Positions 1-64,000 of a stretch of 64,000 bases of DNA are shown here, piece by piece. Every line of letters starts with the position of its first letter. The first letter of the stretch is position 1. Under the pieces are notes generated by a model, which saw only the letters and a program-made list of their open reading frames with translations, had not been told where the DNA came from and ran no database searches. The stretch comes from Altererythrobacter sp. (GTDB lineage Bacteria; Pseudomonadota; Alphaproteobacteria; Sphingomonadales; Sphingomonadaceae). The translations under genes and the position numbers were made by a program. The stretch spans positions 186,001 through 250,000 of the forward strand of contig JAEULJ010000003.1 in the NCBI GenBank assembly GCA_016793865.1. Direction: 5' to 3'.

Positions 1-88
1 TTTCGGGGGCCCAGCCCGGCGGCTTGGCGCAGGGACCGGAAGAGAAGAACGGACGCGCGGGTTTGCGATCCGGCATTGTAGCAGTCAT
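1..88 (-). CDS. serC: phosphoserine transaminase, N-terminal fragment (runs off window)
   Basis: Only the first 29 codons lie in the window; the gene continues beyond the left edge. The minus strand reads an ATG ending at base 88, followed by a sequence containing PARPFFSSGPCAKPPGW, the typical start of alphaproteobacterial SerC. SerC is the PLP enzyme that transaminates 3-phosphohydroxypyruvate in serine synthesis. An excellent ribosome site (AAGGAGAG) lies 6 bases upstream of the ATG. The gene diverges from the glycosyltransferase, so bases 89-263 should hold both promoters. The call rests on the short but distinctive SSGPCAKPPGW motif; the PLP lysine is out of view. Confidence 0.82.
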   Translation of the reverse strand, partial: MTATMPDRKPARPFFSSGPCAKPPGWAPE

Positions 89-263
89 GTCTGACTCTCC
101 TTGCAGAGAGCACGCGCGGCGTTGGGACCGCGTGGCCCGCTGGCCGCCATAATGTTGCGGTGCAGCGTGTCAAGCCGAGTCGGAAATTGTCCGCAACGCT
201 TGCCGGGGCGACACGCGATTGCACCACTCGCCAAAAGCCGCGGCGCTGCCTATTGCCCCGACA

Positions 264-1412
264 ATGGACGTCTCCGGCCTGCGTGTCGCTCTAATCAGCG
301 GCAACTACAACATGGTGCGCGACGGGCCCACGCAGGCGCTCGGCCGGCTGGTGCAGCATCTGCTGGACGAAGGCGCCCAAGTGCGGATTTTCGCCCCGAC
401 GGTCGCCAATCCCCAGGTCGACCAGCCGGGCGAGATCGTCCCCCTGCCCTCCTTCGCCATTCCGGGGCGCAACGAATACCGCATACCGCTCGGCCTGTCC
501 GGCGAAGCGCGGCGCAGGTTCGAGGACTTCCGCCCGAATGTCGTCCATGTCGCCAGCCCCGATCGCGCCGCGCGGCAGGGTGCGAAATGGGCGCGCGACA
601 ACGGCGTGCCGGTGCTGGCGAGCGTCCACACCCGCTTCGAGACCTATCCGCAGTATTATCGTCTCGGCTTCATGGAGCCGGTGGTCGAAGCATGGCTGCG
701 CAAGCTCTATCGCCGCTGCGATGCGTTGATGGCGCCCTCCGACGGCATGGTCGAGGTGCTGAGGCGGCAGCGGATGAACGAGCGCATCGGCATCTGGTCG
801 CGCGGAGTCGAACGGACGATCTTCAATTCGGGCGTCCGCGACCTCGCGCTGCGGCGTGGCCTCGGCATCGAGGATGGCGAGATCGCCATCGGATTCCTCG
901 GCCGCGTGGTGATGGAAAAGGGCCTGCCCGAATTTGCCGCGACCATGAACGAACTCACGAGCCGCGGCGTGCCGCACAAGGTGCTGGTGCTGGGGGATGG
1001 CCCGGCGCGCGACTGGTTCGCCGACAAGGTGCCCGAGGCACGCTTCGCCGGCTATCTCAAGGGCGCGGAGCTGGGCCGCTGGGTGGCGGGCATGGATGTG
1101 TTCTTCAACCCCTCGATCACGGAGACCTTCGGCAATGTCACGCTCGAGGCGATGGCCTGCGGCGTGCCGGTGGTGGCCGCGCGCGCGACCGGCTCGACCA
1201 CGCTGGTCCGCGACGGCGAGACCGGCACACTGGTCGGGCCGGGGGATATCGCCGGCTTCGCGGACGCCATCCAGCGCTATGTCGAGGAACCCGCGCTGCG
1301 CGCCGCCCACGGCGCGGCGGGAGAGGAACGCAGCAAGACCTTCGACTGGGGCCAGATCAATCGCGGCATGGCCGATACCTATCTGCAACTGGTGAAGGCG
1401 CGCGGGGGCTGA
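264..1412 (+). CDS. glycosyltransferase family 4 protein
   Basis: A 382-residue GT-B fold retaining glycosyltransferase, probably cytoplasmic and using a nucleotide sugar. The N-terminus (VALISGNYNMVRDGPTQALGRLVQHL) is the usual GT4 start with a glycine-rich first strand. The C-terminal half has GFLGRVVMEKGLPEFA and the donor-site stretch PSITETFGNVTLEAMACGVPVV, containing the EX7E glutamates. I chose the ATG at 264; the longer frame starts from a TTG at 219 and adds a low-complexity leader. Proteins of this kind act in glycolipid or polysaccharide synthesis (the diacylglycerol/sulfolipid and MgtA-like groups look similar), but the acceptor cannot be told from sequence. It diverges from serC and stands alone. 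Confidence 0.85.
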   Translation: MDVSGLRVALISGNYNMVRDGPTQALGRLVQHLLDEGAQVRIFAPTVANPQVDQPGEIVPLPSFAIPGRNEYRIPLGLSGEARRRFEDFRPNVVHVASPDRAARQGAKWARDNGVPVLASVHTRFETYPQYYRLGFMEPVVEAWLRKLYRRCDALMAPSDGMVEVLRRQRMNERIGIWSRGVERTIFNSGVRDLALRRGLGIEDGEIAIGFLGRVVMEKGLPEFAATMNELTSRGVPHKVLVLGDGPARDWFADKVPEARFAGYLKGAELGRWVAGMDVFFNPSITETFGNVTLEAMACGVPVVAARATGSTTLVRDGETGTLVGPGDIAGFADAIQRYVEEPALRAAHGAAGEERSKTFDWGQINRGMADTYLQLVKARGG

Positions 1413-1458
1413 GCGCGCGGGCCGATCTTCGGCTTCGGTGCGAAACCATTTTCCTACA

Positions 1459-1482
1459 CCCCGCACGATATGCGATGCGGGG
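1459..1482. terminator. GC hairpin after the glycosyltransferase gene
   Basis: CCCCGCA and TGCGGGG form a perfect 7-bp stem around a 10-base loop, 46 bases after the glycosyltransferase stop codon. There is no T-run, so this may be a weak or factor-assisted terminator. Confidence 0.35.
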
Positions 1483-1616
1483 CGGATGACACCTGCCGCC
1501 GCCCTGCCGTGCCGCCCAGCCTCCGGCGTGCCGTCACCCGGCGATTTTTATTATCCTGGACCGTGTAACAGGTGGTCCATGTCTCCCCTCGCGCACCCTG
1601 GCCGGGATGCGAATCG

Positions 1617-2267
1617 GTGAAGGTCGCGGCCCTGATGACCGGCCGTTCGGCGCTGCTTCCGGGCGGCAAGCGATCGGCTATCGGCAAGCATCCGGTGCCC
1701 GGGCGGGTGCGGATCGGGCGGCTGGGGCTCGAAGGCGATGTGCAGGTGGACAGGCGCCATCACGGCGGGCCGGAGATGGCGGTGCACCTCTACCCGCTGG
1801 CGCATCATGCGTTCTGGCGCGAACGGCTGGGCGATCATCCGCTGCTGGACGATCCGGGCGCGTTCGGCGGCAATATCGCGGTCGAGGGGCTGGACGAGAC
1901 ACAGGTCCGCATCGGCGAGCGCTTCCGGCTGGGCAGCGCGGTTCTGGAGGTCAGTCAGCCGCGTATGCCCTGCGCCACGATCGAGCGGCGTTTCGAACGC
2001 GCCGGGATGGTGGCTGCGATCCTCGAAAGCGGGCGCTGCGGCTGGTATTTCCGGGTCGTCGAGGAAGGCGAGGCGCAGGCGGGCGATATGCTTGCCGCGA
2101 TCGTCGGGTCCGGCGCACCGCACTCGATCCGTACCGCCTTCACGGCGCTGGCCGAACCGCGCGCGCCAGCCGACCCCGCGCTGTTGGAGCAGCTCGCTCA
2201 GGCCCATTCGCTGAGCGCGGAATGGAGAGAGAAGGCCGCGGCCAAGCTGCGGCGAGCCCCATCCTGA
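1617..2267 (+). CDS. MOSC domain-containing protein (YiiM-like)
   Basis: About 216 residues forming one MOSC domain, the beta-barrel named after the C-terminus of molybdenum cofactor sulfurase. Diagnostic stretches are LGLEGDVQVDRRHHGGPEMAVHLYP near the N-terminus and QPRMPCATIERRF in the middle; the cysteine in PRMPC is the conserved MOSC cysteine. The YiiM subgroup reduces N-hydroxylated compounds with the molybdenum cofactor, but that role is only inferred here. The start is uncertain: a GTG at 1617 gives the standard beginning VKVAALMTG, while a GTG at 1572 would add 15 unlikely residues. A molybdoenzyme gene lies 2 kb downstream but is not in the same operon. Confidence 0.8.
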   Translation: MKVAALMTGRSALLPGGKRSAIGKHPVPGRVRIGRLGLEGDVQVDRRHHGGPEMAVHLYPLAHHAFWRERLGDHPLLDDPGAFGGNIAVEGLDETQVRIGERFRLGSAVLEVSQPRMPCATIERRFERAGMVAAILESGRCGWYFRVVEEGEAQAGDMLAAIVGSGAPHSIRTAFTALAEPRAPADPALLEQLAQAHSLSAEWREKAAAKLRRAPS

Positions 2268-2408
2268 CATTCGTTTCGTCCGTTGCGATGGTGCGGTTCG
2301 TCCCCAACCACCTCCGGCAAAAAATCCCGTTCATCGGGCGTTGTGGACCCGAACGCGACCGTGCGCGTTATCAGGGGAACAAGTATGACAGGAAATGAGG
2401 AAGTACCC

Positions 2409-2753
2409 ATGAAAACGACCGCAATGGCTCTGGCGGCCGCTGCCATGACAATCACCGGCACGGCCGCGCTCACCGCCACGCCGGCCGAGGCCCACAGCCG
2501 GGACCGCGACCGGGAGCGTCGCTACTACACCACCGACAACGGCATTCGCTATTGGCGGGGCAATGACGGCCGCAACTACTGCCGCCGCTCCGACGGGACC
2601 GTCGGCCTGATCGTGGGCGGCGCCGCCGGCGCACTGGCGGGCCGCGCCATCGATACCCGCGGCGAGCGCGCGACCGGCACCATCGTCGGTGCCGTGGCCG
2701 GCGCACTGGTCGGCCGCGAGGTCGACCGGGGCCGCCGGATAAGCTGCCGCTGA
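2409..2753 (+). CDS. glycine-zipper 2TM domain protein (exported)
   Basis: A 114-residue protein with a clear Sec signal peptide (MKTTAMALAAAAMTITGTAALTATPAEA) followed by a short charged RDRDRERR stretch. Its C-terminal half is a double glycine zipper: VGLIVGGAAGALAGRAID and GTIVGAVAGALVGREVD. This is the glycine-zipper 2TM family (RcnB/SlyB-like outer-envelope proteins), whose exact job is unknown. The ATG at 2409 has an AGGAAG ribosome site; the frame stays open upstream but that part carries no protein signal. It is monocistronic. Confidence 0.8.
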   Translation: MKTTAMALAAAAMTITGTAALTATPAEAHSRDRDRERRYYTTDNGIRYWRGNDGRNYCRRSDGTVGLIVGGAAGALAGRAIDTRGERATGTIVGAVAGALVGREVDRGRRISCR

Positions 2754-2865
2754 CGCAAGCAGGTTCCCTCACTCGGGTGAGGGTCGCAAGGCGCGCCGTC
2801 GTTTCCTCTCTGGAACGGCGGCGCGTTTCGCTTGCCTGCGCGGCGCGCCGGGATGACAAGGGGAC

Positions 2866-3633
2866 ATGACCATCCGTCCGGCCGTCCTGATCACCGGAGG
2901 TGCCAAGCGCATCGGCGCGGCGATTGCGCGTCGCTTCGGCGCCGCCGGATGGCATGTCGTGCTCCACCACGGCAGTTCCCACACGGAGGCGGAGGCGCTT
3001 GCTGGCGAGCTCGAATCGGCCGAAACCGTGAGCTGCGACCTTGCAGACACCCTCGCCTCGGCAGCGATGATCGAAGGGCTCGCCGCCCGCCTCGACGATT
3101 GGCGCGTCCTCATCAACAGCGCGAGCGTGTTCGAGAACGACGATGCCGCCGGCCTCGATCCCGCGGTCAACCAGCGGGTCATGGCGATCAACGCGCGCAC
3201 GCCCGCGCTGATGGCGCAGCGCTTCCTCGCCCTGGCGCGGGCCGGCGGTGGGCGCCGCGTGATCCAGGTCACCGACCAGAAAATAGCCAACCCGAACCCC
3301 GATTTCTTCAGCTACACCATGAGCAAGCACGCGCTCGCCGCCACAGTCGCCATGCTGAGCAAGGCCCGCCGCAACCCTCGCGACCGCATATATGGTCTGG
3401 CACCCGGCGCCATCCTGCCAAGCCACGACCAGAGCGAGGCCGAGGCCGAGGTTTCGCACCGCCTCAACCTGCTCGAGCGCAAGACTGAAGCCGCCGAAGT
3501 TGCCGAGGCGGCGCTGTTCCTGGCGCAGGGCTGGCTGGCGAGCGGCCAGACGCTGTTCGTCGACAGCGGCCAGCACCTGCTCGACCAGCCCCGCGACGTC
3601 ATCTACCTCGCCCGCGAGCAAGTCCCGGCATGA
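2866..3633 (+). CDS. SDR family oxidoreductase, FolM/pteridine-reductase-like
   Basis: A 255-residue short-chain dehydrogenase. It shows the TGGAKRIG nucleotide-binding loop, INSASVFEND in place of the usual NNAS motif, and the catalytic pair YTMSK (Y about residue 150). The arginine-containing GGAKRIG loop and the SVFEND segment are characteristic of the dihydromonapterin/pteridine reductase (FolM, PTR1) branch, so reduction of dihydropterin or dihydrofolate with NADPH is likely. A ribosome site AAGGGG precedes the ATG. The stop overlaps the next start (ATGA), so it forms an operon with a cytochrome b and a molybdopterin enzyme, which could fit a pterin-related role. Confidence 0.8.
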   Translation: MTIRPAVLITGGAKRIGAAIARRFGAAGWHVVLHHGSSHTEAEALAGELESAETVSCDLADTLASAAMIEGLAARLDDWRVLINSASVFENDDAAGLDPAVNQRVMAINARTPALMAQRFLALARAGGGRRVIQVTDQKIANPNPDFFSYTMSKHALAATVAMLSKARRNPRDRIYGLAPGAILPSHDQSEAEAEVSHRLNLLERKTEAAEVAEAALFLAQGWLASGQTLFVDSGQHLLDQPRDVIYLAREQVPA

Positions 3634-4310
3634 GACGGCATACGCTCACCACGCGGCTGTGGCACTGGCTAAGCCTGCCCTGCCTAGTGGTGCTGTTCAT
3701 GTCGGGCCTCAATATCTCCAACGCGCATCCCTGGCTCTATTGGGGCGAATGGGGGTTCGCGCCGGAACATGCCTGGATCGCCCTGCCCCGCTTCCCGGAA
3801 TGGATGACGATCCCGGGCCGTTACAGCCTGGCGCAGGCGCGCGCCTGGCACCTGCTGGCGGCATGGCCCTTCGCGCTGCTGCTGCTGTTCGCGTGGATCG
3901 CGATGCTGGCTAACCGCCATTTCGCGCGCGACATCGCGACGAACCGCCGCGACTGGCGACCGCGCGCGGTGCTGGCCGATGTGCGGGCGCACCTGCGGCT
4001 CGATTTCGACCACGCGGGACACGCGCGCGGGCGCTACAATTTCCTCCAGCGGCTGTCCTATGGGCTCGTGCTCGGGGTGGTGCTGCCCGGCATGATAGCC
4101 ACCGGGATCGCGATCAGCCCCGGTATGGGGCCGAGCTTCGGCTGGCTGGTGGAGCTTGTGGGCGGGCGGCAGTCGGCGCGGTCGCTGCATTTCATCCTCG
4201 CCTGGGGGCTGTTCGCATTCTTCGTGGTTCACATCGCGCTGGTGCTGCTGACAAACCCCTGGCGGCAGTTGCGCGACATGGTGACAGGGGGGCGGCGCGA
4301 TGCGGCGTAG
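3630..4310 (+). CDS. cytochrome b/b6 domain protein (Ni/Fe-hydrogenase b-type family)
   Basis: A 226-residue inner-membrane di-haem cytochrome b with four or five predicted helices. The first helix has RLWHWLSLPCLVVLFMSG with the haem histidine in LWHW; others are at HLLAAWPFALLLLFAWI, YGLVLGVVLPGMIATGI and LHFILAWGLFAFFVVHIALVL, supplying the other histidines. It overlaps the SDR gene by 4 bases and the downstream molybdoenzyme by 11 bases. The pairing implies that it passes electrons between the quinone pool and the periplasmic molybdoenzyme, the role that MsrQ plays for MsrP, although this cytochrome is of the hydrogenase b-type family. Confidence 0.85.
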   Translation: MRRHTLTTRLWHWLSLPCLVVLFMSGLNISNAHPWLYWGEWGFAPEHAWIALPRFPEWMTIPGRYSLAQARAWHLLAAWPFALLLLFAWIAMLANRHFARDIATNRRDWRPRAVLADVRAHLRLDFDHAGHARGRYNFLQRLSYGLVLGVVLPGMIATGIAISPGMGPSFGWLVELVGGRQSARSLHFILAWGLFAFFVVHIALVLLTNPWRQLRDMVTGGRRDAA

Positions 4311-5037
4311 GGGCTTTCTCGCCGCCGGCTTCGCCGGCTTTCTGGCAGGCTGCGACCGTATCGCTCAAAGCGCCCGGGGCGGCGACCTGCTCCGCGCGGC
4401 GGAAGGTTGGCACAAGACCGCACAGCGTGCGCTCAACCCGCCCGGCGCGCTCGCGCCCGAGTTCACCCGCGCGGACATCTCGCCGTTCTTCCGTGGTAAC
4501 GGGACCATCAATCCCACCAATGGCGATTACCAGGCGCATCTGGCGGCCGGCTTCGCCGATTGGCGTCTGCGGGTGACCGGACTGGTCGAGCGCCCGCTGG
4601 AGCTGTCACTCGCGGAGCTACGCGCCTTGCCCCAGCGCACCCAGATCACCCGTCACGACTGCGTGGAAGGCTGGAGCGCGATCGGGGAATGGACCGGTCC
4701 GCAGCTTGCCGCTCTGCTCGACGCCGCCGGCGTGTTGCCCGCCGCGCGCTTTGCCGTCTTCCGCTGCGCCGACGAACTGGACGGCGCGATGTATTACGAG
4801 AGCGTCGATCTGGTGGATGCGCGGCACCCGCAAACCATCGTCGCGCACAGCCTGAACGGGGCGCCGCTCCCGGTCAGGAACGGCGCGCCGCTGCGGATGC
4901 GGATCGAACGCCAGCTCGGCTACAAGCACGCCAAATATCTGACCGGGATCGAGATGGTTTCCAGCCTCGACGGGATCGGGGGCGGCAGGGGCGGCCATTG
5001 GGAGGATCGCGGCTATCAGTGGTATGCCGGCATCTAG
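4300..5037 (+). CDS. molybdopterin-dependent oxidoreductase (sulfite oxidase/MsrP superfamily), Tat-exported
   Basis: A 245-residue protein starting MRRRGFLAAGFAGFLAGC, which combines a twin-arginine signal with a possible lipobox cysteine. It should be folded in the cytoplasm and exported, perhaps lipid-anchored. The body is the oxidoreductase molybdopterin-binding domain. HDCVEGWSAIGEWTG holds the cysteine that ligates molybdenum, and the C-terminal part has LRMRIERQLGYKHAKYLTGIE. Substrate is unknown; relatives reduce methionine sulfoxide or oxidise sulfite. No C-terminal dimer domain is present, so it is MsrP-like in size. Translation is coupled to the upstream cytochrome b gene. Confidence 0.82.
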   Translation: MRRRGFLAAGFAGFLAGCDRIAQSARGGDLLRAAEGWHKTAQRALNPPGALAPEFTRADISPFFRGNGTINPTNGDYQAHLAAGFADWRLRVTGLVERPLELSLAELRALPQRTQITRHDCVEGWSAIGEWTGPQLAALLDAAGVLPAARFAVFRCADELDGAMYYESVDLVDARHPQTIVAHSLNGAPLPVRNGAPLRMRIERQLGYKHAKYLTGIEMVSSLDGIGGGRGGHWEDRGYQWYAGI

Positions 5038-5156
5038 CCCTTGGGCCGGACGTCGCAGTGCCAGGCATGCACATCATCGCGCGGTCTCGCGTTGACTTGC
5101 ACGCCCATCGCGTCAAACCGGACACGAGATTGCAATCGGCAGGGGAATTCCGGCGC

Positions 5157-6455
5157 ATGTGGCTACTCGACAAACTTCTCGGGAAGGTCATCGCGCGCGG
5201 GGCGCTGATGGTAACCGACCACGACGGCAAGACCTATCGCTACGGCGAGGGCGGCACCACGGCTGAACCGATCCGCATCCGCCTGACCGATCGCAAGGCG
5301 TCGGGTCACATCGCCCGCCACCCCCAGGTCGGCGCGGGCGAGGCGTTCATGTGGGGCTGGCTGGTGGTCGAGCCGCCGCACGATATTCGCGACCTGATCC
5401 TGCTGTTTTCGCAGAACGCCAATGCCCATGACCTTGCGGCCAGCGGGGATGGTGCGATGAAGGCCCAGGGCCCGCTGCGCAAGTTGAGCGAAAAGCTGCT
5501 GGCGACTGCCGATGGCTTCAACCCGCGCGGGCGGGCGCGCAAGAACGCCGAGCACACCTATAACCTCACGCGCCGCCTCTACGAGCTGTTCCTCGACGAG
5601 GACCGCCAGTACACGATGGGCTATCACCGGCGCGAGGATGTCAGCCTGGAACAGGCGCAGGTGGACAAGAAGGCGCATCTGGCCGCCAAGATGTATATCC
5701 AGCCCGGCCAGCGCGTGCTCGACATCGGCTGCGGCTGGGGCGGGTTCGCGCTGTTCCTGGCCCGGCACTACGATGTCGAGGTGACGGGCGTGGCGCTGGC
5801 GCCCGATCAGATCGCCTTCTGCCAGGAACGCGCGGCGGCCGAGGGGCTGGCCGACCGGGTGAAGTTCCACCTGATGGACTACCGCGACGTAACCGGTCGC
5901 TTCGACCGGATAAGCTCGGTCGGGCTGCTCGAGCATGTCGGCACCGTCCACTATCCCGAATTCTACGCCCATACCAACCGCCTGCTGGCCAGCGACGGGG
6001 TGATGCTGAGCCATTGCTGCGGCCGCGCCGGCCCGCCCGGACATACCGACGCATGGACGCGCAAGTACATCTTCCCCGGAGGCTACATCCCCGCCCTGTC
6101 GGAACTGGTGACCCAGAGCGAGAAGGCCGGCTGGCAGGTGATGGACGTGGAGGGAATGCGCTTCCACTACAGCCTCACCCTGGCGGAATGGTATCGCCGC
6201 ACCGTGCTGCACCGCGAGGAGATCGTCAGCCTCTATGACGAGCAGTTCTATCGCATGTGGCTGTTCTATCTCGCCGGAGCGGAACAGAGCTTCCGTTACG
6301 GCAAGATGGTCAACTGGCAGCTTCTCTACGTGAAGGACCGGGCCGCGATCCCTATGACGCGCGAATGGATCGAGCAGGAAGCAGCCCGGCTGCGCGCCGC
6401 GCAGCCGGCACCGGCATGGAGCCTCGACCCCGAGTTGCGCGAGGCGGCCGAATAG
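5157..6455 (+). CDS. cfa: cyclopropane-fatty-acyl-phospholipid synthase family protein
   Basis: A 432-residue SAM-dependent methyltransferase. An N-terminal lipid-binding region ([25 protein letters not shown]) is followed by a Rossmann domain with the SAM loop [19 protein letters not shown] around residue 185, and the CFA signature [17 protein letters not shown]. It should methylenate unsaturated acyl chains of membrane phospholipids. The segment [28 protein letters not shown] matches the substrate region of the family. The ATG at 5157 has AGGGGA upstream; the frame is open much further left but overlaps the previous gene. It stands alone with a 119-base leader. Confidence 0.88.
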
Positions 6456-6568
6456 CGAGCGGCGCAATCGGGCGCTCCGAGGCGCACGATCCGGCTCCTA
6501 AGCAATTGCCCGCACCGTCCCGGGCTGATAGGCGCGCGCCGCCTTCCCCCAAGCCAAGGAAATCCCCG

Positions 6569-7792
<1,224 letters not shown>

Positions 7793-7837
7793 TTCGCAAC
7801 ATTGTTGCGCGACGAAAGTTTGCGACAGAATGATGAC

Positions 7838-7856
7838 TTATCCACTCTCATCCACA
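7838..7856 (+). other. two DnaA-box-like 9-mers
   Basis: TTATCCACT (7838-7846) and TCATCCACA (7848-7856) each differ by one base from the consensus TTATCCACA and lie one helical turn apart in an AT-richer stretch after argG. No origin-associated gene is nearby. The sites are visible; binding by DnaA is only a possibility. Confidence 0.3.
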
Positions 7857-7989
7857 GCGAAAAGCGGGGAAAGTGGAAAAGCGGGGGCTTGCAAGCTTGT
7901 CGAATCGGACCTCGGGGTGCAGCTTCAACTCATCGGAACGGGGCAGAGCCTCTCCGGGTTTTGAAGGTCTAACGGCCTGATAAGCAACG

Positions 7990-8451
7990 GAAACTCTAGT
8001 CCGGGATGACGTGGCAAGACCTGTCCACGCACATCTGGAGTGATCCATCGCTGACGGCTTCGGCCTGACGGTGGAACATGTTGAAGGAAGTGCGCAAACG
8101 TCTTGTCATGGGCCGGATTGCCCGGTCGGCGCCCGATGGGGGTGTCTCGCGAAGGTCTTCGGGCCGGAGCAGGCGCAACCGCTCGAGGGACCGGCTAGCG
8201 GTATCCGACCTCGGAGCTGCTGTTGATGGCAGGATCCGCGAAGGAAGCGAGGGCTTCGGCCCGGCGCACTTTCAAAGGAGCCCGCCGGAGGATGGTTCCG
8301 GATGCCGGTGCGAGCGCCGGTGACAGACCCTGATTTCCGCGCTTCGGCGTGGAGTGATGGCGAGACATCGGATGCCAAGTTCGGCTCTTCGGAGCTGGCC
8401 ACGCATCGGTGAGAGTGGGGTCGGCAGAAATGCCGGCCCCATTTGCTTTGC
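7990..8451 (+). ncRNA. candidate structured noncoding RNA downstream of argG
   Basis: Bases 7793-8694 hold no reading frame with protein-like composition. Inside it, five short hairpins close on UUCG tetraloops: near 8055 (GGC/GCC), 8155 (GGTC/GGCC), 8251 (GGGC/GCCC), 8338 (CCGCGC/GCGTGG) and 8384 (CGGCTC/GAGCTG). A CGTGG/CCACG hairpin lies near 8010. The stretch ends in a 10-bp GAAA-capped intrinsic terminator. Such a density of stable tetraloops before a terminator suggests a folded transcript of about 400-450 bases. I looked for RNase P (GAGGAAAGTCC), tmRNA (T-loop, tag) and SRP signatures and did not find them. The 5' end is a guess. Confidence 0.33.
8417..8444 (+). terminator. intrinsic terminator
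   Basis: GGGGTCGGCA-GAAA-TGCCGGCCCC is a 10-bp stem (one G-T pair) with a GNRA loop followed by ATTT. It closes the structured stretch and marks the end of a transcript, although no gene is apparent just upstream. Confidence 0.7.
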
Positions 8452-8694
8452 GCGCCACTCATCTGCTTTACGCCGTCAGTCGGCCCGTGCGTCCAGCGCC
8501 CGTTTCACCTATGCCCTGCCGAGCAGGAGACATCGGGTTGGATGCCGGCCGGCGAGCGATCGGTGTCCGGGCTGGAACGGGCGCCAAATGCACGAGCCAG
8601 CCTGCGGCGGCCTGCCGCCTCCGATCGTCGATGGGAACGCCATGATCGCACGCCGGGTTCTGGAGCCGATGCCAATTCTCTCCGTTTCGGCCCC

Positions 8695-9408
8695 GTGAAG
8701 CCCCGGGAGGTGCCTCCAGCGGGCGAAAGCCTGCTCCCGCCCGAGCGGGGTGTCCCGATCGACCGCCAGAAGGCGATCGCGGTGGCATTGCCGTGCTGGG
8801 CCGGCTGGGGCGCGATGATCTGGGCGGTGCTCGACCAGCGAACCGCAGCGATGGACCGGGCGGGGCTGACATGGTTCCGCGATGGTCCCGGCTTCACCAC
8901 GCGGGCGCCGGCCTATCTCCTGGAAGCGATTCGCGATGTGACCGCGCTCGGGGGCGTGCTGTTGACCACCCTCGCCGCGATAGCCGCAATCGTCGCGCTG
9001 CTGTTCCTGCGACTGCGGCGCGAGGCCGTGCTGCTGGGAATGACGGTGGCTCTCGGCTGGGGTCTCAACAACGCCATGAAGGCCCTGATCGGCCGGGAAA
9101 GGCCCGATCTGGTCCCGCACCTCACCCCGGTTTCCGGCCTCAGCTTCCCGAGCGCCCACGCCTTCGCCAGCGCCATGGTCTATATCGGCATGGCCTTGGC
9201 CTTCGCTTGCTTGAGCCGGAGCAGGGCGGCGCGCTACGCGCTCGTCGGCACGGCGATGGCGCTATCGGCGCTCATCGCCTGGAGCCGTGTGCTGCTGGGC
9301 GTGCACTACCCCAGCGATGTGGTCGCCGGATGGCTGGGCGGCGCCGGATGGGCATTCCTGGCGGCCGCCCTGCTCAATCCCCCTTCACGCTCCGCCGCTT
9401 CGCAATAG
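8695..9408 (+). CDS. PAP2 superfamily phosphatase, membrane
   Basis: About 237 residues with five or six membrane helices. The three phosphatase motifs are KALIGRERPDL (KX6RP), PSAHAFAS (PSGH-like) and SRVLLGVHYPSDVVAG (SRX5HX3D), so the active histidines and arginines are all kept. It would dephosphorylate a lipid pyrophosphate or phosphatidate such as undecaprenyl pyrophosphate on the periplasmic face. The start is uncertain: the frame is open to 8443; I chose the GTG at 8695 because the protein-like sequence begins there, but no good ribosome site is seen. Confidence 0.85.
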   Translation: MKPREVPPAGESLLPPERGVPIDRQKAIAVALPCWAGWGAMIWAVLDQRTAAMDRAGLTWFRDGPGFTTRAPAYLLEAIRDVTALGGVLLTTLAAIAAIVALLFLRLRREAVLLGMTVALGWGLNNAMKALIGRERPDLVPHLTPVSGLSFPSAHAFASAMVYIGMALAFACLSRSRAARYALVGTAMALSALIAWSRVLLGVHYPSDVVAGWLGGAGWAFLAAALLNPPSRSAASQ

Positions 9409-9447
9409 CCCTTCCCCACCCGCCCGGCAGCGGCGTAGAGCCATGCG

Positions 9448-11040
9448 ATGGAGCGGTATGATGCGCTGATCGTCGGCGGTGGACACAACGGCCTCGTCTG
9501 CGCCTTCTACCTGGCGCGGGCCGGGCTGAAGGTTCGCGTCCTGGAGCGACGCGAGATCGTGGGCGGCGCGGCGGTGACCGAGGAATTCGCACCGGGATTT
9601 CGCAATTCGACCGCCAGCTACACAGTCAGCCTGCTGCAACCCCGGATCATCGCCGACATGGGCCTGCACGCGAGGGGTCTGCGCATCGTCGAGCGCCCCC
9701 TCGCCAACTTCCTTCCGTTCGAGGATGATTACCTCAAGCTGGGCGGCGGATCGGCGTGCACGCAGGCGGAATTCGCCCGCTTCAACGCCGCCGATGCGGC
9801 TGCCTATCCGGCTTACGACGCCGCGCTCGGCCGGGTGACGCAGGTGCTGCGCGATCTTGCGCTCAAGACCCCTCCCAACGCCGGCGGCGGGCTGGCGGCG
9901 CTCGTGTCCGGCGCGCGGCAAGGCTGGCCGATCGCGAAGCTGGACATCGCGACGCAGCGCGACCTTCTGGCCATCTTCACGCGGTCGGCGCGCGAATTCC
10001 TCGATGGCTGGTTCGATGACGATCGCATCAAGAGCGCCTTCGCCTTCGATGCGGTGGTCGGTAATTTCGCGGGGGTCTCCACACCCGGCAGCGCCTATGT
10101 GCTGCTTCATCACGTCTTCGGCGAGGTAAATGGCAAGCCGGGTGCCTGGGGCCATGCGATCGGCGGCATGGGCGCGATCACCCGGGCGATGGAAGGGGCC
10201 TGCCGCGATGCCGGGGTCGAGATCAGCCTTGGGGCGCCCGTCGAGCGCGTGCTGGTGGATGGCAAGCGCGCGGCCGGGTTGAGGCTCGAGGGCGGCGAGG
10301 AGATCGCGGCGCGGATCGTGGCCGCGAATGTCGGCCCCGCCCTGCTCTATCGCCACATGGTCGATGCGGCCGACCTGCCGCTCGATTTCCGCCAGCGGAT
10401 GGCCGCATTCCGCACAGGCAGCGGCACCTTCCGCATGAATGTGGCGCTGAGCGAGCTGCCCGATTTCACCGTCCTGCCAGGCAAGGCGCAGGCCGAGCAC
10501 CACGGCGCCGGCATCGTGATCGCGCCGGGGATGGACTACATGGACACCGCCTTCGACGATGCCCGCCGCCACGGCTGGTCGCGCCGTCCGGTGGTGGAGA
10601 TGCTGATCCCCAGCACGATGGATGACAGCCTCGCCCCCGCTGGCGCACATGTCGCGAGCCTGTTCTGCCAGCAGTTCGACCCGGCGGTGGACTGGGATCT
10701 TCACCGCGAGGAGGCGGCGGACCTGATCGTGGACACCGTCACCGCTCACGCGCCCAATTTCCGGGCCAGCGTGATCGCCCGGCAGATTCACTCCCCGCTC
10801 GATCTCGAGCGCAAGTTCGGCCTGGTGGGCGGCGACATCTTCCACGGCCGGATGAGCCTCGATCAGCTCTGGGCGGCGCGGCCGGTGCTGGGCCACGGCG
10901 ACTATCGCTCGCCCATCGCCGGCCTCTACCTGTGCGGATCGGGCGCACACCCGGGTGGCGGGGTGACCGGGGCACCGGGGCACAACGCCGCTCGCGAAAT
11001 CCTGCGCGACCGTCGCGTGCTGCGCCGCCTGATCGGCTGA
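9448..11040 (+). CDS. FAD-dependent oxidoreductase of the phytoene-desaturase/PYROXD2 type
   Basis: A 530-residue flavoprotein. The N-terminus ALIVGGGHNGLVCAFYLARAGLKVRVLERREIVGGAA is a Rossmann FAD loop with the CrtI-like second motif, and the C-terminus GLYLCGSGAHPGGGVTGAPGHNAA is the closing FAD motif of this superfamily. The internal segment AFDAVVGNFAGVSTPGSAYVLLHHVFGE matches the PYROXD2-like branch rather than true carotenoid desaturases. No carotenoid genes adjoin it, so the substrate is unknown. It follows the PAP2 gene by 39 bases and could be co-transcribed. Confidence 0.85.
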   Translation: MERYDALIVGGGHNGLVCAFYLARAGLKVRVLERREIVGGAAVTEEFAPGFRNSTASYTVSLLQPRIIADMGLHARGLRIVERPLANFLPFEDDYLKLGGGSACTQAEFARFNAADAAAYPAYDAALGRVTQVLRDLALKTPPNAGGGLAALVSGARQGWPIAKLDIATQRDLLAIFTRSAREFLDGWFDDDRIKSAFAFDAVVGNFAGVSTPGSAYVLLHHVFGEVNGKPGAWGHAIGGMGAITRAMEGACRDAGVEISLGAPVERVLVDGKRAAGLRLEGGEEIAARIVAANVGPALLYRHMVDAADLPLDFRQRMAAFRTGSGTFRMNVALSELPDFTVLPGKAQAEHHGAGIVIAPGMDYMDTAFDDARRHGWSRRPVVEMLIPSTMDDSLAPAGAHVASLFCQQFDPAVDWDLHREEAADLIVDTVTAHAPNFRASVIARQIHSPLDLERKFGLVGGDIFHGRMSLDQLWAARPVLGHGDYRSPIAGLYLCGSGAHPGGGVTGAPGHNAAREILRDRRVLRRLIG

Positions 11041-11137
11041 GGCGGCGCCTCCCGGTCACTGTCCCTCCCTCGCCCCGCTCACGCATTATCGGGACCGGGA
11101 GTGCAGGTTATCCCCACGCCACGATCAGTCGCACTTG

Positions 11138-11160
11138 CTATTGCGAATTACTCGCAGTAG
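11138..11160. promoter_or_regulatory. palindromic operator, possibly Fur-family
   Basis: CTATTGCGA and TCGCAGTAG are inverted repeats (8 of 9 positions) around the 5-base centre ATTAC, ending 28 bases before the ATG at 11189. The core TTGCGAATTACTCGCA resembles Fur-type iron boxes of proteobacteria. The palindrome is plain; the regulator is inferred. Confidence 0.35.
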
Positions 11161-11188
11161 TTAGGAGAGGCAGCGCAGGAGAGCAGTC

Positions 11189-11647
11189 ATGCCGATCGGG
11201 CGGGAGCTATTCGCACAACGGGCCTTTGTCCGCCTGTTTCGCCTGTGGGCGGTCAGCCGGGCCCAGGGCCTGGACGAGCTCGCAGCCATGGGCGAGCTGG
11301 TGCCACGCCTGCTTCTGCCGGCGGAAACGGTGCCAGCGGCCGCCGGCTTCTTCTCGCTGGTCGAAGGCAGGCTCGGCCGCCCGCTCGCGGCGGAAAGCTG
11401 TTGTAGCCGACGCCTGTCACCCGACGAGGAAGCTCTGCTGCGCCTCGTGCTGCTGGCGCCGGAGGCCGGCGGCACGCTAACCAGCACGGCGGTTCCTCAC
11501 GGCCTTCCCTCGGCACTGTGCTGGACAGCGCTCGCCGTCCGAAACGCCTTTGGCCTTGGCGATGGCGGCAATGCGGGCACCACGGGGCCGCTGGTCTGCC
11601 CGTTCGAGCCGGCGTCCGCGCCCCAGGCCAACGCCCATGGCTTTTGA
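11189..11647 (+). CDS. hypothetical protein
   Basis: A 152-residue protein I do not recognise. It is rich in Ala, Leu and Arg, with three cysteines (including a CC pair near residue 71 in AESCCSRRLSP) and no obvious signal peptide or membrane helix. The first half (FVRLFRLWAVSRAQGLDELAAMGELVPRLLL) should be helical. CAGGAGAG upstream of the ATG is a good ribosome site, and a palindromic operator lies directly before it. It overlaps the next gene by 11 bases, so the two are probably a transcriptional and functional pair. Confidence 0.65.
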   Translation: MPIGRELFAQRAFVRLFRLWAVSRAQGLDELAAMGELVPRLLLPAETVPAAAGFFSLVEGRLGRPLAAESCCSRRLSPDEEALLRLVLLAPEAGGTLTSTAVPHGLPSALCWTALAVRNAFGLGDGGNAGTTGPLVCPFEPASAPQANAHGF

Positions 11648-12050
11648 CCTCTCGCTGCTCGCCGCCACGCCCGATCTCAGGAGCGTTCCGCCGGTCCACG
11701 CGCGACTGGTATGCGCCATGCGCTACGCCCACATGGCCCGCGCCTCGGGAAACTGTCCGGCGGAAGGGCTGGCGCGCTATCTGGGCGGCCCGGGCGCGTT
11801 GCGCGGATTCCGGGTGTTCATGGACGAAGCCGGCCGCGCCTGGCCCGATCCGATCGCGCTCCATCATCCCTGCGATGCGTCGTTCAGCTATGATGAGATG
11901 CTGCTGGTGGATCTGGCCACAGCCGCGGCGCGCAACGACCGCGGACGCTTCGACACCTTCGCCCGCGACATGATCGGCCGGTCCGGGCGCGAAGCGATCT
12001 GGCGCTCGGCGCGCCGGCTGATGCGCCACCTGGTGACCGTGACGCAGTAA
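11637..12050 (+). CDS. hypothetical protein
   Basis: A 137-residue soluble protein not recognised by me. The start MAFDLSLLAATPDLRSVPPVHARLVCAMRYAHMARA was chosen because the longer frame upstream (from 11550) is low-complexity Arg/Pro that overlaps the previous gene. Codon use from 11637 on is typical of its neighbours. The protein has no export signal and looks mostly helical. It overlaps the previous unknown gene and is followed by tRNA-Met. Confidence 0.65.
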   Translation: MAFDLSLLAATPDLRSVPPVHARLVCAMRYAHMARASGNCPAEGLARYLGGPGALRGFRVFMDEAGRAWPDPIALHHPCDASFSYDEMLLVDLATAAARNDRGRFDTFARDMIGRSGREAIWRSARRLMRHLVTVTQ

Positions 12051-12174
12051 CCGGAACGCGCTCCCCGCATTCTCTCGGCGGGCGCGGCAATTTGGCGCAT
12101 TGACCGCTCGGCTCGCCCGCCCTAAACGCGCCGCCTTCGCAGGTCGCGGCGCGCCGCGCCGCAGCGCCCGCCGG

Positions 12175-12251
12175 GGCGGAGTAGCTCAGCCGGTTAGAGC
12201 AGCGGAATCATAATCCGCGTGTCGGGGGTTCGAGTCCCTCCTCCGCTACCA
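12175..12251 (+). tRNA. tRNA-Met (CAT), elongator type
   Basis: A 77-base tRNA with encoded CCA. The acceptor stem GGCGGAG pairs with CTCCGCT, the anticodon arm is GCGGA-ATCATAA-TCCGC (anticodon CAT), and the T loop contains TTCGAGT. The body matches the elongator tRNA-Met of alphaproteobacteria rather than the initiator; an Ile2 tRNA with the same anticodon is less likely. Its last 21 bases are duplicated at 16215-16235, so it is the target of an integrated element, which regenerated an intact tRNA at this end. Confidence 0.93.
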
Positions 12252-13939
12252 GCCTTCCCCCCGACAGCGGGGGATCGGCTGGAACCGCTCGCGAGGCGAT
12301 GTGGCGGGGACAGTGAAGCTGCTGCTTCGTTGTCCCCCACATCACCCGGAAACAGGAAGCGCTGGCCGATTAAGGCCTCCAGCCGCCCGATGATCTCGAT
12401 CTTGGGCGGCGGAGTATGGCGGTTACGCGACGCGCCAGCCGGGTGAAGCACCACCGTTTCGATCACTTCGCGCACGACCTTGGCCGCTTCCGAGTCGCCG
12501 TCGCTGCCAAGCGTTTCATGAAGGCGGGCAACAGCGGTTAGATAACGTTCGCGCGCGCCGGGGTGGAGCACCACAACGCTGGGCGTAGCCATCGCTGCCA
12601 GTCGGTGCTTCAACTCGTTCTCGCGGATCAGCACAACCTGAAGTTCATCGTTGATTCGGACGCGATCTCCGATGCCATCCATCAGCAGATCGTTTAGACG
12701 ATTAACCCGAGCCGTCGCGTTCACGAGGTCCGCCTCCAGACACGCGCGCTGCGTGGTCGAAGACATCCGCAGCCGCTTCATCTCTGCCTCGTATGCGTCG
12801 AGGAAGTCGCGGATCGCGTCTGGTTCCTGAAGTTCGCGCCGGAGGAGGCCGAGCACCCGCGCTTCAACCTCGTCGATGTAGTAGCTACGCGGGTCTGCGC
12901 AATCGCCGCTCTCCTTGTGTCGCGAGCACTGGAACCGCGTGCGGCCCGTCTTGTCCGCGCCTTTGGTGGACATCCCGCTGCCGCAGGCACCGCAGCGCAG
13001 CAGCCCGCTGAATACTCGCTTGGCGGCGCGGGCACGCTGGGGCGGCTCCTGCCGCTTCTTCGCCTTGCGAGCCGCTACAGCGTCCCACAGGTCGTGCGAT
13101 ACGATGCGCAGATGCTCGGCCTCGGCGCGCACCCATTCCCCCGCGTCGTTGCGCCGGGAGACGCGCTTGCCGGTGTTCGGGTTCACAACCATCCGGCTCT
13201 TGTTCCAGACGATGCGACCGACATAGAGTTCGTTGTTCAGAATGCCGCTGCCGCGTGCCGCCTCGCCGTGAATACACGACGCTGCCCAACGGCTCCCGCG
13301 TGGCGGTTTCACCCCGCGCTCGTTGAGGTCGGCTGCGATGGCGCGCGGGGTTTCGCCCGCCGCATAGCGCTCGAAAATCTCGATGATGATCCGCGCCTGA
13401 TCCTCGACGATCAGGAGGATGCCGCCACGCCGCTTCTCATGCGCGTGTCGCGGTGCCGACTGGTAGCCGTAGGCGCGGCCTCCCGCCGTGAAGCCGTTGC
13501 GGACGATGCCGTCCAGACCGCGCCGCACCATCTGCGCAGTCTGCTCGCGGGTGAGGTGCGCCACCAGCCCCTTCACCGCCGCGCCCATCGGGTCGAGCAC
13601 GGTGTTCGTTGCCGCCTCGATGACGGTGATGCCGAGGAAGGTCAGGTGCTCGATGGCCTTCTGGACATCGCCGTTGTTCCGCGACAGGCGGGAGACATTT
13701 TCGATATACAGGACGGTGAAGTCGCCGTCGTATGCGGCCTTCATCATCGTGTTGTAGCCGTCGCGCAGCAGGACCGATGCGCCGCTCTTCGCGTAGTCGG
13801 TGAAGCGGTTCGCTTCGGGCAGGCTATGCCCGTTCGCAGCAGCGCGCCGCTCCGACAGGCCAATCTGGTCGGCGATGGATGTCTCGTCCTGAAGGTCCGA
13901 ACTGTAGCGCGCGTAGATCGCGCCGATGGCGGGCATCAT
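12194..13939 (-). CDS. large serine recombinase (site-specific integrase)
   Basis: A 581-residue recombinase. The N-terminal resolvase domain has IYARYSSDLQDETSIADQ with the catalytic serine at residue 13 or 14 and the helix motif ENVSRLSRN. The central Recombinase domain spans about residues 165-290. The zinc ribbon has LLRCGACGSGMS and CSRHKESGDC, followed by a long coiled-coil C-terminal region. It integrates and excises the element. The last residues (TRTPDTRIMIPLL) are read antisense through the tRNA-Met gene, with the stop codon inside it; on the excised circle the tail would differ. The start overlaps a 45-residue ORF (ATGATG), giving translational coupling. Confidence 0.9.
   Translation of the reverse strand: MMPAIGAIYARYSSDLQDETSIADQIGLSERRAAANGHSLPEANRFTDYAKSGASVLLRDGYNTMMKAAYDGDFTVLYIENVSRLSRNNGDVQKAIEHLTFLGITVIEAATNTVLDPMGAAVKGLVAHLTREQTAQMVRRGLDGIVRNGFTAGGRAYGYQSAPRHAHEKRRGGILLIVEDQARIIIEIFERYAAGETPRAIAADLNERGVKPPRGSRWAASCIHGEAARGSGILNNELYVGRIVWNKSRMVVNPNTGKRVSRRNDAGEWVRAEAEHLRIVSHDLWDAVAARKAKKRQEPPQRARAAKRVFSGLLRCGACGSGMSTKGADKTGRTRFQCSRHKESGDCADPRSYYIDEVEARVLGLLRRELQEPDAIRDFLDAYEAEMKRLRMSSTTQRACLEADLVNATARVNRLNDLLMDGIGDRVRINDELQVVLIRENELKHRLAAMATPSVVVLHPGARERYLTAVARLHETLGSDGDSEAAKVVREVIETVVLHPAGASRNRHTPPPKIEIIGRLEALIGQRFLFPGDVGDNEAAASLSPPHRLASGSSRSPAVGGKAGSGGGTRTPDTRIMIPLL
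12231..12251 (+). repeat. attachment-site direct repeat, left copy (inside tRNA-Met)
   Basis: A 21-base segment from the T arm to the CCA end of tRNA-Met, beginning CGAGTCCCTC and ending GCTACCA. An identical copy lies at 16215-16235. Flanking bases differ on both sides, so the repeat is exactly 21 bp. Confidence 0.9.
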
Positions 13940-14073
13940 GAACTCGACTCCAGACCTGCGGCCTCGGCAGCATAGTCGGCGGCGGCGATGATCTTCGCAA
14001 GTGCTCGTGCGAGGTCGCGCACGAACTCGCGTCGCGCCTCGTTGTGTTTGTCTGTGTGGTTAGAGTGATCCAT
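13936..14073 (-). CDS. small protein coupled to the recombinase
   Basis: A 45-residue acidic/basic helical protein starting MDHSNHTDKHNEARREFV and containing RALAKIIAAADYAAE. It has a good ribosome site (AGGATCAGGG) 2-11 bases upstream, and its TGA stop overlaps the ATG ATG start of the recombinase. I do not recognise a family. The strict coupling suggests a recombination directionality factor or a regulator of the recombinase, but that is inference from position only. Confidence 0.6.
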   Translation of the reverse strand: MDHSNHTDKHNEARREFVRDLARALAKIIAAADYAAEAAGLESSS

Positions 14074-14178
14074 GCCCTGATCCTGACAGGGCGGACCAGT
14101 TCTCGGCTATAAATAAATCAGCACAAAGCGCAGATTGATTTATTGAAAGCGCGGGATGGCATCTGGTATTTTAAAGTC

Positions 14179-14658
14179 ATGCCCACAACAACCTTAAAGA
14201 CGAACTGGCTGAACTTTCTCTCCGATCAGGACTTCACCCACGCCATCACCTTCAAACCCAACGACGCCAACTTCACGAAGTCGGTCGCCGCACTTCATCG
14301 CCTGTTCGTCAAGGCGCACATGCTGGTTCAGCGCCGCCTGATCGGGCGCGGGTTCAACCTCGCCCAGAACCGCGCGCGCCAGACACCAGCGGTGGGCATT
14401 GTAGAGGGTTCGTTGCTGACGGGCCATATTCACGGGGCCTTCAAGGTCGCCCCGGATGACTGGTCGAAGTTCGAGGGACTGTTCGCCGGGGAGAAGCGGC
14501 GCGGCCCGAATCGGAACATCTGGCGGACGCTGGTCGCCAGCGGAACATGCGTGGTGGAGCCGATCCACGGCGCGAAGGGGTGGCACAGCTACACCTTCAA
14601 GGATGTCTGGCAGACCGACGACACCGACCGAGTCGTCATGCTGCCGCTGTCGGCCTGA
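14179..14658 (+). CDS. HUH-endonuclease/Rep-like protein (putative)
   Basis: A 159-residue protein that carries, in order, the three motifs expected of rolling-circle initiators. Motif 1 is HAITFKPN (residues 21-28), motif 2 is VEGSLLTGHIHGAFKV (E76, H83, H85) and motif 3 is GWHSYTFKDVW with Y138 and K141 in a YxxK arrangement. HUH proteins nick DNA with that tyrosine using a metal held by the two histidines. No helicase domain follows, so it would be a minimal initiator or relaxase. The ATG at 14179 was preferred to a TTG at 14143. The family assignment is from motifs alone. Confidence 0.5.
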   Translation: MPTTTLKTNWLNFLSDQDFTHAITFKPNDANFTKSVAALHRLFVKAHMLVQRRLIGRGFNLAQNRARQTPAVGIVEGSLLTGHIHGAFKVAPDDWSKFEGLFAGEKRRGPNRNIWRTLVASGTCVVEPIHGAKGWHSYTFKDVWQTDDTDRVVMLPLSA

Positions 14659-14783
14659 CAACCGACCTCGCCGTTCGACCGTCGTCTGTTGCTACCAGCA
14701 GGGCCCAGATCGCCGTGAAATCACCGGACGCCAGCGCTCTCCGTCAGGAGGGCAATGGAGAGTAATGCCCAAAGGAGAAGGAC

Positions 14784-14978
14784 ATGAGATACAAAGACAT
14801 CATCGAGTCCATAGCGGACGAAGCCATAAAGGCAGCACAGAAGCGATTGAAGGCGAGCCAACAGATCGACAACGCACGACGCAAGAAGAGCGCTGCTGCC
14901 CAGAAATATCAGGACACATTGCGAACCGCTAACCAGTCGGAACAAGCCGCCAAGGCGAAGCTGAACTCGCCGAGGTGA
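14784..14978 (+). CDS. small helical hypothetical protein
   Basis: A 64-residue protein, MRYKDIIESIADEAIKAAQKRL at the start, strongly charged and almost certainly one long helix or coiled coil. An excellent ribosome site (AAAGGAGAAGGAC) precedes it. It lies 125 bases after the Rep-like gene on the same strand. Lys- and Gln-rich composition unlike the chromosomal neighbours supports an element origin. Function unknown; a DNA-binding or plasmid accessory role is possible but unsupported by motifs. Confidence 0.6.
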   Translation: MRYKDIIESIADEAIKAAQKRLKASQQIDNARRKKSAAAQKYQDTLRTANQSEQAAKAKLNSPR

Positions 14979-15051
14979 TCGCGTCCCGCAGGGTATACCT
15001 GAACAGGTGCACGGTTCGGGGGCCAAATCTGTTCCGAATAGCTTGACATCG

Positions 15052-15081
15052 AGACCCTTTCGGGACATACCGATAGGGTCT
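15052..15081. promoter_or_regulatory. inverted repeat before the resolvase gene (res site or operator)
   Basis: AGACCCTTTCGG and CCGATAGGGTCT are 12-bp arms matching at 11 of 12 positions around the 6-base spacer GACATA. They begin 4 bases after a TTGACA box (15043-15048) and end 22 bases before the resolvase ATG. Twelve-base inverted arms are the typical unit bound by small serine recombinases. Confidence 0.5.
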
Positions 15082-15103
15082 TTAGGTTATATGGAACAGC
15101 GCG

Positions 15104-15646
15104 ATGTTGATCGGCTACGCGAGGGTGAGCAGCACGGGGCAGGACCTCACCGTTCAGGAGGAGGCGCTTCGCGCTGCCGGTTGCGAGCAAATCTACAGCG
15201 AGAAGAAGTCCGGTCGGCAGGCGGCTGATCGCGAGGCCCTTCACGACGCGATGAAGGCCGCGCGCGCGGGCGACATCATCGTCGTGTCGCGGCTCGACCG
15301 CTTCGCCCGTTCGACGCAGGACCTCCACAACCTGCTCGGCACCTTGGAGGCGAAGGGCGTCGGCTTCCGCTGTCTCGCACAGGTGGGCGTGGACACCACT
15401 ACGCCCACCGGCAAACTCACCCTGTCCATTCTTGGCGCAGTTGCGGCGTTCGAGGCGGACCTGCGCGCCGAGCGGCAAGCGGAGGGCATCGCCCGTGCGA
15501 AGCAGGAGGGGCGCTACAAGGGTCGATCCGCCAGCATCGATTACGCCAAGGTGCGCAAGCTGCACGGTCAGGGCATCAGCCCCACCGAGATTGCTGGGCT
15601 GCTCGGCATTGGACGCACAAGCGTTTACCGTGCGCTCGCGGCTTGA
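15104..15646 (+). CDS. serine resolvase/invertase, Tn3-resolvase type
   Basis: A 180-residue small serine recombinase. The N-terminus MLIGYARVSSTGQDLTVQ has the catalytic serine at residue 9 or 10, the central region has VVSRLDRFARSTQDL with the active arginines, and the C-terminus is a helix-turn-helix (GISPTEIAGLLGIGRTSVYRALA). It would resolve multimers of the element or invert a segment, acting on the repeat just upstream. Having both a large and a small serine recombinase is more plasmid-like than island-like. Confidence 0.92.
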   Translation: MLIGYARVSSTGQDLTVQEEALRAAGCEQIYSEKKSGRQAADREALHDAMKAARAGDIIVVSRLDRFARSTQDLHNLLGTLEAKGVGFRCLAQVGVDTTTPTGKLTLSILGAVAAFEADLRAERQAEGIARAKQEGRYKGRSASIDYAKVRKLHGQGISPTEIAGLLGIGRTSVYRALAA

Positions 15647-15679
15647 AGGAGGTCGGCCAGTGAAGTTGTTGAGCAAGGG

Positions 15680-16159
15680 ATGAGCTATCAGGGTGGAGCG
15701 GATTACGAGCGGGCTTTCCGGGTAGCCTATGGGGTGTTCGTCGTCGCTATGATCGGCGCGGTCATCTACATGACCATGCGCCCGACGCGACCGCCCCCGG
15801 CGAACGGCAAAGCGTTTGGCTGCTATACGACTGCCAATGCGCCGCCGATCTCACTGGACGCACGAGGCATGATCATCCACCAGTCTGCCCCGATCCGCAT
15901 CGGGTTTCATCTGGAGCGGCATAAAACGGGCATCGCGCTGACGGCGGATGCTCCCATCGAGGCAAACCCTACCCAAACAGGCTATATCTACTCGATCCGC
16001 CCACCGGGCATCGGTTGGTTCATGGACTTCTTCCATGAGGTTGATGGCCGCTCTTACGGCGTGTTCGACGAGAACGCGTTGCGGCAGTTCACCATGCTCG
16101 CCCGCGATGGGATATACCTGCCTTACCGTAAGGCTGATCCAGTCGAATGCGAGGGCTGA
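15680..16159 (+). CDS. hypothetical protein with one membrane helix
   Basis: A 159-residue protein. After a short polar N-terminus, one membrane helix (VAYGVFVVAMIGAVIYMTM, about residues 16-34) is followed by a proline-rich linker and a soluble domain of about 115 residues. That domain probably lies on the periplasmic side. It begins GKAFGCYTTANAPPISLD and ends with a second cysteine near the C-terminus, which could pair. No family recognised. It is the last gene before the right attachment repeat. Confidence 0.6.
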   Translation: MSYQGGADYERAFRVAYGVFVVAMIGAVIYMTMRPTRPPPANGKAFGCYTTANAPPISLDARGMIIHQSAPIRIGFHLERHKTGIALTADAPIEANPTQTGYIYSIRPPGIGWFMDFFHEVDGRSYGVFDENALRQFTMLARDGIYLPYRKADPVECEG

Positions 16160-16214
16160 TCATATTGGCTGATCGAGCAGTCGGAAAGTAGGGACCCCTG
16201 TCAGGGGGATCGAC

Positions 16215-16235
16215 CGAGTCCCTCCTCCGCTACCA
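16215..16235 (+). repeat. attachment-site direct repeat, right copy
   Basis: Identical to the last 21 bases of tRNA-Met. It is only the tRNA tail, with no D arm or anticodon arm before it, so it is a scar of integration and not a tRNA gene. A CCCCT/AGGGG hairpin lies just inside the element at 16196-16208. Confidence 0.9.
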
Positions 16236-16473
16236 ACAGTCTGTTTGACGACGGGCCGGCAACCGGCTGGAAAGCGGCATCCACGCCCCACGCGTTCAGG
16301 CACCGATCGGCGCTGCCGACCCTGCCTTCGACCCCTTCGGCCCATGGTACGACGACCTGCGGAACGTCTTTTTCCCCGATCGTTCGTGACGAGAGGACGC
16401 GGCACCTTTGCCCGTCGCGAGGGCGGCTGCATGTGATCCTCGCGATCAATCGCAAAGGTCAACAATTTCAGGG
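16236..16473. other. intergenic stretch between element and receptor operators
   Basis: No reading frame here has protein-like composition and I see no RNA gene. It is the chromosomal sequence that would follow tRNA-Met without the element, and leads into the receptor control region. Confidence 0.5.
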
Positions 16474-16488
16474 CATGGTAGCGCTATC
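16474..16488 (+). promoter_or_regulatory. LacI-type operator, upstream copy
   Basis: CATGGTAGCGCTATC, a near-palindrome centred on AGCGCT, the form bound by LacI-family sugar regulators. Its exact inverse lies 110 bases downstream (centre to centre), a spacing suited to DNA looping. Confidence 0.6.
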
Positions 16489-16585
16489 GCAAATGACCAT
16501 TTCTTCTCAGGTCAGTATCCGGCGCAACAAATGGGCTGTTGCGGAGACAGCGTTGACAGGAACTTTCAAATTCGATAGTCATAAT

Positions 16586-16600
16586 GATAGCGCTACCATG
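16586..16600 (-). promoter_or_regulatory. LacI-type operator, downstream copy
   Basis: GATAGCGCTACCATG, the exact reverse complement of the upstream copy. It begins 27 bases after a TTGACA box at 16553-16558, so it should cover the transcription start of the receptor gene, a position that fits repression. Confidence 0.6.
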
Positions 16601-16660
16601 ACGATGAACGTTTGGGGCGCGGATGCAGCCAGAAAGTGGCGCAGGGAGATGGGCGAGGAA

Positions 16661-19600
16661 ATGTCAAAATCAGAGCTTAGCGTCGCATCGGCGCCTCGGG
16701 CGTCGGTCGGAACCTCGATCGCATGGAAAGCAGGCGCGTCGCTGTTGACGCTTGCCTGCATGGCCGGCCCGGCCCTTGCGCAGGAAACTCCTCCGCCCGC
16801 GGATCAGGTCGATGACAATGCCATCGTCGTCACCGGCATCCGCGCCAGCCTCGACCGCTCGCTGGACATCAAGCGCACCGCTTCCGGCGTGGTGGACGCC
16901 ATTTCGGCGGAAGACATCGGCAAGTTCCCCGACACCAACCTCGCCGAATCGCTGCAGCGCGTGACGGGCGTGTCGATCAACCGCGTCAATGGCGAGGGCT
17001 CCGAGGTCACCGTCCGCGGCTTCGGTGCCGGCTTCAACCTCGTCACCTATAACGGGCGCCAGCTCCCCGCCACCAATCTGGTGGGCATCGGCGGCGACCA
17101 GAGCGTCGACTTTGCGACCGCCACCGGCCGCTCGTTCGATTTCGGCAATCTGGCTTCGGAAGGCGTCCGCACTCTCGAGGTTTACAAGACCGGCCGCGCC
17201 AATGTCCCGACCGGCGGGATCGGCGCGACGATCAATGTCGTGACCCGGCGGCCGCTCGACGGGGGCGGTGGCTTCAAGGGCTCGATCGGCGCCAAGGCGG
17301 TCTACGACCTCAGCGTCAACGACAGCGAGGACGGACTTGCGAAGATCACCCCGGAAGCTTCCGGACTGGTGAGCTGGGCCAATGACGCGGAAACCTTCGG
17401 GATTTCGCTGTTCGGAAGCTACCAGAAGCGCAATTCGACGGCGCCGAGCGCCACCTCCAACGCATGGAACATCCGCACCATCGACGAGTTCCTCAGCCAG
17501 AACTTCGTCAATTCCAGCACGGTCGTGAAAAATGCGCCGCCCTCGGGCACCCTGGTCGCAGTACCGAACGACGCGCGCTATCACTGGTCCGAATCGCAGC
17601 GCGAGCGCATCAATGGCGCGGCCGTGGTTCAGTTCCGGCCGACCGAGACGATCACCATTACCGCCGACGCGCTCTACGCGCAGAACACGCAGTCCGAGGC
17701 GCGGCAGGATCAGACCAACTGGCTCAATCGCCCGTTCGGCGTGGTCACATTCGACGACAGCGCGGTGGCTACCACGACGTTCATCTCGCAGGCCGTGCCC
17801 ACCACCAAGGACAGCGGCTACGAGCAGCAGTATCGCGCCACCAAGGACAGGCTGGAGCAATACGGCCTCAATCTGGCCTGGGAACTCGGCGACGACTTCC
17901 TGCTGACGATCGATGGCCAGCATTCGAAGGGCAGCTCGAGCCCGAACGCTCCCAACGGCGCCAGCTCGACGCTGTTTTCGATGGGCGTGCCGACCGTGTT
18001 CGCGCAGGAGATGGACTGGTCGAACGGTTTCCCGAAGGTGAACTGGACGCTCAACGACTGTCTCGACACCACCGGACCCCGACCCAACTGCAACCGGGTA
18101 AACGATGCTGCGGATCTCGGCACGCAGGTCGCGCGCACCAACATCGCGCGTCAAGACCAGCGCATCAACCAGCTCAAGGTCGACCTCGGCTGGGATGTGG
18201 ACGACAACGTCCGCGTCAACCTGGGCGCCAGCTACATTGATTCGCGCATGCAGAGCCGCCGTACGCAGACCGAACAGGTGCTCGGCGACTGGGGCATCAG
18301 CAATCCTGGCGAGGTTGCGGCTCAAGCCGGCAATCTGGTCAAGACCTTCTGCCTTGTCTGCAAGTTCAAGGACTTCGATCCGGGCGTGACGGGGCCGGGC
18401 CTCGTCGCGTTTCGCGGCAACGCAGTCGATCTGTTCAACGTGTTCTCGCCCATCTACCAGGCGCTGGCTGACAACGGCACGCTCGGATCGAACCGTGCGT
18501 TCCGCACGACGGGCCAGGACGACAATACCGTCGAGGAGCAGATCGCCGCAGCCTATACCCAGCTTGACTGGAAGGGCCAGATCGCAGGGCGGGACGCCGG
18601 CTTGTTGCTCGGAGTGCGTTACGAGCAGACGAAGGTGAAATCGACCTCGCTCGTCCGCGCGCCCACGGCGATCATCTGGACGTCGGACAATGACTTCACG
18701 CGCGCGATCGCGGCGAACTTCTCGCCTGTCGAAGGACAAGGCGAGTACGACAACCTGCTGCCTTCGGTCGATTTCCGCATCACTCCGGTCGACAATGTGG
18801 TGGCCCGGCTGTCCTTCAGCCGCACCATCGCGCGGCCGGGCTACGGGGACCTGTTCGTGGCCCAGACTGCCGGGGCGGGCAGCCGCGCCACGACCTATGG
18901 CGGTCAACCAAACGGCACGACCGGCAACCCCGGTCTCCAACCCCTGATCTCGGACAACTTCGACGCTTCGCTGGAATGGTATTACAAGCCATCCAGCTAT
19001 ATCTCGGCGGGCTTCTTCGAGAAACGCGTCCGCAACTTCATCGGCACGGGCATCACCACGGGCAATCTGTTCGGCCTGCGTGACGCCACCGCGGCCACCG
19101 CCGGCTCGCGGTCTGGCACCGCCCGCGCCGCGCTGACCCGGCTCAATCTCGACCAGTCGGACGTCAACCTGTTCAGCTACACCGCGCGGCTGATCCAGAA
19201 CAACGGCAATGTCGCCCAGACCGACGCGGATATCAGGGCGAACTCCACCGGCACCAGCGTGAACTTCGACTACTTCAACACGCTGTCGGACCAGGTCGAT
19301 ATCACGCCCGATGCCAACGACCCGCTGACCAATTTTTCGATCACCACGCCGGTGAACAATCGCGAAGCGAAGATCTACGGCGCGGAGTTCGCGTTCCAGC
19401 ACTTCTTCGGCAACACCGGCATCGGTGTGTCGGCGTCCTACACGCTGGTCCGTGGCGACGTTGCGATCGACAATCTGGCGCCGCCATCGGTCGAGCAGTT
19501 CGCGCTCTTCGGCCTCTCCGACAGCGCCAACGCCTCGCTCATCTATGACAACCACGGCGTTTCGGCCCGCCTGACCTACAACTGGCGCGACGAGTACCTC

Positions 19601-19831
19601 GCCGAGCTGGGCCGCGGCGGTGCGGCGGACCGCAATCCGGTCTACTTCGCGCCGTTCGCCACGGTGGACTTCAACCTGAGCTGGGACATCACCGAACGGA
19701 TCGCGATTTCGTTCGAGGGCATCAACCTGCTCGGCGAGTCGGTGCGGACCTACGGCCGTTCCAACAACCAGACGTTCTTCGTCCAGGAGCTCAGGCCACG
19801 GCTGCTGTTCGGCGCCCGCTATCGCTTCTGA
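16661..19831 (+). CDS. TonB-dependent receptor
   Basis: A 1056-residue outer-membrane importer. A long signal peptide ends at GPALAQE; a TonB-box-like NAIVVTGIRASLDRSLDIKR and plug domain (NLAESLQRVTGVSINRVNGEGSEVTVRGFG) follow, then a 22-strand barrel ending in ARYRF with the terminal phenylalanine required for BAM insertion. It belongs to the large Caulobacter/Xanthomonas-type receptors (TIGR01782-like), usually for carbohydrates, consistent with the LacI-type operators. The ATG at 16661 has GAGG upstream; an ATG at 16649 is possible. A terminator follows, yet the next four genes are its known companions. Confidence 0.9.
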   Translation: MSKSELSVASAPRASVGTSIAWKAGASLLTLACMAGPALAQETPPPADQVDDNAIVVTGIRASLDRSLDIKRTASGVVDAISAEDIGKFPDTNLAESLQRVTGVSINRVNGEGSEVTVRGFGAGFNLVTYNGRQLPATNLVGIGGDQSVDFATATGRSFDFGNLASEGVRTLEVYKTGRANVPTGGIGATINVVTRRPLDGGGGFKGSIGAKAVYDLSVNDSEDGLAKITPEASGLVSWANDAETFGISLFGSYQKRNSTAPSATSNAWNIRTIDEFLSQNFVNSSTVVKNAPPSGTLVAVPNDARYHWSESQRERINGAAVVQFRPTETITITADALYAQNTQSEARQDQTNWLNRPFGVVTFDDSAVATTTFISQAVPTTKDSGYEQQYRATKDRLEQYGLNLAWELGDDFLLTIDGQHSKGSSSPNAPNGASSTLFSMGVPTVFAQEMDWSNGFPKVNWTLNDCLDTTGPRPNCNRVNDAADLGTQVARTNIARQDQRINQLKVDLGWDVDDNVRVNLGASYIDSRMQSRRTQTEQVLGDWGISNPGEVAAQAGNLVKTFCLVCKFKDFDPGVTGPGLVAFRGNAVDLFNVFSPIYQALADNGTLGSNRAFRTTGQDDNTVEEQIAAAYTQLDWKGQIAGRDAGLLLGVRYEQTKVKSTSLVRAPTAIIWTSDNDFTRAIAANFSPVEGQGEYDNLLPSVDFRITPVDNVVARLSFSRTIARPGYGDLFVAQTAGAGSRATTYGGQPNGTTGNPGLQPLISDNFDASLEWYYKPSSYISAGFFEKRVRNFIGTGITTGNLFGLRDATAATAGSRSGTARAALTRLNLDQSDVNLFSYTARLIQNNGNVAQTDADIRANSTGTSVNFDYFNTLSDQVDITPDANDPLTNFSITTPVNNREAKIYGAEFAFQHFFGNTGIGVSASYTLVRGDVAIDNLAPPSVEQFALFGLSDSANASLIYDNHGVSARLTYNWRDEYLAELGRGGAADRNPVYFAPFATVDFNLSWDITERIAISFEGINLLGESVRTYGRSNNQTFFVQELRPRLLFGARYRF

Positions 19832-19853
19832 CCGAAGGCGGGAAGAATGGGAG

Positions 19854-19875
19854 GGGCCGCCGCGGCGGCCCTTTT
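19854..19875 (+). terminator. intrinsic terminator after the TonB receptor gene
   Basis: A GGGCCGCC/GGCGGCCC stem of at least 8 bp followed by TTTT, starting 22 bases after the stop codon. It would limit read-through into the accessory genes. Confidence 0.75.
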
Positions 19876-19974
19876 CCCTCTGAGCGGCCCGCCCGGCCCC
19901 TTGGCGCAGGCGCCCCTTCGGAGTTGCCCCGTGAAGAGGCCAGGCTATGCAGGCAGGATGACCAGGACGCGCCG

Positions 19975-20691
19975 ATGATCGCCCAGTGTGACCTGCGACT
20001 GGCGCGGCGCCCGCACGGGACCGTGACCCAGCTTGGCAGGGAAGGCGAGCCCCTGCTTGTCTTCGACGGCGTCATGGAACACCCCCAGGCGCTGGTGGAG
20101 CTGGCCGTGGAGCGGGCGCGCTTCAGCGAGGACGGCGCCGGCCACCGCCTTTACCCCGGACTCGGGGCCCCGGCGCCCGCGGAATATGTCAACGCGCTTG
20201 CCGGCGCGCTCGACAGGCCTTTGCGCCGGGTGTTCGGTCTCGATGGCCTGCGGCAGATCGGCGCGACCTCGCGCCTTTCGCTGGTCACGAAGCGGCCCGA
20301 GGATCTCGAACCGCTGCAATGCGTGCCGCACATCGATACCACCGATGCCCTGCAGTTCGCGCTGCTTCACTATCTTTGTGGTGAAAGCTTCGGGGGCACG
20401 GGATTCTTTCGCCACCGCGAAACCGGGTTCGAGACCATTACCGCGGACCGGGCGGGCCGGTTCGCCGAAGTGCGGGGCCGCGAGATGGCGGGCGCGGGAT
20501 CGGCGGGCGGCTATATAAGCGGCGACACCCTTCACTACGAGAAGACCGGGCAGGTCGACGTGAAGTTCGACCGGCTGGTGGTCTATCGGTCCTGCCTTCT
20601 GCATTCCGGGATGATCCCCCACCCCCAGGCCCTGTCAGACGACCCTCGCCTCGGGAGGCTGACAGCAAACATATTCGTGACCTATGGGTGA
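19975..20691 (+). CDS. DUF6445 family protein (2OG-Fe(II)-oxygenase-like)
   Basis: A 238-residue cytoplasmic protein. The motif VPHIDTTDALQFALLHYL (H119, D121) and a distal histidine in YRSCLLHSG (H210) form the HxD...H iron triad of a double-stranded beta-helix oxygenase. DUF6445 proteins are known mainly as neighbours of TonB receptors with SapC and tryptophan halogenases, as here. Substrate unknown; a peptide or receptor side chain is possible. The ATG at 19975 was chosen because residues from 19924 lack family character. Confidence 0.7.
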   Translation: MIAQCDLRLARRPHGTVTQLGREGEPLLVFDGVMEHPQALVELAVERARFSEDGAGHRLYPGLGAPAPAEYVNALAGALDRPLRRVFGLDGLRQIGATSRLSLVTKRPEDLEPLQCVPHIDTTDALQFALLHYLCGESFGGTGFFRHRETGFETITADRAGRFAEVRGREMAGAGSAGGYISGDTLHYEKTGQVDVKFDRLVVYRSCLLHSGMIPHPQALSDDPRLGRLTANIFVTYG

Positions 20692-20721
20692 TCGCGCCAC
20701 GCCTGGCCGCCGCGGGACCTT

Positions 20722-21459
20722 ATGACCAAGGCCTTGCTCAACAACGTCGATCATCACGACCTGAAGGTGCGCGTCGACGGCGGGGCGGCGGCTGCCGACG
20801 CCGTCAATCTGACGATCGTCTTTCCCACCGAGTTCGTCGAGGCGGCGCGGGAATATCCGGTCCTCTTCCGCCGCAACGAGGAGGGCGGCATCTTCGCGGT
20901 CGCCCTCCTCGGGCTGGACAAGGGCGAAAACCTGTTTCTCGAAGCGGATGGCTGGACCACGCGATACGTTCCCGCGGCGCTGCGCCGCGGGCCGTTCTCG
21001 ATCGTGATGCAGGAGCAGGGCGACAAGGGCGAGACTCGCCACGAGCCGATGGTCTATGTCGATCTCGACGATCCCCGCGTCAGCCGCGCGGAGGGCCGGC
21101 CGCTGTTCCTGCCGCATGGCGGCAACAGCCCCTACATGGAGCACGTCACCGCGGCGCTGCGGACGGCCTATGCCGGCATCGCCGTGGCTCCGTCATTCTA
21201 CGCCGCCTTGCAGGAGCTGGCGCTGCTCAAGCCGGTCAAGCTCGAAATAGAGGTGAGCGACGAGCGCCGATACGACCTCGACAACTTCTTCACGGTGGAT
21301 CGGGAAGTCATGGCGGCGCTCGATGGCACGCAGCTCTCCCGCCTCCACGACGCCGGCTTCCTGGGGCCGCTTTTCGCCGCCGCGCAGTCCTTCGACAATA
21401 TCCCGCGGCTGATTGAGCTGAAGCGCCGCGACCGGGCCGGGGAACAAGCCCCGGCATGA
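20722..21459 (+). CDS. SapC family protein
   Basis: A 245-residue protein of the SapC-like family, named after a Campylobacter S-layer secretion gene though its true function is not established. Characteristic segments are INLTIVFPTEFVEAAREYPV-like near residues 30-50, FRRNEEGGIFAVALLGLDKGENLFL, and the C-terminal LDGTQLSRLHDAGFLGPLFA. No signal peptide. The stop overlaps the next ATG (ATGA), so it is co-translated with the cupin-like gene. Confidence 0.85.
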   Translation: MTKALLNNVDHHDLKVRVDGGAAAADAVNLTIVFPTEFVEAAREYPVLFRRNEEGGIFAVALLGLDKGENLFLEADGWTTRYVPAALRRGPFSIVMQEQGDKGETRHEPMVYVDLDDPRVSRAEGRPLFLPHGGNSPYMEHVTAALRTAYAGIAVAPSFYAALQELALLKPVKLEIEVSDERRYDLDNFFTVDREVMAALDGTQLSRLHDAGFLGPLFAAAQSFDNIPRLIELKRRDRAGEQAPA

Positions 21460-22511
21460 ACGCGAGCGCGACCGACGCGGGGCCGATCGCCGCCCGGCCC
21501 GTGGAGACGATCGCGGGCATGACCGCGGACACTCTCTCGCTCGACGAATTGCTGGCGCGCGACCGACCTGTCGTGCTGAAGGGGCTGGCCGCCGACTGGC
21601 CGTTGGTAAGCGCGGGGCGGCAGGGGCCCGAGACGGCGATGGCCTATCTGCTCGGCTTCTATGCCGGCAAGCTGGTCGTCGGATATACCGGACAGCCTGA
21701 AATCGGCGGCCGCTATTTCTACGACAAGGATTTGCGCGGACTGAATTTCGCGGCCGAGCGAGTCCGTCTGGACGACTATCTCGCGCAAGTCGCGGCGCAT
21801 CTCGACGATCCGCAGGCTCCGTCGTTCTATGTCGGCTCGACCGACGTGGACACCTATCTGCCCGGGCTGCGCGAGGAAAACGATCTCCGGCTTCCGCTTC
21901 CCGCGGCGGCGGGGAACCCGCCGCTCGTGAGCATCTGGATCGGCAACCGCACCACCGCGACAGCGCATTACGACATGTCGAACAATCTCGCCTGCTGCAT
22001 GGTCGGGCGGCGGCGCTTCACCCTGTTCCCGCCCGAGCAGGTGGCCAACCTCTATCCCGGCCCGCTCGAGCCCACGCCCGGCGGCCAGGTGGTCAGCATG
22101 GTCGATTTCCGCAACCCCGACTTCGCCCGCTTCCCGGGGTTCGGCGACGCGCTCGCGGCGGCCCAGGTGGCCGAGCTCGAGCCAGGGGACGTGCTGTTCT
22201 ACCCGGCACTGTGGTGGCACCACGTGGAGGCGCTCGACGCCTTCAACGCAATGATCAACTATTGGTGGAATCCCGTGCCCGCTTATTTCGACACCCCGGA
22301 GACGACGCTGCTGCATGCCTTGCTGAGCCTGCGCGACCGGCCCGAAAGCGAGAAGCGCGGCTGGGCGGCGCTGTTCGACTATTATGTCTTCGGCCAGGCC
22401 GAGCGAGCCGGCGCGCACCTGCCGGAATCGGCGCGCGGCCCGCTCGGGCCGCTCGACGACATGAGCGCGCGCCGGCTGCGGGCGAAAATCCTCAATCGGC
22501 TCAACCGCTGA
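21456..22511 (+). CDS. cupin-like (JmjC-type) oxygenase
   Basis: A 351-residue protein of the Cupin_8/JmjC-like family. RPVVLKGLAADWPLVSAG at residues 37-54 is the usual start; the iron site is TAHYDMSNN (H171, D173) and WWHHVEALD (H255 or H256). Such enzymes hydroxylate protein side chains with 2-oxoglutarate. It sits between SapC (overlapping) and the halogenase (17 bases), which suggests joint modification of a shared substrate. Confidence 0.85.
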   Translation: MNASATDAGPIAARPVETIAGMTADTLSLDELLARDRPVVLKGLAADWPLVSAGRQGPETAMAYLLGFYAGKLVVGYTGQPEIGGRYFYDKDLRGLNFAAERVRLDDYLAQVAAHLDDPQAPSFYVGSTDVDTYLPGLREENDLRLPLPAAAGNPPLVSIWIGNRTTATAHYDMSNNLACCMVGRRRFTLFPPEQVANLYPGPLEPTPGGQVVSMVDFRNPDFARFPGFGDALAAAQVAELEPGDVLFYPALWWHHVEALDAFNAMINYWWNPVPAYFDTPETTLLHALLSLRDRPESEKRGWAALFDYYVFGQAERAGAHLPESARGPLGPLDDMSARRLRAKILNRLNR

Positions 22512-22528
22512 AGGACAGGGAGGGTACC

Positions 22529-24013
22529 ATGACGGACGGGCCACGCATGAAGCGGGTGGTGATCGCGGGCGGGGGCACGGCGGGGTGGACGGTCGCGGCG
22601 GCGCTGGCCAAGACCCTGGGCCCGCTGCTCGACATCACGCTGGTGGAATCGGACGAGATCGGCACGGTCGGCGTGGGTGAATCCACGATCCCCACCGCGC
22701 GGCGCTTCCACGAGCTGGTGGGGGTGGACGAAAGCGCCTTCGTCGCGGCCACCAAGGCAAGCTTCAAGCTCGGCATCCTGTTCGAGGATTGGGAGCAGGT
22801 AGGGGCGAGCTATTTCCATTCCTTCGGCATTACCGGCCGTTCGAACTGGCTGGCGGATTTCCACCATGTCTGGCTGCACGCCCGCGAGCATGGTCTCGCC
22901 ACCGACTTCGGCGATTACTGCCTCGAGCATCGGGCGGCGCTGGCCGGCAAGTTCCTGGGGGGCAAGGACGCTCCGCTCAATTACGCCTATCACCTCGACG
23001 CCACTGCCTATGGCCGGTTCCTGCGCCGCCACGCCGAGGCGCTCGGCGTCGTCCGGCGCGAAGGCAAGATCGCGCGCGTGAAGCTGAAGCCGGACGATGG
23101 CTTCATCGAGGCGATCGAACTGGAGAGCGGCGAGGCGATCGCGGGCGAGCTGTTCATCGATTGCACGGGCTTTCGCGGCTTGCTGATCGAAGAGGCGCTC
23201 GAGACCGGCTTCGAGGACTGGAACCATTGGCTGACGACGGACCGCGCGCTCGCTGTCCAGACCGAAGCTGTCGGTTCACCGCCGCCGTTCACGCGGGCCA
23301 GCGCGCATCATGCGGGCTGGCGGTGGCGAATTCCGCTGCAGGACCGCGTGGGCAACGGCCTCGTCTACGACAGCGAGTTTCTCTCGGACGACGAGGCGCA
23401 CGCGATAGCGGCGGAGCGGATCGAAGGGCGCTTCGTCACCGAGCCACGCATCATCCGCTTCCGCACCGGGATGCGCCGCAAGGCCTGGAACCGGAACTGC
23501 GTGGCGATCGGGCTGACCGGCGGCTTCGTCGAACCGCTGGAATCGACCAGCATCCACCTCATCATGATCGCCACCATCCGGCTGCTGCAGTTCTTCCCAT
23601 TCGACGGCATCTCGCCGGCGCTGGTCGAACGCTACAACGACGTCTCGAGACGCGAGCTGGAACACATCCGCGACTTCATCATCCTCCACTACCATCTCAA
23701 CCGTCGAGAGGAGCCGTTCTGGCGCCGCGCGGCCGAGATGGATATTCCCCCCTCGCTCGAGGCGCGCATCGGCGCCTTCCGCGAGCGCGGCCACGCCTGG
23801 CAGGATCAGGACGAGCTGTTCCGCCTCGATTCCTGGGTCCAGGTCATGCTGGGCCAGGGCCTGACGCCGCGGTCGTCGCACCCCTTCGGGCGGATGATCC
23901 CGGACGGCGATCTCGAGCAGTCGCTGGCGGCCCTGTCCGCCAATATCGGCGAGGGCGTGGATCGCCTCCCTGCACATCAGGACTATATCAGGCAGTTCGC
24001 CGCGCGCGCCTGA
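22529..24013 (+). CDS. flavin-dependent tryptophan halogenase family protein
   Basis: A 494-residue FAD-dependent halogenase. It has the FAD loop VVIAGGGTAGWTVAAAL at the N-terminus, the family motif GWRWRIPLQ (WxWxIP, about residues 263-270) that keeps the flavin from acting as a monooxygenase, and the catalytic lysine in TKASFKLG (K80). Halide and substrate cannot be read from sequence; relatives near TonB receptors act on indole or other aromatics. The ATG at 22529 follows GGGAGGGTACC; the longer frame is a shadow of the cupin gene. Confidence 0.9.
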   Translation: MTDGPRMKRVVIAGGGTAGWTVAAALAKTLGPLLDITLVESDEIGTVGVGESTIPTARRFHELVGVDESAFVAATKASFKLGILFEDWEQVGASYFHSFGITGRSNWLADFHHVWLHAREHGLATDFGDYCLEHRAALAGKFLGGKDAPLNYAYHLDATAYGRFLRRHAEALGVVRREGKIARVKLKPDDGFIEAIELESGEAIAGELFIDCTGFRGLLIEEALETGFEDWNHWLTTDRALAVQTEAVGSPPPFTRASAHHAGWRWRIPLQDRVGNGLVYDSEFLSDDEAHAIAAERIEGRFVTEPRIIRFRTGMRRKAWNRNCVAIGLTGGFVEPLESTSIHLIMIATIRLLQFFPFDGISPALVERYNDVSRRELEHIRDFIILHYHLNRREEPFWRRAAEMDIPPSLEARIGAFRERGHAWQDQDELFRLDSWVQVMLGQGLTPRSSHPFGRMIPDGDLEQSLAALSANIGEGVDRLPAHQDYIRQFAARA

Positions 24014-24120
24014 ACCATGTCCTCGCGGTTGCGCTCGAAGTCCTCGGCCGCGTGGCGCTCTCGCAACGGGGGTTGCGGGCTGCCGAAGGTGCTGTTGATG
24101 CTGGCGAAGGCGCCACCGCT
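23983..24120 (-). pseudogene. remnant of a YghU-type glutathione S-transferase, internally deleted
   Basis: The minus frame reads SGGAFASIN directly joined to STFGSPQPPLRERHAAEDF and EDMVQ. SGGAFAxIN is the N-terminal signature of YghU-like disulfide-bond oxidoreductase GSTs, and (VNR)TxGxxxxQLxERHDAxDFxTxxED is their C-terminus; the whole catalytic middle of about 230 residues is missing. Third codon positions are almost all G or C, as in real coding DNA. No good start codon remains, and the end overlaps the halogenase 3' end antisense. The family call is from recalled motifs, so it needs a search. Confidence 0.55.
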
Positions 24121-24134
24121 CGGCCGGCCCCGGA

Positions 24135-24674
24135 TCAGGCGGCGCGGCCTGCCCCGCGAAAGGGGTAGCGGCGCACGGCCTCCCAAGGCCCTCCACGATA
24201 GCGGAACAGCGCCAGCCCCGCGAAGGCGAAGCTGCGCCTGGGCAATTCGGCCTCCAGTTTCTCGCGGAGGGCTCGAGCCGCAGCGGGGGCGACCTTGTTC
24301 TGCACGGTGATGTGAAGCCTCGGGACATGGCTGTCCTGCGCGGTGAGGAGCCCGTGGAATCGCTCCGCAATGATCGCGCGAAGTGCCAGCATGGCCGGGC
24401 TCGCGATCCCCAGGGCCGTGCCCCGGCCCAGGTTCACCACCCCCTCGAGCCGGGCCGGGATCGGGCGATGATCCCCCGCGAGGCGCCCCAGCAGCGCGCG
24501 CAGCTCATCCTCCACCGCAGCCGGGAGCGCATGGAACAGCGTGACGTGCGCTTCGAGATGATTGCGCTCGGGCGGGAAATGCATTGCCCGCAGTTGGGTG
24601 GCCCAGCGGTGGAGATCGGGCGGCAACTCGGCGGTCAGGATCAGCGGCGCGGCTAACCCCTGCGCTTCGCTCAC
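24135..24674 (-). CDS. 2'-5' RNA ligase family protein (2H phosphoesterase)
   Basis: A 179-residue two-lobed protein with the two HxT/S motifs of 2H phosphoesterases: HVTLFH in the first half and HITVQN in the second. Family members act as RNA 2',3'-cyclic phosphodiesterases (ThpR/LigT) or on related cyclic nucleotides; physiological role is unclear. It starts inside the 3' end of mltG (ATGA overlap), so the two are co-translated, mltG first. Confidence 0.85.
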   Translation of the reverse strand: MSEAQGLAAPLILTAELPPDLHRWATQLRAMHFPPERNHLEAHVTLFHALPAAVEDELRALLGRLAGDHRPIPARLEGVVNLGRGTALGIASPAMLALRAIIAERFHGLLTAQDSHVPRLHITVQNKVAPAAARALREKLEAELPRRSFAFAGLALFRYRGGPWEAVRRYPFRGAGRAA

Positions 24675-25639
24675 ATCTCTCCCCGCGCGCGGCGCAGCGC
24701 GCGCCAGCGGGCGGCGTTGGCGTTGTGCTGCTCCAGCGTCTCGGCGAAGACGTGGCCGCCGGTGCCGTCGGCGACGTAATACAGCGCCCTGGTCTGCGCG
24801 GGATCGAGCACAGCCGCAATCGCCTCGCGCCCCGGATTGGTGATCGGCCCGGCCGGCAGCCCGCGAATGGCACGGGTGTTGTAGGGATTGGGATCGCGCA
24901 GCTCGGAAACGCGGATCATCCGCCCCAGCGGCCTGCCCTTGGTGATTGGATAGATCGTCGTCGCATCGGCGCCCAGCATCATCCCGGTCCGCAGGCGGTT
25001 GGAAAGCACACCGGCGACCATCGGGCGCTCGCTGGCCTTGCCGGTCTCCTTCTCGACCACCGAGGCAAGCGTGACCGCCTCCTGCGGCGTCTTGACCACG
25101 GTGGCCGGCTTCCGCTTCGCCCAGGCGTCTGCCAGATATTCGCGCATCGCCGCCTGCATCCGCTGGAGCACCGCGGCGCGCGGCTCGCCGCGGCGGAAGT
25201 CATAGCTGTCGGGCAGGACGCTGCCTTCCACCGGCACGGCCACATCGCCGGTCAGCAGCGGTTCGGCCCTCAACCGCTCCCAAACCAGGATGGACGGCAT
25301 CCCTTCGGGAATCGTGACCAGCCGGCGCAGCGGCCGGCCGTGCTGGAGCGTGTCGAGGATGGACGCCTGGCTCGCTCCGGCGGGGAGCAGGAACTCGCCC
25401 GCCTGGATACCATCGCCCGAGCCCAGGAACCTCGCTCGTACCAGGAACGCGAACGGCGAATCGATGGCCCCGATCTCCTGCAGCCCTTCCGCCGCCGAGG
25501 CCAGCGTGGCGCCCTGGGGAACGGTGAACTCCGTATCCTTGTCGAGATTGCCGCCCAGCCACCAGCCGCCCGCGAACCAGGCCACGCCGCCAAGCGCGAG
25601 CGCCAGTGCGGCGAGAAGCGGCCAGCGGAGCCGCAACAC
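24671..25639 (-). CDS. mltG: endolytic transglycosylase MltG
   Basis: A 322-residue YceG-like protein: one N-terminal membrane helix (WPLLAALALALGGVAWFAGGWW), a LysM-like region, and a catalytic domain with TLASVVEKETG (catalytic glutamate) and DPNPYNTRAIRGLPAGPITNPG. It cuts nascent peptidoglycan in the periplasm and sets strand length. It follows fabF by one base, an arrangement common in alphaproteobacteria (acpP-fabF-mltG). Confidence 0.93.
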   Translation of the reverse strand: MLRLRWPLLAALALALGGVAWFAGGWWLGGNLDKDTEFTVPQGATLASAAEGLQEIGAIDSPFAFLVRARFLGSGDGIQAGEFLLPAGASQASILDTLQHGRPLRRLVTIPEGMPSILVWERLRAEPLLTGDVAVPVEGSVLPDSYDFRRGEPRAAVLQRMQAAMREYLADAWAKRKPATVVKTPQEAVTLASVVEKETGKASERPMVAGVLSNRLRTGMMLGADATTIYPITKGRPLGRMIRVSELRDPNPYNTRAIRGLPAGPITNPGREAIAAVLDPAQTRALYYVADGTGGHVFAETLEQHNANAARWRALRRARGEM

Positions 25640-25640
25640 C

Positions 25641-26900
25641 TCAATCGACCTTCTTGAAGATCACGCTGGCATTGGTCCCGCCGAAGCCGAAGCTGTTGCT
25701 GAGCGCGGCATCGACCTTGCGCTTCCTCGCCTTGTGAGGAACCAGGTCCACGCCTTCGGTGCCCTCGTCCGGATCGTCGAGATTGAGCGTGGGAGGCACG
25801 ATCTGGTCACGGATCGCCAGGATGCAGAAGATCGCCTCGACCGCGCCCGCGCCACCTAGCAGGTGCCCGATCGCGGACTTGGTGCTCGACATGCTGGCGC
25901 CGGAAAGGTCGCTGCCGAGCACGCGCTTGACCGCAGCCAGCTCGATCGTGTCCGCCATCGTGCTGGTGCCGTGGGCGTTGACGTAATCGATGTCGCCGGG
26001 CTCCATGCCGGCTTTCCTCAGCGCCATCCGCATCGCCAGTTCCGCGCCGCGGCCCTCGGGGTGGGGCGCGGTGACGTGATAGGCATCGCCCGACAGGCCA
26101 TAGCCCACCACCTCGGCATAGATCTTCGCGCCGCGCGCCTTGGCGTGCTCGTATTCCTCCAGCACCACCACGCCCGCGCCCTCGCCCATGACGAAACCGT
26201 CGCGGCCCTTGTCATAGGGGCGGCTGGCCTTCTCGGGCTGGTCGTTCATGCTGGTGTTGAGCGCGCGCGCCTGCGCGAAGCCGGCCACGCCCAGCGGGTT
26301 GATGGTCGATTCCGCACCGCCCGCGAGCATGATGTCGGCATCGCCATCCTTGATCATCCGCGCCGCATCGCCGATCGAATGCGCGCCGGTGGAACACGCC
26401 GTCACCACCGCGTGATTCGGACCCATCAGCCCGTATTTGATCGAGACCTGCCCGCCGACGAGGTTGATGAGCCGCCCGTGGACGAAATGCGGGCTGACCC
26501 GCCCCGGCCCGCGCTCGTGCAGGTTGATCGATTCGCTCTCGATGCCCGGCAGGCCGCCGATGCCCGCACCGATGGAGACGCCGGCGCGTTCCTTGGTGGC
26601 CTCGTCCATGTCCTCCAGCCCGGCATCCTCCAGCGCCTGGCCGGCCGCATCGATGCCATAGACGATGAAGGGATCGACCTGCCGCTGGATCTTGGGGTCG
26701 ACCCGCTTGTCCGGATCGAAGCCGAATTCGTGGTCCTTGGCCTTCACCTCGCAGGCGATGGTGCATTTCTGGTCGGACGCGTCGAAATGGGTGATCTGCG
26801 CGGCGCCGCTGCGGCCGGCGATCAGGTTCTTCCAGGTGGTTTCGACATCGCCCCCCAGCGGACTGACGAGGCCCAGTCCGGTCACGACCACACGGCGCAT
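25641..26900 (-). CDS. fabF: beta-ketoacyl-ACP synthase II
   Basis: A 419-residue condensing enzyme of fatty acid elongation. The catalytic triad is visible: cysteine in VTACSTGAH, histidine in NAHGTSTMAD, and histidine in KSAIGHLLGGAG. The start MRRVVVTGLGLVSPLG at 26900 is preceded by GGAGAGTGCAG; the longer frame adds 44 residues encoded by the acpP-fabF spacer. Operon with acpP upstream. Confidence 0.96.
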   Translation of the reverse strand: MRRVVVTGLGLVSPLGGDVETTWKNLIAGRSGAAQITHFDASDQKCTIACEVKAKDHEFGFDPDKRVDPKIQRQVDPFIVYGIDAAGQALEDAGLEDMDEATKERAGVSIGAGIGGLPGIESESINLHERGPGRVSPHFVHGRLINLVGGQVSIKYGLMGPNHAVVTACSTGAHSIGDAARMIKDGDADIMLAGGAESTINPLGVAGFAQARALNTSMNDQPEKASRPYDKGRDGFVMGEGAGVVVLEEYEHAKARGAKIYAEVVGYGLSGDAYHVTAPHPEGRGAELAMRMALRKAGMEPGDIDYVNAHGTSTMADTIELAAVKRVLGSDLSGASMSSTKSAIGHLLGGAGAVEAIFCILAIRDQIVPPTLNLDDPDEGTEGVDLVPHKARKRKVDAALSNSFGFGGTNASVIFKKVD

Positions 26901-26955
26901 CTGCACTCTCCAACTCTGTTCGCCGGCCAGATATGGCGCCGGCCCGGAAACGACA

Positions 26956-26987
26956 ACAGGCTCAACCCCTTTCGAGGCCGAGCCTGT
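26956..26987 (-). terminator. hairpin between acpP and fabF
   Basis: ACAGGCTC and GAGCCTGT form a perfect 8-bp stem around 16 bases, followed on the minus strand by TGTCGTTT. It may partly terminate or stabilise the abundant acpP message so that less fabF is made. Confidence 0.45.
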
Positions 26988-27050
26988 CTTCAACCCTGCT
27001 CCGCCGCCAGACTCCCGACGGGGCCGGCGCAAGGGGAGCGCGAGAAGGGA

Positions 27051-27290
27051 TCAGCCCTTGTGCTCGTCGATGTAACGGGTCGCATCGCCCACGGTGGCGA
27101 TCTTCTCGGCCGCGTCGTCATCGGGGATTTCGACGCCGAACTCTTCCTCGAAGGCCATCACCAGTTCGACGATGTCGAGGCTGTCCGCGCCCAGATCGTC
27201 GATGAAATTGGCGTCCTGCGTGACCTTGTCGGCCTCGACACCGAGGTGCTCGACGACGATCTTCTGCACGCGCTCGGCAGTATCGGACAT
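27051..27290 (-). CDS. acpP: acyl carrier protein
   Basis: A 79-residue acidic protein with the phosphopantetheine serine in [12 protein letters not shown] and the usual helix pattern. It carries growing acyl chains in fatty acid synthesis. The start MSDTAERV is preceded by GAGGGAA; a longer frame adds six residues of leader. First gene of an acpP-fabF-mltG-ligase operon. Confidence 0.97.
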
Positions 27291-27389
27291 ATGCGTTCCC
27301 TCTTCCACTTGGAGGTTGATTTGGCTGTCGCCCTAATGAACGGCGCGAGTGCTGGCAAGTGCCCGCCCCCTACCATCGAGGCATGGCCC

Positions 27390-29237
27390 TCAGCGATTCT
27401 CGCCCGGATCCTCGTCCCGCTCGGTGGCGTTACCGGTCATATCGGTCTTTTCCGCCGGATTGCCCTTGGGCTGTTCGGTCAGGCGGATGTGAATGTCGCG
27501 AAGCTGCTTGGGGCTGGCGAGGCTCGGCGCGCCCATCATCAAATCCTGCGCGCGCTGGTTGAGCGGGAAGGCGATGACCTCGCGGATGTTGGGCTCGTCG
27601 GCCAGAAGCATCACGATGCGGTCGATGCCCGGAGCCGAGCCGCCATGCGGCGGGGCGCCAAGCTTGAACGCCTCGATCATGCCGGAGAAATTGGCATCGA
27701 CATCGGCCTGGGTGTAGCCCGCGATCTCGAACGCCTTGTACATGATCTCGGGCTTGTGGTTGCGGATCGCGCCCGATGACAGCTCGTAGCCGTTGCAGAC
27801 GATGTCGTATTGCCAGGCCTTGATCTCCAGCGGGTCCTGCGTCTCCAGCGCCTCCAGCTCGCCCTGCGGCATCGAGAAGGGATTGTGGCTGAAGTCGATC
27901 TTCTTGGCGTCATCGTCGTATTCGAACATCGGGAAATCGACGATCCAGCAGAACTTGAAGCAGCCCTGCTCTATCAACCCCAGCTCCTCGCCCACGCGGG
28001 TACGCGCGGCGCCTGCCAGCTTGGCGGCGTCCTTTTCCTTGCCGGCGGCGAAGAACAGCCCGTCGTTTTCGCCCAGGCCAAGCTCGGCATAGAGCGCGGC
28101 CATGCCCTCCTCGCCGTGGTTCTTGGCGATCGGACCGCCGAACTCGCCGCCCTTGCGGGTTACGTAGCCCAGGCCCGCGAAGCCTTCGCGCCGCGCCCAG
28201 TCGTTCATGTCGTCGAAGAACTTGCGGCTCTTCTCCGCCGTCGCAGGGGCCGGAACCACGCGCACCCGACCGCCCGAACCGACGATCTTCTCGAACAGGC
28301 CGAAGCCCGACTTCGCGAAATGGTGCGAGACATCGGCGATAAGCAGCGGATTCCTCAGGTCCGGCTTGTCGCTGCCATATTTCAGCATCGCCTCGGCATA
28401 GGGGATGCGCGGGAAGCTGCCCGCGGGCGTCACGCTCTTGCCGTCCGCGAACTCCTCGAACACGCCCGCCAGCACCGGCTCGATCGCCTGGAACACGTCT
28501 TCCTGCGTCACGAAGCTCATCTCGAAATCGAGCTGGTAGAACTCGGGGCTGCGGTCGGCGCGAAGGTCCTCGTCGCGGAAGCAGGGTGCGATCTGGAAAT
28601 AGCGGTCGAAGCCGGCCACCATCAGCAGCTGCTTGAACATCTGCGGCGCCTGCGGGAGCGCGTAGAAGCGGCCAGGGTGCAGGCGGCTCGGCACCAGATA
28701 GTCGCGCGCGCCCTCGGGGCTGGACGCGCCCAGGATCGGGGTCTGGAACTCGGTGAATCCCTTGTCGATCATGCGGCGGCGGATGCTGGAGATCACCTGC
28801 GAACGCAGCACGATGTTCCTGTGCAGCCGCTCGCGGCGCAGGTCGACGAAGCGGTATTTGAGCCGCGTTTCCTCGGGATAATCCTCCGCCGAATTGACGA
28901 TCAGGGGCAGATCGGCGGCCACGCTCTGCACGGTGGCCGCGCGGGCGAAGACCTCGATCGCGCCGGTCGGCAGGTTCGGGTTCACCGCCGCATCGGCCCG
29001 CGCCTTGACTGTCCCGTCGATAGTGACGACCGATTCCAGTCGCAGCTTCTCGAGCGTCGCCAGCGCCGGGCTGTCGCTGTCGGCCACCACCTGGGTGATG
29101 CCGTAATGATCGCGCAGGTCCACGAACAGCACCCCGCCATGGTCGCGCTTGTTGTGGACCCAGCCCGACAGGCGGACGTCGCTGCCGGCATCGCCAGCCG
29201 TCAACTGCGCGCAGGTGTGGGTACGATAGGCGTGCAT
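27390..29237 (-). CDS. aspS: aspartate--tRNA ligase
   Basis: A 615-residue class II synthetase. The OB-fold anticodon domain begins [25 protein letters not shown]; motif 2 has [23 protein letters not shown] and motif 3 has GIDRIVMLL. The GAD insertion typical of bacterial AspRS is present between them. The last 25 or so residues ([19 protein letters not shown]) form a charged tail beyond the usual C-terminus. Alphaproteobacterial AspRS is often non-discriminating (Asp and Asn); that cannot be settled here. Confidence 0.95.
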
Positions 29238-29397
29238 CTAAACTCTTTCCGATTTCGCGGCTAAGGCGCTAGAGGCGCGCCGCGCTTTTCAGCTCTAAGC
29301 TAAATTCGCGCGCGCTAACAGGGTATGGTCGCTGGTTTGTCAAGGCAGGCAGCGACGGGAGCGGTACTCCGCTCGAACAACGAGAACAGACAGAACA

Positions 29398-30597
29398 ATG
29401 CACATCCATCCGCTTATCACCACCACCGCGGCGCTCACCGATCTCTGCGCCCGGCTCGCGAAGTCCGAATTCGTCTGCGTCGACACCGAATTCATGCGCG
29501 AGAACACCTATTGGCCCGAGCTGTGCCTGGTCCAGATAGCCGACGAGAACGAGGCGGCCGCGATCGACCCGCTGGCCCCCGGCATCGACCTTGCCCCCCT
29601 GCTCGACCTGCTGGTGAATAACCGCGACGTGCTCAAGGTCTTCCATGCCGGCGGCCAGGACGTGGAGATCGTCTACAATCTCACGCAGGATACCCCCCAT
29701 CCCATCTTCGACACGCAGGTGGCGATGATGGCGATCAGCCAGTCCGAACAGATCGGCTATGCCAATCTGGTGGAAAGCTGGCTGGGCATCACCGTGGACA
29801 AGGGCGCGCGCTTCACCGACTGGAGCCGGCGGCCGCTCACCGACCGCCAGATCGAATATGCCATCGGCGATGTCACCCATCTGGCAAATATTTTCCCGCG
29901 CATCCTCAAGAAGCTCATCAAGAGCGGGCGCGGCGCGTGGCTGGATGCCGAGATGGACAAGCTCGCCGATCCGGCACATTACGCGAACGACAGCGGCCAT
30001 GCGTGGAAGCGCATCCGCTCACCCGGCCGCAATCTCGCCGTGCTTGGCCGATTGAAGGCGCTCGCCGCCTGGCGCGAAAGCGAGGCGCAGCACAAGAACA
30101 TCCCCCGCGGCCGGATCATGCGCGACGAGACCCTGGCCGACCTCGCCAGCCATCCGCCCAAGGCCCAGGCCGATCTGGCCAAGGTGCGCGGCCTCTCGAA
30201 CGCGTGGCGGGACAACGACATCGGCAAGCGGCTGATGAAGGTGATCGAGAAGGCGGAGCCCCTGCCGAAGGACGAACTGCCCGAACGCTCGGCCCCCGGC
30301 GCGCCGCTGGGCAAGGAGGGCGCGCTGGTCGCCGACCTGCTCAAGCTGCTGCTCAAGATCCGCGCCCGCGAGATCGATGTCGCCGCACGCCTGCTGACCC
30401 GGTCGGATGAAATGGAATCGCTCGCGGCCGGTGTACGCGACCTGCCGGTCCTGCAAGGCTGGCGCCATGACGTCTTCGGCAAGGACGCGCTCGCGCTGGT
30501 CGAGGGCAAGATGGCCTTCGCGGTCAAGAGCGGCCGCCTCACCATGACGAGGGTCGGCGATGCAGTTGCAGAGATGCCGGCGGAGGCGGCTGAATGA
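29398..30597 (+). CDS. rnd: ribonuclease D
   Basis: A 399-residue 3'-5' exonuclease for tRNA maturation. The DEDDy exonuclease domain shows FVCVDTEFMRENTY (D, E), KVFHAGGQDVEI (D) and YAIGDVTHL (Y and D), followed by an HRDC domain (KNIPRGRIMRDETLADLA). Length is typical. It diverges from aspS; the 160-base gap should hold both promoters. Confidence 0.94.
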   Translation: MHIHPLITTTAALTDLCARLAKSEFVCVDTEFMRENTYWPELCLVQIADENEAAAIDPLAPGIDLAPLLDLLVNNRDVLKVFHAGGQDVEIVYNLTQDTPHPIFDTQVAMMAISQSEQIGYANLVESWLGITVDKGARFTDWSRRPLTDRQIEYAIGDVTHLANIFPRILKKLIKSGRGAWLDAEMDKLADPAHYANDSGHAWKRIRSPGRNLAVLGRLKALAAWRESEAQHKNIPRGRIMRDETLADLASHPPKAQADLAKVRGLSNAWRDNDIGKRLMKVIEKAEPLPKDELPERSAPGAPLGKEGALVADLLKLLLKIRAREIDVAARLLTRSDEMESLAAGVRDLPVLQGWRHDVFGKDALALVEGKMAFAVKSGRLTMTRVGDAVAEMPAEAAE

Positions 30598-30650
30598 CCG
30601 TTAGGGTTCACGGTCGGGCACTTGATCGGCGGGATTTTGCTTGCCTTTGA

Positions 30651-30665
30651 TAACCTTTACGGTTA
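30651..30665. promoter_or_regulatory. inverted repeat upstream of oxyR
   Basis: TAACC-TTTAC-GGTTA, a perfect palindrome with 5-base arms, 186 bases before the oxyR start, with further GTTA-type repeats around it. LysR-family proteins usually bind such repeats near their own gene. Only the repeat is certain. Confidence 0.3.
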
Positions 30666-30850
30666 CTATTCTGTCCCGCGTTAAGGTTAGGCGATCGATA
30701 CAGGCAAGGGATTCGGCATGGCGGGCGGGCCACGGAAGTTTACGCCATTGTTCCTGAATCCGGCAACAAGGTGCTGTTCCGCATGGTGAAAGCTGCTCGC
30801 CAGTATTTTAAGAAGCACCCCGGTCGGTGTAACACCTCGCGGCGCGTGCG

Positions 30851-31747
30851 ATGACCGCTTTCCTCCCCACGCTCAAGCAGCTCCAATATCTCGTGGCGCT
30901 TCACGAGCACGGGCATTTCGGGCGCGCGGCGGAGGCGAGCTTCGTTTCCCAATCGACGCTCAGCGCCGGCATCCGCGAGCTCGAATCGCTCCTCGGCGTC
31001 ACCCTTGTCGAGCGCAGCCGGCGGGTGGTGCGCTTCACCCAGCTCGGCACTCAGGTCGTCGCCAAGGCGCACCGCGTGCTGCGCGAGGCGGAGGAGATGA
31101 CGGCGCTGGTGCAGGCATCGGGCAAGCCGCTCTCGGGCGAGCTGGCGATGAGCGTGATCCCGACAATCGCCCCCTTCCTGCTGCCGCGTATCCTGCCCAG
31201 GCTGCGGCGGGAAAGACCCGAGCTGAAGCTGCGTCTGCGCGAGGAAACCAGCCACGCCGCGGTCGAATCGCTGCATCACGGTCGCGCCGATTGCGTTCTG
31301 CTGGCGCTGCCCTTCGCTACCGGCGAGGTGGAGCAGGCCCATATCGCTCAGGACCGGCTGTTCGTGGCCTTCCCCGCCGGCGATCCGTGCGATCTGCCGA
31401 GCGAGGTTCCACCCAGCATGATCGAGGAGGGGCGGCTGCTGTTGCTGGAAGATGGCCATTGCCTGCGCGATCACGCGCTGGCTGCGTGCAACCGGCCCGA
31501 GCTGCGCAGCTCCACCTCCATGATCGGCACCTCGCTGCACACGCTGGTGCAGATGGTGGACGGCGGGCTGGGGGTGACCATGCTGCCCGAGATGGCTCTC
31601 GAGGCGGGCATCCTCGCCGGCACGCAGGTAGTCGCCCGGCCGCTCATGGCGGAAGAGGCGACGCGCGAGATCGCCCTGATCTGGCGCCGTAATTCGCCCC
31701 GGCGCGAAGAGTTCGAGCTGCTGGCGGCGGAACTGCGTGCGGGCTGA
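30851..31747 (+). CDS. oxyR: hydrogen peroxide-inducible genes activator, LysR family
   Basis: A 298-residue LysR regulator. The N-terminal helix-turn-helix is FGRAAEASFVSQSTLSAGIRELE. The redox switch is present: DGHCLRDHALAAC carries the two cysteines nine residues apart (C199/C208 in E. coli), flanked as in true OxyR. It should sense peroxide by disulfide formation and activate antioxidant genes. No catalase or ahpC lies in this window. Confidence 0.93.
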   Translation: MTAFLPTLKQLQYLVALHEHGHFGRAAEASFVSQSTLSAGIRELESLLGVTLVERSRRVVRFTQLGTQVVAKAHRVLREAEEMTALVQASGKPLSGELAMSVIPTIAPFLLPRILPRLRRERPELKLRLREETSHAAVESLHHGRADCVLLALPFATGEVEQAHIAQDRLFVAFPAGDPCDLPSEVPPSMIEEGRLLLLEDGHCLRDHALAACNRPELRSSTSMIGTSLHTLVQMVDGGLGVTMLPEMALEAGILAGTQVVARPLMAEEATREIALIWRRNSPRREEFELLAAELRAG

Positions 31748-31771
31748 GCGGGGTCCGACCGCCGTTCGATC

Positions 31772-32158
31772 CTATTCGGGATCGCCCGAATGCGCTTCGC
31801 GCATATGGTCGAGCACGGGCTGATAGACGGGAAGATCGAACTCCACCCCGATCCAGCCCTGACGCGACCAGCGAACCGTCGCCTCGAACGGGCCGAGCGT
31901 ATCGATATAGAGCGAAATCCGCGACCGGATCGGAAGGCCGGCATGGCGCGGGATCCAGAACTGGCAACCCTGCTCGGACAAGTCCTCGAGCGTGACGTTG
32001 TACTTCCAGCCGCCGAACCGGGTGGTGCCGACCGCCGTGATCTTCTGGCGCAGGAACCGGCGCAGCTCCTTCGCGCCGTCAGGAAGGACGCGCTTGGCTC
32101 GCTTGGCGATCTTCGGCTTTGGCTTCGGCTTCATCGTCCAACTCTTGCGTGCAGGCAT
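31772..32158 (-). CDS. PilZ domain-containing protein
   Basis: A 128-residue protein: a Lys/Pro-rich N-terminal tail (MKPKPKPKIAKRAKR) and one PilZ-like beta-barrel (LEDLSEQGCQFWIP, ATVRWSRQGWIGVEFD). The barrel has the end motif of PilZ, but the N-terminal RxxxR c-di-GMP motif is only loosely matched by RRFLRQK. It may be a c-di-GMP effector or a degenerate member. Start at 32158 or, two residues after a Trp, at 32134. Confidence 0.75.
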   Translation of the reverse strand: MPARKSWTMKPKPKPKIAKRAKRVLPDGAKELRRFLRQKITAVGTTRFGGWKYNVTLEDLSEQGCQFWIPRHAGLPIRSRISLYIDTLGPFEATVRWSRQGWIGVEFDLPVYQPVLDHMREAHSGDPE

Positions 32159-32323
32159 CGTATGACCCGGCCGTGGCGCCCCCGCCTGCCTTTGGAGATA
32201 CGCTACATCGTGCGCGTAGGACGAAGATGTATAGATATAGTGAACGCCGCGGCAGGACTGTTGCGTCGGGCGAGGCGCGCGCAGGGATGTGCAAGGGCGG
32301 GCACCGCACCCGCCGCACGGCCG

Positions 32324-32932
32324 TCAATCCATGTGCTTGAGGCCCACGCGCAGGTAATCCCACCCGGTGATGCAGGTCAGCACCGCAGCCGCCCACAGGC
32401 TGCTGAGCCCGACCAGGTGAATCCAGTTCGAAGCCAGCGTGCCGCAGGCCTGATACGCGGAATAGCACGGCGGCCCGTTCACCGCCCCGCCCAGGATCAG
32501 CGCGCCCAAGCTGGTGAACTGGAACGTCGTCTTCCATTTCGCCAGCCTCGACACCGGCATCGACACCTGAAGCCCGCCCAGGAATTCGCGCAGGCCCGAC
32601 ACCGCTATCTCGCGGATCAGGATCACCAATCCGGCGATGACGTGCGCATCGCCCACATAGGGGCCCCGCAGGTAACCCTGCGCGGTGAGGATCAGGATGA
32701 CCGCCGCGACCATGATCTTGTCGGCGATGGGATCGAGGAACTGCCCAAGCCTGCTCACCGCGCCCTGCGCGCGGGCCAGATAGCCGTCGAGATAATCGGT
32801 AAAGCCGATCAGGCAGTAAAGCACGAAGGCAATGGCATATCCCAACCGCCATTCCGGCCACCACAGCAGGAACCCCAGGAAGGGCATCGCTACGATGCGC
32901 GAAAGGGTAAGGAGGTTGGGGAGCGTCAGCAT
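32324..32932 (-). CDS. pgsA: CDP-diacylglycerol--glycerol-3-phosphate 3-phosphatidyltransferase
   Basis: A 202-residue membrane enzyme making phosphatidylglycerol phosphate. The CDP-alcohol phosphotransferase motif is complete: DYLDGYLARAQGAVSRLGQF then LDPIADK. About five membrane helices. The start MLTLPNLLTLSRIVAMP is the family's normal N-terminus; 23 upstream residues of open frame were dropped. It diverges from the MFS gene. Confidence 0.93.
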   Translation of the reverse strand: MLTLPNLLTLSRIVAMPFLGFLLWWPEWRLGYAIAFVLYCLIGFTDYLDGYLARAQGAVSRLGQFLDPIADKIMVAAVILILTAQGYLRGPYVGDAHVIAGLVILIREIAVSGLREFLGGLQVSMPVSRLAKWKTTFQFTSLGALILGGAVNGPPCYSAYQACGTLASNWIHLVGLSSLWAAAVLTCITGWDYLRVGLKHMD

Positions 32933-33050
32933 CGTCTCTCGCCTGCGTCGCTTACCTGCTGCTGCTCGCGCTGAAAAGCCTCGGCTTGCCCATGCCCGCA
33001 ACCATGCTAGTCAGCGCGTCACCGCTGGGCCACACGAGCGCAAGAGCCGC

Positions 33051-34433
33051 ATGACGACCTCGATCAGACTTCTGGCGCGGCGGCGCTTTCTGCCGCTGTT
33101 CGCGACACAGCTCCTGAATGCCTTCAACGACAATCTCTACAAGACCGCGATGGTCTTGTTCGTGGTCTACAGCGTCTACAGCGACGAGGCACAGGAGGCG
33201 CAGTTCTCCGCCATCGCCTCGGGCGTGTTCATCGCGCCCTTCTTCCTCCTGTCCGCGATGGCAGGCCAGCTCGCCGATATGCGCGACAAGGCACGGATCA
33301 TCCGGCTGGTGAAGGCCGCGGAAGTCGCCATCATGCTGGTGGGGGCGATCGGCCTGCTCGTGGCTTGGCAGAACCTGGAATGCCGCCAGAGCGCGCTCGG
33401 GGCAGCCGGTCGATGCCTCGCCGGGGCGCCCGATCCCGCGCTCGCGGCGCTGGCGATCCCGCTGCTGCTCCTCGCGCTGCTGTGCATGGGCATCCACTCC
33501 ACCTTCTTCGGCCCCATCAAATACGCGATCCTGCCCCAGCACCTGGGCCGCGGCGAGGTGCTGTCGGGTACCGGTCTGGTGGAGGCGGGAACCTATGTCG
33601 CGATCCTGTTCGGGACCATCCTCGCCGGCTGGATCCCCGTCGAGGTGGCCGCCGGGGCAATCGTCCTGACAGCGCTGATCGGTTATGCCACCGCGCGCCA
33701 CGTGCCCGAGGCGCCCGCGCAGGGGGCCATCGAACCCATCGACTGGAATCCCTTCACCAGCAGCACCCGGCTGATCCGCGCCACCATGGGCAATCGCCAG
33801 GTGTTCTACGCGATCCTGGCGATCAGCTTCTTCTGGACCATCGGCGCGGTCCTGTTCATCCAGTTCCCGCCGCTCGCCAAGAACACGCTTCTGGCCAGCA
33901 AGGAAGTCGCCAGCCTGTTCCTGGTGATCTTCTCCATCGGCGTGGCGATCGGCTCGATCGCGATCAATCACCTGCTGAAGGGCGTGGTGTCGGCGCGGCA
34001 CTCGCCGGTGGCGGTGATCGCGATGGGGCTGTTCGTGGTCGGGTTCTATCTGGTCGCCAGGGGCTGGCAGACCGATCCGGGGGGCGCACTGCTCGATACC
34101 GGCGCGTTCCTGGCCCATCCCGGTGCGCCGCTGCTGATGCTGATGCTGCTGGGAATCGCGATCGCCGGCGGGATATTCGTGGTGCCGCTCTACGCCTTCC
34201 TCACGACCAAGGTGGCGCCCGACCAGGCAGCGCGCACGATTGCGGCGAACAACATCGTCAATTCGGGCGCAATGGTGGTCGGATCGCTGCTGGCCGTCGG
34301 CCTGACCGCCGCTGGGGTGCCGATCACGGAGCACCTGCTGCTAACCGCGGCGATGTGCCTCGTCTCCGCCTGGCTCGCGCGGCGGCTTCATGCGGTCGAG
34401 GATGCATCCATCCCCGAGCATCTGCTCGATTAG
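33051..34433 (+). CDS. MFS transporter, LplT-like (lysophospholipid flippase type)
   Basis: A 460-residue, 12-helix permease. The start RRFLPLFATQLLNAFNDNLYKTAMVLFVVY is the signature of LplT and of the transporter half of Aas-type fused proteins, which flip lysophospholipids inward for reacylation. No acyltransferase domain follows here. The adjoining pgsA supports a lipid role. The ATG at 33051 was chosen over a longer open frame. The stop overlaps, tail to tail, a small minus-strand gene. Confidence 0.85.
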   Translation: MTTSIRLLARRRFLPLFATQLLNAFNDNLYKTAMVLFVVYSVYSDEAQEAQFSAIASGVFIAPFFLLSAMAGQLADMRDKARIIRLVKAAEVAIMLVGAIGLLVAWQNLECRQSALGAAGRCLAGAPDPALAALAIPLLLLALLCMGIHSTFFGPIKYAILPQHLGRGEVLSGTGLVEAGTYVAILFGTILAGWIPVEVAAGAIVLTALIGYATARHVPEAPAQGAIEPIDWNPFTSSTRLIRATMGNRQVFYAILAISFFWTIGAVLFIQFPPLAKNTLLASKEVASLFLVIFSIGVAIGSIAINHLLKGVVSARHSPVAVIAMGLFVVGFYLVARGWQTDPGGALLDTGAFLAHPGAPLLMLMLLGIAIAGGIFVVPLYAFLTTKVAPDQAARTIAANNIVNSGAMVVGSLLAVGLTAAGVPITEHLLLTAAMCLVSAWLARRLHAVEDASIPEHLLD

Positions 34434-34633
34434 GCGATGAAGGCGAGGACCGCCGCGAAGCTGGCGAAGTAGGCCGTCGCGAACCCGCGCATGTCCCCCG
34501 CAGTCAAGCGCCAGGAGGAAGGAGTGGTGGCGGCGACTGCCGTGCCTTGCTCTTCCCGGCGCAGATGGCGGGGCAGCCTAGCACGAAACGGATGACGCGC
34601 GCCTTCGTCGGTCAAAACCAGCGCTCGTCTCAT
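34430..34633 (-). CDS. small hypothetical membrane protein
   Basis: A 67-residue protein with a basic N-terminal half and a C-terminal hydrophobic helix (GFATAYFASFAAVLAFIA). No family recognised; short C-tail-anchored proteins like this are common in sphingomonads. It converges on the MFS gene with a 4-base overlap. GTGAG before the ATG is a fair ribosome site. Existence as a gene is moderately supported. Confidence 0.45.
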   Translation of the reverse strand: MRRALVLTDEGARHPFRARLPRHLRREEQGTAVAATTPSSWRLTAGDMRGFATAYFASFAAVLAFIA

Positions 34634-34810
34634 TGCTCACCCTCCACTCGGCGACACCGTCAGATACCCTGCCTAACGCGCCGGAAGACACCCCGCCCCC
34701 GGCGTTTTCCGCAGTGCATCGTTACGGAACATTAACCTTGTTTGTTAGCAATCCGGCAGGGACCAGCGCGACGATTGCCTTGGACGGATGACGCCGCTAG
34801 CCCCCCGCGC

Positions 34811-36493
34811 ATGACCACGCTTCGCACTCCCCGCCCGACCCCTGGCGCCGCTCGCCTCCTGATCGATTGCCTGATCGAGCAGGGTTGCGACCGCATCTTC
34901 ACGGTGCCGGGGGAGAGCTTTCTCCCGGCACTCGACGCCTTGTACCAGGAGCGCCGCATCGACGTGGTCACCTGTCGGCAGGAGGGCGGCGCCGCATACA
35001 TGGCCTGCGCCGATGGATTGCTGACCGGACGGCCCGGCGTATGCTTCGTGACCCGCGGCCCCGGCGCGACCAACGCCAGCATCGGGGTGCATGTGGCATT
35101 CCAGGATTCGCTGCCGATGATCCTGTTCGTGGGTGACGTCGACCGTGGAATGCGCGACCGCGAAGGCTTTCAGGAGCTGGACTTCGCGGCTTTCTTCGGA
35201 CCCACCGCCAAATGGGCGGCGCGGATCGACGATGCCGCGCGCATCCCTGAATATATCGCCCGCGCCTATGCCACGGCGATCTCCGGGCGGCCCGGGCCGG
35301 TAATCCTGGCGCTACCGGAGGATATGCTGGCCGACGAAGTGCCCGCCGCGCTCCGCCCCCGCGCTTTCGTGCCCCGCCCCGCGCAGGCCCCATGCCCCGA
35401 TGCGATGCAGACGATGATGGCGATGATTGGCGATGCCGCCGCACCGCTTGCGATCGTGGGCGGCGCCGGCTGGAACGCCAAGGCGCACACGCATTTCCAG
35501 CAGTTCGCGGAACGGATCGGCTTGCCGGTCGCCACCGCGTTCCGGCGTCAGGATGCGATCGGCGCCGCCAGCCCGGTCTATGCCGGCAGCCTCGGCTATG
35601 GGCCCAATCCGCTTCTGGTCGAGCGGGCGATGAAAGCCGACCTGATCCTGGCCGTGGGCGCTCGACTCGGGGAAGCCACGACCGAGGGCTACACGGTACC
35701 GCCCCTCGACGACGCGGAACGGCGGCTGATCCACATTCACCCCGACCCGGAGGAGCTCAACCGGGTCTATCCAGCGGATCTGGCGATCTGCGCCAGCATG
35801 GACGATTTCGCCGAAAGCGCCGCCTTGTGGGATGAGGGCGATCTAATTTCCTTCGACGCGGGCGCCGCCGCAAATGCGGAATGGAAGGAATGGGCAACTC
35901 CGAAGCCACGCGATTACGCTCTGGACCTGGGCCAATGCGTCGCCTTCATGGGCGAGGTGCTGCCGGCCGATGCGATCCTGTGCAACGGCGCCGGCAATTT
36001 CGCCGGCTGGTGGCATCGCTACTGGCGCTACACCGCCTACCCCTCCCAGCTCGCTCCGACCGCGGGCGCGATGGGTTTCGGTCTGCCGGCATCGATCGCC
36101 GCGGCGCACCGCTTTCCCGACCGTACCGTCGTGGCGATTGCCGGCGATGGCGATTTCCTGATGAACGGGCAGGAGCTGGCGACTGCGGTCCAGCACGGCT
36201 GCGAGATGATCGTGATCGTGGTCGACAACGGAGCCTATGGCACGATCCGGATGCACCAGGAGCGCGAGTTCCCGGGGCGGGTGAGTGCTACCACGCTGGC
36301 CAACCCCGATTTCGCGGCGCTTGCCGCCGCCTATGGCGCGTGGTCGGCGCGGGTCGAGACCACCGAGGACTTTCGCCGCGCGCTGACCGAAGCCAATAGC
36401 CGAGGCGGAGTGCGACTGCTCCATTGCATCATCGAAATCGAACAGCTCGCCGCCAGCGGCGCGACGGTGTCAGCTTTGCGGACCTCATCCTAG
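34811..36493 (+). CDS. thiamine pyrophosphate-binding protein (acetolactate-synthase-like)
   Basis: A 560-residue three-domain ThDP enzyme. The N-terminal domain has GCDRIFTVPGESFLPALDAL with the activating glutamate in TCRQEGGAAYMA; the C-terminal domain has the metal/ThDP motif GDGDFLMNGQEL ending in DNGAYG. It resembles acetolactate synthase large subunits, but no small subunit gene follows, so it is more likely a relative such as oxalyl-CoA/benzoylformate-type decarboxylase or another carboligase. Substrate unknown. Start ATG at 34811; the longer frame is leader. Confidence 0.85.
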   Translation: MTTLRTPRPTPGAARLLIDCLIEQGCDRIFTVPGESFLPALDALYQERRIDVVTCRQEGGAAYMACADGLLTGRPGVCFVTRGPGATNASIGVHVAFQDSLPMILFVGDVDRGMRDREGFQELDFAAFFGPTAKWAARIDDAARIPEYIARAYATAISGRPGPVILALPEDMLADEVPAALRPRAFVPRPAQAPCPDAMQTMMAMIGDAAAPLAIVGGAGWNAKAHTHFQQFAERIGLPVATAFRRQDAIGAASPVYAGSLGYGPNPLLVERAMKADLILAVGARLGEATTEGYTVPPLDDAERRLIHIHPDPEELNRVYPADLAICASMDDFAESAALWDEGDLISFDAGAAANAEWKEWATPKPRDYALDLGQCVAFMGEVLPADAILCNGAGNFAGWWHRYWRYTAYPSQLAPTAGAMGFGLPASIAAAHRFPDRTVVAIAGDGDFLMNGQELATAVQHGCEMIVIVVDNGAYGTIRMHQEREFPGRVSATTLANPDFAALAAAYGAWSARVETTEDFRRALTEANSRGGVRLLHCIIEIEQLAASGATVSALRTSS

Positions 36494-36516
36494 CGGGACG
36501 ACGCAGCCAATGAAGC

Positions 36517-36542
36517 AAGGGCCGCCCAAACGGACGGCCCTT
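36517..36542. terminator. bidirectional hairpin between ThDP enzyme and csbD genes
   Basis: AAGGGCCG(CCC) and (GGA)CGGCCCTT form an 8- to 11-bp stem around AAAC, between two convergent genes. Only short T-runs flank it, but position favours termination of both. Confidence 0.6.
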
Positions 36543-36565
36543 ACGAGAGATTCTGGAGCGACGCT

Positions 36566-36736
36566 TCAGATATCGTTGCCGAGCGCGCCCTTGACCTTGC
36601 CCTTCAGCTGCTGGGCCTTGCCCTTGGCTTCCTGTCCAGCTCCTTCGGCCCGAGTGTCCGGATTCCCGGACTGTTGCTTGGCCTTGCCGACGACTTCGTT
36701 GACATTGCCTTTGATCTTGTCGGTGAGTTCACCCAC
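36566..36736 (-). CDS. CsbD family stress-response protein
   Basis: A 56-residue hydrophilic protein with the CsbD pattern GELTDKIKGNVNEVVGKAKQQ and QEAKGKAQQLKGKVKGALG. CsbD proteins are induced by general stress; biochemical function is unknown. I place the start at the GTG at 36736 because GGAG lies 7 bases upstream of it and the family begins right there; the ATG at 36751 would overlap that ribosome site. Monocistronic. Confidence 0.85.
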   Translation of the reverse strand: MGELTDKIKGNVNEVVGKAKQQSGNPDTRAEGAGQEAKGKAQQLKGKVKGALGNDI

Positions 36737-36863
36737 GGTCTTTCTCCACATTCTGGCCCTGCATCACGCCGGACCTCATGCGAAATCAACCGTATGGGCC
36801 GGACGAGGTTCCAAAATCAGCCTCGCTAGGCGTCCAGACGGCGCGCCGCTGCGGCCAAACCCC

Positions 36864-37280
36864 TCAGCTGCCCGTGCCGGCCATTTCGAGAATGGCATCC
36901 CATTCCGCGCGGGTAAGCTCGCAGACCGAAAGGCGCGATTGGCGAACGATCTCGCAATCGGCCAGCCGGGGTTCGGCCTTGATCTGCGCTAGGGTGACGG
37001 GGCGGTCCAGCCGGCGCAAGGGCCGCACACGCACCGCCGCCCATTTCCCCGTGGCATCGGTTGGATCCGCCAGCCCGCTTGCGCTGATCGTCACCACGCC
37101 GACAATCTCCTTGCCGATGTTCGAATGATAGAAGAACGCCTGGTCGCCCACGGCCATGGCGGCCAGGTTGTTCCGGGCGCGATAGTTGCGCACCCCGTCC
37201 CACGTCCCTTCCGCTTCGCGCAGCAGATCGTCCCATCCATAGACGTCGGGCTCCGATTTCATCAGCCAGTATCGCGCCAA
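36864..37280 (-). CDS. EVE domain-containing protein
   Basis: A 138-residue single EVE domain, a PUA-like fold thought to bind modified bases in nucleic acids. MARYWLMKSEPDVYGWDDLL is the classic start, with WDGVRNYRARNNL and DQAFFYHSNIGKEIVGVV forming the binding pocket. In free-standing form it may read modified DNA or RNA bases. It stands alone with a good minus-strand start. Confidence 0.93.
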   Translation of the reverse strand: MARYWLMKSEPDVYGWDDLLREAEGTWDGVRNYRARNNLAAMAVGDQAFFYHSNIGKEIVGVVTISASGLADPTDATGKWAAVRVRPLRRLDRPVTLAQIKAEPRLADCEIVRQSRLSVCELTRAEWDAILEMAGTGS

Positions 37281-37388
37281 GATCGTCTCCTGATGAGGGC
37301 CGCCCCCGCGCCGGCCCGCCCGTGCAAGTTAACCCCTTCTTAGACCCCGTGGCGTAGGAGTAGCGGCACGACAAGCACGAGAGCCCGG

Positions 37389-39071
37389 TTGTCCGCAAAG
37401 CCCGCCAACGATTCCGCGTCACGCTTCCGCTTGGACACGTTCCTGCAGGCGCAGGCGTTCGACGGCGTTACGCTCGGCATCGCTGCCTCGGCTATCCTGC
37501 TGTTCCTGGCGAGCGGCGGCACGGTCCTGCCCGAACTTGTCCGCTATTGGCGCGGAGTGAGCGGGCAACCCGATATCATCGAGGTCAACGCGCTGGTCCT
37601 GAACATCGCGGTGATCCTTTTCGGGTGGAGCCGATACAAGGCCCTCTCGAAGGAATTGGCGCAACGCTGCCAATCAGAAGCGCGTGCGCTGCGCCTTGCC
37701 GACACCGATCCGCTGACGGGCGCGATGAACCGGCGCAGTTTCCTGCCCGCGGTCAATGCGCTGACGGTCGCGGCGCGCGGGCGGGGACGCGAGGTCGCGG
37801 TAGGCCTCGTCGATCTCGACCACTTCAAGTCGATCAACGATTACCACGGGCATCAGGTGGGCGACGAGGTCCTGCTGGCGCTCGCCAACCGCTTTGCCGA
37901 GCTTCTTCCCGCGGACGCGCTCCTGGCGCGGCTGGGCGGGGACGAGTTCGCCTTCGCGGCCAGCTATCCCCCGTCCGACCGCGCGCACATCGACGCGATC
38001 ACCCATCGCATGGTCGTGGCCGCCGCGCAGCCGATAGAATGCGGCGACATGACTCTGGAGGTCAGCGCTTCCATTGGTATCGCCAGCAAGAGCGACGAGG
38101 ATGAGCCCGAGGGCGCCGAAAGCCACGGTGAGCAACTGATGCATCGGGCCGACATCGCGATGTATCAGGCCAAGAAGCAGGGGCGGAACCGGCTCCAGTG
38201 GTTCGAGCTGGCGATGGAGTGCGAGCAACGCTTTCGTGGCGAACTGGAAGCGGGCATCCGCCGTGGCCTGCGAACGGGGCAATTCGTTCCGTACTACGAA
38301 CAACAGGTCGATATCGAGACCGACGAACTGCTCGGCTTCGAAATGCTGGCGCGCTGGCATTCGCCCGAGCTTGGTGTGGTCAACCCCGATATCTTCATTC
38401 CCATCGTGGAAGAGATGGGCCTGATCGAGGAGCTTTCGAATAGCCTGATGGCCCAGGCCTTCGCGGATGCCCGCCAGTGGCATCCCCAGCTCACGCTCGC
38501 GGTCAATGTCTCGCCTCTCCAGCTGCGCGACCCATGGTTCGCACAGAAGATCCTCAAACTGCTGGTGGCGCACGCCTTCCCCGCGTCCCGCCTGGAGATC
38601 GAGATCACTGAAAGCGCGGTTCATGAAAGCCCGGGGCTGGTCTGCAACACCCTCACGGGCCTGCGCAACCAGGGCGTCAAGATCACGCTCGACGACTTCG
38701 GAACGGGCTACTCCAGCCTCTCGCAACTGCGCACCCTGCCCTTCGATCGGCTGAAGATCGATCGCAGCTTCATTCGCGACATCCAGCACGACGGGACCAA
38801 CACCAAGTTGGTCGGCGCGATCATCTCGATGGGCATGGGCCTGCAGCTCCCGCTCGTGGCGGAGGGGATCGAGGATGACGCAATCCTGAAAACCTTGCGG
38901 GAAATGGGCCAGCTGAAGGGCCAAGGCTACCACTATGGCCAGCCCGAGCCGGCGGACAAGGTGATCGAGCGGCTTGCCCCCCTGGGCCTGCTGGCCTCCG
39001 ACGCCGAGGGCCCACAGCTTCTCCCGAAAGATCCCGCTCCGCTGGCGCAGTGGAGCCAGAAGGTCGGCTAA
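37389..39071 (+). CDS. membrane GGDEF-EAL protein (cyclic di-GMP turnover)
   Basis: A 560-residue protein with two N-terminal membrane helices (GIAASAILLFLASGG and LVLNIAVILFGWSRY), a GGDEF domain with intact RLGGDEFAF, and an EAL domain. The EAL triplet reads EML (GFEMLARW), keeping the metal-binding glutamate, and DDFGTGYSS and the later KIDRSFI and AEGIE motifs are normal, so both activities are possible. The start is a TTG with a weak ribosome site, hence uncertain. It may influence the PilZ protein encoded 5 kb away. Confidence 0.88.
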   Translation: MSAKPANDSASRFRLDTFLQAQAFDGVTLGIAASAILLFLASGGTVLPELVRYWRGVSGQPDIIEVNALVLNIAVILFGWSRYKALSKELAQRCQSEARALRLADTDPLTGAMNRRSFLPAVNALTVAARGRGREVAVGLVDLDHFKSINDYHGHQVGDEVLLALANRFAELLPADALLARLGGDEFAFAASYPPSDRAHIDAITHRMVVAAAQPIECGDMTLEVSASIGIASKSDEDEPEGAESHGEQLMHRADIAMYQAKKQGRNRLQWFELAMECEQRFRGELEAGIRRGLRTGQFVPYYEQQVDIETDELLGFEMLARWHSPELGVVNPDIFIPIVEEMGLIEELSNSLMAQAFADARQWHPQLTLAVNVSPLQLRDPWFAQKILKLLVAHAFPASRLEIEITESAVHESPGLVCNTLTGLRNQGVKITLDDFGTGYSSLSQLRTLPFDRLKIDRSFIRDIQHDGTNTKLVGAIISMGMGLQLPLVAEGIEDDAILKTLREMGQLKGQGYHYGQPEPADKVIERLAPLGLLASDAEGPQLLPKDPAPLAQWSQKVG

Positions 39072-39111
39072 GCTGGACGCCCGCCACCACCCGCCCTAGG
39101 GCGCGGCGGCG

Positions 39112-39927
39112 ATGCGGATTTCCTTCGTCAAGATGCACGGACTAGGCAACGACTTCGTCGTTCTCGACGGACGTGCCGCCGCGCTGCCCGCGCTGGAGCC
39201 GGTGATGGTTCGCCGCCTGGCGGACCGGCGCGAGGGGATCGGCTGCGACCAGCTCATCGCGCTCGAGCCGGCGCGCGAGGCCGGGACGGATTTCCGGATG
39301 CGCATATTCAACGCCGATGGCGGCGAGGTGGAAGCCTGCGGCAATGCCTCGCGCGCGGTCGCGCTGCTCGCCGGGCGCCCCGTCCTGGTCGAAACCGACG
39401 GCGGAGCAATCGCGCTGTCCCCGCATGAGGGCGGCGCGAGCGTGGACATGGGCGCGCCGCGTTTCGAATGGGATGCGATCCCGCTGGCCTACGCGATGGA
39501 CACGCTCGCCATGCCGGTGGGCTGGGACGAGCTTTCCACGCCCACCGCAGTCAATATGGGCAATCCGCACGCCGTGTTCTTCGTAGAGGATTGCGATGCC
39601 GTGTCGCTCGACCGGCTCGGACCGGCCATCGAGGCCGACCCGCTGTTTCCCGCGCGCGTCAACGTGAACGTCGCGACCATCGAAAGCCGCTCCCGCATCC
39701 GGCTGCGCGTGTGGGAGCGCGGTGCGGGGCTCACGCGTGCCTGCGGAACGGGCGCCTGCGCTACAGCCGTCGCGGCCATGCGTCGCGGCCTCACGGAACG
39801 AAGAGTCACGGTCGCCTTGCCAGGCGGGGAACTGTCGATCGAATGGGGCGACAGCGGGCGGGTGATCATGGCCGGCCCGGCGGCGGAAAGCTTCCGCGGC
39901 GAATTCGAATGGAGCGACTACGCATGA
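39112..39927 (+). CDS. dapF: diaminopimelate epimerase
   Basis: A 271-residue enzyme that epimerises LL- to meso-diaminopimelate for peptidoglycan and lysine. The start MRISFVKMHGLGNDFVVLDG and both catalytic cysteines (EACGNASRA and RACGTGACATA) are present. Its TGA overlaps the mtaB start (ATGA), heading a dapF-mtaB-ftsY run. Confidence 0.96.
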   Translation: MRISFVKMHGLGNDFVVLDGRAAALPALEPVMVRRLADRREGIGCDQLIALEPAREAGTDFRMRIFNADGGEVEACGNASRAVALLAGRPVLVETDGGAIALSPHEGGASVDMGAPRFEWDAIPLAYAMDTLAMPVGWDELSTPTAVNMGNPHAVFFVEDCDAVSLDRLGPAIEADPLFPARVNVNVATIESRSRIRLRVWERGAGLTRACGTGACATAVAAMRRGLTERRVTVALPGGELSIEWGDSGRVIMAGPAAESFRGEFEWSDYA

Positions 39928-41102
39928 GCGCGGCCCCGGTCATCGGCCTCGGCTGCCGGCTCAACATCGCGGAGGGCGAGCGCATCCGGGAATTGCTGGC
40001 CGGGCGGAGTGACCACGTGGTGGTCAACAGTTGCTCCGTCACATCCGAAGCCGTGCGCCATACCCGCCGCGCGATCCGCAGGGCGCGGCGCGACCATCCC
40101 CGCGCGCGGCTGCTGGTGACCGGCTGCGCCGCGGAAACCGAACGCGAGGCGCTGGCCGCCATGCCCGAGGTGGACGGGCTGATCCCCAACGCGCTCAAGC
40201 TGGCGCCCGCCAGCTACGGGCTGGTGGGGGCACCAAGAGGCCCCGGGGCAGCTCCTGCGCGCACGCGCGGCTTCGTCGCGGTCCAGAACGGCTGCGATCA
40301 TGCCTGCACCTTCTGCATCATCCCCATGGGACGCGGGGACAGCCGTTCGAGCACGATCGATGCGGTTCTGCGTGACATCGAGGCGCAGCTTGCGCGCGGC
40401 GTTGCCGAAATCGTGCTGACCGGTGTCGACGTGACCGCCTGGGGCACCGATCTGCACGGGACACCTCGGCTCGGGGCGCTGGTCGCGGCCATCCTGGACC
40501 GCTTCCCCGGGCTCGCGCGGCTGCGGCTCTCCTCGCTCGACGGGGCGGAAATCGATCCGCAGCTCTTCGAGCTCCTCGCCGGCGAACCGCGGGTGATGCC
40601 GCATCTCCACCTATCGCTTCAGCATGGGCATGACCTGATCCTCAAGCGCATGAAGCGCCGCCACAGCCGCGCGCAGGCCTTCGCGCTCGTCGAGCGGCTG
40701 CGTGCGCGCCGTCCGGACATCGCCATCGGGGCGGACCTCATCGCCGGATTTCCCACGGAGGGGGAGGAGCATCACGCCGCCAACCTCTCGCTGGTGCGCG
40801 ATCTGGGCGTGGTGCACGGCCATGTGTTCCCCTTCTCGCCCCGGCATGGCACCCCCGCGGCGCGCATGCCCCAGCTGGCTGGCGAGACCATCCGCCGCCG
40901 CGCCACCGAACTGCGTTCCGCCATAGAGGTGACGCGCGGCGCATGGCTGGCCTCGCTGGTCGGCAAGCGCCTGCGGGTGCTCGCCGAGCGCGGCGGAACA
41001 GGCTATGCCGAGAACTATGCCCGGGTGGCGACCCCTGCCCACTCTCCCGGTGCTCTGGCCACCATCATCCCCGCGACCCTCGAAGGCGAACTGCTGAAAT
41101 GA
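39924..41102 (+). CDS. mtaB: tRNA t6A37 methylthiotransferase MtaB
   Basis: A 392-residue radical SAM enzyme that adds methylthio to t6A37 of tRNA. N-terminal UPF0004 cysteines are in GLGCRLN, VNSCSVT and VTGCAAE; the radical SAM cluster is CDHACTFCIIP. The C-terminal TRAM region is short. The start at 39924 is fixed by the overlap with dapF. It overlaps ftsY by 4 bases. Confidence 0.93.
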   Translation: MSAAPVIGLGCRLNIAEGERIRELLAGRSDHVVVNSCSVTSEAVRHTRRAIRRARRDHPRARLLVTGCAAETEREALAAMPEVDGLIPNALKLAPASYGLVGAPRGPGAAPARTRGFVAVQNGCDHACTFCIIPMGRGDSRSSTIDAVLRDIEAQLARGVAEIVLTGVDVTAWGTDLHGTPRLGALVAAILDRFPGLARLRLSSLDGAEIDPQLFELLAGEPRVMPHLHLSLQHGHDLILKRMKRRHSRAQAFALVERLRARRPDIAIGADLIAGFPTEGEEHHAANLSLVRDLGVVHGHVFPFSPRHGTPAARMPQLAGETIRRRATELRSAIEVTRGAWLASLVGKRLRVLAERGGTGYAENYARVATPAHSPGALATIIPATLEGELLK

Positions 41103-42022
41103 GTGAGCAAGGCTGGTCTCAGCGCCTGTTCGGCGGCTTTCGCAAGACTTCCGAGCGGCTCGCCGAAAACCTCACCGGGGTGGTCGGCACCGCCCGGCTG
41201 GACGACGCGACGCTCGACGAGGTGGAGGACGCGCTGATCCTCTCCGATCTGGGGCCCGCAGCCGCGGCGCGCATCCGCGCGAAGCTGGCCGAAAAGCGCT
41301 TCGGGCTGTCCATCGGCGAGCGCGAACTGAAGGAGGCGGTGGCCGAAGAGATCGCCGCGATCCTGCGCCCCGTGGCGAAGCCGCTGGAGATCACCGCCTT
41401 CCCGCGCCCTCAGGTGATCCTCGTGATCGGCGTCAACGGCAGCGGCAAGACCACCACCATCGCCAAGCTCGCCCATTTGTTCCAGGAGGACGATTACGGC
41501 GTGATGCTGGCTGCGGGCGACACATTCCGCGCAGCCGCGATAGGCCAGCTCGCCACCTGGGCCGAACGGGTAGGCGTGCCGATCGTGCGTGGGCCGGAGG
41601 GCGGCGACCCAGCCAGCATCGTTTTCGACGCGGTCAAGGCCGCCACCGACGCCGGCACCGACGCCCTCGTGGTGGACACCGCCGGCCGGCTCCAGAACAA
41701 GCGCGAGCTGATGGAAGAACTGGCCAAGATCCGCCGCGTGCTCGGCCGCCTCAACCCCGAGGCGCCGCACGACGTGGTGCTCGTTCTGGACGCCACCAAC
41801 GGCCAGAACGCGCTGGCGCAGATCGACGTGTTCAAGGAGGTGGCGGGCGTGACCGGTCTGGTGATGACCAAGCTCGACGGCACCGCGCGCGGAGGCGTTC
41901 TGGTCGCGGCGGCGGAACAATACGGCCTGCCGATCCATGCCATCGGGGTGGGCGAGAAGATCGACGATCTGCGCCCCTTCGATCCCGATCTGGTGGCGCG
42001 CGTGATTGCGGGTGTGGCCTGA
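41099..42022 (+). CDS. ftsY: signal recognition particle receptor FtsY
   Basis: A 307-residue SRP GTPase for co-translational membrane targeting. GVNGSGKTTTIAKLA is the P-loop, DTAGRLQNK the G3 motif, and TKLDGTARGG the G4 motif. The long acidic A domain of E. coli FtsY is absent, as in many alphaproteobacteria. Start ATG at 41099 overlaps mtaB. Confidence 0.95.
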   Translation: MSEQGWSQRLFGGFRKTSERLAENLTGVVGTARLDDATLDEVEDALILSDLGPAAAARIRAKLAEKRFGLSIGERELKEAVAEEIAAILRPVAKPLEITAFPRPQVILVIGVNGSGKTTTIAKLAHLFQEDDYGVMLAAGDTFRAAAIGQLATWAERVGVPIVRGPEGGDPASIVFDAVKAATDAGTDALVVDTAGRLQNKRELMEELAKIRRVLGRLNPEAPHDVVLVLDATNGQNALAQIDVFKEVAGVTGLVMTKLDGTARGGVLVAAAEQYGLPIHAIGVGEKIDDLRPFDPDLVARVIAGVA

Positions 42023-42078
42023 ACGTCCTGTGCGTGTCCGCGGGGAGCTGCGGGTCGCAATGAAGAGTTGAGTGGAAG

Positions 42079-42732
42079 ATGAGCGAAATCGAAAGCACGA
42101 AGCCCAAGCCGAAGACCGGATGGCTCAACATCGCGGTCGATTACGGGCCGTTGCTCGTGTTCCTGGCCGTCTATAAATTCGCGACGCCCGAGGGCGATGC
42201 GCCGCTCGGCCAGATCGCCGCGGTCATCAAGGGCACGATCGCCTTCATGGTCGCGGCCATTGTCGCCCTGGCGTTCTCGAAGTGGAAGTTCGGCAAGGTC
42301 TCGCCGATGCTGCTGCTTTCGACCGCGCTGATCGTGGGCTTCGGCGCCCTGACCATCTGGCTGCGCGACGAACGTTTCATCCAGTTCAAGCCGACCGCGA
42401 TCTATCTGCTGTTCGGCGTATTGCTGATCGGCGGCTGGATGCGCGGCAAGGCGCTGTTGCAGATCCTTCTGGAAGCCGCCTTCGCGGGTGTGGACCGCGC
42501 CGGCTGGCTCAAGCTGTCGCGCAACTGGGGGCTGTTCTTCTTCGCCATGGCCGCGCTCAACGAAGTGCTGCGCACGGTGATGAGCTTCGAGGACTGGCTA
42601 TGGGCCAAGCTATGGGTGTTCATGCCGCTGAGCTTCCTGTTCACCTTCACCCAGATCCCCATGCTGCTGCGCCACGGCCTGGCGCTCGAGGATCGTGACG
42701 AGGTGCTGAAGGACCAGCCCCCGACCGATTGA
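42079..42732 (+). CDS. yciB: inner membrane-spanning protein YciB (septation protein A family)
   Basis: A 217-residue protein with five or six helices. WLNIAVDYGPLLVFLAVYKF and the C-terminal NWGLFFFAMAALNEVLRT are typical. YciB is linked to cell division and envelope synthesis. It follows ftsY by 56 bases, the usual order in this group, and converges with kup. Confidence 0.93.
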   Translation: MSEIESTKPKPKTGWLNIAVDYGPLLVFLAVYKFATPEGDAPLGQIAAVIKGTIAFMVAAIVALAFSKWKFGKVSPMLLLSTALIVGFGALTIWLRDERFIQFKPTAIYLLFGVLLIGGWMRGKALLQILLEAAFAGVDRAGWLKLSRNWGLFFFAMAALNEVLRTVMSFEDWLWAKLWVFMPLSFLFTFTQIPMLLRHGLALEDRDEVLKDQPPTD

Positions 42733-42856
42733 TCTTCCCCGACGGCGGAAGGGACCGTGCGAAGCATGGTGGAGGGGATTTGCGGCTAGCTCCGCGCCGG
42801 GGCCCGGCCCACTCTATCGGCCTGCGTCCGGTTACCCTCTCCGCTCCGGGGAGGAT

Positions 42857-44854
42857 CTAGATTTCCACCTGGCTGCCAAGTTCAACCACCCGGTTGGTCG
42901 GCAGCTTGAAGAATTCCATCGCGGTGGCGGCATTGCGCAGCATCCAGGCAAACAGCTTCTCCCGCCACAGCGCCATGCCCGGCGCCTTGCTCGCCAGCAG
43001 CGTCTGCCGGCTCAGGAAGAAGCTGGTGTCCATCATGTCGAACGCGCCGCCGCACATGTCGGAATCCCTGAGCGCGGCGGGAATGTCGGTATCCTCGAGG
43101 AAGCCATAGCGCAGCTTCATGCGATAGAATCCCTCGCCCATGTCCGTGAACTCGACCCGCTTTTGCGTCATGACATAGGGCACGTCCTCGATCAGCACGG
43201 TCAGCACGATCACGCGCCGGTGCAGCACCTTGTTGTGCTTGATGTTGTGAAGCAGCGCTGACGGTACGCCGTTCGGCGAAGACGCCATGAAGATGGCGGT
43301 GCCCGGCACCCGCGCGGCGCTGTTCTTGGCGCTCTTGACGAATATCTCGATCGGCAGAGCACCTTCGGCCATGCTGGCCCGCATGAGCGAGCGCCCCCTG
43401 GCCCAGGTCGTCAGCAGGGTGAAGATGATCAGGCCGATCACCAGCGGCACCCAGCCGCCATAGGGCACCTTGATGAGATTGGCGCCGAAATAGGCCATGT
43501 CCACCACGATGAAGATCGCGATGAGCGGCGCGGCCTTCCACACCGGCCAGCGCCAGAGCGTCAGCAGCACTGCCGCGAGCAGGATCGTGTCGATGAACAT
43601 CGCACCGGTAACCGCAATGCCATAGGCCGCCGCCAGATTGCTGGAGGACTGGAAGAACAGCACCAGCAGCAGCACCATCACCATCAGCCCCCAGTTGACC
43701 ACGGGAATGTAAATCTGCCCCGCCGCCGATGCGCTGGTGTGCTTGATCTGCATGCGCGGGATGAAGCCGAGCTGGATCGCCTGCTGGGTGAGCGAGAACG
43801 CGCCTGTGATGACCGCCTGGCTGGCGATGATGGTCGCGGCCAGTGCCAGGAACACCACGGGAATACGGATCAGGTCCGGGATCATCAGGAAGAACGGATC
43901 ACGGATTATCTCCGCCGCCCCCGCTCCTGAAGAAAGCACCAGCGCGCCCTGACCCATGTAATTGAGCATCAGGCTCGGCAGCACCAGCGTCAGCCAGCTC
44001 ACGCCTATGGGCTTGCGGCCGAAATGGCCCATATCCGCGTAGAGCGCCTCCGCCCCGGTGACCGCCAGCACCACGCTGCCCATGGCGATGAAGGCGCGAA
44101 AACCGTCGATGAAGAAGAAATTCAGCGCGTTCAGCGGATTGATCGTCTCCAGGATGATCAAGGGCATTTCGACCACATACATCAGGCCGAGCCCCGCCAG
44201 GGTCACGAAATAGGCCAGCATGATCGGCCCGAACAGCTTGCCCACCCGCTCCGTCCCGCGCGACTGGATCGCGAAGAGCGCGAACAGGATGGCGATCGCC
44301 AGTGGCACGATCCAGTCCGCGAAACCGGGGTGCACGTAACGCAGCCCCTCGGTGGCCGAAAGCACCGACATGGCAGGGGTGATCATGGAATCGCCGTAGA
44401 ACAGGGCCGTGGCGAAGACGCCCAGCAGGATCAGCGGCCCGGTCCAGCGCCGCTGCGCGCGGCTGCGGTTGATGAGCGCGAGCAGCGCGAGGCTGCCGCC
44501 CTCCCCCTTGTTGTCCGCGCGCATGATGGTGAGAACGTATTTGAACGTCACCACCATCATCATCGACCAGAAAACCAGGCTCAGAACACCATAGATGTGG
44601 ACCGGATCGGCCTGGATGCCGGGAACACCGTGATGCGAGGCGAAGGTCTCGCGAAAAGCGTAGAGCGGGCTGGTGCCGATATCCCCGAACACGACGCCGA
44701 TCGCGCCCACCGCGAGCGCGACGGGCGAGCGGCGACCATGCCCGTGGACCGTGGCGTGGGACGGGTGACCCTCGCCGTTCGGAGCGACGGATCCGGCCCC
44801 CGTCGTGGGGGCGGACGGGGAGTCCTCCGGCCGCATCGTCTTCGACTCGCTCAT
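42857..44854 (-). CDS. kup: low-affinity potassium transporter Kup
   Basis: A 665-residue K+ uptake permease. After a His/Pro-rich N-terminal tail comes the family signature [26 protein letters not shown], then 12 membrane helices and a cytoplasmic C-terminal domain. The start [11 protein letters not shown] was taken at 44854, as the 25 residues before it are spacer. No strong ribosome site is visible. It follows the ccm operon on the same strand but after a 109-base gap. Confidence 0.93.
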
Positions 44855-44963
44855 GACGCCCGGGGAGCCGCTCGCATGGTCATATCCCTGTCCATCGCCC
44901 AAGGCGACGATCCGCCGGGCGCCTAGCACCTCGCCCGATGGCAGGCAATGGAACCGCCAGAGC

Positions 44964-45590
44964 CTAGCGCCCTGCGCCGATCAGCGCATCCAGCCGGGCG
45001 AGCCGTTCGGCAAGGATCGGCCGCCACGGCGCATTCGTCGGAGCTCGAGCCAGGATGCCCGCCCACACGGCACGGGCTTCCACGACCTCGCCCGCCCGCA
45101 GGAGCGCGAGACCAAGGAAATAGCCGGGAGCCGGCGAAGCCGGCGCTCGCCGCTCCGCCTCGCGGAAGGCCTGGATCGCGGCCGGGGTGAGGCGTCCGCC
45201 GGCGTGTTCCGTCAAGGCATTGCCCAGCGCCGTCCAGGCTTCGCTGTCTGCGGGGTTCTCGATGACCGCCCCACGCGCGAAATCCGCCGCGCGGACATAG
45301 TCGCCGCGGCGGGCAAAGGCGTCGGACGTCACGAGCAGACGCGATGGCAGGATCGCCGGATCGTGGAACTCGCGCCGCGCCTCCACCAGGAGCGCGCCGA
45401 TACGCGGCGCTTCCGACCGCTCGGCCCCCGGCGCCGCTGGCGTGGCCGGGCTGCCCTGCAGCGCATAGCCGGCGAGCCCGAACAGCAGCGCCGCGCCGGT
45501 CAGCGCATAGGCGCTGCGCGGCAGCCGCAGGAGCAGCGCAGCGGCGAGGAAAGCGAGCGCCGCCAGCGCGAGGATAGGCAGCCAGCTCAT
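44964..45590 (-). CDS. cytochrome c maturation TPR protein (CcmI/CycH-like)
   Basis: A 208-residue protein with two N-terminal membrane helices ([18 protein letters not shown] and [15 protein letters not shown]) and a TPR region ([44 protein letters not shown]) facing the periplasm. This matches CcmI, the chaperone that presents apocytochrome c to the haem lyase. It is shorter than classical CcmI. It overlaps ccmH by 4 bases and ends the operon. Confidence 0.82.
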
Positions 45591-46006
45591 GGCCGCCGAC
45601 CCGCGCCGTGCCCCAGTCGCCGCCACAGCACCAGCCCGGCCAGCGCCAGTAGCGCCGGCGGGATGGCGAACAGGGGCCAGGTCGCGGACCCGATCTGCGG
45701 CTTGTAGCTCACATAGTCGCCATAGCGCGCCGTCAGCCAGCCGCGGATGGCTTCGGGCCGCTCCCCGGCGGCGAGGCGCATACGGACCTGGCTTCGCATG
45801 TCGCCGGCCATCGGGGCGTCGCTATCGGCGATCGACTGGCTCTGGCACTTGAGACAGCGCAGGGTCTCCATCAGCTCCTGGGCCTCGGCCTCCAGAGCCG
45901 GGTCGTCGAGCTGGCGATTGGCATAGGGTGCCGGAGGAAGACCGTCCTGGGCCGCCAGGGGGGAGGCCAAGATCAGCAACATCATGCATGGGAGAAGCGC
46001 TTTCAT
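45587..46006 (-). CDS. ccmH: cytochrome c-type biogenesis protein CcmH
   Basis: A 139-residue thiol-reducing protein: signal peptide (ending LAAQ), the redox motif LRCLKCQSQ, and a C-terminal membrane helix (LFAIPPALLALAGLVLW). It keeps the CXXCH of apocytochrome c reduced. Overlaps the genes on both sides by 4 bases. Confidence 0.93.
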   Translation of the reverse strand: MKALLPCMMLLILASPLAAQDGLPPAPYANRQLDDPALEAEAQELMETLRCLKCQSQSIADSDAPMAGDMRSQVRMRLAAGERPEAIRGWLTARYGDYVSYKPQIGSATWPLFAIPPALLALAGLVLWRRLGHGAGRRP

Positions 46007-46530
46007 GTTCCATCTTCTTCCAGTTTTTTCAGTAGCTTATCTACATCTTCGGCGCGAATTTCGCCAATGTGCTGGTAGGCGATCCGCCCGGCCGGATCGA
46101 TCACGAAAGTCTCCGGCACGCCCGACGATCCGATCGCGAGCTGCACGGCGGACACATCGTCCGCCCCGATCGCGCGATAGGGGTTGCCGTAGCGGGCGAG
46201 GAAACGGGCGACATCCTCGGGCCGGTCGCGGATGGCGATGCCGTCGATCACCACTCCCCGCGCCGCCAGCCGCGCGAGCTGTGGCGCTTCCGCGATGCAG
46301 GGCACGCACCAGCTCGCGAAGATGTTGAGCAGACGCGGGCGCCCGACCAGATCGCGCGAGGCGAGGCCCGGCCGGTCCGTCACCGCAGGGCGCAGCGTGA
46401 AATCGGGCAGCGGCTGGCCCACCATCGCGCTGGCGACGACATCGTCGCGAGGGCGCATCAGCATCGCCCCCGCCAGCGCCAGGAAGCCGGCGAAGACCGC
46501 CAGGGGGAGCCACAGCCGCCAGCGGTTCAT
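46003..46530 (-). CDS. ccmG: thiol:disulfide interchange protein CcmG/DsbE
   Basis: A 175-residue membrane-anchored thioredoxin-like protein with ASWCVPCIAEAP (WCxxC active site) after one N-terminal helix. It passes reducing power to CcmH and apocytochrome c in the periplasm. It is coupled to ccmF and ccmH. Confidence 0.92.
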   Translation of the reverse strand: MNRWRLWLPLAVFAGFLALAGAMLMRPRDDVVASAMVGQPLPDFTLRPAVTDRPGLASRDLVGRPRLLNIFASWCVPCIAEAPQLARLAARGVVIDGIAIRDRPEDVARFLARYGNPYRAIGADDVSAVQLAIGSSGVPETFVIDPAGRIAYQHIGEIRAEDVDKLLKKLEEDGT

Positions 46531-48527
46531 TCGTTCGCCCCGGCGGCCAGCACTTCGGCGCGGTCCGCGCGGCGCGAGGCGGCGCGGCGGGTGACGCTAC
46601 GGCGCTTCACATCGGCCAGCACCCGCCCCACCAGCGCCATCACACCGCCCATCGCCACCATCAGCCCGCCCAGCCAGATCCAGATCACGAAGGGTTTCCA
46701 CCACAGCCTGAGCTGCCAGCGCGGCGAGCCCGTCGCACCGGGCGCCTCCCCGCCCATCGCGGCATAGAGCTGGCCGTTCCAGCGCGTGGCGAGCGCGGTC
46801 TCGCTGGTCTGCTGCGCGGGCGCCCAGAAGCTGCGCGCCTGCGGGGCGAGCGCTGTCGGCGGCCCGTCGTTGTAGGATGCGCGCAGCGTTGCCTGAAGCG
46901 CGGTCCAGTTGGGGCCGGCGACCGGATCGATCCGTTCCAGCGTTACCCGCCACGGGCCGACCTGCGCGTCCTGGCCCGGCGCCAGCGCGACCAGCCGCTC
47001 GCGCGTGAAGGCGCTGTCGCTGGCCATGCCGAACAGCGCCACCGCTATCCCCAGATGCGCGGCCACCATGCCCCAAGTGGCCAGCGGCACCCGGCGCAGC
47101 GCGCGACCCCGCAGCGGCAGCAGGCTCGCGACCGCCAGCCCCGTAGCGAGCGCAAGCCCGAGCAGCGGCAGCAGCTCGACCTCGCCCAGGATGCTCACCA
47201 GCACCAGCGCCGCCAGGATCAGCGCGCCCACCAGCGCCAACTCGCGGCTTATACGGCCCAGCGAATCGCGCCGCCAGCGCAGCAGCGGCCCCACCGCCAT
47301 CACCAGCAGCATCGGCACCACGAAGACCGCGCCGACCGGATTGAAATAGGGCGGTCCGACCGAGACCCGCACGTCGAATGCCTCGGTCAGCAGCGGGTAG
47401 AGCGTGCCCAGCAGCACGATCGCCAGCACGGCGCTGAGCATCACATTGTTGACCACCAGCGCACCCTCGCGGCTGGCGATTGCGAAGCGCTGGCCCTCGC
47501 TCACCGTGCCCGCCCTCAGCGCGAACAGCAGCAGTGCCCCGCCGATGTAGATCGCCAGCAGCGCCAGGATGAAGCTGCCCCGCCTGGGATCGACGGCGAA
47601 GGCATGGACGCTGGTCAGGATGCCCGAACGCACCAGGAAGGTGCCGACCATGCTCATCGAAAACGCCACCACGCCCAGCATGATGGTCCAGGCGCGCAGC
47701 GCGTCGCGCGCGGCCAGCACGCCTGCCGAATGCAGCAGCGCTGTCGCCGCCAGCCATGGCATCAGCGCGGCGTTCTCCACCGGGTCCCAGAACCACCAGC
47801 CGCCCCAGCCCAGCTCGTAATAGGCCCAGTAGCTGCCCGCCGTGATGCCCAGCGTCAAGAATACCCAGGCGCCGAGCAACCAGGGCCGCATCGCGCGGGC
47901 GAAATCCGGCGTCACCTGGCGGGTCAGCAGCGCTCCCACCGCGAAGCTGAATGCCACCGACAGGCCGACATAGCCGACGTAGAGCGTAGGCGGATGGAAC
48001 GCCATGCCGATGTCCTGGAGCAGGGGATTGAGCCCCATTCCCTCCGCCGGCGGCAGCGGCAGCCGCTCGAACGGGTTGGAGCTAAGCAGCAGGAATGCAT
48101 AGAAGCCCAGCGCCACGAAACCCTGCGCCGCGAGCGTGGCCTGCATGGTCCGCTCGGGCAGGCGGCGCTCGATCGCGGCGATCAGCGCGCCGGCCAGTGC
48201 CATCACCGTCACCCACAGCAGCATCGAGCCTTCGTGATTGCCCCAGGCGCCAGCGATCTTGAACACCAGCGGCTTCATCGCGTGGGAATTGGCCACCACC
48301 AGCTTCACCGAAAGATCGGTTATCACGAAGACCCAGACCAGCATCGCGAAGGAGAAGGCCACCAGCCCGCCCTGAAGGATCGCGACCGGACGGGTGACGA
48401 GCGCCAGCTCGGTCGTCGCTCCGTCCCCGTGGCCCATGACCCGCGTGGCCAGGGCGCCGCAGACGAGCTGAAGCCCGGCTAGCGCCGCCGCCAGCCACAA
48501 GGCGGCAAGGCCCAGCTCGGCAATCAT
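46527..48527 (-). CDS. ccmF: haem lyase CcmF
   Basis: A 666-residue polytopic protein of the cytochrome c assembly family. GWGGWWFWDPVENAALMPWL is the WWD haem-handling motif, flanked by conserved histidines. With CcmH/I it attaches haem to apocytochrome c. Overlaps ccmE and ccmG. Confidence 0.95.
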   Translation of the reverse strand: MIAELGLAALWLAAALAGLQLVCGALATRVMGHGDGATTELALVTRPVAILQGGLVAFSFAMLVWVFVITDLSVKLVVANSHAMKPLVFKIAGAWGNHEGSMLLWVTVMALAGALIAAIERRLPERTMQATLAAQGFVALGFYAFLLLSSNPFERLPLPPAEGMGLNPLLQDIGMAFHPPTLYVGYVGLSVAFSFAVGALLTRQVTPDFARAMRPWLLGAWVFLTLGITAGSYWAYYELGWGGWWFWDPVENAALMPWLAATALLHSAGVLAARDALRAWTIMLGVVAFSMSMVGTFLVRSGILTSVHAFAVDPRRGSFILALLAIYIGGALLLFALRAGTVSEGQRFAIASREGALVVNNVMLSAVLAIVLLGTLYPLLTEAFDVRVSVGPPYFNPVGAVFVVPMLLVMAVGPLLRWRRDSLGRISRELALVGALILAALVLVSILGEVELLPLLGLALATGLAVASLLPLRGRALRRVPLATWGMVAAHLGIAVALFGMASDSAFTRERLVALAPGQDAQVGPWRVTLERIDPVAGPNWTALQATLRASYNDGPPTALAPQARSFWAPAQQTSETALATRWNGQLYAAMGGEAPGATGSPRWQLRLWWKPFVIWIWLGGLMVAMGGVMALVGRVLADVKRRSVTRRAASRRADRAEVLAAGANE

Positions 48528-48985
48528 TCCAGCCCTACCGTGGTCTCTTCGGCCATCTTCGCAGCCTGCATCCGGCTCATGCCCTCGAGCTCGCGGGGCA
48601 CGTAGTTTTCGTCATGCTTGGCGAGAAGGTTGTCGGCGCGGAAGGTTCCATCGGCCTGCAAGCTGCCCTCGGCCACCACGCCCGAGCCTTCCTCGAACAG
48701 ATCGGGCAGGATGCCGGCGAAACGCACGGGAACGCGCGCATCGCCGTTGCCGGTCACGACAAAGGCGATGGTCACGCCATCGGCCAGCGTCCGCAGCGAC
48801 CCCATTTCCACCATGCCGCCCAGCCGCACGCCTTGCCCCACTGCCGGCGGATCGGACTGCATCTGTTCGGGCAGGTAGAAATAACTCGCCTGATTGCGCA
48901 GCGCCCAGGCCGCCAGCAGACCCGCCGCGATCAGCGCGACGAGTGCCACCACGACCAGCACCAGCCGCTGGTGCTTGGGCTTCAC
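48524..48985 (-). CDS. ccmE: cytochrome c-type biogenesis protein CcmE
   Basis: A 153-residue haem chaperone: one N-terminal helix (LVLVVVALVALIAAGLLAAWAL) and an OB-fold domain ending in LLAKHDENYVP, whose histidine binds haem covalently and whose tyrosine is conserved. The start is a GTG at 48985 overlapping the ccmD stop (GTGA); a longer frame is a ccmD shadow. Confidence 0.94.
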   Translation of the reverse strand: MKPKHQRLVLVVVALVALIAAGLLAAWALRNQASYFYLPEQMQSDPPAVGQGVRLGGMVEMGSLRTLADGVTIAFVVTGNGDARVPVRFAGILPDLFEEGSGVVAEGSLQADGTFRADNLLAKHDENYVPRELEGMSRMQAAKMAEETTVGLE

Positions 48986-49125
48986 CGGCGCCGTGCCCGG
49001 TCGCGCCGGGCCTCCGCGCGCTTCATGCCAAGCCAGCTCCACCCGATGGTGACGAGCGTCCCCGCGATGCCGATGGCATAGGCCGCGAACACGAAATCCC
49101 ACTGGTCGAGCGCCTCGCGCACCAT
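48982..49125 (-). CDS. ccmD: haem exporter protein CcmD
   Basis: A 47-residue single-helix protein: MVREALDQWDFVFAAYAIG, then a membrane helix and a basic tail (MKRAEARRDRARRR). It helps release holo-CcmE from the CcmABC complex. Too short to stand out as an ORF but its place between ccmC and ccmE, overlapping both, and the W-F-AAY pattern are decisive. Confidence 0.9.
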   Translation of the reverse strand: MVREALDQWDFVFAAYAIGIAGTLVTIGWSWLGMKRAEARRDRARRR

Positions 49126-49847
49126 CACGCGGCCTCCAGCGCCTGGCGGCGCAGGCGGGCATCGGCCTGCGCGTCGGCCAGCAGCGCGCGCATCCGCGCC
49201 AGCACGATCCCGCCGAACAGCAATGAGAAGCCGAACGCGGCCACCGCCAGCGGGGCCAGGAAGGCGGGGTCGATTGTGCTCTTGCCCAGGGTGATGCTGG
49301 CGGGCTGGTGCAGCGAGTTCCACCACACCACGCTGCGGTTGATGATCGGCAGGTTGATCGCGCCCAGCAAAGCGAAGATCGCCGGGATGCGCGCCGATAC
49401 GCCCTCGCGCGCGGCGGCCTGCGCCAGGGCGATATAGGCGAGGTAGAGGAACAGCAGCACGAGCATGGAGGTCAGCCGCCCGTCCCACACCCACCAGGTG
49501 CCCCAGGCCGGGCGGCCCCAGATCGAGCCCGTGGCCAGGCACAGCGCGGTGAACACCGCCCCCGGTGCCGCGACCGCCCGTGCCGCCAGCGCAGCCAGCG
49601 GGTGGCGCCATACCAGGAAGGCGAGACTGGCGGCCGCCATCGCGGCCCAGCCGCCCATCCCCAGCCAGGCGAAGGGGACGTGGAGGAAGATGATTCGCAC
49701 CGTCTCGCCCATCAGCCGGTCGGCCGGCGCGGCGAACAGCCCCCACGCGAGCGCGCCGCCCGTGAGCGCCAGCCCGAGCAGAAGGCACAACGGCGTGAGC
49801 CAGGCGGCGAGGCCGAGGAAGCGCTTGGGATTGGCGAAACCGTGCAT
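49125..49847 (-). CDS. ccmC: haem transporter permease CcmC
   Basis: A 240-residue, six-helix protein with the tryptophan-rich motif WGTWWVWDGRLTSMLVLLFLY and flanking haem histidines. It loads haem on CcmE. The start MHGFANPKRFLG at 49847 is the first protein-like position; upstream open frame is spacer. ccmA and ccmB are not in the window. Confidence 0.94.
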   Translation of the reverse strand: MHGFANPKRFLGLAAWLTPLCLLLGLALTGGALAWGLFAAPADRLMGETVRIIFLHVPFAWLGMGGWAAMAAASLAFLVWRHPLAALAARAVAAPGAVFTALCLATGSIWGRPAWGTWWVWDGRLTSMLVLLFLYLAYIALAQAAAREGVSARIPAIFALLGAINLPIINRSVVWWNSLHQPASITLGKSTIDPAFLAPLAVAAFGFSLLFGGIVLARMRALLADAQADARLRRQALEAA

Positions 49848-49945
49848 GGGATGGAACCGTCGCGCGCGCTTCTGGCAGGGGGTGGTGAGCCGGGCAAGGT
49901 CGAATGCGACCCGGAGCCCGGCAATGGGTCGCGCCAGCGAAGCTT

Positions 49946-51010
49946 TCAGCGGCCGATCAGCTCCTGTGCCATGCGGTCGGCCACCTGATCGGGCGAGATG
50001 CCGGAGCCGTCGCTCTGCTGCCAGATCGCCTCGAGCCGGCCCGGAATCTGCGCGATTCGCTTGCGCACCTCGTTGATATCGCTGGGGGTGCGGTCGCGCC
50101 GGCACAGATATTCCATCGTCACGCTGATGATGCCGCCGGCGTTGATGACATAGTCGGGCGCATAGAGGATGCCGCGCGCCGCCAGCGCCGCTCCGTGGTG
50201 CGCACGCGCGAGCTGGTTGTTGGCACCGCCCGCCACCACCGCGCAATCGAGCCGGGCGATGCCCGCATCGTCCAGGATCGCGCCCAGCGCATTGGGGCTG
50301 AAGACATCGCAGCTCGTACTCATCACCGCATCGGGTGCGACCACGGCAGCACCCAGCTCGGCGGCCAGAGCGGCGGCGCGGCTCTCGCTGACGTCGGCCA
50401 GGGTCATCCGGGCGCCATCCTTGGCGAGCAGCCGGGCGACGCCGCCGCCCACGCTGCCCGTGCCCTGCACCGCGATGTGGACGCCCGCGAGGTCGTCCTT
50501 GCCCAGCTTGTGGCGCACCGCCGCCCGGATACCCTGGTAGATGCCCATGGCGGTGAAGGGGCCGGGATCACCGCCAGCGGCGCCTTCGCCCTCCACCGGC
50601 AGGCCGGACACGAACTCGGTGCGCCCCGCGATGGCAACCATGTCCGCTTCGGAAATGCCGACATCCTCGGCCGTGACATAGCGCCCGCCCAAAGCGGCCA
50701 CCGCATCGCCGAAGGCCGCCAGCATCGCGGGCGTCTTGGCGCGGTTCTCGTCGGCCAGGATCACCGCCTTGCCCCCGCCCATCGGCAGGCCGGCCATCGC
50801 GTTCTTGTAGCTCATACCGCGGCTCAGGCGCAGCACGTCGCGCATGGCGGCGGCGGGATCGGCGTAGTGCCAGAAGCGGGTGCCGCCCGCGCCAGGCCCG
50901 AGATGGGTGGAATGCAGCGCGATCAGCGCGGTGAGGCCCGAGCGAGGATCGCGCACGAGCTGGACCAGCTCGTGATCGTCATAGTCCGCCTCGGTCCAGA
51001 AAGCCGTCAT
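49946..51010 (-). CDS. Glu/Leu/Phe/Val dehydrogenase family protein
   Basis: A 354-residue NAD(P)-dependent amino acid dehydrogenase. The catalytic lysine lies in GLPMGGGKAVIL, and the nucleotide-binding loop is VAVQGTGSVGGGVA-like (HIAVQGTGSVGGGVARLL). Length and the DYDDHELVQLVRDPRSGL start are closest to leucine dehydrogenase, so it probably deaminates branched-chain amino acids. The longer frame reads antisense through tRNA-His (GSNPVD-type artefact); the true start is the ATG at 51010. Confidence 0.88.
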   Translation of the reverse strand: MTAFWTEADYDDHELVQLVRDPRSGLTALIALHSTHLGPGAGGTRFWHYADPAAAMRDVLRLSRGMSYKNAMAGLPMGGGKAVILADENRAKTPAMLAAFGDAVAALGGRYVTAEDVGISEADMVAIAGRTEFVSGLPVEGEGAAGGDPGPFTAMGIYQGIRAAVRHKLGKDDLAGVHIAVQGTGSVGGGVARLLAKDGARMTLADVSESRAAALAAELGAAVVAPDAVMSTSCDVFSPNALGAILDDAGIARLDCAVVAGGANNQLARAHHGAALAARGILYAPDYVINAGGIISVTMEYLCRRDRTPSDINEVRKRIAQIPGRLEAIWQQSDGSGISPDQVADRMAQELIGR

Positions 51011-51069
51011 GATGCGCCAAATCCCACAAGTGCCTGCGGCCGCAGCCGCGACCGGGTGAATGGGGATGA

Positions 51070-51147
51070 TGGGGCGATCGACGGGGTTCGAACCCGCGAC
51101 CTCCGGTACCACAAACCGGCGCTCTAACCAACTGAGCTACGATCGCC
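51070..51147 (-). tRNA. tRNA-His (GTG)
   Basis: A 78-base gene with the encoded extra G(-1) at 51147 opposite C73, as tRNA-His requires, and an encoded CCA. Anticodon arm CCGGT-TTGTGGT-ACCGG gives GTG. The T arm contains GGTTCGAACCC. It lies 60 bases upstream of the amino acid dehydrogenase on the same strand. Confidence 0.95.
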
Positions 51148-51377
51148 ACATGCCCCGCGCACGGGTTGAACCCACGCGTGAGAGGGGGCTGATAGTCCGC
51201 CGCCCGGGCGCGTCAAGCACCGCGCGCGGCGGGCGCTGCCTGTTGCACAGGGGTGCCGGATTGGGAAGCGAAAAAGCGTGGGAGCCGCTGCCCACGCAAG
51301 GATATTTCACGCCCGGCGGACGGGGCAATCCCGCCGCTTTCGCAGCCGAATCCTCCCGCGCCCATTGCCGCAGATGC
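51148..51377. other. intergenic stretch between tRNA-His and rpmE
   Basis: Contains no supported gene. It should hold the tRNA-His promoter and ends at the rpmE terminator. Confidence 0.5.
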
Positions 51378-51404
51378 AAAAGGGCGGCCCCGTCGGACCG
51401 CCCT
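51378..51404 (-). terminator. intrinsic terminator of rpmE
   Basis: AGGGCGG and CCGCCCT (extending inward) form a GC stem, and the minus strand ends in TTTT. It lies 38 bases after the rpmE stop. Confidence 0.8.
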
Positions 51405-51441
51405 TCCCCGATGGCCAAAGTCATCAAGCTCGCAACAGCGC

Positions 51442-51666
51442 CTACTTCTTGAGCGTGAGCCCGCCGAAGCGCTTGTTGAAGGCGGCGACGCGGCCACCTT
51501 CCTGAATCTGTTGCTTGCCGCCGGTCCAGGCCGGATGGCTGGTCGGGTCGATGTCGAGCGCCAGCGTGTCGCCTTCCTTGCCCCAGGTGCTGCGGGTCTG
51601 GAATTCGGTCCCGTCGGTCATCTTGACGGTGATCATGTGGTACTCGGGATGAACATCGGCCTTCAT
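51442..51666 (-). CDS. rpmE: 50S ribosomal protein L31
   Basis: A 74-residue ribosomal protein beginning [22 protein letters not shown] and ending [10 protein letters not shown]. It lacks the zinc-binding cysteines of L31 type A, as is usual in alphaproteobacteria. Monocistronic with its own terminator. Confidence 0.95.
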
Positions 51667-51779
51667 GGCATATCTCCATAGCTCGGAACGGTTCCGACCG
51701 GTCCTGCTGTTTTGGGAAGGTAGCGCCGGTAGCGGAAGCGCGCCGAAAATGCAAGGTCGTTTGTCTCGCCCGGTCGCGA

Positions 51780-52139
51780 CTAGGCCATCCAGCGGTTACC
51801 GCGCGCCTCCACCCATTCGGACTGCTGCGGCCAGCTGTAGCGGGCACCTCGCCACGACGCCTCCCAAAGCGCCTCGGGCTCGATGGGGGCACGGTCAAGA
51901 GTCACCGAGCACGCGATTCCTGCTATCTGCGAGGTCATCACCACGCGCAATTCGCCTTCACCGAGATGGGTCAGCCAGGCTTCGCCGAAGCTTCGATAGA
52001 GACCAAACCTTCCGCCGGCCTCCTGTGCGGTTTCATCGTTCACGATCAGACGCTCTTGCGCCCAAAAAGTCCAGCTGAACGCATTGTCGACCATCACGAT
52101 CGAATTGCCGATGCGATACTCCCAGCGCTGCCCAAGCAT
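51780..52139 (-). CDS. hypothetical protein
   Basis: A 119-residue soluble protein, rich in tryptophan (seven or more), starting [23 protein letters not shown]. No family recognised. Composition is protein-like in this frame only, and it lies 10 bases after fabZ on the same strand, so it may be the last gene of the rpsB-fabZ series. Its codon use is less biased than that of the neighbouring core genes, which suggests an accessory gene. Confidence 0.55.
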
Positions 52140-52149
52140 CTCCGCGGGG

Positions 52150-52620
52150 TCAGCTCGAGCTTGGCGCGTCCGCGATCATCGCGGTGAAGGTCACATCGCA
52201 GGTCACCTTGCCCTCGACGCTGGCCTTGCCGGCGAACTTGCAGACCCGCGCGCGTTTCTGCACGAAATCCACGTCCAGCTGGAGCAGGCATCCGGGCGTC
52301 ACAGGGGCGCGGAACTTGGCGTTCTCGATCGCCATGAAATAGACGAGCTGGCCGCTGTCCCGCAAACCCAGCGTCTCGATCGCGAGCACGCCGGCGGCCT
52401 GCGCCAGCGCCTCCACCTGGAGCACGCCGGGCATGATCGGCGCGCCGGGGAAATGGCCCTGGAAGAACTGCTCGTTGAAGCTGACCGCCTTGACCGCGCG
52501 GATGCGCTGGTCGGGCACGAGCTCGATCACGCGATCGACCAACAGCAGCGGATAGCGATGGGGGAGGCGCTTGAGCACCTCCACCACGTCGAAGCCACCG
52601 CCGATGGCCGTCTCGCTCAC
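52150..52620 (-). CDS. fabZ: 3-hydroxyacyl-ACP dehydratase FabZ
   Basis: A 156-residue hot-dog fold dehydratase of fatty acid synthesis. The active histidine is in [12 protein letters not shown] and the acidic partner in [18 protein letters not shown] ([12 protein letters not shown]). It follows skp and bamA in the usual envelope cluster. Confidence 0.95.
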
Positions 52621-52624
52621 GGAA

Positions 52625-53344
52625 TCAGCGGCCCGTGGGGCGCGGTTGCGCTGGGGCGGGCGCCGGAGCCTGGCCGGCAGGCGCAGTAGGCTGCGGCTGC
52701 TGTGCCGCGGCGGCCGCCTGCTGCTGCTGGGCGCTGGCGATCAGGAGCTGCTGGATGCCCTGCTGGAGCGAGTAGATCTCGCGCGTGGGCTGCCAACCCG
52801 CGGGCACCGCCGTGGTAACGGTCGGCTTGCGGGTGTTGAGGGCGGCCACGATGTCGTTGGTCACGTCGATCGCCGGCGGCGCGAACTGGATCGCGTCAGG
52901 CGAAAGCATGATCTGGATCTTCTTGGCCGTCATCACCTGCTGGCGGGCGGGATCATATTCCCGGGCAAGCTGATCGAGCACATAGGACTGGGCGATGGTG
53001 ATCGGCGTCGCCAGCGTGTTGAGCTGCTGTTCCTTTTGCGTGATCTGCGCGGTCACGCCGGCATTGGCGCCGCGCTCCGCATCGCTGAGCTGGTTGTCGT
53101 TGTCGGTGTCCAGGCTCTTGGCCAGCGTCTGGATCTCCTGCCGCAGCGTGCCGATCTGCTGGATCTGCGTGGCATAGGTCTGGCCGATCTGCTGGTAGGC
53201 GGTGACGCGCGCATTGGCCCGTGCGATCACGATCTCGGGGCTGGTGGTGGCGATCCCGGCGACCTGCGCCATCACGGGAGCGGGCGCCCCGGCGAGAAGC
53301 GTGGCTGTGGCACCAGCGGCGAGCAGTCGAGCAAACTTGGTCAT
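52625..53344 (-). CDS. OmpH/Skp family outer-membrane chaperone
   Basis: A 239-residue periplasmic protein: signal peptide ending PAPVMAQ, a coiled-coil OmpH region ([22 protein letters not shown]-like) and a Pro/Ala/Gln-rich C-terminal tail. Skp-type chaperones carry nascent barrels to BamA. Start overlaps the bamA stop by one base (TGATG). Longer than E. coli Skp because of the tail. Confidence 0.88.
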
Positions 53345-56061
53345 CAGAATTGGGTTCCTACATTGAAAGAGAAGAGCTTCGTGCGATCGCCCGGCTCCTT
53401 GCGGATGGCATAGGCCAGGTCGATCCTGAGCGGGCCGAAGGGCGAATTCCAGTTGGCCCCGATGCCGATCGAGATACGCGGGCTGGCCGTGTTGCCCAGA
53501 AAGACTTCCTGGAACGGGTCGGTCGAGCGACCGATCGCCAGGTTGTTCGCGCTGGTCAGGCAGGACGGCGGAGCGGGATTGACGGGATTGGTGACGGTGG
53601 TCACGTCGCCCGCCGCCGTCCCTGGCGTACAGATCGCCGTGCCCCCGCCGGGCGGGGTGACCAGCGTTGCGACGTTGACTTGTGTGTAGAGCGCATTGCC
53701 ATTGGCATCGCGGGTAGGGATGAAGATCGTCTGTCCGGGCCGGTTCTGCGTCAGGATCGGCGGCGTCACGCTGAACAGCGCGCCAACGTCCACGAAGATC
53801 GACGGGCGCAGCCCCATCTCGCGCGCACCGGAACTGAGCGGAAGCTCGATCTCGGCGCGACCAAGGTAATAGGCATTGCCGCCGATGGCATCGTCGCCGC
53901 CGCGGCGGCGCTCGGTGATGAGATTGCCCTGCGCGTCATACGGATAGCGCAGCACCCGCGGCCCCACACCGCGGATGAAGAACCCGCGAATCTGCGGCTC
54001 GCCCAGGAAGAAGCGGTCGGTCAGGCGAACATTGTCCTGTCCCGGCTGATCGCGGTCCTCGAAGCTGCGGATCGCGCCGCCTTCGCCCGAAAGCGAGAAG
54101 ATGAAACCGGAACCCAGCGGCCAGAACTGGGCCGCCCGTCCGCGGATGCGGGCGTAGCGAACGTCACCACCCAGGCCCGCGTATTCGGCGGTCACCGCGA
54201 TGGTGCGCCCGCGCGTCGGCCGCACCCGGCTGTCGGTGGTGTCCAGCGCCACCGTCACCCCGAGGATGGAACTCATCCGATTGCCCAGCGCGTCGCACAG
54301 GTACCGCCCCGCAAGCAGCGGGTCGCAGGTCAGCGCCGGCGGGTTGAGCCGGTCGCTGAAGTAGATGCCCTGGTCCAGGGTCACCTTGTCGAAGTTCAGC
54401 GTGTAGCTGCCGATCAGCGAGGCATATTCGGTCAGCGGCACACCCAGCCGCAGCGAGGCGCCGGTGGTCGTCTGCTGGAAGGTCGTGTTGCGCGAATTAC
54501 TCAGGTAATTGAAGTTGTTGAGATCGCGGCGGTAGATGTCGATGCCGGCGGAAATGTTCCGGTCGAACAGATAGGGCTCGGTGAAGCTCGCCTGGATGGA
54601 TTTGGAGTAGCGCGAGTAGTTGGCGCTCAATCCGATGGTCTGGCCGCGCCCGCGGAAATTGCGCTGGCGAATGGAGCCTTGCAGGATGAAGCTCTGGATG
54701 GAGGAGAAGCCAGCCGAGAGCTGGAGTTCGCCGGTGGCCTTCTCCTCGACATTCGCCTCGAGCACGATCCGGTCCGGGGCCGAACCGTCCTTCTGCTCGG
54801 TCTCGAAGTTCTCCTGGAAATAGCCGAGCGACTTGATGCGCGCGGTCGAGCGCTTGACCGACAGCGTGTTGAACGCATCGCCTTCGGCCAGGCGGAACTC
54901 GCGCCGCAGAACCTTGTCCTGGGTCAGCGTATTGCCGTTCACGTCCACCCGTTCGACATAGACGCGCGGCGCTTCCTTGAGGATGAAGCCCACGTCCATC
55001 GTGAGGCTTTCCTTGTTGCGCGAGAACTGCGGATCGACATCGGCGAAGGCATAGCCGAAGGTTCCGGCCAGATCGGTGAACTGCTCCACCGTGTCCTCGA
55101 CCTTCTTGGCATCGTACCAGTCACCGGTCTTCATCGGCAGGTTCTTGGTCATGATCTCGCTGTCGAAGTCGCGAAGCTGGCTTTCGACCTTCACATTGCC
55201 GAACTTGTAGCGCTCGCCCTCCTCGACCACGTAAGTGATGATGAAGTCCTGCTTGTCCGGCGTCAGCTCCGCAACCGCCGAGACGACGCGGAAATCGGCG
55301 TAGCCCTGCGTCAGGTAGAACTGGCGAAGCTTCTGCTGGTCGAAGGCAAGGCGGTCGGGATCGTAGCTGGTGCCCGAGCTGAAGAAGGAGGTCAGGCGCG
55401 CCTCCTTGGTCACCATCTCGCCCTTCAGATCGCCATCCTTGAAGGCCTCATTGCCGATGATGTTGATCTGGCGGACCTTCGACTTGGGCCCTTCCTGGAT
55501 CTCGAACACCACGTCCACGCGGTTCTGCGCGAGCTGCACCATCTTGGGCTCGACGGTAGCGGCGAAGCGGCCCTGGCGCTTGTAGAGTTCGATGATTCGC
55601 GCGACATCGGCGCGCACCTTGGAACGGGTGAATATCTGGCGCGGCGCAAGCTTGATCTCGGGCAGGATCTTTTCCTGCTTGATGCGCTTGTTGCCTTCCA
55701 GGAGGATGCGATTGATGACCGGATTTTCCGTCACCGTGATGGTGACCGCACCATTATCGAAAGCGACGGTCGCGTTCGAGAACAGCTCGGTGGCGTAAAG
55801 CTCCTTGAGCACCTGGTCGCCGGCCGCCTGGTTCCAGGGATCGCCGGCGCGCAGGCGGATATAGCTGAGGATGGTGTTCGGCTCGAGCCGCTGGGATCCG
55901 GCGACGGTGAGCGTCCGCACGGTTTCGCTTGTCGCCGGGGCAGGCGCGGCGACCGGGGCGGGAACGGCCGGCGGAGCGGCCTGCTGGGCGGCAAGCTGCC
56001 CCGGCAACCCGGCCAGGATCGTGCCGGCCATCAACGCCGCCGCGACCCGCGGCTTCGGCAT
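53344..56061 (-). CDS. bamA: outer membrane protein assembly factor BamA
   Basis: A 905-residue outer-membrane insertase: signal peptide (MPKPRVAAALMAGTILAGLPGQLAAQ), an Ala/Pro linker, five POTRA domains, and an Omp85 barrel with IRGF-type motif (PQIRGFFIRGVGP) and terminal phenylalanine (NVGTQF). A TTG at 56103 would add 14 residues before the signal peptide, so I prefer the ATG at 56061. It heads skp and fabZ and follows rseP after 236 bases. Confidence 0.94.
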   Translation of the reverse strand: MPKPRVAAALMAGTILAGLPGQLAAQQAAPPAVPAPVAAPAPATSETVRTLTVAGSQRLEPNTILSYIRLRAGDPWNQAAGDQVLKELYATELFSNATVAFDNGAVTITVTENPVINRILLEGNKRIKQEKILPEIKLAPRQIFTRSKVRADVARIIELYKRQGRFAATVEPKMVQLAQNRVDVVFEIQEGPKSKVRQINIIGNEAFKDGDLKGEMVTKEARLTSFFSSGTSYDPDRLAFDQQKLRQFYLTQGYADFRVVSAVAELTPDKQDFIITYVVEEGERYKFGNVKVESQLRDFDSEIMTKNLPMKTGDWYDAKKVEDTVEQFTDLAGTFGYAFADVDPQFSRNKESLTMDVGFILKEAPRVYVERVDVNGNTLTQDKVLRREFRLAEGDAFNTLSVKRSTARIKSLGYFQENFETEQKDGSAPDRIVLEANVEEKATGELQLSAGFSSIQSFILQGSIRQRNFRGRGQTIGLSANYSRYSKSIQASFTEPYLFDRNISAGIDIYRRDLNNFNYLSNSRNTTFQQTTTGASLRLGVPLTEYASLIGSYTLNFDKVTLDQGIYFSDRLNPPALTCDPLLAGRYLCDALGNRMSSILGVTVALDTTDSRVRPTRGRTIAVTAEYAGLGGDVRYARIRGRAAQFWPLGSGFIFSLSGEGGAIRSFEDRDQPGQDNVRLTDRFFLGEPQIRGFFIRGVGPRVLRYPYDAQGNLITERRRGGDDAIGGNAYYLGRAEIELPLSSGAREMGLRPSIFVDVGALFSVTPPILTQNRPGQTIFIPTRDANGNALYTQVNVATLVTPPGGGTAICTPGTAAGDVTTVTNPVNPAPPSCLTSANNLAIGRSTDPFQEVFLGNTASPRISIGIGANWNSPFGPLRIDLAYAIRKEPGDRTKLFSFNVGTQF

Positions 56062-56297
56062 CAGAATACCCGCGCGCGCGGTCACGAAATCAAATGTCGA
56101 CAAGGAAGTACCCGTCCCTCACATCATGGGTCCCGGAAGTGGGCGCCGCTGCCTGACAGCCGCCCCGCCGGCTAGGCCCGACGGTGAACGCCGCCCTGTG
56201 CCCGAACCTTGGCCAGCAATCAAGCTGTGTGGCTCCGCTATCCCGGTCCGCCCGTGCCCTTTCCCGGTCAGAAAGGGCTGACCGGATCGTTACCGCG

Positions 56298-57425
56298 TCA
56301 ACCGATCAGGCTGACGAGATCGTTAAACGTGACGAACAGCATCAGCATGAGCACGAGGGCGATGCCGCTGCGATACGCCAGCTCCAGACCGCGCGGACCC
56401 ACGGGCTTGCGACGGATCGCTTCCGCCGCGTAGAAAGCCAGGTGCCCGCCGTCGAGACCGGGAATTGGCAAGAGGTTGATGAATGCCAAATTAAGCGAGA
56501 TGAGAGCCACGAAGTTGATGAAGGCCAGCGGTCCGAGGCTGAGCTGCTCGCCCGAGTACTTGGCGATCTTGATCGGGCCACCCAGCTCCTTGACCGAGCG
56601 TTCGCCGGTGGCGATCTGGCCGACGCCGGTCACCATCATGCGGACGATGTCCACGCTGTAGCGAGCCGCCAGAGCCATGCTGGTGAACGGCCCCTGCCGC
56701 TCGAAGGCGAAGCCCGAGCCCGCCGACTGCACGCCCAGCAGCCCGATCCGCGAGACATTGCCGAAGCGGTCCTTCAGCTCGTGGCTGGCGGCGGTGACCG
56801 CCAGCGTGCGCCGCGCGCCATCGCGCTCCACCGTCACCGCCAGCCGCTTGCCGGGGTAGAGCATCACCGCATCCTGCAGCTCGCGGAAATCCCTCATCGG
56901 CTTGCCGTCGATCGCCACGATCCGGTCGCCAACAGCCATGCCCGCCGCCTGTGCGGGCGAGGCCGGCGAGAAGGCCGCCACGGTAAGCTGCCGCTCGGGC
57001 GCGAGCGCGACCGGCTTGCCCACCGCCATGAAGAAGCCGGCGAAGATGGCCAGCGTGACGAGGATATTGGTGGCCGGCCCGGCGGCGACGATGAGCGTGC
57101 GCTGCCACAATTCCGCGTTCTGGAACGTGCCGTCGCGAACGGGCGCGGGTGCGGCCGGGCTGCGGCGGTCGGGCGCGCTCGCCGGGTTCATGTCGCCCTT
57201 GAACTGGACATAGCCGCCCAGCGGCAGCAGCGAGAGCTTCCAGCGGGTTCCGCGCCGGTCGGTGTATCCCGCCAGCTCCCTGCCGAAACCGATCGAGAAC
57301 GCCTCCGCCTGCACCCCGAACAGGCGCCCGACCAGGTAATGGCCCAGCTCGTGCACCGTCACCAGCGGCCCCAGCAGCAGCGGGAAGCCGACGATATACA
57401 TCCAGACGGGGATGGCGGCGTCCAT
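56298..57425 (-). CDS. rseP: site-2 zinc metalloprotease RseP
   Basis: A 375-residue intramembrane protease. VHELGHYLVGRLFGV is the HExxH zinc site in the first helix; a PDZ domain (ASPAQAAGMAVGDRIVAIDGKP) follows, and LLPIPGLDGGH carries the third zinc ligand. It cleaves membrane-bound anti-sigma factors and signal peptide remnants. The start at 57425 is one base from the dxr stop; the longer frame is a dxr shadow. Confidence 0.94.
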   Translation of the reverse strand: MDAAIPVWMYIVGFPLLLGPLVTVHELGHYLVGRLFGVQAEAFSIGFGRELAGYTDRRGTRWKLSLLPLGGYVQFKGDMNPASAPDRRSPAAPAPVRDGTFQNAELWQRTLIVAAGPATNILVTLAIFAGFFMAVGKPVALAPERQLTVAAFSPASPAQAAGMAVGDRIVAIDGKPMRDFRELQDAVMLYPGKRLAVTVERDGARRTLAVTAASHELKDRFGNVSRIGLLGVQSAGSGFAFERQGPFTSMALAARYSVDIVRMMVTGVGQIATGERSVKELGGPIKIAKYSGEQLSLGPLAFINFVALISLNLAFINLLPIPGLDGGHLAFYAAEAIRRKPVGPRGLELAYRSGIALVLMLMLFVTFNDLVSLIG

Positions 57426-57426
57426 G

Positions 57427-58584
57427 TCAGGCAGGCTCCAGCGCTTCGCGCGCCAGCGCCCGCGCGTCCGCATCCACTGCGAGCACGTCCTCCAGCGAGC
57501 GAGGGGCGGGCCGATGGTCGCCCAGGGCGAGAACCCGCTCCACGACAATCGCGATATCGGCGAACCCGATCCGGCCGGCGAGGAAGGCCGCCACCGCCAC
57601 CTCGTTGGCGGCATTGAGCACCGCCGGGGCCGCCCCGCCCGCCTGCGCCGCGTCGCGGGCGATGCGGGTGGCGGGAAAGCGGGCCTCGTCCGGCGCCTCG
57701 AACGACAACGTGCCGATGCCGGCAAGGTCCAGCGGCTCCATCGGCGTGTCCATGCGGCGCGGCCAGGCGAGGCAGCTGGCTATCGGCACGCGCATATCGG
57801 GCGGGCCGAGCTGGGCGAGCGTGGAGCCGTCGCGATATTCGACCATCGAGTGGATCACGCTCTGCGGGTGGACCAGAATTCGCAAGCGGTCCAGCCCGAC
57901 GGGAAAGAGGTGATGCGCCTCGATCAGTTCCAGCCCCTTGTTGAACATGGTGGCCGAATCGACACTTATCTTGGCGCCCATCGTCCAGTTGGGATGCGCC
58001 ACAGCCTCTGCCGGCGTGGCAGCCGCGATCCGCTCCGTGCCCCAGGTCCGGAACGGGCCGCCGCTGGCGGTGAGCGTGATGGCGCGCACATCGGAGATTG
58101 CGTGGCCCTGGAGGCACTGGAAGATCGCGTTGTGCTCGGAATCGACCGGCAGCAGGGTGGCGCCATGCCTTGCCACCGCCGCGGTCATCACCTCGCCGGC
58201 GGAGACCAGTGCCTCCTTGTTGGCGAGCGCGATCGTGCCGCCCTGCTCGATGGCCGCCATTGTCGGGGCAAGACCCGCGCAGCCGACGATGGCCGCCACG
58301 GTCAGGTCCACGGGCCGCGCCGCCGCCTCTACCAGCGCGCTCGCTCCGCCCGCCGCCGCGATGCCGCTGCCGCTCAGCGCCTCGCGCAGGGCCGGCAGGC
58401 AGCTTTCGTCGCTCACCACCGCGATCTCGGCCGCGAACTCGCGCGCGAGCGCAGCCAGCTCGGCAGCGCTGCCGTTCGCGGTCAGCGCCACCACGCGCCA
58501 GTCCGCAAGGTTGCGACGCACGAGATCGAGCGTCGAGGAACCGACCGATCCGGTGGCGCCCAGTATGGTGAGGCTACGCATCAC
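57427..58584 (-). CDS. dxr: 1-deoxy-D-xylulose-5-phosphate reductoisomerase
   Basis: A 385-residue NADPH enzyme, second step of the MEP isoprenoid pathway. TILGATGSVGSSTLDLV is the NADPH loop; PVDSEHNAIFQCLQG and ALTASGGPFR-type segments (TLTASGGPFRTW) form the active site and metal site. Two adjacent ATGs (58584, 58581) are possible starts. Confidence 0.95.
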   Translation of the reverse strand: MMRSLTILGATGSVGSSTLDLVRRNLADWRVVALTANGSAAELAALAREFAAEIAVVSDESCLPALREALSGSGIAAAGGASALVEAAARPVDLTVAAIVGCAGLAPTMAAIEQGGTIALANKEALVSAGEVMTAAVARHGATLLPVDSEHNAIFQCLQGHAISDVRAITLTASGGPFRTWGTERIAAATPAEAVAHPNWTMGAKISVDSATMFNKGLELIEAHHLFPVGLDRLRILVHPQSVIHSMVEYRDGSTLAQLGPPDMRVPIASCLAWPRRMDTPMEPLDLAGIGTLSFEAPDEARFPATRIARDAAQAGGAAPAVLNAANEVAVAAFLAGRIGFADIAIVVERVLALGDHRPAPRSLEDVLAVDADARALAREALEPA

Positions 58585-58590
58585 CCGCCC

Positions 58591-59358
58591 CTACCCCGCA
58601 GGCACCGCGAGCAAGCCGACGATCAGCGCCACCGGCAGCACCCCGTCCACCCGGTCGAACACGCCGCCGTGGCCGGGGATCAGATTGCTCGAATCCTTCT
58701 TGCCCGCCTTGCGCTTGAGCCAGCTTTCGAAAAAGTCGCCCGCCTGGGCCGCCACTGCCAGGACCGCGCCGACCGCACCCCAGAACAGCACCTCGCCGCC
58801 ACTCAGCGCCATGCTTGCCGCGCGGGTCAAGCCGTGGCCGGTGTTGTGTGCAAGGCCCATATAGACCACCAGCCAAAGCGCGCTGCCGGCCATGCCGCCG
58901 GCAAGCCCGGCCCAGGTCTTCGACGGGCTGATGCGCGGCGCGATCTTCGGCCCGCCGATCGTGCGGCCGGCGAAATAGGCGCTGGTATCGGTGAAGATCA
59001 CCGCGCCCACCACCGCGATCAGGTGATAGAGATCCTGCGTAGCCAGCACGAGCGCCGCGCCGCCGATATAGACGGCGCCGGCGGGGATCGCGGCCAGCCG
59101 GTTGATCGGCTTGCGGGTGGCGCGCAGGATCAGCAGCACGAATTCGCCGAAACACACCAGCGCCACCAGCGCGATGAAGGCATCGAGCACCACCCCGCCC
59201 TGCCATGCCGCGAAGGCCGCCACGGCCAGCATCACGACGGCGGAAGCGGCGCGGCGCGGCAGATCGGCGGTGCGCAGCGACAGCGGCAGGTCGACATAGC
59301 GCCGGGCACGCGCCTTTAGCCGGTCGCGCTTGCGCGGCTTCGCCTCAACGCCCGCCAA
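58591..59358 (-). CDS. cdsA: phosphatidate cytidylyltransferase
   Basis: About 255 residues with seven or eight helices, making CDP-diacylglycerol. The C-terminal signature has [25 protein letters not shown], and SPSKTWAG is also typical. There is no ATG in the N-terminal part; a TTG at 59358 with GGGAG 7 bases upstream, overlapping uppS by 14 bases, is the best start. Another TTG at 59400 is possible. Confidence 0.9.
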
Positions 59359-60031
59359 AGCGCCGCTCCCGCCCCGCGAACTGGTCGAGCGCACCGGCAA
59401 GATGCGCGGGAGTGAAGTCGGGCCACAGCACGTCGAGGAACAGCATCTCCGCGTAAGCGGCCTGCCACAAGAGGAAATTCGACAGCCGCACCTCGCCGCT
59501 GGTGCGGATGAGCAGGTCCAGCGGCGGCAGGCCGGTGGTGAACAGGTGCCGCTCGATCGCCTCGGCGCTCACCTCGCCCTCGTCTGCGGCCATCCGGGCC
59601 GCGCGCGCGATTTCCTGTTGCGAGCCATAGTTCAGCGCCACCGCCACGGTGCGCGTGCCGTTCGCGGTCCGCGCCAGCGCATCTTCCAGAAGCGCCACGA
59701 TATCGGGTGCGAGCCCGCGCCAGTCCCCGATGATCGCCAGCTTCACGCCATTGGCGATGAATTCCTCCAGGTCCGATTTGATGAACCTGCGCATCAGGTT
59801 CATGAGGTCCGAAACCTCGTCCTCCGGCCGCTTCCAGTTCTCCGACGAGAAGGCGTAGAGCGTAAGGCATTCGAGGTCGCTGTCGGCGAGCGAACGCACC
59901 AGCGTGCGGACCGCCTCGACCCCGCGCTGATGGCCGACCACGCGCGGCAGGTGGCGCTGCTTCGCCCAGCGGCCGTTGCCGTCCATGATGATGGCGACAT
60001 GGCGCGCGCGGGTGGCGGGAGTGGAGTTCAT
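59345..60031 (-). CDS. uppS: isoprenyl transferase (undecaprenyl diphosphate synthase)
   Basis: A 228-residue cis-prenyltransferase supplying the lipid carrier for peptidoglycan. [13 protein letters not shown] is the catalytic start and [18 protein letters not shown] the conserved diphosphate site. The start [11 protein letters not shown] at 60031 has GGAGGGG upstream; the frame is open further but that is intergenic repeat. Confidence 0.94.
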
Positions 60032-60033
60032 CG

Positions 60034-60130
60034 CCCCTCCCCTTCGGGCGAGGGAATGGGGCGGGGAATGTCGGGGCGGCGCTGTGCGGCACAGGCCCCA
60101 CACCCTACCCCTCCCGCGTAGGGGAGGGGC
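60034..60130. repeat. GC-rich intergenic palindromes between frr and uppS
   Basis: CCCCTCCC-GCGTA-GGGGAGGGG at about 60108-60128 and CCCCTCCCCTTCGGGCGAGGG at 60034-60054 are similar hairpin units. Such repeats are scattered through sphingomonad genomes. They may stabilise or terminate the frr message. Confidence 0.45.
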
Positions 60131-60134
60131 ACCA

Positions 60135-60692
60135 TCACTGGGTCAGGATTTCCTTCTCCTTGGCCGCCGCCGCCTCGTCGGCCTGGGCCACGAAGCGGTC
60201 GGTCAGCTTCTGGACCTCGTCCTCGCCGCGCTTGCGCTCGTCCTCGCCGATGTCCTTCTTCTTCTCGTCGTCCTTGAGCGCCTCCATCCCGTCGCGCCGC
60301 ACGTTGCGGATGGCGATCTTGGCGTTCTCGCAATAGGTCCCGGCGAGCTTGGCCAGCTCCTTTCGGCGCTCGGCGGTGAGATCGGGCAGCGGCAGGCGCA
60401 GGGTCTGCCCGTCGATCATCGGGTTGAGGCCGAGGTTCGCCTTGGCGATGCCCTTCTCCACCGCGATCAGATTGGCCTTGTCCCACACCTGCACGCTCAG
60501 CATCCGGGGCTCGGGCGCGGACACGGTGGCGACCTGGTTCAGCGGCATCATCGCGCCATAGACCTCCACCACCACGGGATCGAGCAGGCTGGTGTTGGCG
60601 CGGCCGGTCCTCAGACCCGCGAGATCGCCCTTGAGGCTGTCCACCGCGCCCGCCATGCGGCGCTCGATATCGGCTTTGTCGTACTTGGCCAT
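60135..60692 (-). CDS. frr: ribosome recycling factor
   Basis: A 185-residue protein that splits post-termination ribosomes with [23 protein letters not shown] and the C-terminal [15 protein letters not shown] match the family. Follows pyrH by 24 bases. Confidence 0.96.
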
Positions 60693-60716
60693 CGGCCCTC
60701 TCCTGATTGTCCGTTC

Positions 60717-61436
60717 TTATCCGTTCTGAACGATGGTCTGGACGCCCTCGCCCGCCAGCACCCGCGCCAGATTGCCCTTCTCGCGGATAGAGAACACCAC
60801 GATGGGGATGCCGTTGTCGCGGCACAACGCCACCGCGGCGGCGTCCATGACCTTGAGATTGTCTGCGAGCACCTTGTCGTAACTCACGGTTTCGAAACGC
60901 TTCGCACCCGATTTCTTCTTGGGATCGGCATCATAGACCCCATCGACGCTGGTGCCCTTGAGCAGCGCGTCGCACTTCATCTCGGCGGCGCGCAGCGCGG
61001 CACCGCTGTCGGTGGTGAAATAGGGCGCGCCCACCCCGGCGGCGAAGATCACCACCCGGCCCTTCTCGAGATGGCGCTCGGCGCGGCGGCGGATCACCGG
61101 CTCGCACACCTTGTCCATCTCGATCGCCGACTGGACGCGGGTCTGCACGCCGATCTGTTCGAGCGCGTTCTGCATCGCCAGCGCGTTCATCACCGTGGCC
61201 AGCATCCCCATGTAGTCGGCCTGCGCGCGGTCCATGCCCGCCGCCGCGCCCGCCATGCCGCGGAAGATGTTGCCACCGCCGATGACAAGGCAGATCTCGA
61301 GCCCGGTGTCCTTGGCGGCCTTCACCTCCTGGGCGAGGGACATGACGAAGGCGGGATCGATGCCATACTGGCCATCGCCCATCAGCACCTCGCCCGAGAG
61401 CTTCAAAAGCACGCGCTTCATCGGTGGGAGGGGCAT
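60717..61436 (-). CDS. pyrH: UMP kinase
   Basis: A 239-residue amino-acid-kinase-fold UMP kinase: [23 protein letters not shown] and the C-terminal IPIVVFSI segments. The start is taken at [12 protein letters not shown] (61436); MKRVLLK at 61421 is equally possible and neither has a strong ribosome site. Confidence 0.95.
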
Positions 61437-61507
61437 GGAAACTCGCTGGGCTGGGGTTTGCGCGGCCCTACCGCCAAGCTGGCCGGGTGCCAAGGGCGGC
61501 GGACACG

Positions 61508-61540
61508 AAAAGCCCCGCGACGGCGAACCGGCGCGGGGCT
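61508..61540 (-). terminator. intrinsic terminator after tsf
   Basis: AGCCCCGCG and CGCGGGGCT form a perfect 9-bp stem with a 12-base loop; the minus strand then runs TTTT. It separates rpsB-tsf from pyrH. Confidence 0.85.
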
Positions 61541-61559
61541 CTGGATGTGTTTCGCGCGA

Positions 61560-62501
61560 TCAGGCGGCCGGCTGCGGCACGCCCGAGACGGCCGCCACTT
61601 CGGCCGCGAAGTCGGTGACTTCCTTCTCGATGCCTTCGCCGAGCTGGAAGCGGACGTAGTCCTTGAGCACGATGGCCGTGCCCGCGTCCTTGCCGGCCTT
61701 GGCAACCACGTCCGCGATCGGGGTCTTGTTGTCCATCACGAAGAGCTGGCTGAGGAGAGCGTTCTCCTTGGCGAACTTGCCGACCGCGCCCTCGACCATC
61801 TTGGCCTGGACTTCCGCCGGCTTGCCGCTTTCGGCCGCCTTCTCGCGGGCGATGCCGCGCTCGCGCTCGAGCATGGCGGCATCGAGCTGGTCGGCATTGA
61901 GCGCCAGCGGGAATGCCGCGGCGATGTGCATGGCGATCTGCTTGCCCAGCGCCTCGAGCACGGCGGCGTCCGCCTCGCTCTCGAGCGCGACCAGCACGCC
62001 GATCTTGCCGAGGTTCGCGGCGGCGGCGTTGTGCATGTAGGGCACCACGAGGCCCTGCGCGACCGACACCGCCTTGAGGCGGCGGATCTGCTGGTTCTCG
62101 CCGATGGTGGCGATCATGTCGGTCAGCTTGTCCGCGACGGTGCCGCCGGCCGGATAGGGAGCGGCCTTCAGCGAATCGACATCGGCGGCGCCGGTGGTGA
62201 GCGCGGTCTCGGTGACCTTGCGAACGAAATCCTGGAAGCCGTCGTTCTTGGCGACGAAATCGGTCTCCGAATTGACCTCGACGGCAACGCCGCCGGTGCC
62301 CGACACGGCCACGCCGACGAGGCCCTCAGCGGCGGTGCGGCTGGACTTCTTCTGCGCGGTGGCGAGGCCCTTGGCGCGCAGCGCGTCGACCGCGGCCTCG
62401 ATATCGCCATTGGTTTCGGTCAACGCCTTCTTGGCGTCCATCATGCCCGCGCCGGTCTTCTCGCGCAGGGCCTTGATGTCGGCGGTGGTGAAATTCGCCA
62501 T
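61560..62501 (-). CDS. tsf: elongation factor Ts
   Basis: A 313-residue EF-Tu nucleotide exchange factor. [21 protein letters not shown] is the standard N-terminus and [14 protein letters not shown] the core motif. Between rpsB and a terminator, as usual. Confidence 0.97.
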
Positions 62502-62607
62502 GGATAATTCCTTCGTGATTCTATGAGATTACGGCGCCGGGCCGCGTCTGGGCCGCCCGGCGCGTAATCGGATCGCGTGTCAGGCGCGTGACGCGCCCGG
62601 CACGGCG

Positions 62608-63411
62608 TCAGGCAGCGGCTTCCTCGCTGGCTTCGACGGCCGGTTCGGCCGGGGCGGCTTCTTCGACCGCCGGTTCCTGGGGAGGCTGCTCCATCGCGCC
62701 GACGTCGCGGCCCGAATCCTGGATGCCTGCGCCGCGGCCCGAACGGGCGGCTTCGCTGACGGCGTCGCAATAGAGCTTCACCGCGCGCGCGGCGTCATCA
62801 TTGCCGGGGATCGGGAAGGCGATGCCGCTGGGGTCGACATTGGTGTCGAGCACCGCAACCACCGGGATGCCGAGCACGCCGGCTTCCTTGATGGCGAGAT
62901 CTTCCTTGTTGGCGTCGATCACGAACATCACGTCGGGAATGCCGCCCATGTCGCGGATGCCGCCCAGGCTCATCTCAAGCTTGTCGCGCTTGCGCGTGAG
63001 GTTGAGCACTTCCTTCTTGGTCAGGCCGCTGGTGTCGCCCGACAGCTTTTCCTCGAGGCTTTTCAGCTCCTTGATGGAATTGCTGATGGTCTTCCAGTTG
63101 GTGAGCATCCCGCCCAGCCAGCGGTGGTTGACGAAGTGCTGGCCAGCGGCGCGCGCGGCCTGGGCGATCGGCTCCTGCGCCTGGCGCTTGGTGCCGACGA
63201 ACAGCACCTTGCCACCGGCGCGGGCGGTATCCTGAATGAAGTCCAGCGCACGCGCGAACAGCGGCACGGTCTGCGACAGGTCGATGATGTGGATGCCGTT
63301 GCGCGCCCCGAAGATGTAGGGCTTCATGCGCGGGTTCCAGCGGTGGGTCTGGTGGCCGAAGTGGGCACCGGCCTCGATCAATTGGTGCATGCTGACGGTA
63401 GGGGCCGCCAT
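62608..63411 (-). CDS. rpsB: 30S ribosomal protein S2
   Basis: A 267-residue ribosomal protein: [17 protein letters not shown] and [12 protein letters not shown] are conserved. An Ala/Glu/Pro-rich C-terminal tail of about 40 residues is longer than in E. coli S2 but common in this group. Start [11 protein letters not shown] at 63411 has AAAGGAA upstream. It begins the core operon. Confidence 0.97.
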
Positions 63412-63664
63412 AGTGGTATTCCTTTCCGGTTTGACCTCTGGAAGGCAGGAACCCGTTGCTGGCCGAAAGCCGAAGCTCCCGCCCGCATGGGCACCGGTAT
63501 GAGCGCCTTCCATGTGAATTTGCCCGTGGCACGTGCCGCAAGGGCGCGCGAATCCGCGAACGGCGGGGCGCTTAGCGATGTCTGGAGCGAATTGCCAGCC
63601 CCGGATTCACCACCCGTTCGCCGCGCGCGCGACTCGCTTCATGCCGATTTTGCTTGACACATCG
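63412..63664. promoter_or_regulatory. rpsB leader and promoter region
   Basis: No supported gene. The minus strand should carry the rpsB promoter and a 5' leader; a GGCACGTGCC palindrome lies near 63528-63537, possibly part of an S2 autoregulatory leader. Confidence 0.35.
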
Positions 63665-63679
63665 GAACAAATAGTGAAC
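63665..63679 (+). promoter_or_regulatory. LexA (SOS) box of the alphaproteobacterial type
   Basis: GAAC-AAATAGT-GAAC equals GTTC-N7-GTTC on the other strand, the exact LexA consensus of alphaproteobacteria. It starts 6 bases after a TTGACA box (63654-63659), so it occupies the promoter spacer, the normal place for LexA repression. The next gene on the plus strand begins at 63811. Confidence 0.65.
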
Positions 63680-63745
63680 ATTATGCCCATCGCCGGAACT
63701 GATTCGGCGAATCGCAGTTATCCCATCAATCGCGATGTTCCTGTT

Positions 63746-63811
63746 ATGGCCCGCGCCGTCAAGCGCCCGCCAACGGCATGGAACCGCCAGAACGATGAAA
63801 GAAATTTGTGA
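63746..63811 (+). CDS. possible short leader ORF ahead of the SOS-linked gene
   Basis: An open frame ends with a TGA overlapping the ATG at 63811 by one base. In-frame ATGs are at 63683 (too near the predicted promoter) and about 63746. The product would be 21 residues (MARAVKRPPTAWNRQNDERNL). It has no good ribosome site, so it may only be a leader. Confidence 0.25.
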   Translation: MARAVKRPPTAWNRQNDERNL

Positions 63812-64000
63812 TGTCGCTGCTGCTTCTCGCTCTCCTGATCGCCTGTGCCGCCATGACGGCGGTTGTCCTTGCCGACAGCGGACTGCGGCTGTGGTCCGCG
63901 CTCGGCGGAATCGCGGCCCGGCGGGCGGCGATGGAATCTGGCAATGGTGGATGGGCACGGCCCACGTCGCATGTTCCCGGCGCGACCAGGGTGACGACGC
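63811..64000 (+). CDS. small membrane protein, SOS-linked, partial (runs off window)
   Basis: The first 63 codons are visible. MSLLLLALLIACAAMTAVVLADSGLRLWSAL is one membrane helix with a short tail, then a basic polar segment (GGIAARRAAMESGNGGW) on the other side. I do not recognise the family. A LexA box 130 bases upstream implies damage induction; small membrane proteins under LexA in alphaproteobacteria include the division inhibitor SidA, but no sequence match to it is claimed. Confidence 0.55.
   Translation, partial: MSLLLLALLIACAAMTAVVLADSGLRLWSALGGIAARRAAMESGNGGWARPTSHVPGATRVTT

Follow-up and report, generated by a model that had tools for sequence, protein, structure and literature searches.

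A unit of about 4 kb adjoins a tRNA-Met (CAT) gene in the window, the 64,000-nucleotide stretch of an Altererythrobacter sp. genome that was analysed (contig JAEULJ010000003.1, positions 186,001 to 250,000). A 21-bp sequence from the 3' end of the tRNA gene recurs exactly at the far end of the unit, 3984 bp away from start to start, and the copies enclose a large serine recombinase (LSR) gene, a gene for a small HUH-motif protein, a small resolvase gene and further small open reading frames (ORFs), together with candidate non-coding sites (Table 1). The original prediction of a 4.0-kb unit bounded by tRNA-Met sequence and carrying an LSR, an HUH ORF, a small resolvase and small ORFs is confirmed.

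Table 1. Features of the element and of its target gene, in window positions (a dot marks features given without strand).
Feature	Position	Strand	Remarks
tRNA-Met (CAT)	12175..12251	+	ARAGORN; target gene, left whole by the element
LSR, 581 aa	12194..13939	-	3' end and stop inside the tRNA gene
attL core	12231..12251	+	21-bp repeat, 3' end of the tRNA
Left-end arm of attP-like dyad	12252..12267	+	ends CCCCCCGACAG; motif edge 26 bp from centre
45-aa ORF	13936..14073	-	stop overlaps LSR start; no Pfam family
9-bp perfect inverted repeat	14112..14144	.	AATAAATCA-N15-TGATTTATT; conserved in 3/3 copies; putative operator or origin of replication
HUH endonuclease, Rep-like, 159 aa	14179..14658	+	ATG start; E76, H83, H85, Y138, K141
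Spacer	14659..14783	.	identity 90% to C. soli, 98% to Leaf2
64-aa ORF	14784..14978	+	open in 3/3 copies; no family above cut-off
28-bp imperfect dyad	15053..15080	.	5' of resolvase; partly conserved only; candidate res-like site
Small serine resolvase/invertase, 180 aa	15104..15646	+	with HTH_7
Variable-slot gene, 159 aa	15680..16159	+	no family; other two copies hold different genes here
Right-end arm and attR core	16198..16235	+	core 16215-16235

Boundaries and recurrence of the element

The 21-bp repeat gave 0 matches in 100 shuffles, and its last 17 bp occur in two copies only in the whole 2.56-Mb assembly. Two further copies of the element sit at tRNA-Met, one in Croceibacterium soli (L036), which belongs to another genus, and one in Novosphingobium sp. 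Leaf2 (L050), with a direct repeat at both ends and the same boundaries despite different flanks; in each of the three genomes with the element, that of the window included, the last 16 bp of the repeat are present twice. Similarity among the copies extends from the tRNA and the left end through the resolvase gene and then covers the last 35-37 bp only, of which the last 35 bp are identical in C. soli and the last 37 bp are 92% identical in Leaf2, whose right repeat copy has two mismatches in 21 bp. The recurrence of the core gene order at these other tRNA-Met loci, together with the terminal repeats, bears out the view of a mobile element targeted to tRNA-Met.

As regards empty sites, the left flank and tRNA-Met of the C. 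soli locus are syntenic in 4/4 other genomes of its genus, which show no element match in the approximately 1.3 kb read past the tRNA. For the window, a same-locus empty site was not found among 60 genomes of its genus; the left-flank protein occurs in 2/60 (its own genome included) and, in G391, lies about 200 kb away from the tRNA-Met match. The whole element was not found as a unit in plasmid and phage collections: at the DNA level 24 plasmid records match short parts of it, covering 4-10% of the query among the matches listed, and none reaches 80%.

Gene content and the variable slot

The LSR, HUH, 64-aa ORF and resolvase genes all have intact reading frames in the window as well as in Leaf2, and the C. 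soli LSR is broken, being split into two frames. In each of the four genes variation is highest at third codon positions, which points to selection on the protein. The HUH gene and its flanking spacers are more conserved than the LSR and resolvase genes; specifically, the identity of the spacer at 14659-14783 exceeds that of both genes, and its folding is no better than that of shuffles. The stretch 13965-14029, within the 45-aa ORF, is identical between the window and C. soli. The hairpin at 14112 is present in the other two element copies and absent from L037 and L046-L049, loci of other HUH relatives.

Between the resolvase gene and the right repeat, each copy holds different genes, so the earlier statement that the element carries no cargo was wrong. 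PADLOC matched none of 6 proteins.

The large serine recombinase and its overlap with the tRNA gene

The Resolvase, Recombinase and Zn_ribbon_recom domains of the LSR all score above their Pfam cut-offs. The LSR gene overlaps the tRNA-Met gene on the opposite strand, and, because it extends into the tRNA, its final codons would differ after excision: the predicted circular form would encode an LSR of 587 aa with an altered tail, against 581 aa in the integrated form. Among its relatives, the LSR stop codon falls within a CAT tRNA at 14/26 loci, 7 of which are at a tRNA sharing the 3' end of that in the window and 7 at another CAT tRNA.

The small resolvase was also considered as the integrase, as in phiRSM. 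The LSR was preferred because its gene overlaps the attachment site, because relatives so often have their stop codon inside a CAT tRNA (the 14 loci above), and because two further genomes, G052 and G017, share attachment-site features without needing the other genes of the element.

Attachment-site anatomy

When the ends of the element are joined, an imperfect dyad appears that is centred at 12240|12241, inside the repeat, and the best dyad is centred at the same repeat position in 3/3 copies, with modest scores of 14, 14 and 16 of 28 pairs (next-best centre in the window, 13 of 25). The outer motif of the dyad reappears in the T-arm of the tRNA, 5 bp closer to the centre. The best T-arm match falls at the +5-bp shift for 6/6 attP arms, which are not independent because the three copies are related, and for which arm positions 16-27 were picked after the motif had been seen. 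Both attP arms fit the left half of the predicted attB at the 5-bp offset, and the right half is without a clear motif. The same 5-bp rule of attP/attB shift is reported for the LI integrase in excerpts of PMC3783163.

In the left-end arm, the match to TGTCGGGGG at position 26 is 9/9 in 3/3 copies and likewise 9/9 beside a 41%-identical LSR in G017, and 0/17 control arms reach 8/9. The motif is absent from 5/7 other LSR loci at the same tRNA, and the arm motif of G052 differs from it. In G052, the island of a 39%-identical LSR begins at the same tRNA and spans 12.5 kb, the distance at which a 13-bp direct repeat is found, and its dyad centre has the same position; the 5-bp offset of the outer motif is not visible there by eye.

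Each of 16 genomes with LSR relatives contains the terminal 16 bp of the tRNA once, with no second repeat, a test that bears on the 7 in which the LSR is at this tRNA and not on the 9 in which it lies elsewhere. A full repeat search over 10 stretches of 20 kb from 6/7 of these genomes returned one tail-end repeat, the 13-bp repeat of G052, and otherwise only internal matches of 11-12 bp, or none, outside the tRNA. The terminal repeat is therefore established for the three element copies and G052.

The HUH protein

HxH and Y-x-x-K are the defining motifs of HUH enzymes. Both are invariant in 7/7 homologues. The element protein retains E, HxH and YxxK and would be 171 aa long if an alternative TTG start at 14143 were used. 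The predicted fold resembles HUH Reps, the top match among the structures compared being SIRV1 ORF119 (PDB 2x3g), an archaeal virus protein with 14% identity to the HUH protein. The HUH ORF foreseen in the original prediction is real, and its Rep-like identity is supported by the motifs and the predicted fold.

No Pfam, PHROG or NCBIfam model matched the protein of the window, and a sequence search of the PDB returned two matches, both at chance level. For REP_ORF2-G2P (PF23343), it has no match at E<=1; among its relatives, L046 scores 29.6 bits against a gathering threshold of 27.8, L048 24.4 and L047 13.0, and C. soli, L037 and L049 have no match.

Proposed mechanism and alternative readings

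The tRNA-end site, the element's own inserting enzyme and probable copying-starter enzyme, and the recurrence with a swapped passenger make the locus look like a very small mobile element of a poorly known kind. We consider it probable (about 0.7) that it is a mini integrative element of about 4 kb, inserted by the LSR and replicating by the rolling-circle mechanism when circular. The boundaries, the recurrence at tRNA-Met, the attachment-site anatomy, the HUH motifs with the predicted fold and the cargo slot can be read from the sequence; excision, replication, resolution and intercellular transfer, whatever its route, are what we infer. Specifically, the LSR would insert the element at tRNA-Met, the excised circle would be nicked by the small HUH protein to begin rolling-circle replication, the small resolvase would probably resolve multimers, and the slot between the resolvase and attR would accept one or two exchangeable passenger genes.

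A more far-reaching proposal, tentative and of low probability, is that such elements form a separate family of integrative rolling-circle replicons of about 4 kb, with a swappable cargo slot, the T-arm as an attB half and a state-dependent integrase tail. The tail would be encoded by the host tRNA in the integrated state and by the right end of the element in the circle, so that the integrase itself would report, and perhaps act on, the state of the element.

It is unlikely that the locus is instead an integrative and mobilizable element, in which the HUH protein would be a relaxase nicking an oriT, a helper conjugative element would move the DNA and replication would be secondary or absent. 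Recurrence in different genera does imply transfer of some kind, and the MobT-type relaxases of some conjugative elements are, in the part of PMC5704250 available, related to rolling-circle Reps; against this, the Pfam scan of the element ORFs matched no relaxase model, the protein is merely 159 aa long and its distant relatives match replication-protein families. Less likely still is a phage satellite, or capsid-less relative of inoviruses, in which the Rep and the tRNA-directed serine recombinase would be left over and a helper filamentous phage would package the single-stranded circle. The relative that passes REP_ORF2-G2P is consistent with it, as are excerpts in which the inovirus RIP1 combines a pII-like Rep of the rolling-circle type and a small serine recombinase of the resolvase type, and in which phiRSM enters tRNA-Ser by means of such an enzyme. 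Conversely, coat, Zot-like and Zot/pI ATPase families were found neither in 5 ORFs (Pfam, PHROGs, NCBIfam) nor in the 45-aa ORF (Pfam), the phage collection gave no match, and a pattern-limited search of viral contigs found no relatives of the HUH protein or the LSR. Lastly, an integrated remnant, namely an old LSR island with its remaining genes in decay, would account for the broken C. soli LSR and is improbable given four genes open in the window and Leaf2, their third-position variation and two intact ends.

Comparison with known systems

The insertion of serine recombinases into tRNA genes is termed rare in excerpts of the literature, and, according to a 2014 tRNA-island resource, no use of tRNA genes by serine integrases is known, in agreement with the rarity claimed at the outset. 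The mini integrative element proposed here offers, at a tRNA gene, a serine integrase for which both attP and attB are predicted and whose relatives in this bacterial family often end in CAT tRNAs; moreover, its 4-kb size and its own probable replication starter would make it a small test bed for the minimal needs of such elements.

In the available parts of the sources, the Mycobacterium AICEs carry serine recombinases that enter tRNA-Leu (PMC3218068), and the AICE class includes rolling-circle RepSA initiators; they differ in their actinobacterial hosts and in having an FtsK/TraB-type transfer gene, a family found in none of the 6 element ORFs scanned in Pfam. The Dehalococcoides ssrA islands, as far as the excerpts of PMC3146451 describe, likewise sit at an RNA gene and combine a CcrB-like LSR next to the att repeat with a second, small serine recombinase that resembles PinR. 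They differ in targeting tmRNA rather than tRNA-Met and in a six-gene module that includes RecF-, ParB- and Mom-like genes, families absent from the element ORFs scanned, and those excerpts mention no HUH Rep. The inoviruses phiRSM and RIP1, with a Rep (RIP1) and a small resolvase-type recombinase (excerpts of PMC4471427 and PMC10975378, where the HUH motif of RIP1 is given in general terms only), are filamentous phages integrated by the small enzyme, whereas the LSR is the probable integrase of the present element and no virion genes matched. The suggestion of an undescribed family may hold for the element itself; it does not extend to the combination of a serine recombinase at a tRNA gene with a rolling-circle Rep, which already has precedents.

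Boundaries and gene content

The interval 12231-16235 holds a genuine mobile element, for which the best reading is a miniature integrative replicon of the rolling-circle type that carries a cargo slot. Its right end is an exact copy of the final 21 bp of the tRNA-Met, a match found in none of 100 shuffles, and the final 17 bp of this tRNA occur in two copies only in the 2.56-Mb assembly, at the element ends, which bears out the original prediction of a repeat-bounded element. The large serine recombinase (LSR, the likely integrase), the Rep-like HUH protein and the small resolvase all lie between the repeats, as had also been proposed. The CAT tRNA may be elongator Met, initiator Met or Ile2. 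Beyond the right end, a perfect 15-bp inverted repeat (CATGGTAGCGCTATC; 16474-16600, arms 97 nt apart) overlaps the start region of a TonB-receptor ORF and could be the operator pair of a regulator.

Features of the element in the window, with the slot genes of the related copies
Feature	Position	Size	Remark
tRNA-Met (CAT)	12175-12251
LSR	13939->12194	581 aa	between repeats
45-aa ORF	14073->13936	45 aa	stop overlaps LSR start
Perfect inverted repeat	14112-14144	9 bp	candidate site; 66-nt stretch, z -2.24
HUH protein	14179-14658	159 aa	between repeats
64-aa ORF		64 aa	between repeats
Dyad	15053-15080	28 bp	candidate site; before resolvase
Resolvase	15104-15646	180 aa	between repeats
Slot gene, window		159 aa	between repeats, after resolvase
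Right repeat	16215-16235	21 bp	exact copy of tRNA-Met end
Slot gene, Novosphingobium sp. Leaf2		156 aa
Slot genes, Croceibacterium soli			DUF6680 protein; 142-aa repeat protein

Recurrence and the cargo slot

Searches with the HUH protein match 3/199 genomes of the family, 3/296 of the order and 4/289 of the class, the element's own genome included each time. The species-genome collection, scanned for HUH relatives by two short peptide patterns only, yields 74 stretches, three of which encode a relative: those of Novosphingobium sp. Leaf2 (L050), C. soli (L051, the same place as L036), which belongs to another genus than the window genome, and Polymorphobacter arshaanensis (L052, the same place as L037). 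The gene order, proposed for checking at other tRNA-Met loci, recurs in Leaf2 and C. soli, where the element begins in tRNA-Met, runs through LSR, HUH, 64-aa ORF and resolvase, and ends with the tRNA repeat. The right repeat of Leaf2 has two mismatches in 21 bp, the LSR of C. soli is broken into two frames, and each of the three element-bearing genomes holds two copies of the final 16 bp of the tRNA.

From the tRNA through the resolvase stop codon the window is 89% identical to the Leaf2 copy, and beyond that only the final 37 bp match (92%); identity to the C. soli copy is 90% at the left end and 82% up to the resolvase, followed by a match in the final 35 bp. The stretch between resolvase and right repeat is unlike among the three copies and, because it holds different genes in each, it is a cargo slot, so that the description of an element with no cargo has to be abandoned. 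The 142-aa slot protein of C. soli (L036 11847-12275) is built of WRSDGNGG-type repeats.

The P. arshaanensis HUH relative is 23% identical, and no match to the element's LSR is found in that genome; its gene (L037 7409-7972) lies ~0.4 kb from a tRNA-Pro, near a gene tentatively named as a large methyltransferase-like one. A further contig of 5.1 kb (L047 1-5087) encodes an HUH homologue along with a small serine resolvase and an initiator of the Rep_3 type; with initiators of two sorts, it may be a small plasmid.

Conservation around the Rep-like gene

The HUH gene of the window is 89% identical to that of the C. soli copy, and the spacers 13940-14142 and 14659-14783 reach 88-90%. The short stretch 14143-14178 stands at 81%, the LSR at 79%, the resolvase at 68% and the spacer that precedes the resolvase at 61%. 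At third codon positions the figures are 81% for HUH, 60% for LSR and 46% for resolvase. Either the Rep core contains sequences that act in cis, for instance an origin, or its exchange is more recent. Candidates for such sites are the 9-bp inverted repeat at 14112-14144 and the 28-bp dyad at 15053-15080.

Predicted attachment sites

The LSR gene is convergent with tRNA-Met and its stop codon lies inside the tRNA. In the predicted circular form, with the ends joined in silico, the LSR of the window would become a 587-aa protein whose tail GGGTRSIPLTGVPTFRLLDQPI replaces GGGTRTPDTRIMIPLL, and that of Leaf2 would also reach 587 aa, with another tail. The best dyad of the joined ends is centred at TC^CT within the repeat in 3/3 copies, with modest scores of 14, 14 and 16 of 28 (next-best centre of the window, 13 of 25). 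The attR core of Leaf2 differs from attL at two positions, both left of the dyad centre, which suggests that crossover occurs to their right.

An arm motif has its outer edge 26 bp from the centre; on the right-end side it reads TGTCAGGGGG in the window, TGTCGGGGGG in Leaf2 and TCTCAGGGGG in C. soli, and on the left-end side TGTCGGGGG in all three. TGTCGGGGG also occurs at position 21 in the tRNA T-arm. When shifts of -8 to +8 between arm and T-arm are tried over positions 16-27, a range picked after the motif was seen, +5 is best in 6/6 arms (8, 10, 7, 9, 9 and 9 of 12), which are not six independent tests because the copies are related and the positions were chosen afterwards. No clear motif is seen in the right half of attB. 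Among seven other LSR loci at the same tRNA-Met, G017 (LSR 41% identical) has the TGTCGGGGG motif 9/9 at position 26 and G028 has it 8/9 at position 27, while the remaining five score 5-6 of 9; no control arm of 17 exceeds 7/9, and one with this score lies at position 26.

The tRNA-Met site in relatives

An empty tRNA-Met site in relatives had been proposed as a check. Genes tentatively named RNA ligase-like and MltG-like, which flank the C. soli copy on the left, accompany tRNA-Met in 4/4 other genomes of that species' genus, and the ~1.3 kb read past the tRNA there contain no element match; the right flanks differ, so that the tRNA is unoccupied in these genomes but does not amount to a clean empty site. 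In the window's own genus the tRNA query matches 58/60 genomes, its own included, and second copies of the tRNA-Met 3' end, which measure 35-48 bp and are longer than the element's 21-bp repeat, lie ~0.4-20 kb from the tRNA in G348, G731, G078, G313, G359, G386, G730, G709 and G715. These copies probably mark other islands, which thus seem to use the same site.

More distantly, the LSR stop codon falls inside an opposite-strand CAT tRNA at 14/26 family loci, seven with the same tRNA 3' end and seven at another CAT tRNA by a 16-bp search; the other 12 include loci at or near tRNA-Gly, tRNA-Asn or tRNA-Met and loci with no tRNA called in the stretch. In the LSRs of loci L008-L033 (28-42% identical), the C-terminal tail is often of the VAEEGLEPPTRGL or VAGTGFEPVTFRL type and is read from the antisense strand of a CAT tRNA gene. 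No second repeat is found for LSR relatives other than that of G052, so for the others the tRNA is a presumed target. In G052 (LSR 39% identical), the final 13 bp of the tRNA recur ~12.5 kb away in the same orientation, and tRNA and repeat bound an island (L121 7486-19972); in 515,877 bases of loci of at least 10 kb, this 13-mer is found outside tRNA genes at four places (L050, L036, L051, which is the L036 place, and G052). The best dyad of the joined G052 ends (arms TGGGGTTACA / TGTAACCCCA) lies exactly at the element's centre (16 of 28, next 13), its arm motif is unlike that of the element, and no 5-bp shift is seen by eye. The G052 island nevertheless supports the use of the same tRNA and crossover point by a distant relative.

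Comparison with known systems

Text searches of the literature returned no paper recognised, from the text available, as describing this element. The view that serine recombinases at tRNA genes are uncommon agrees with the accessible part of an actinobacterial survey (PMC3218068), which describes such insertion as rare, citing as cases the AICEs of Mycobacterium (tRNA-Leu) and phage phiRSM1 (tRNA-Ser); an insertion into tmRNA is also reported (PMC3146451, in part), and the portion available of an IME review (PMC5704250) states that serine-recombinase IMEs disrupt dispensable target genes. A 5-bp shift between attP and attB motifs, which the arms of the element may also show relative to the T-arm, is reported for LI integrase in the accessible text of Rutherford et al. 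(PMC3783163).
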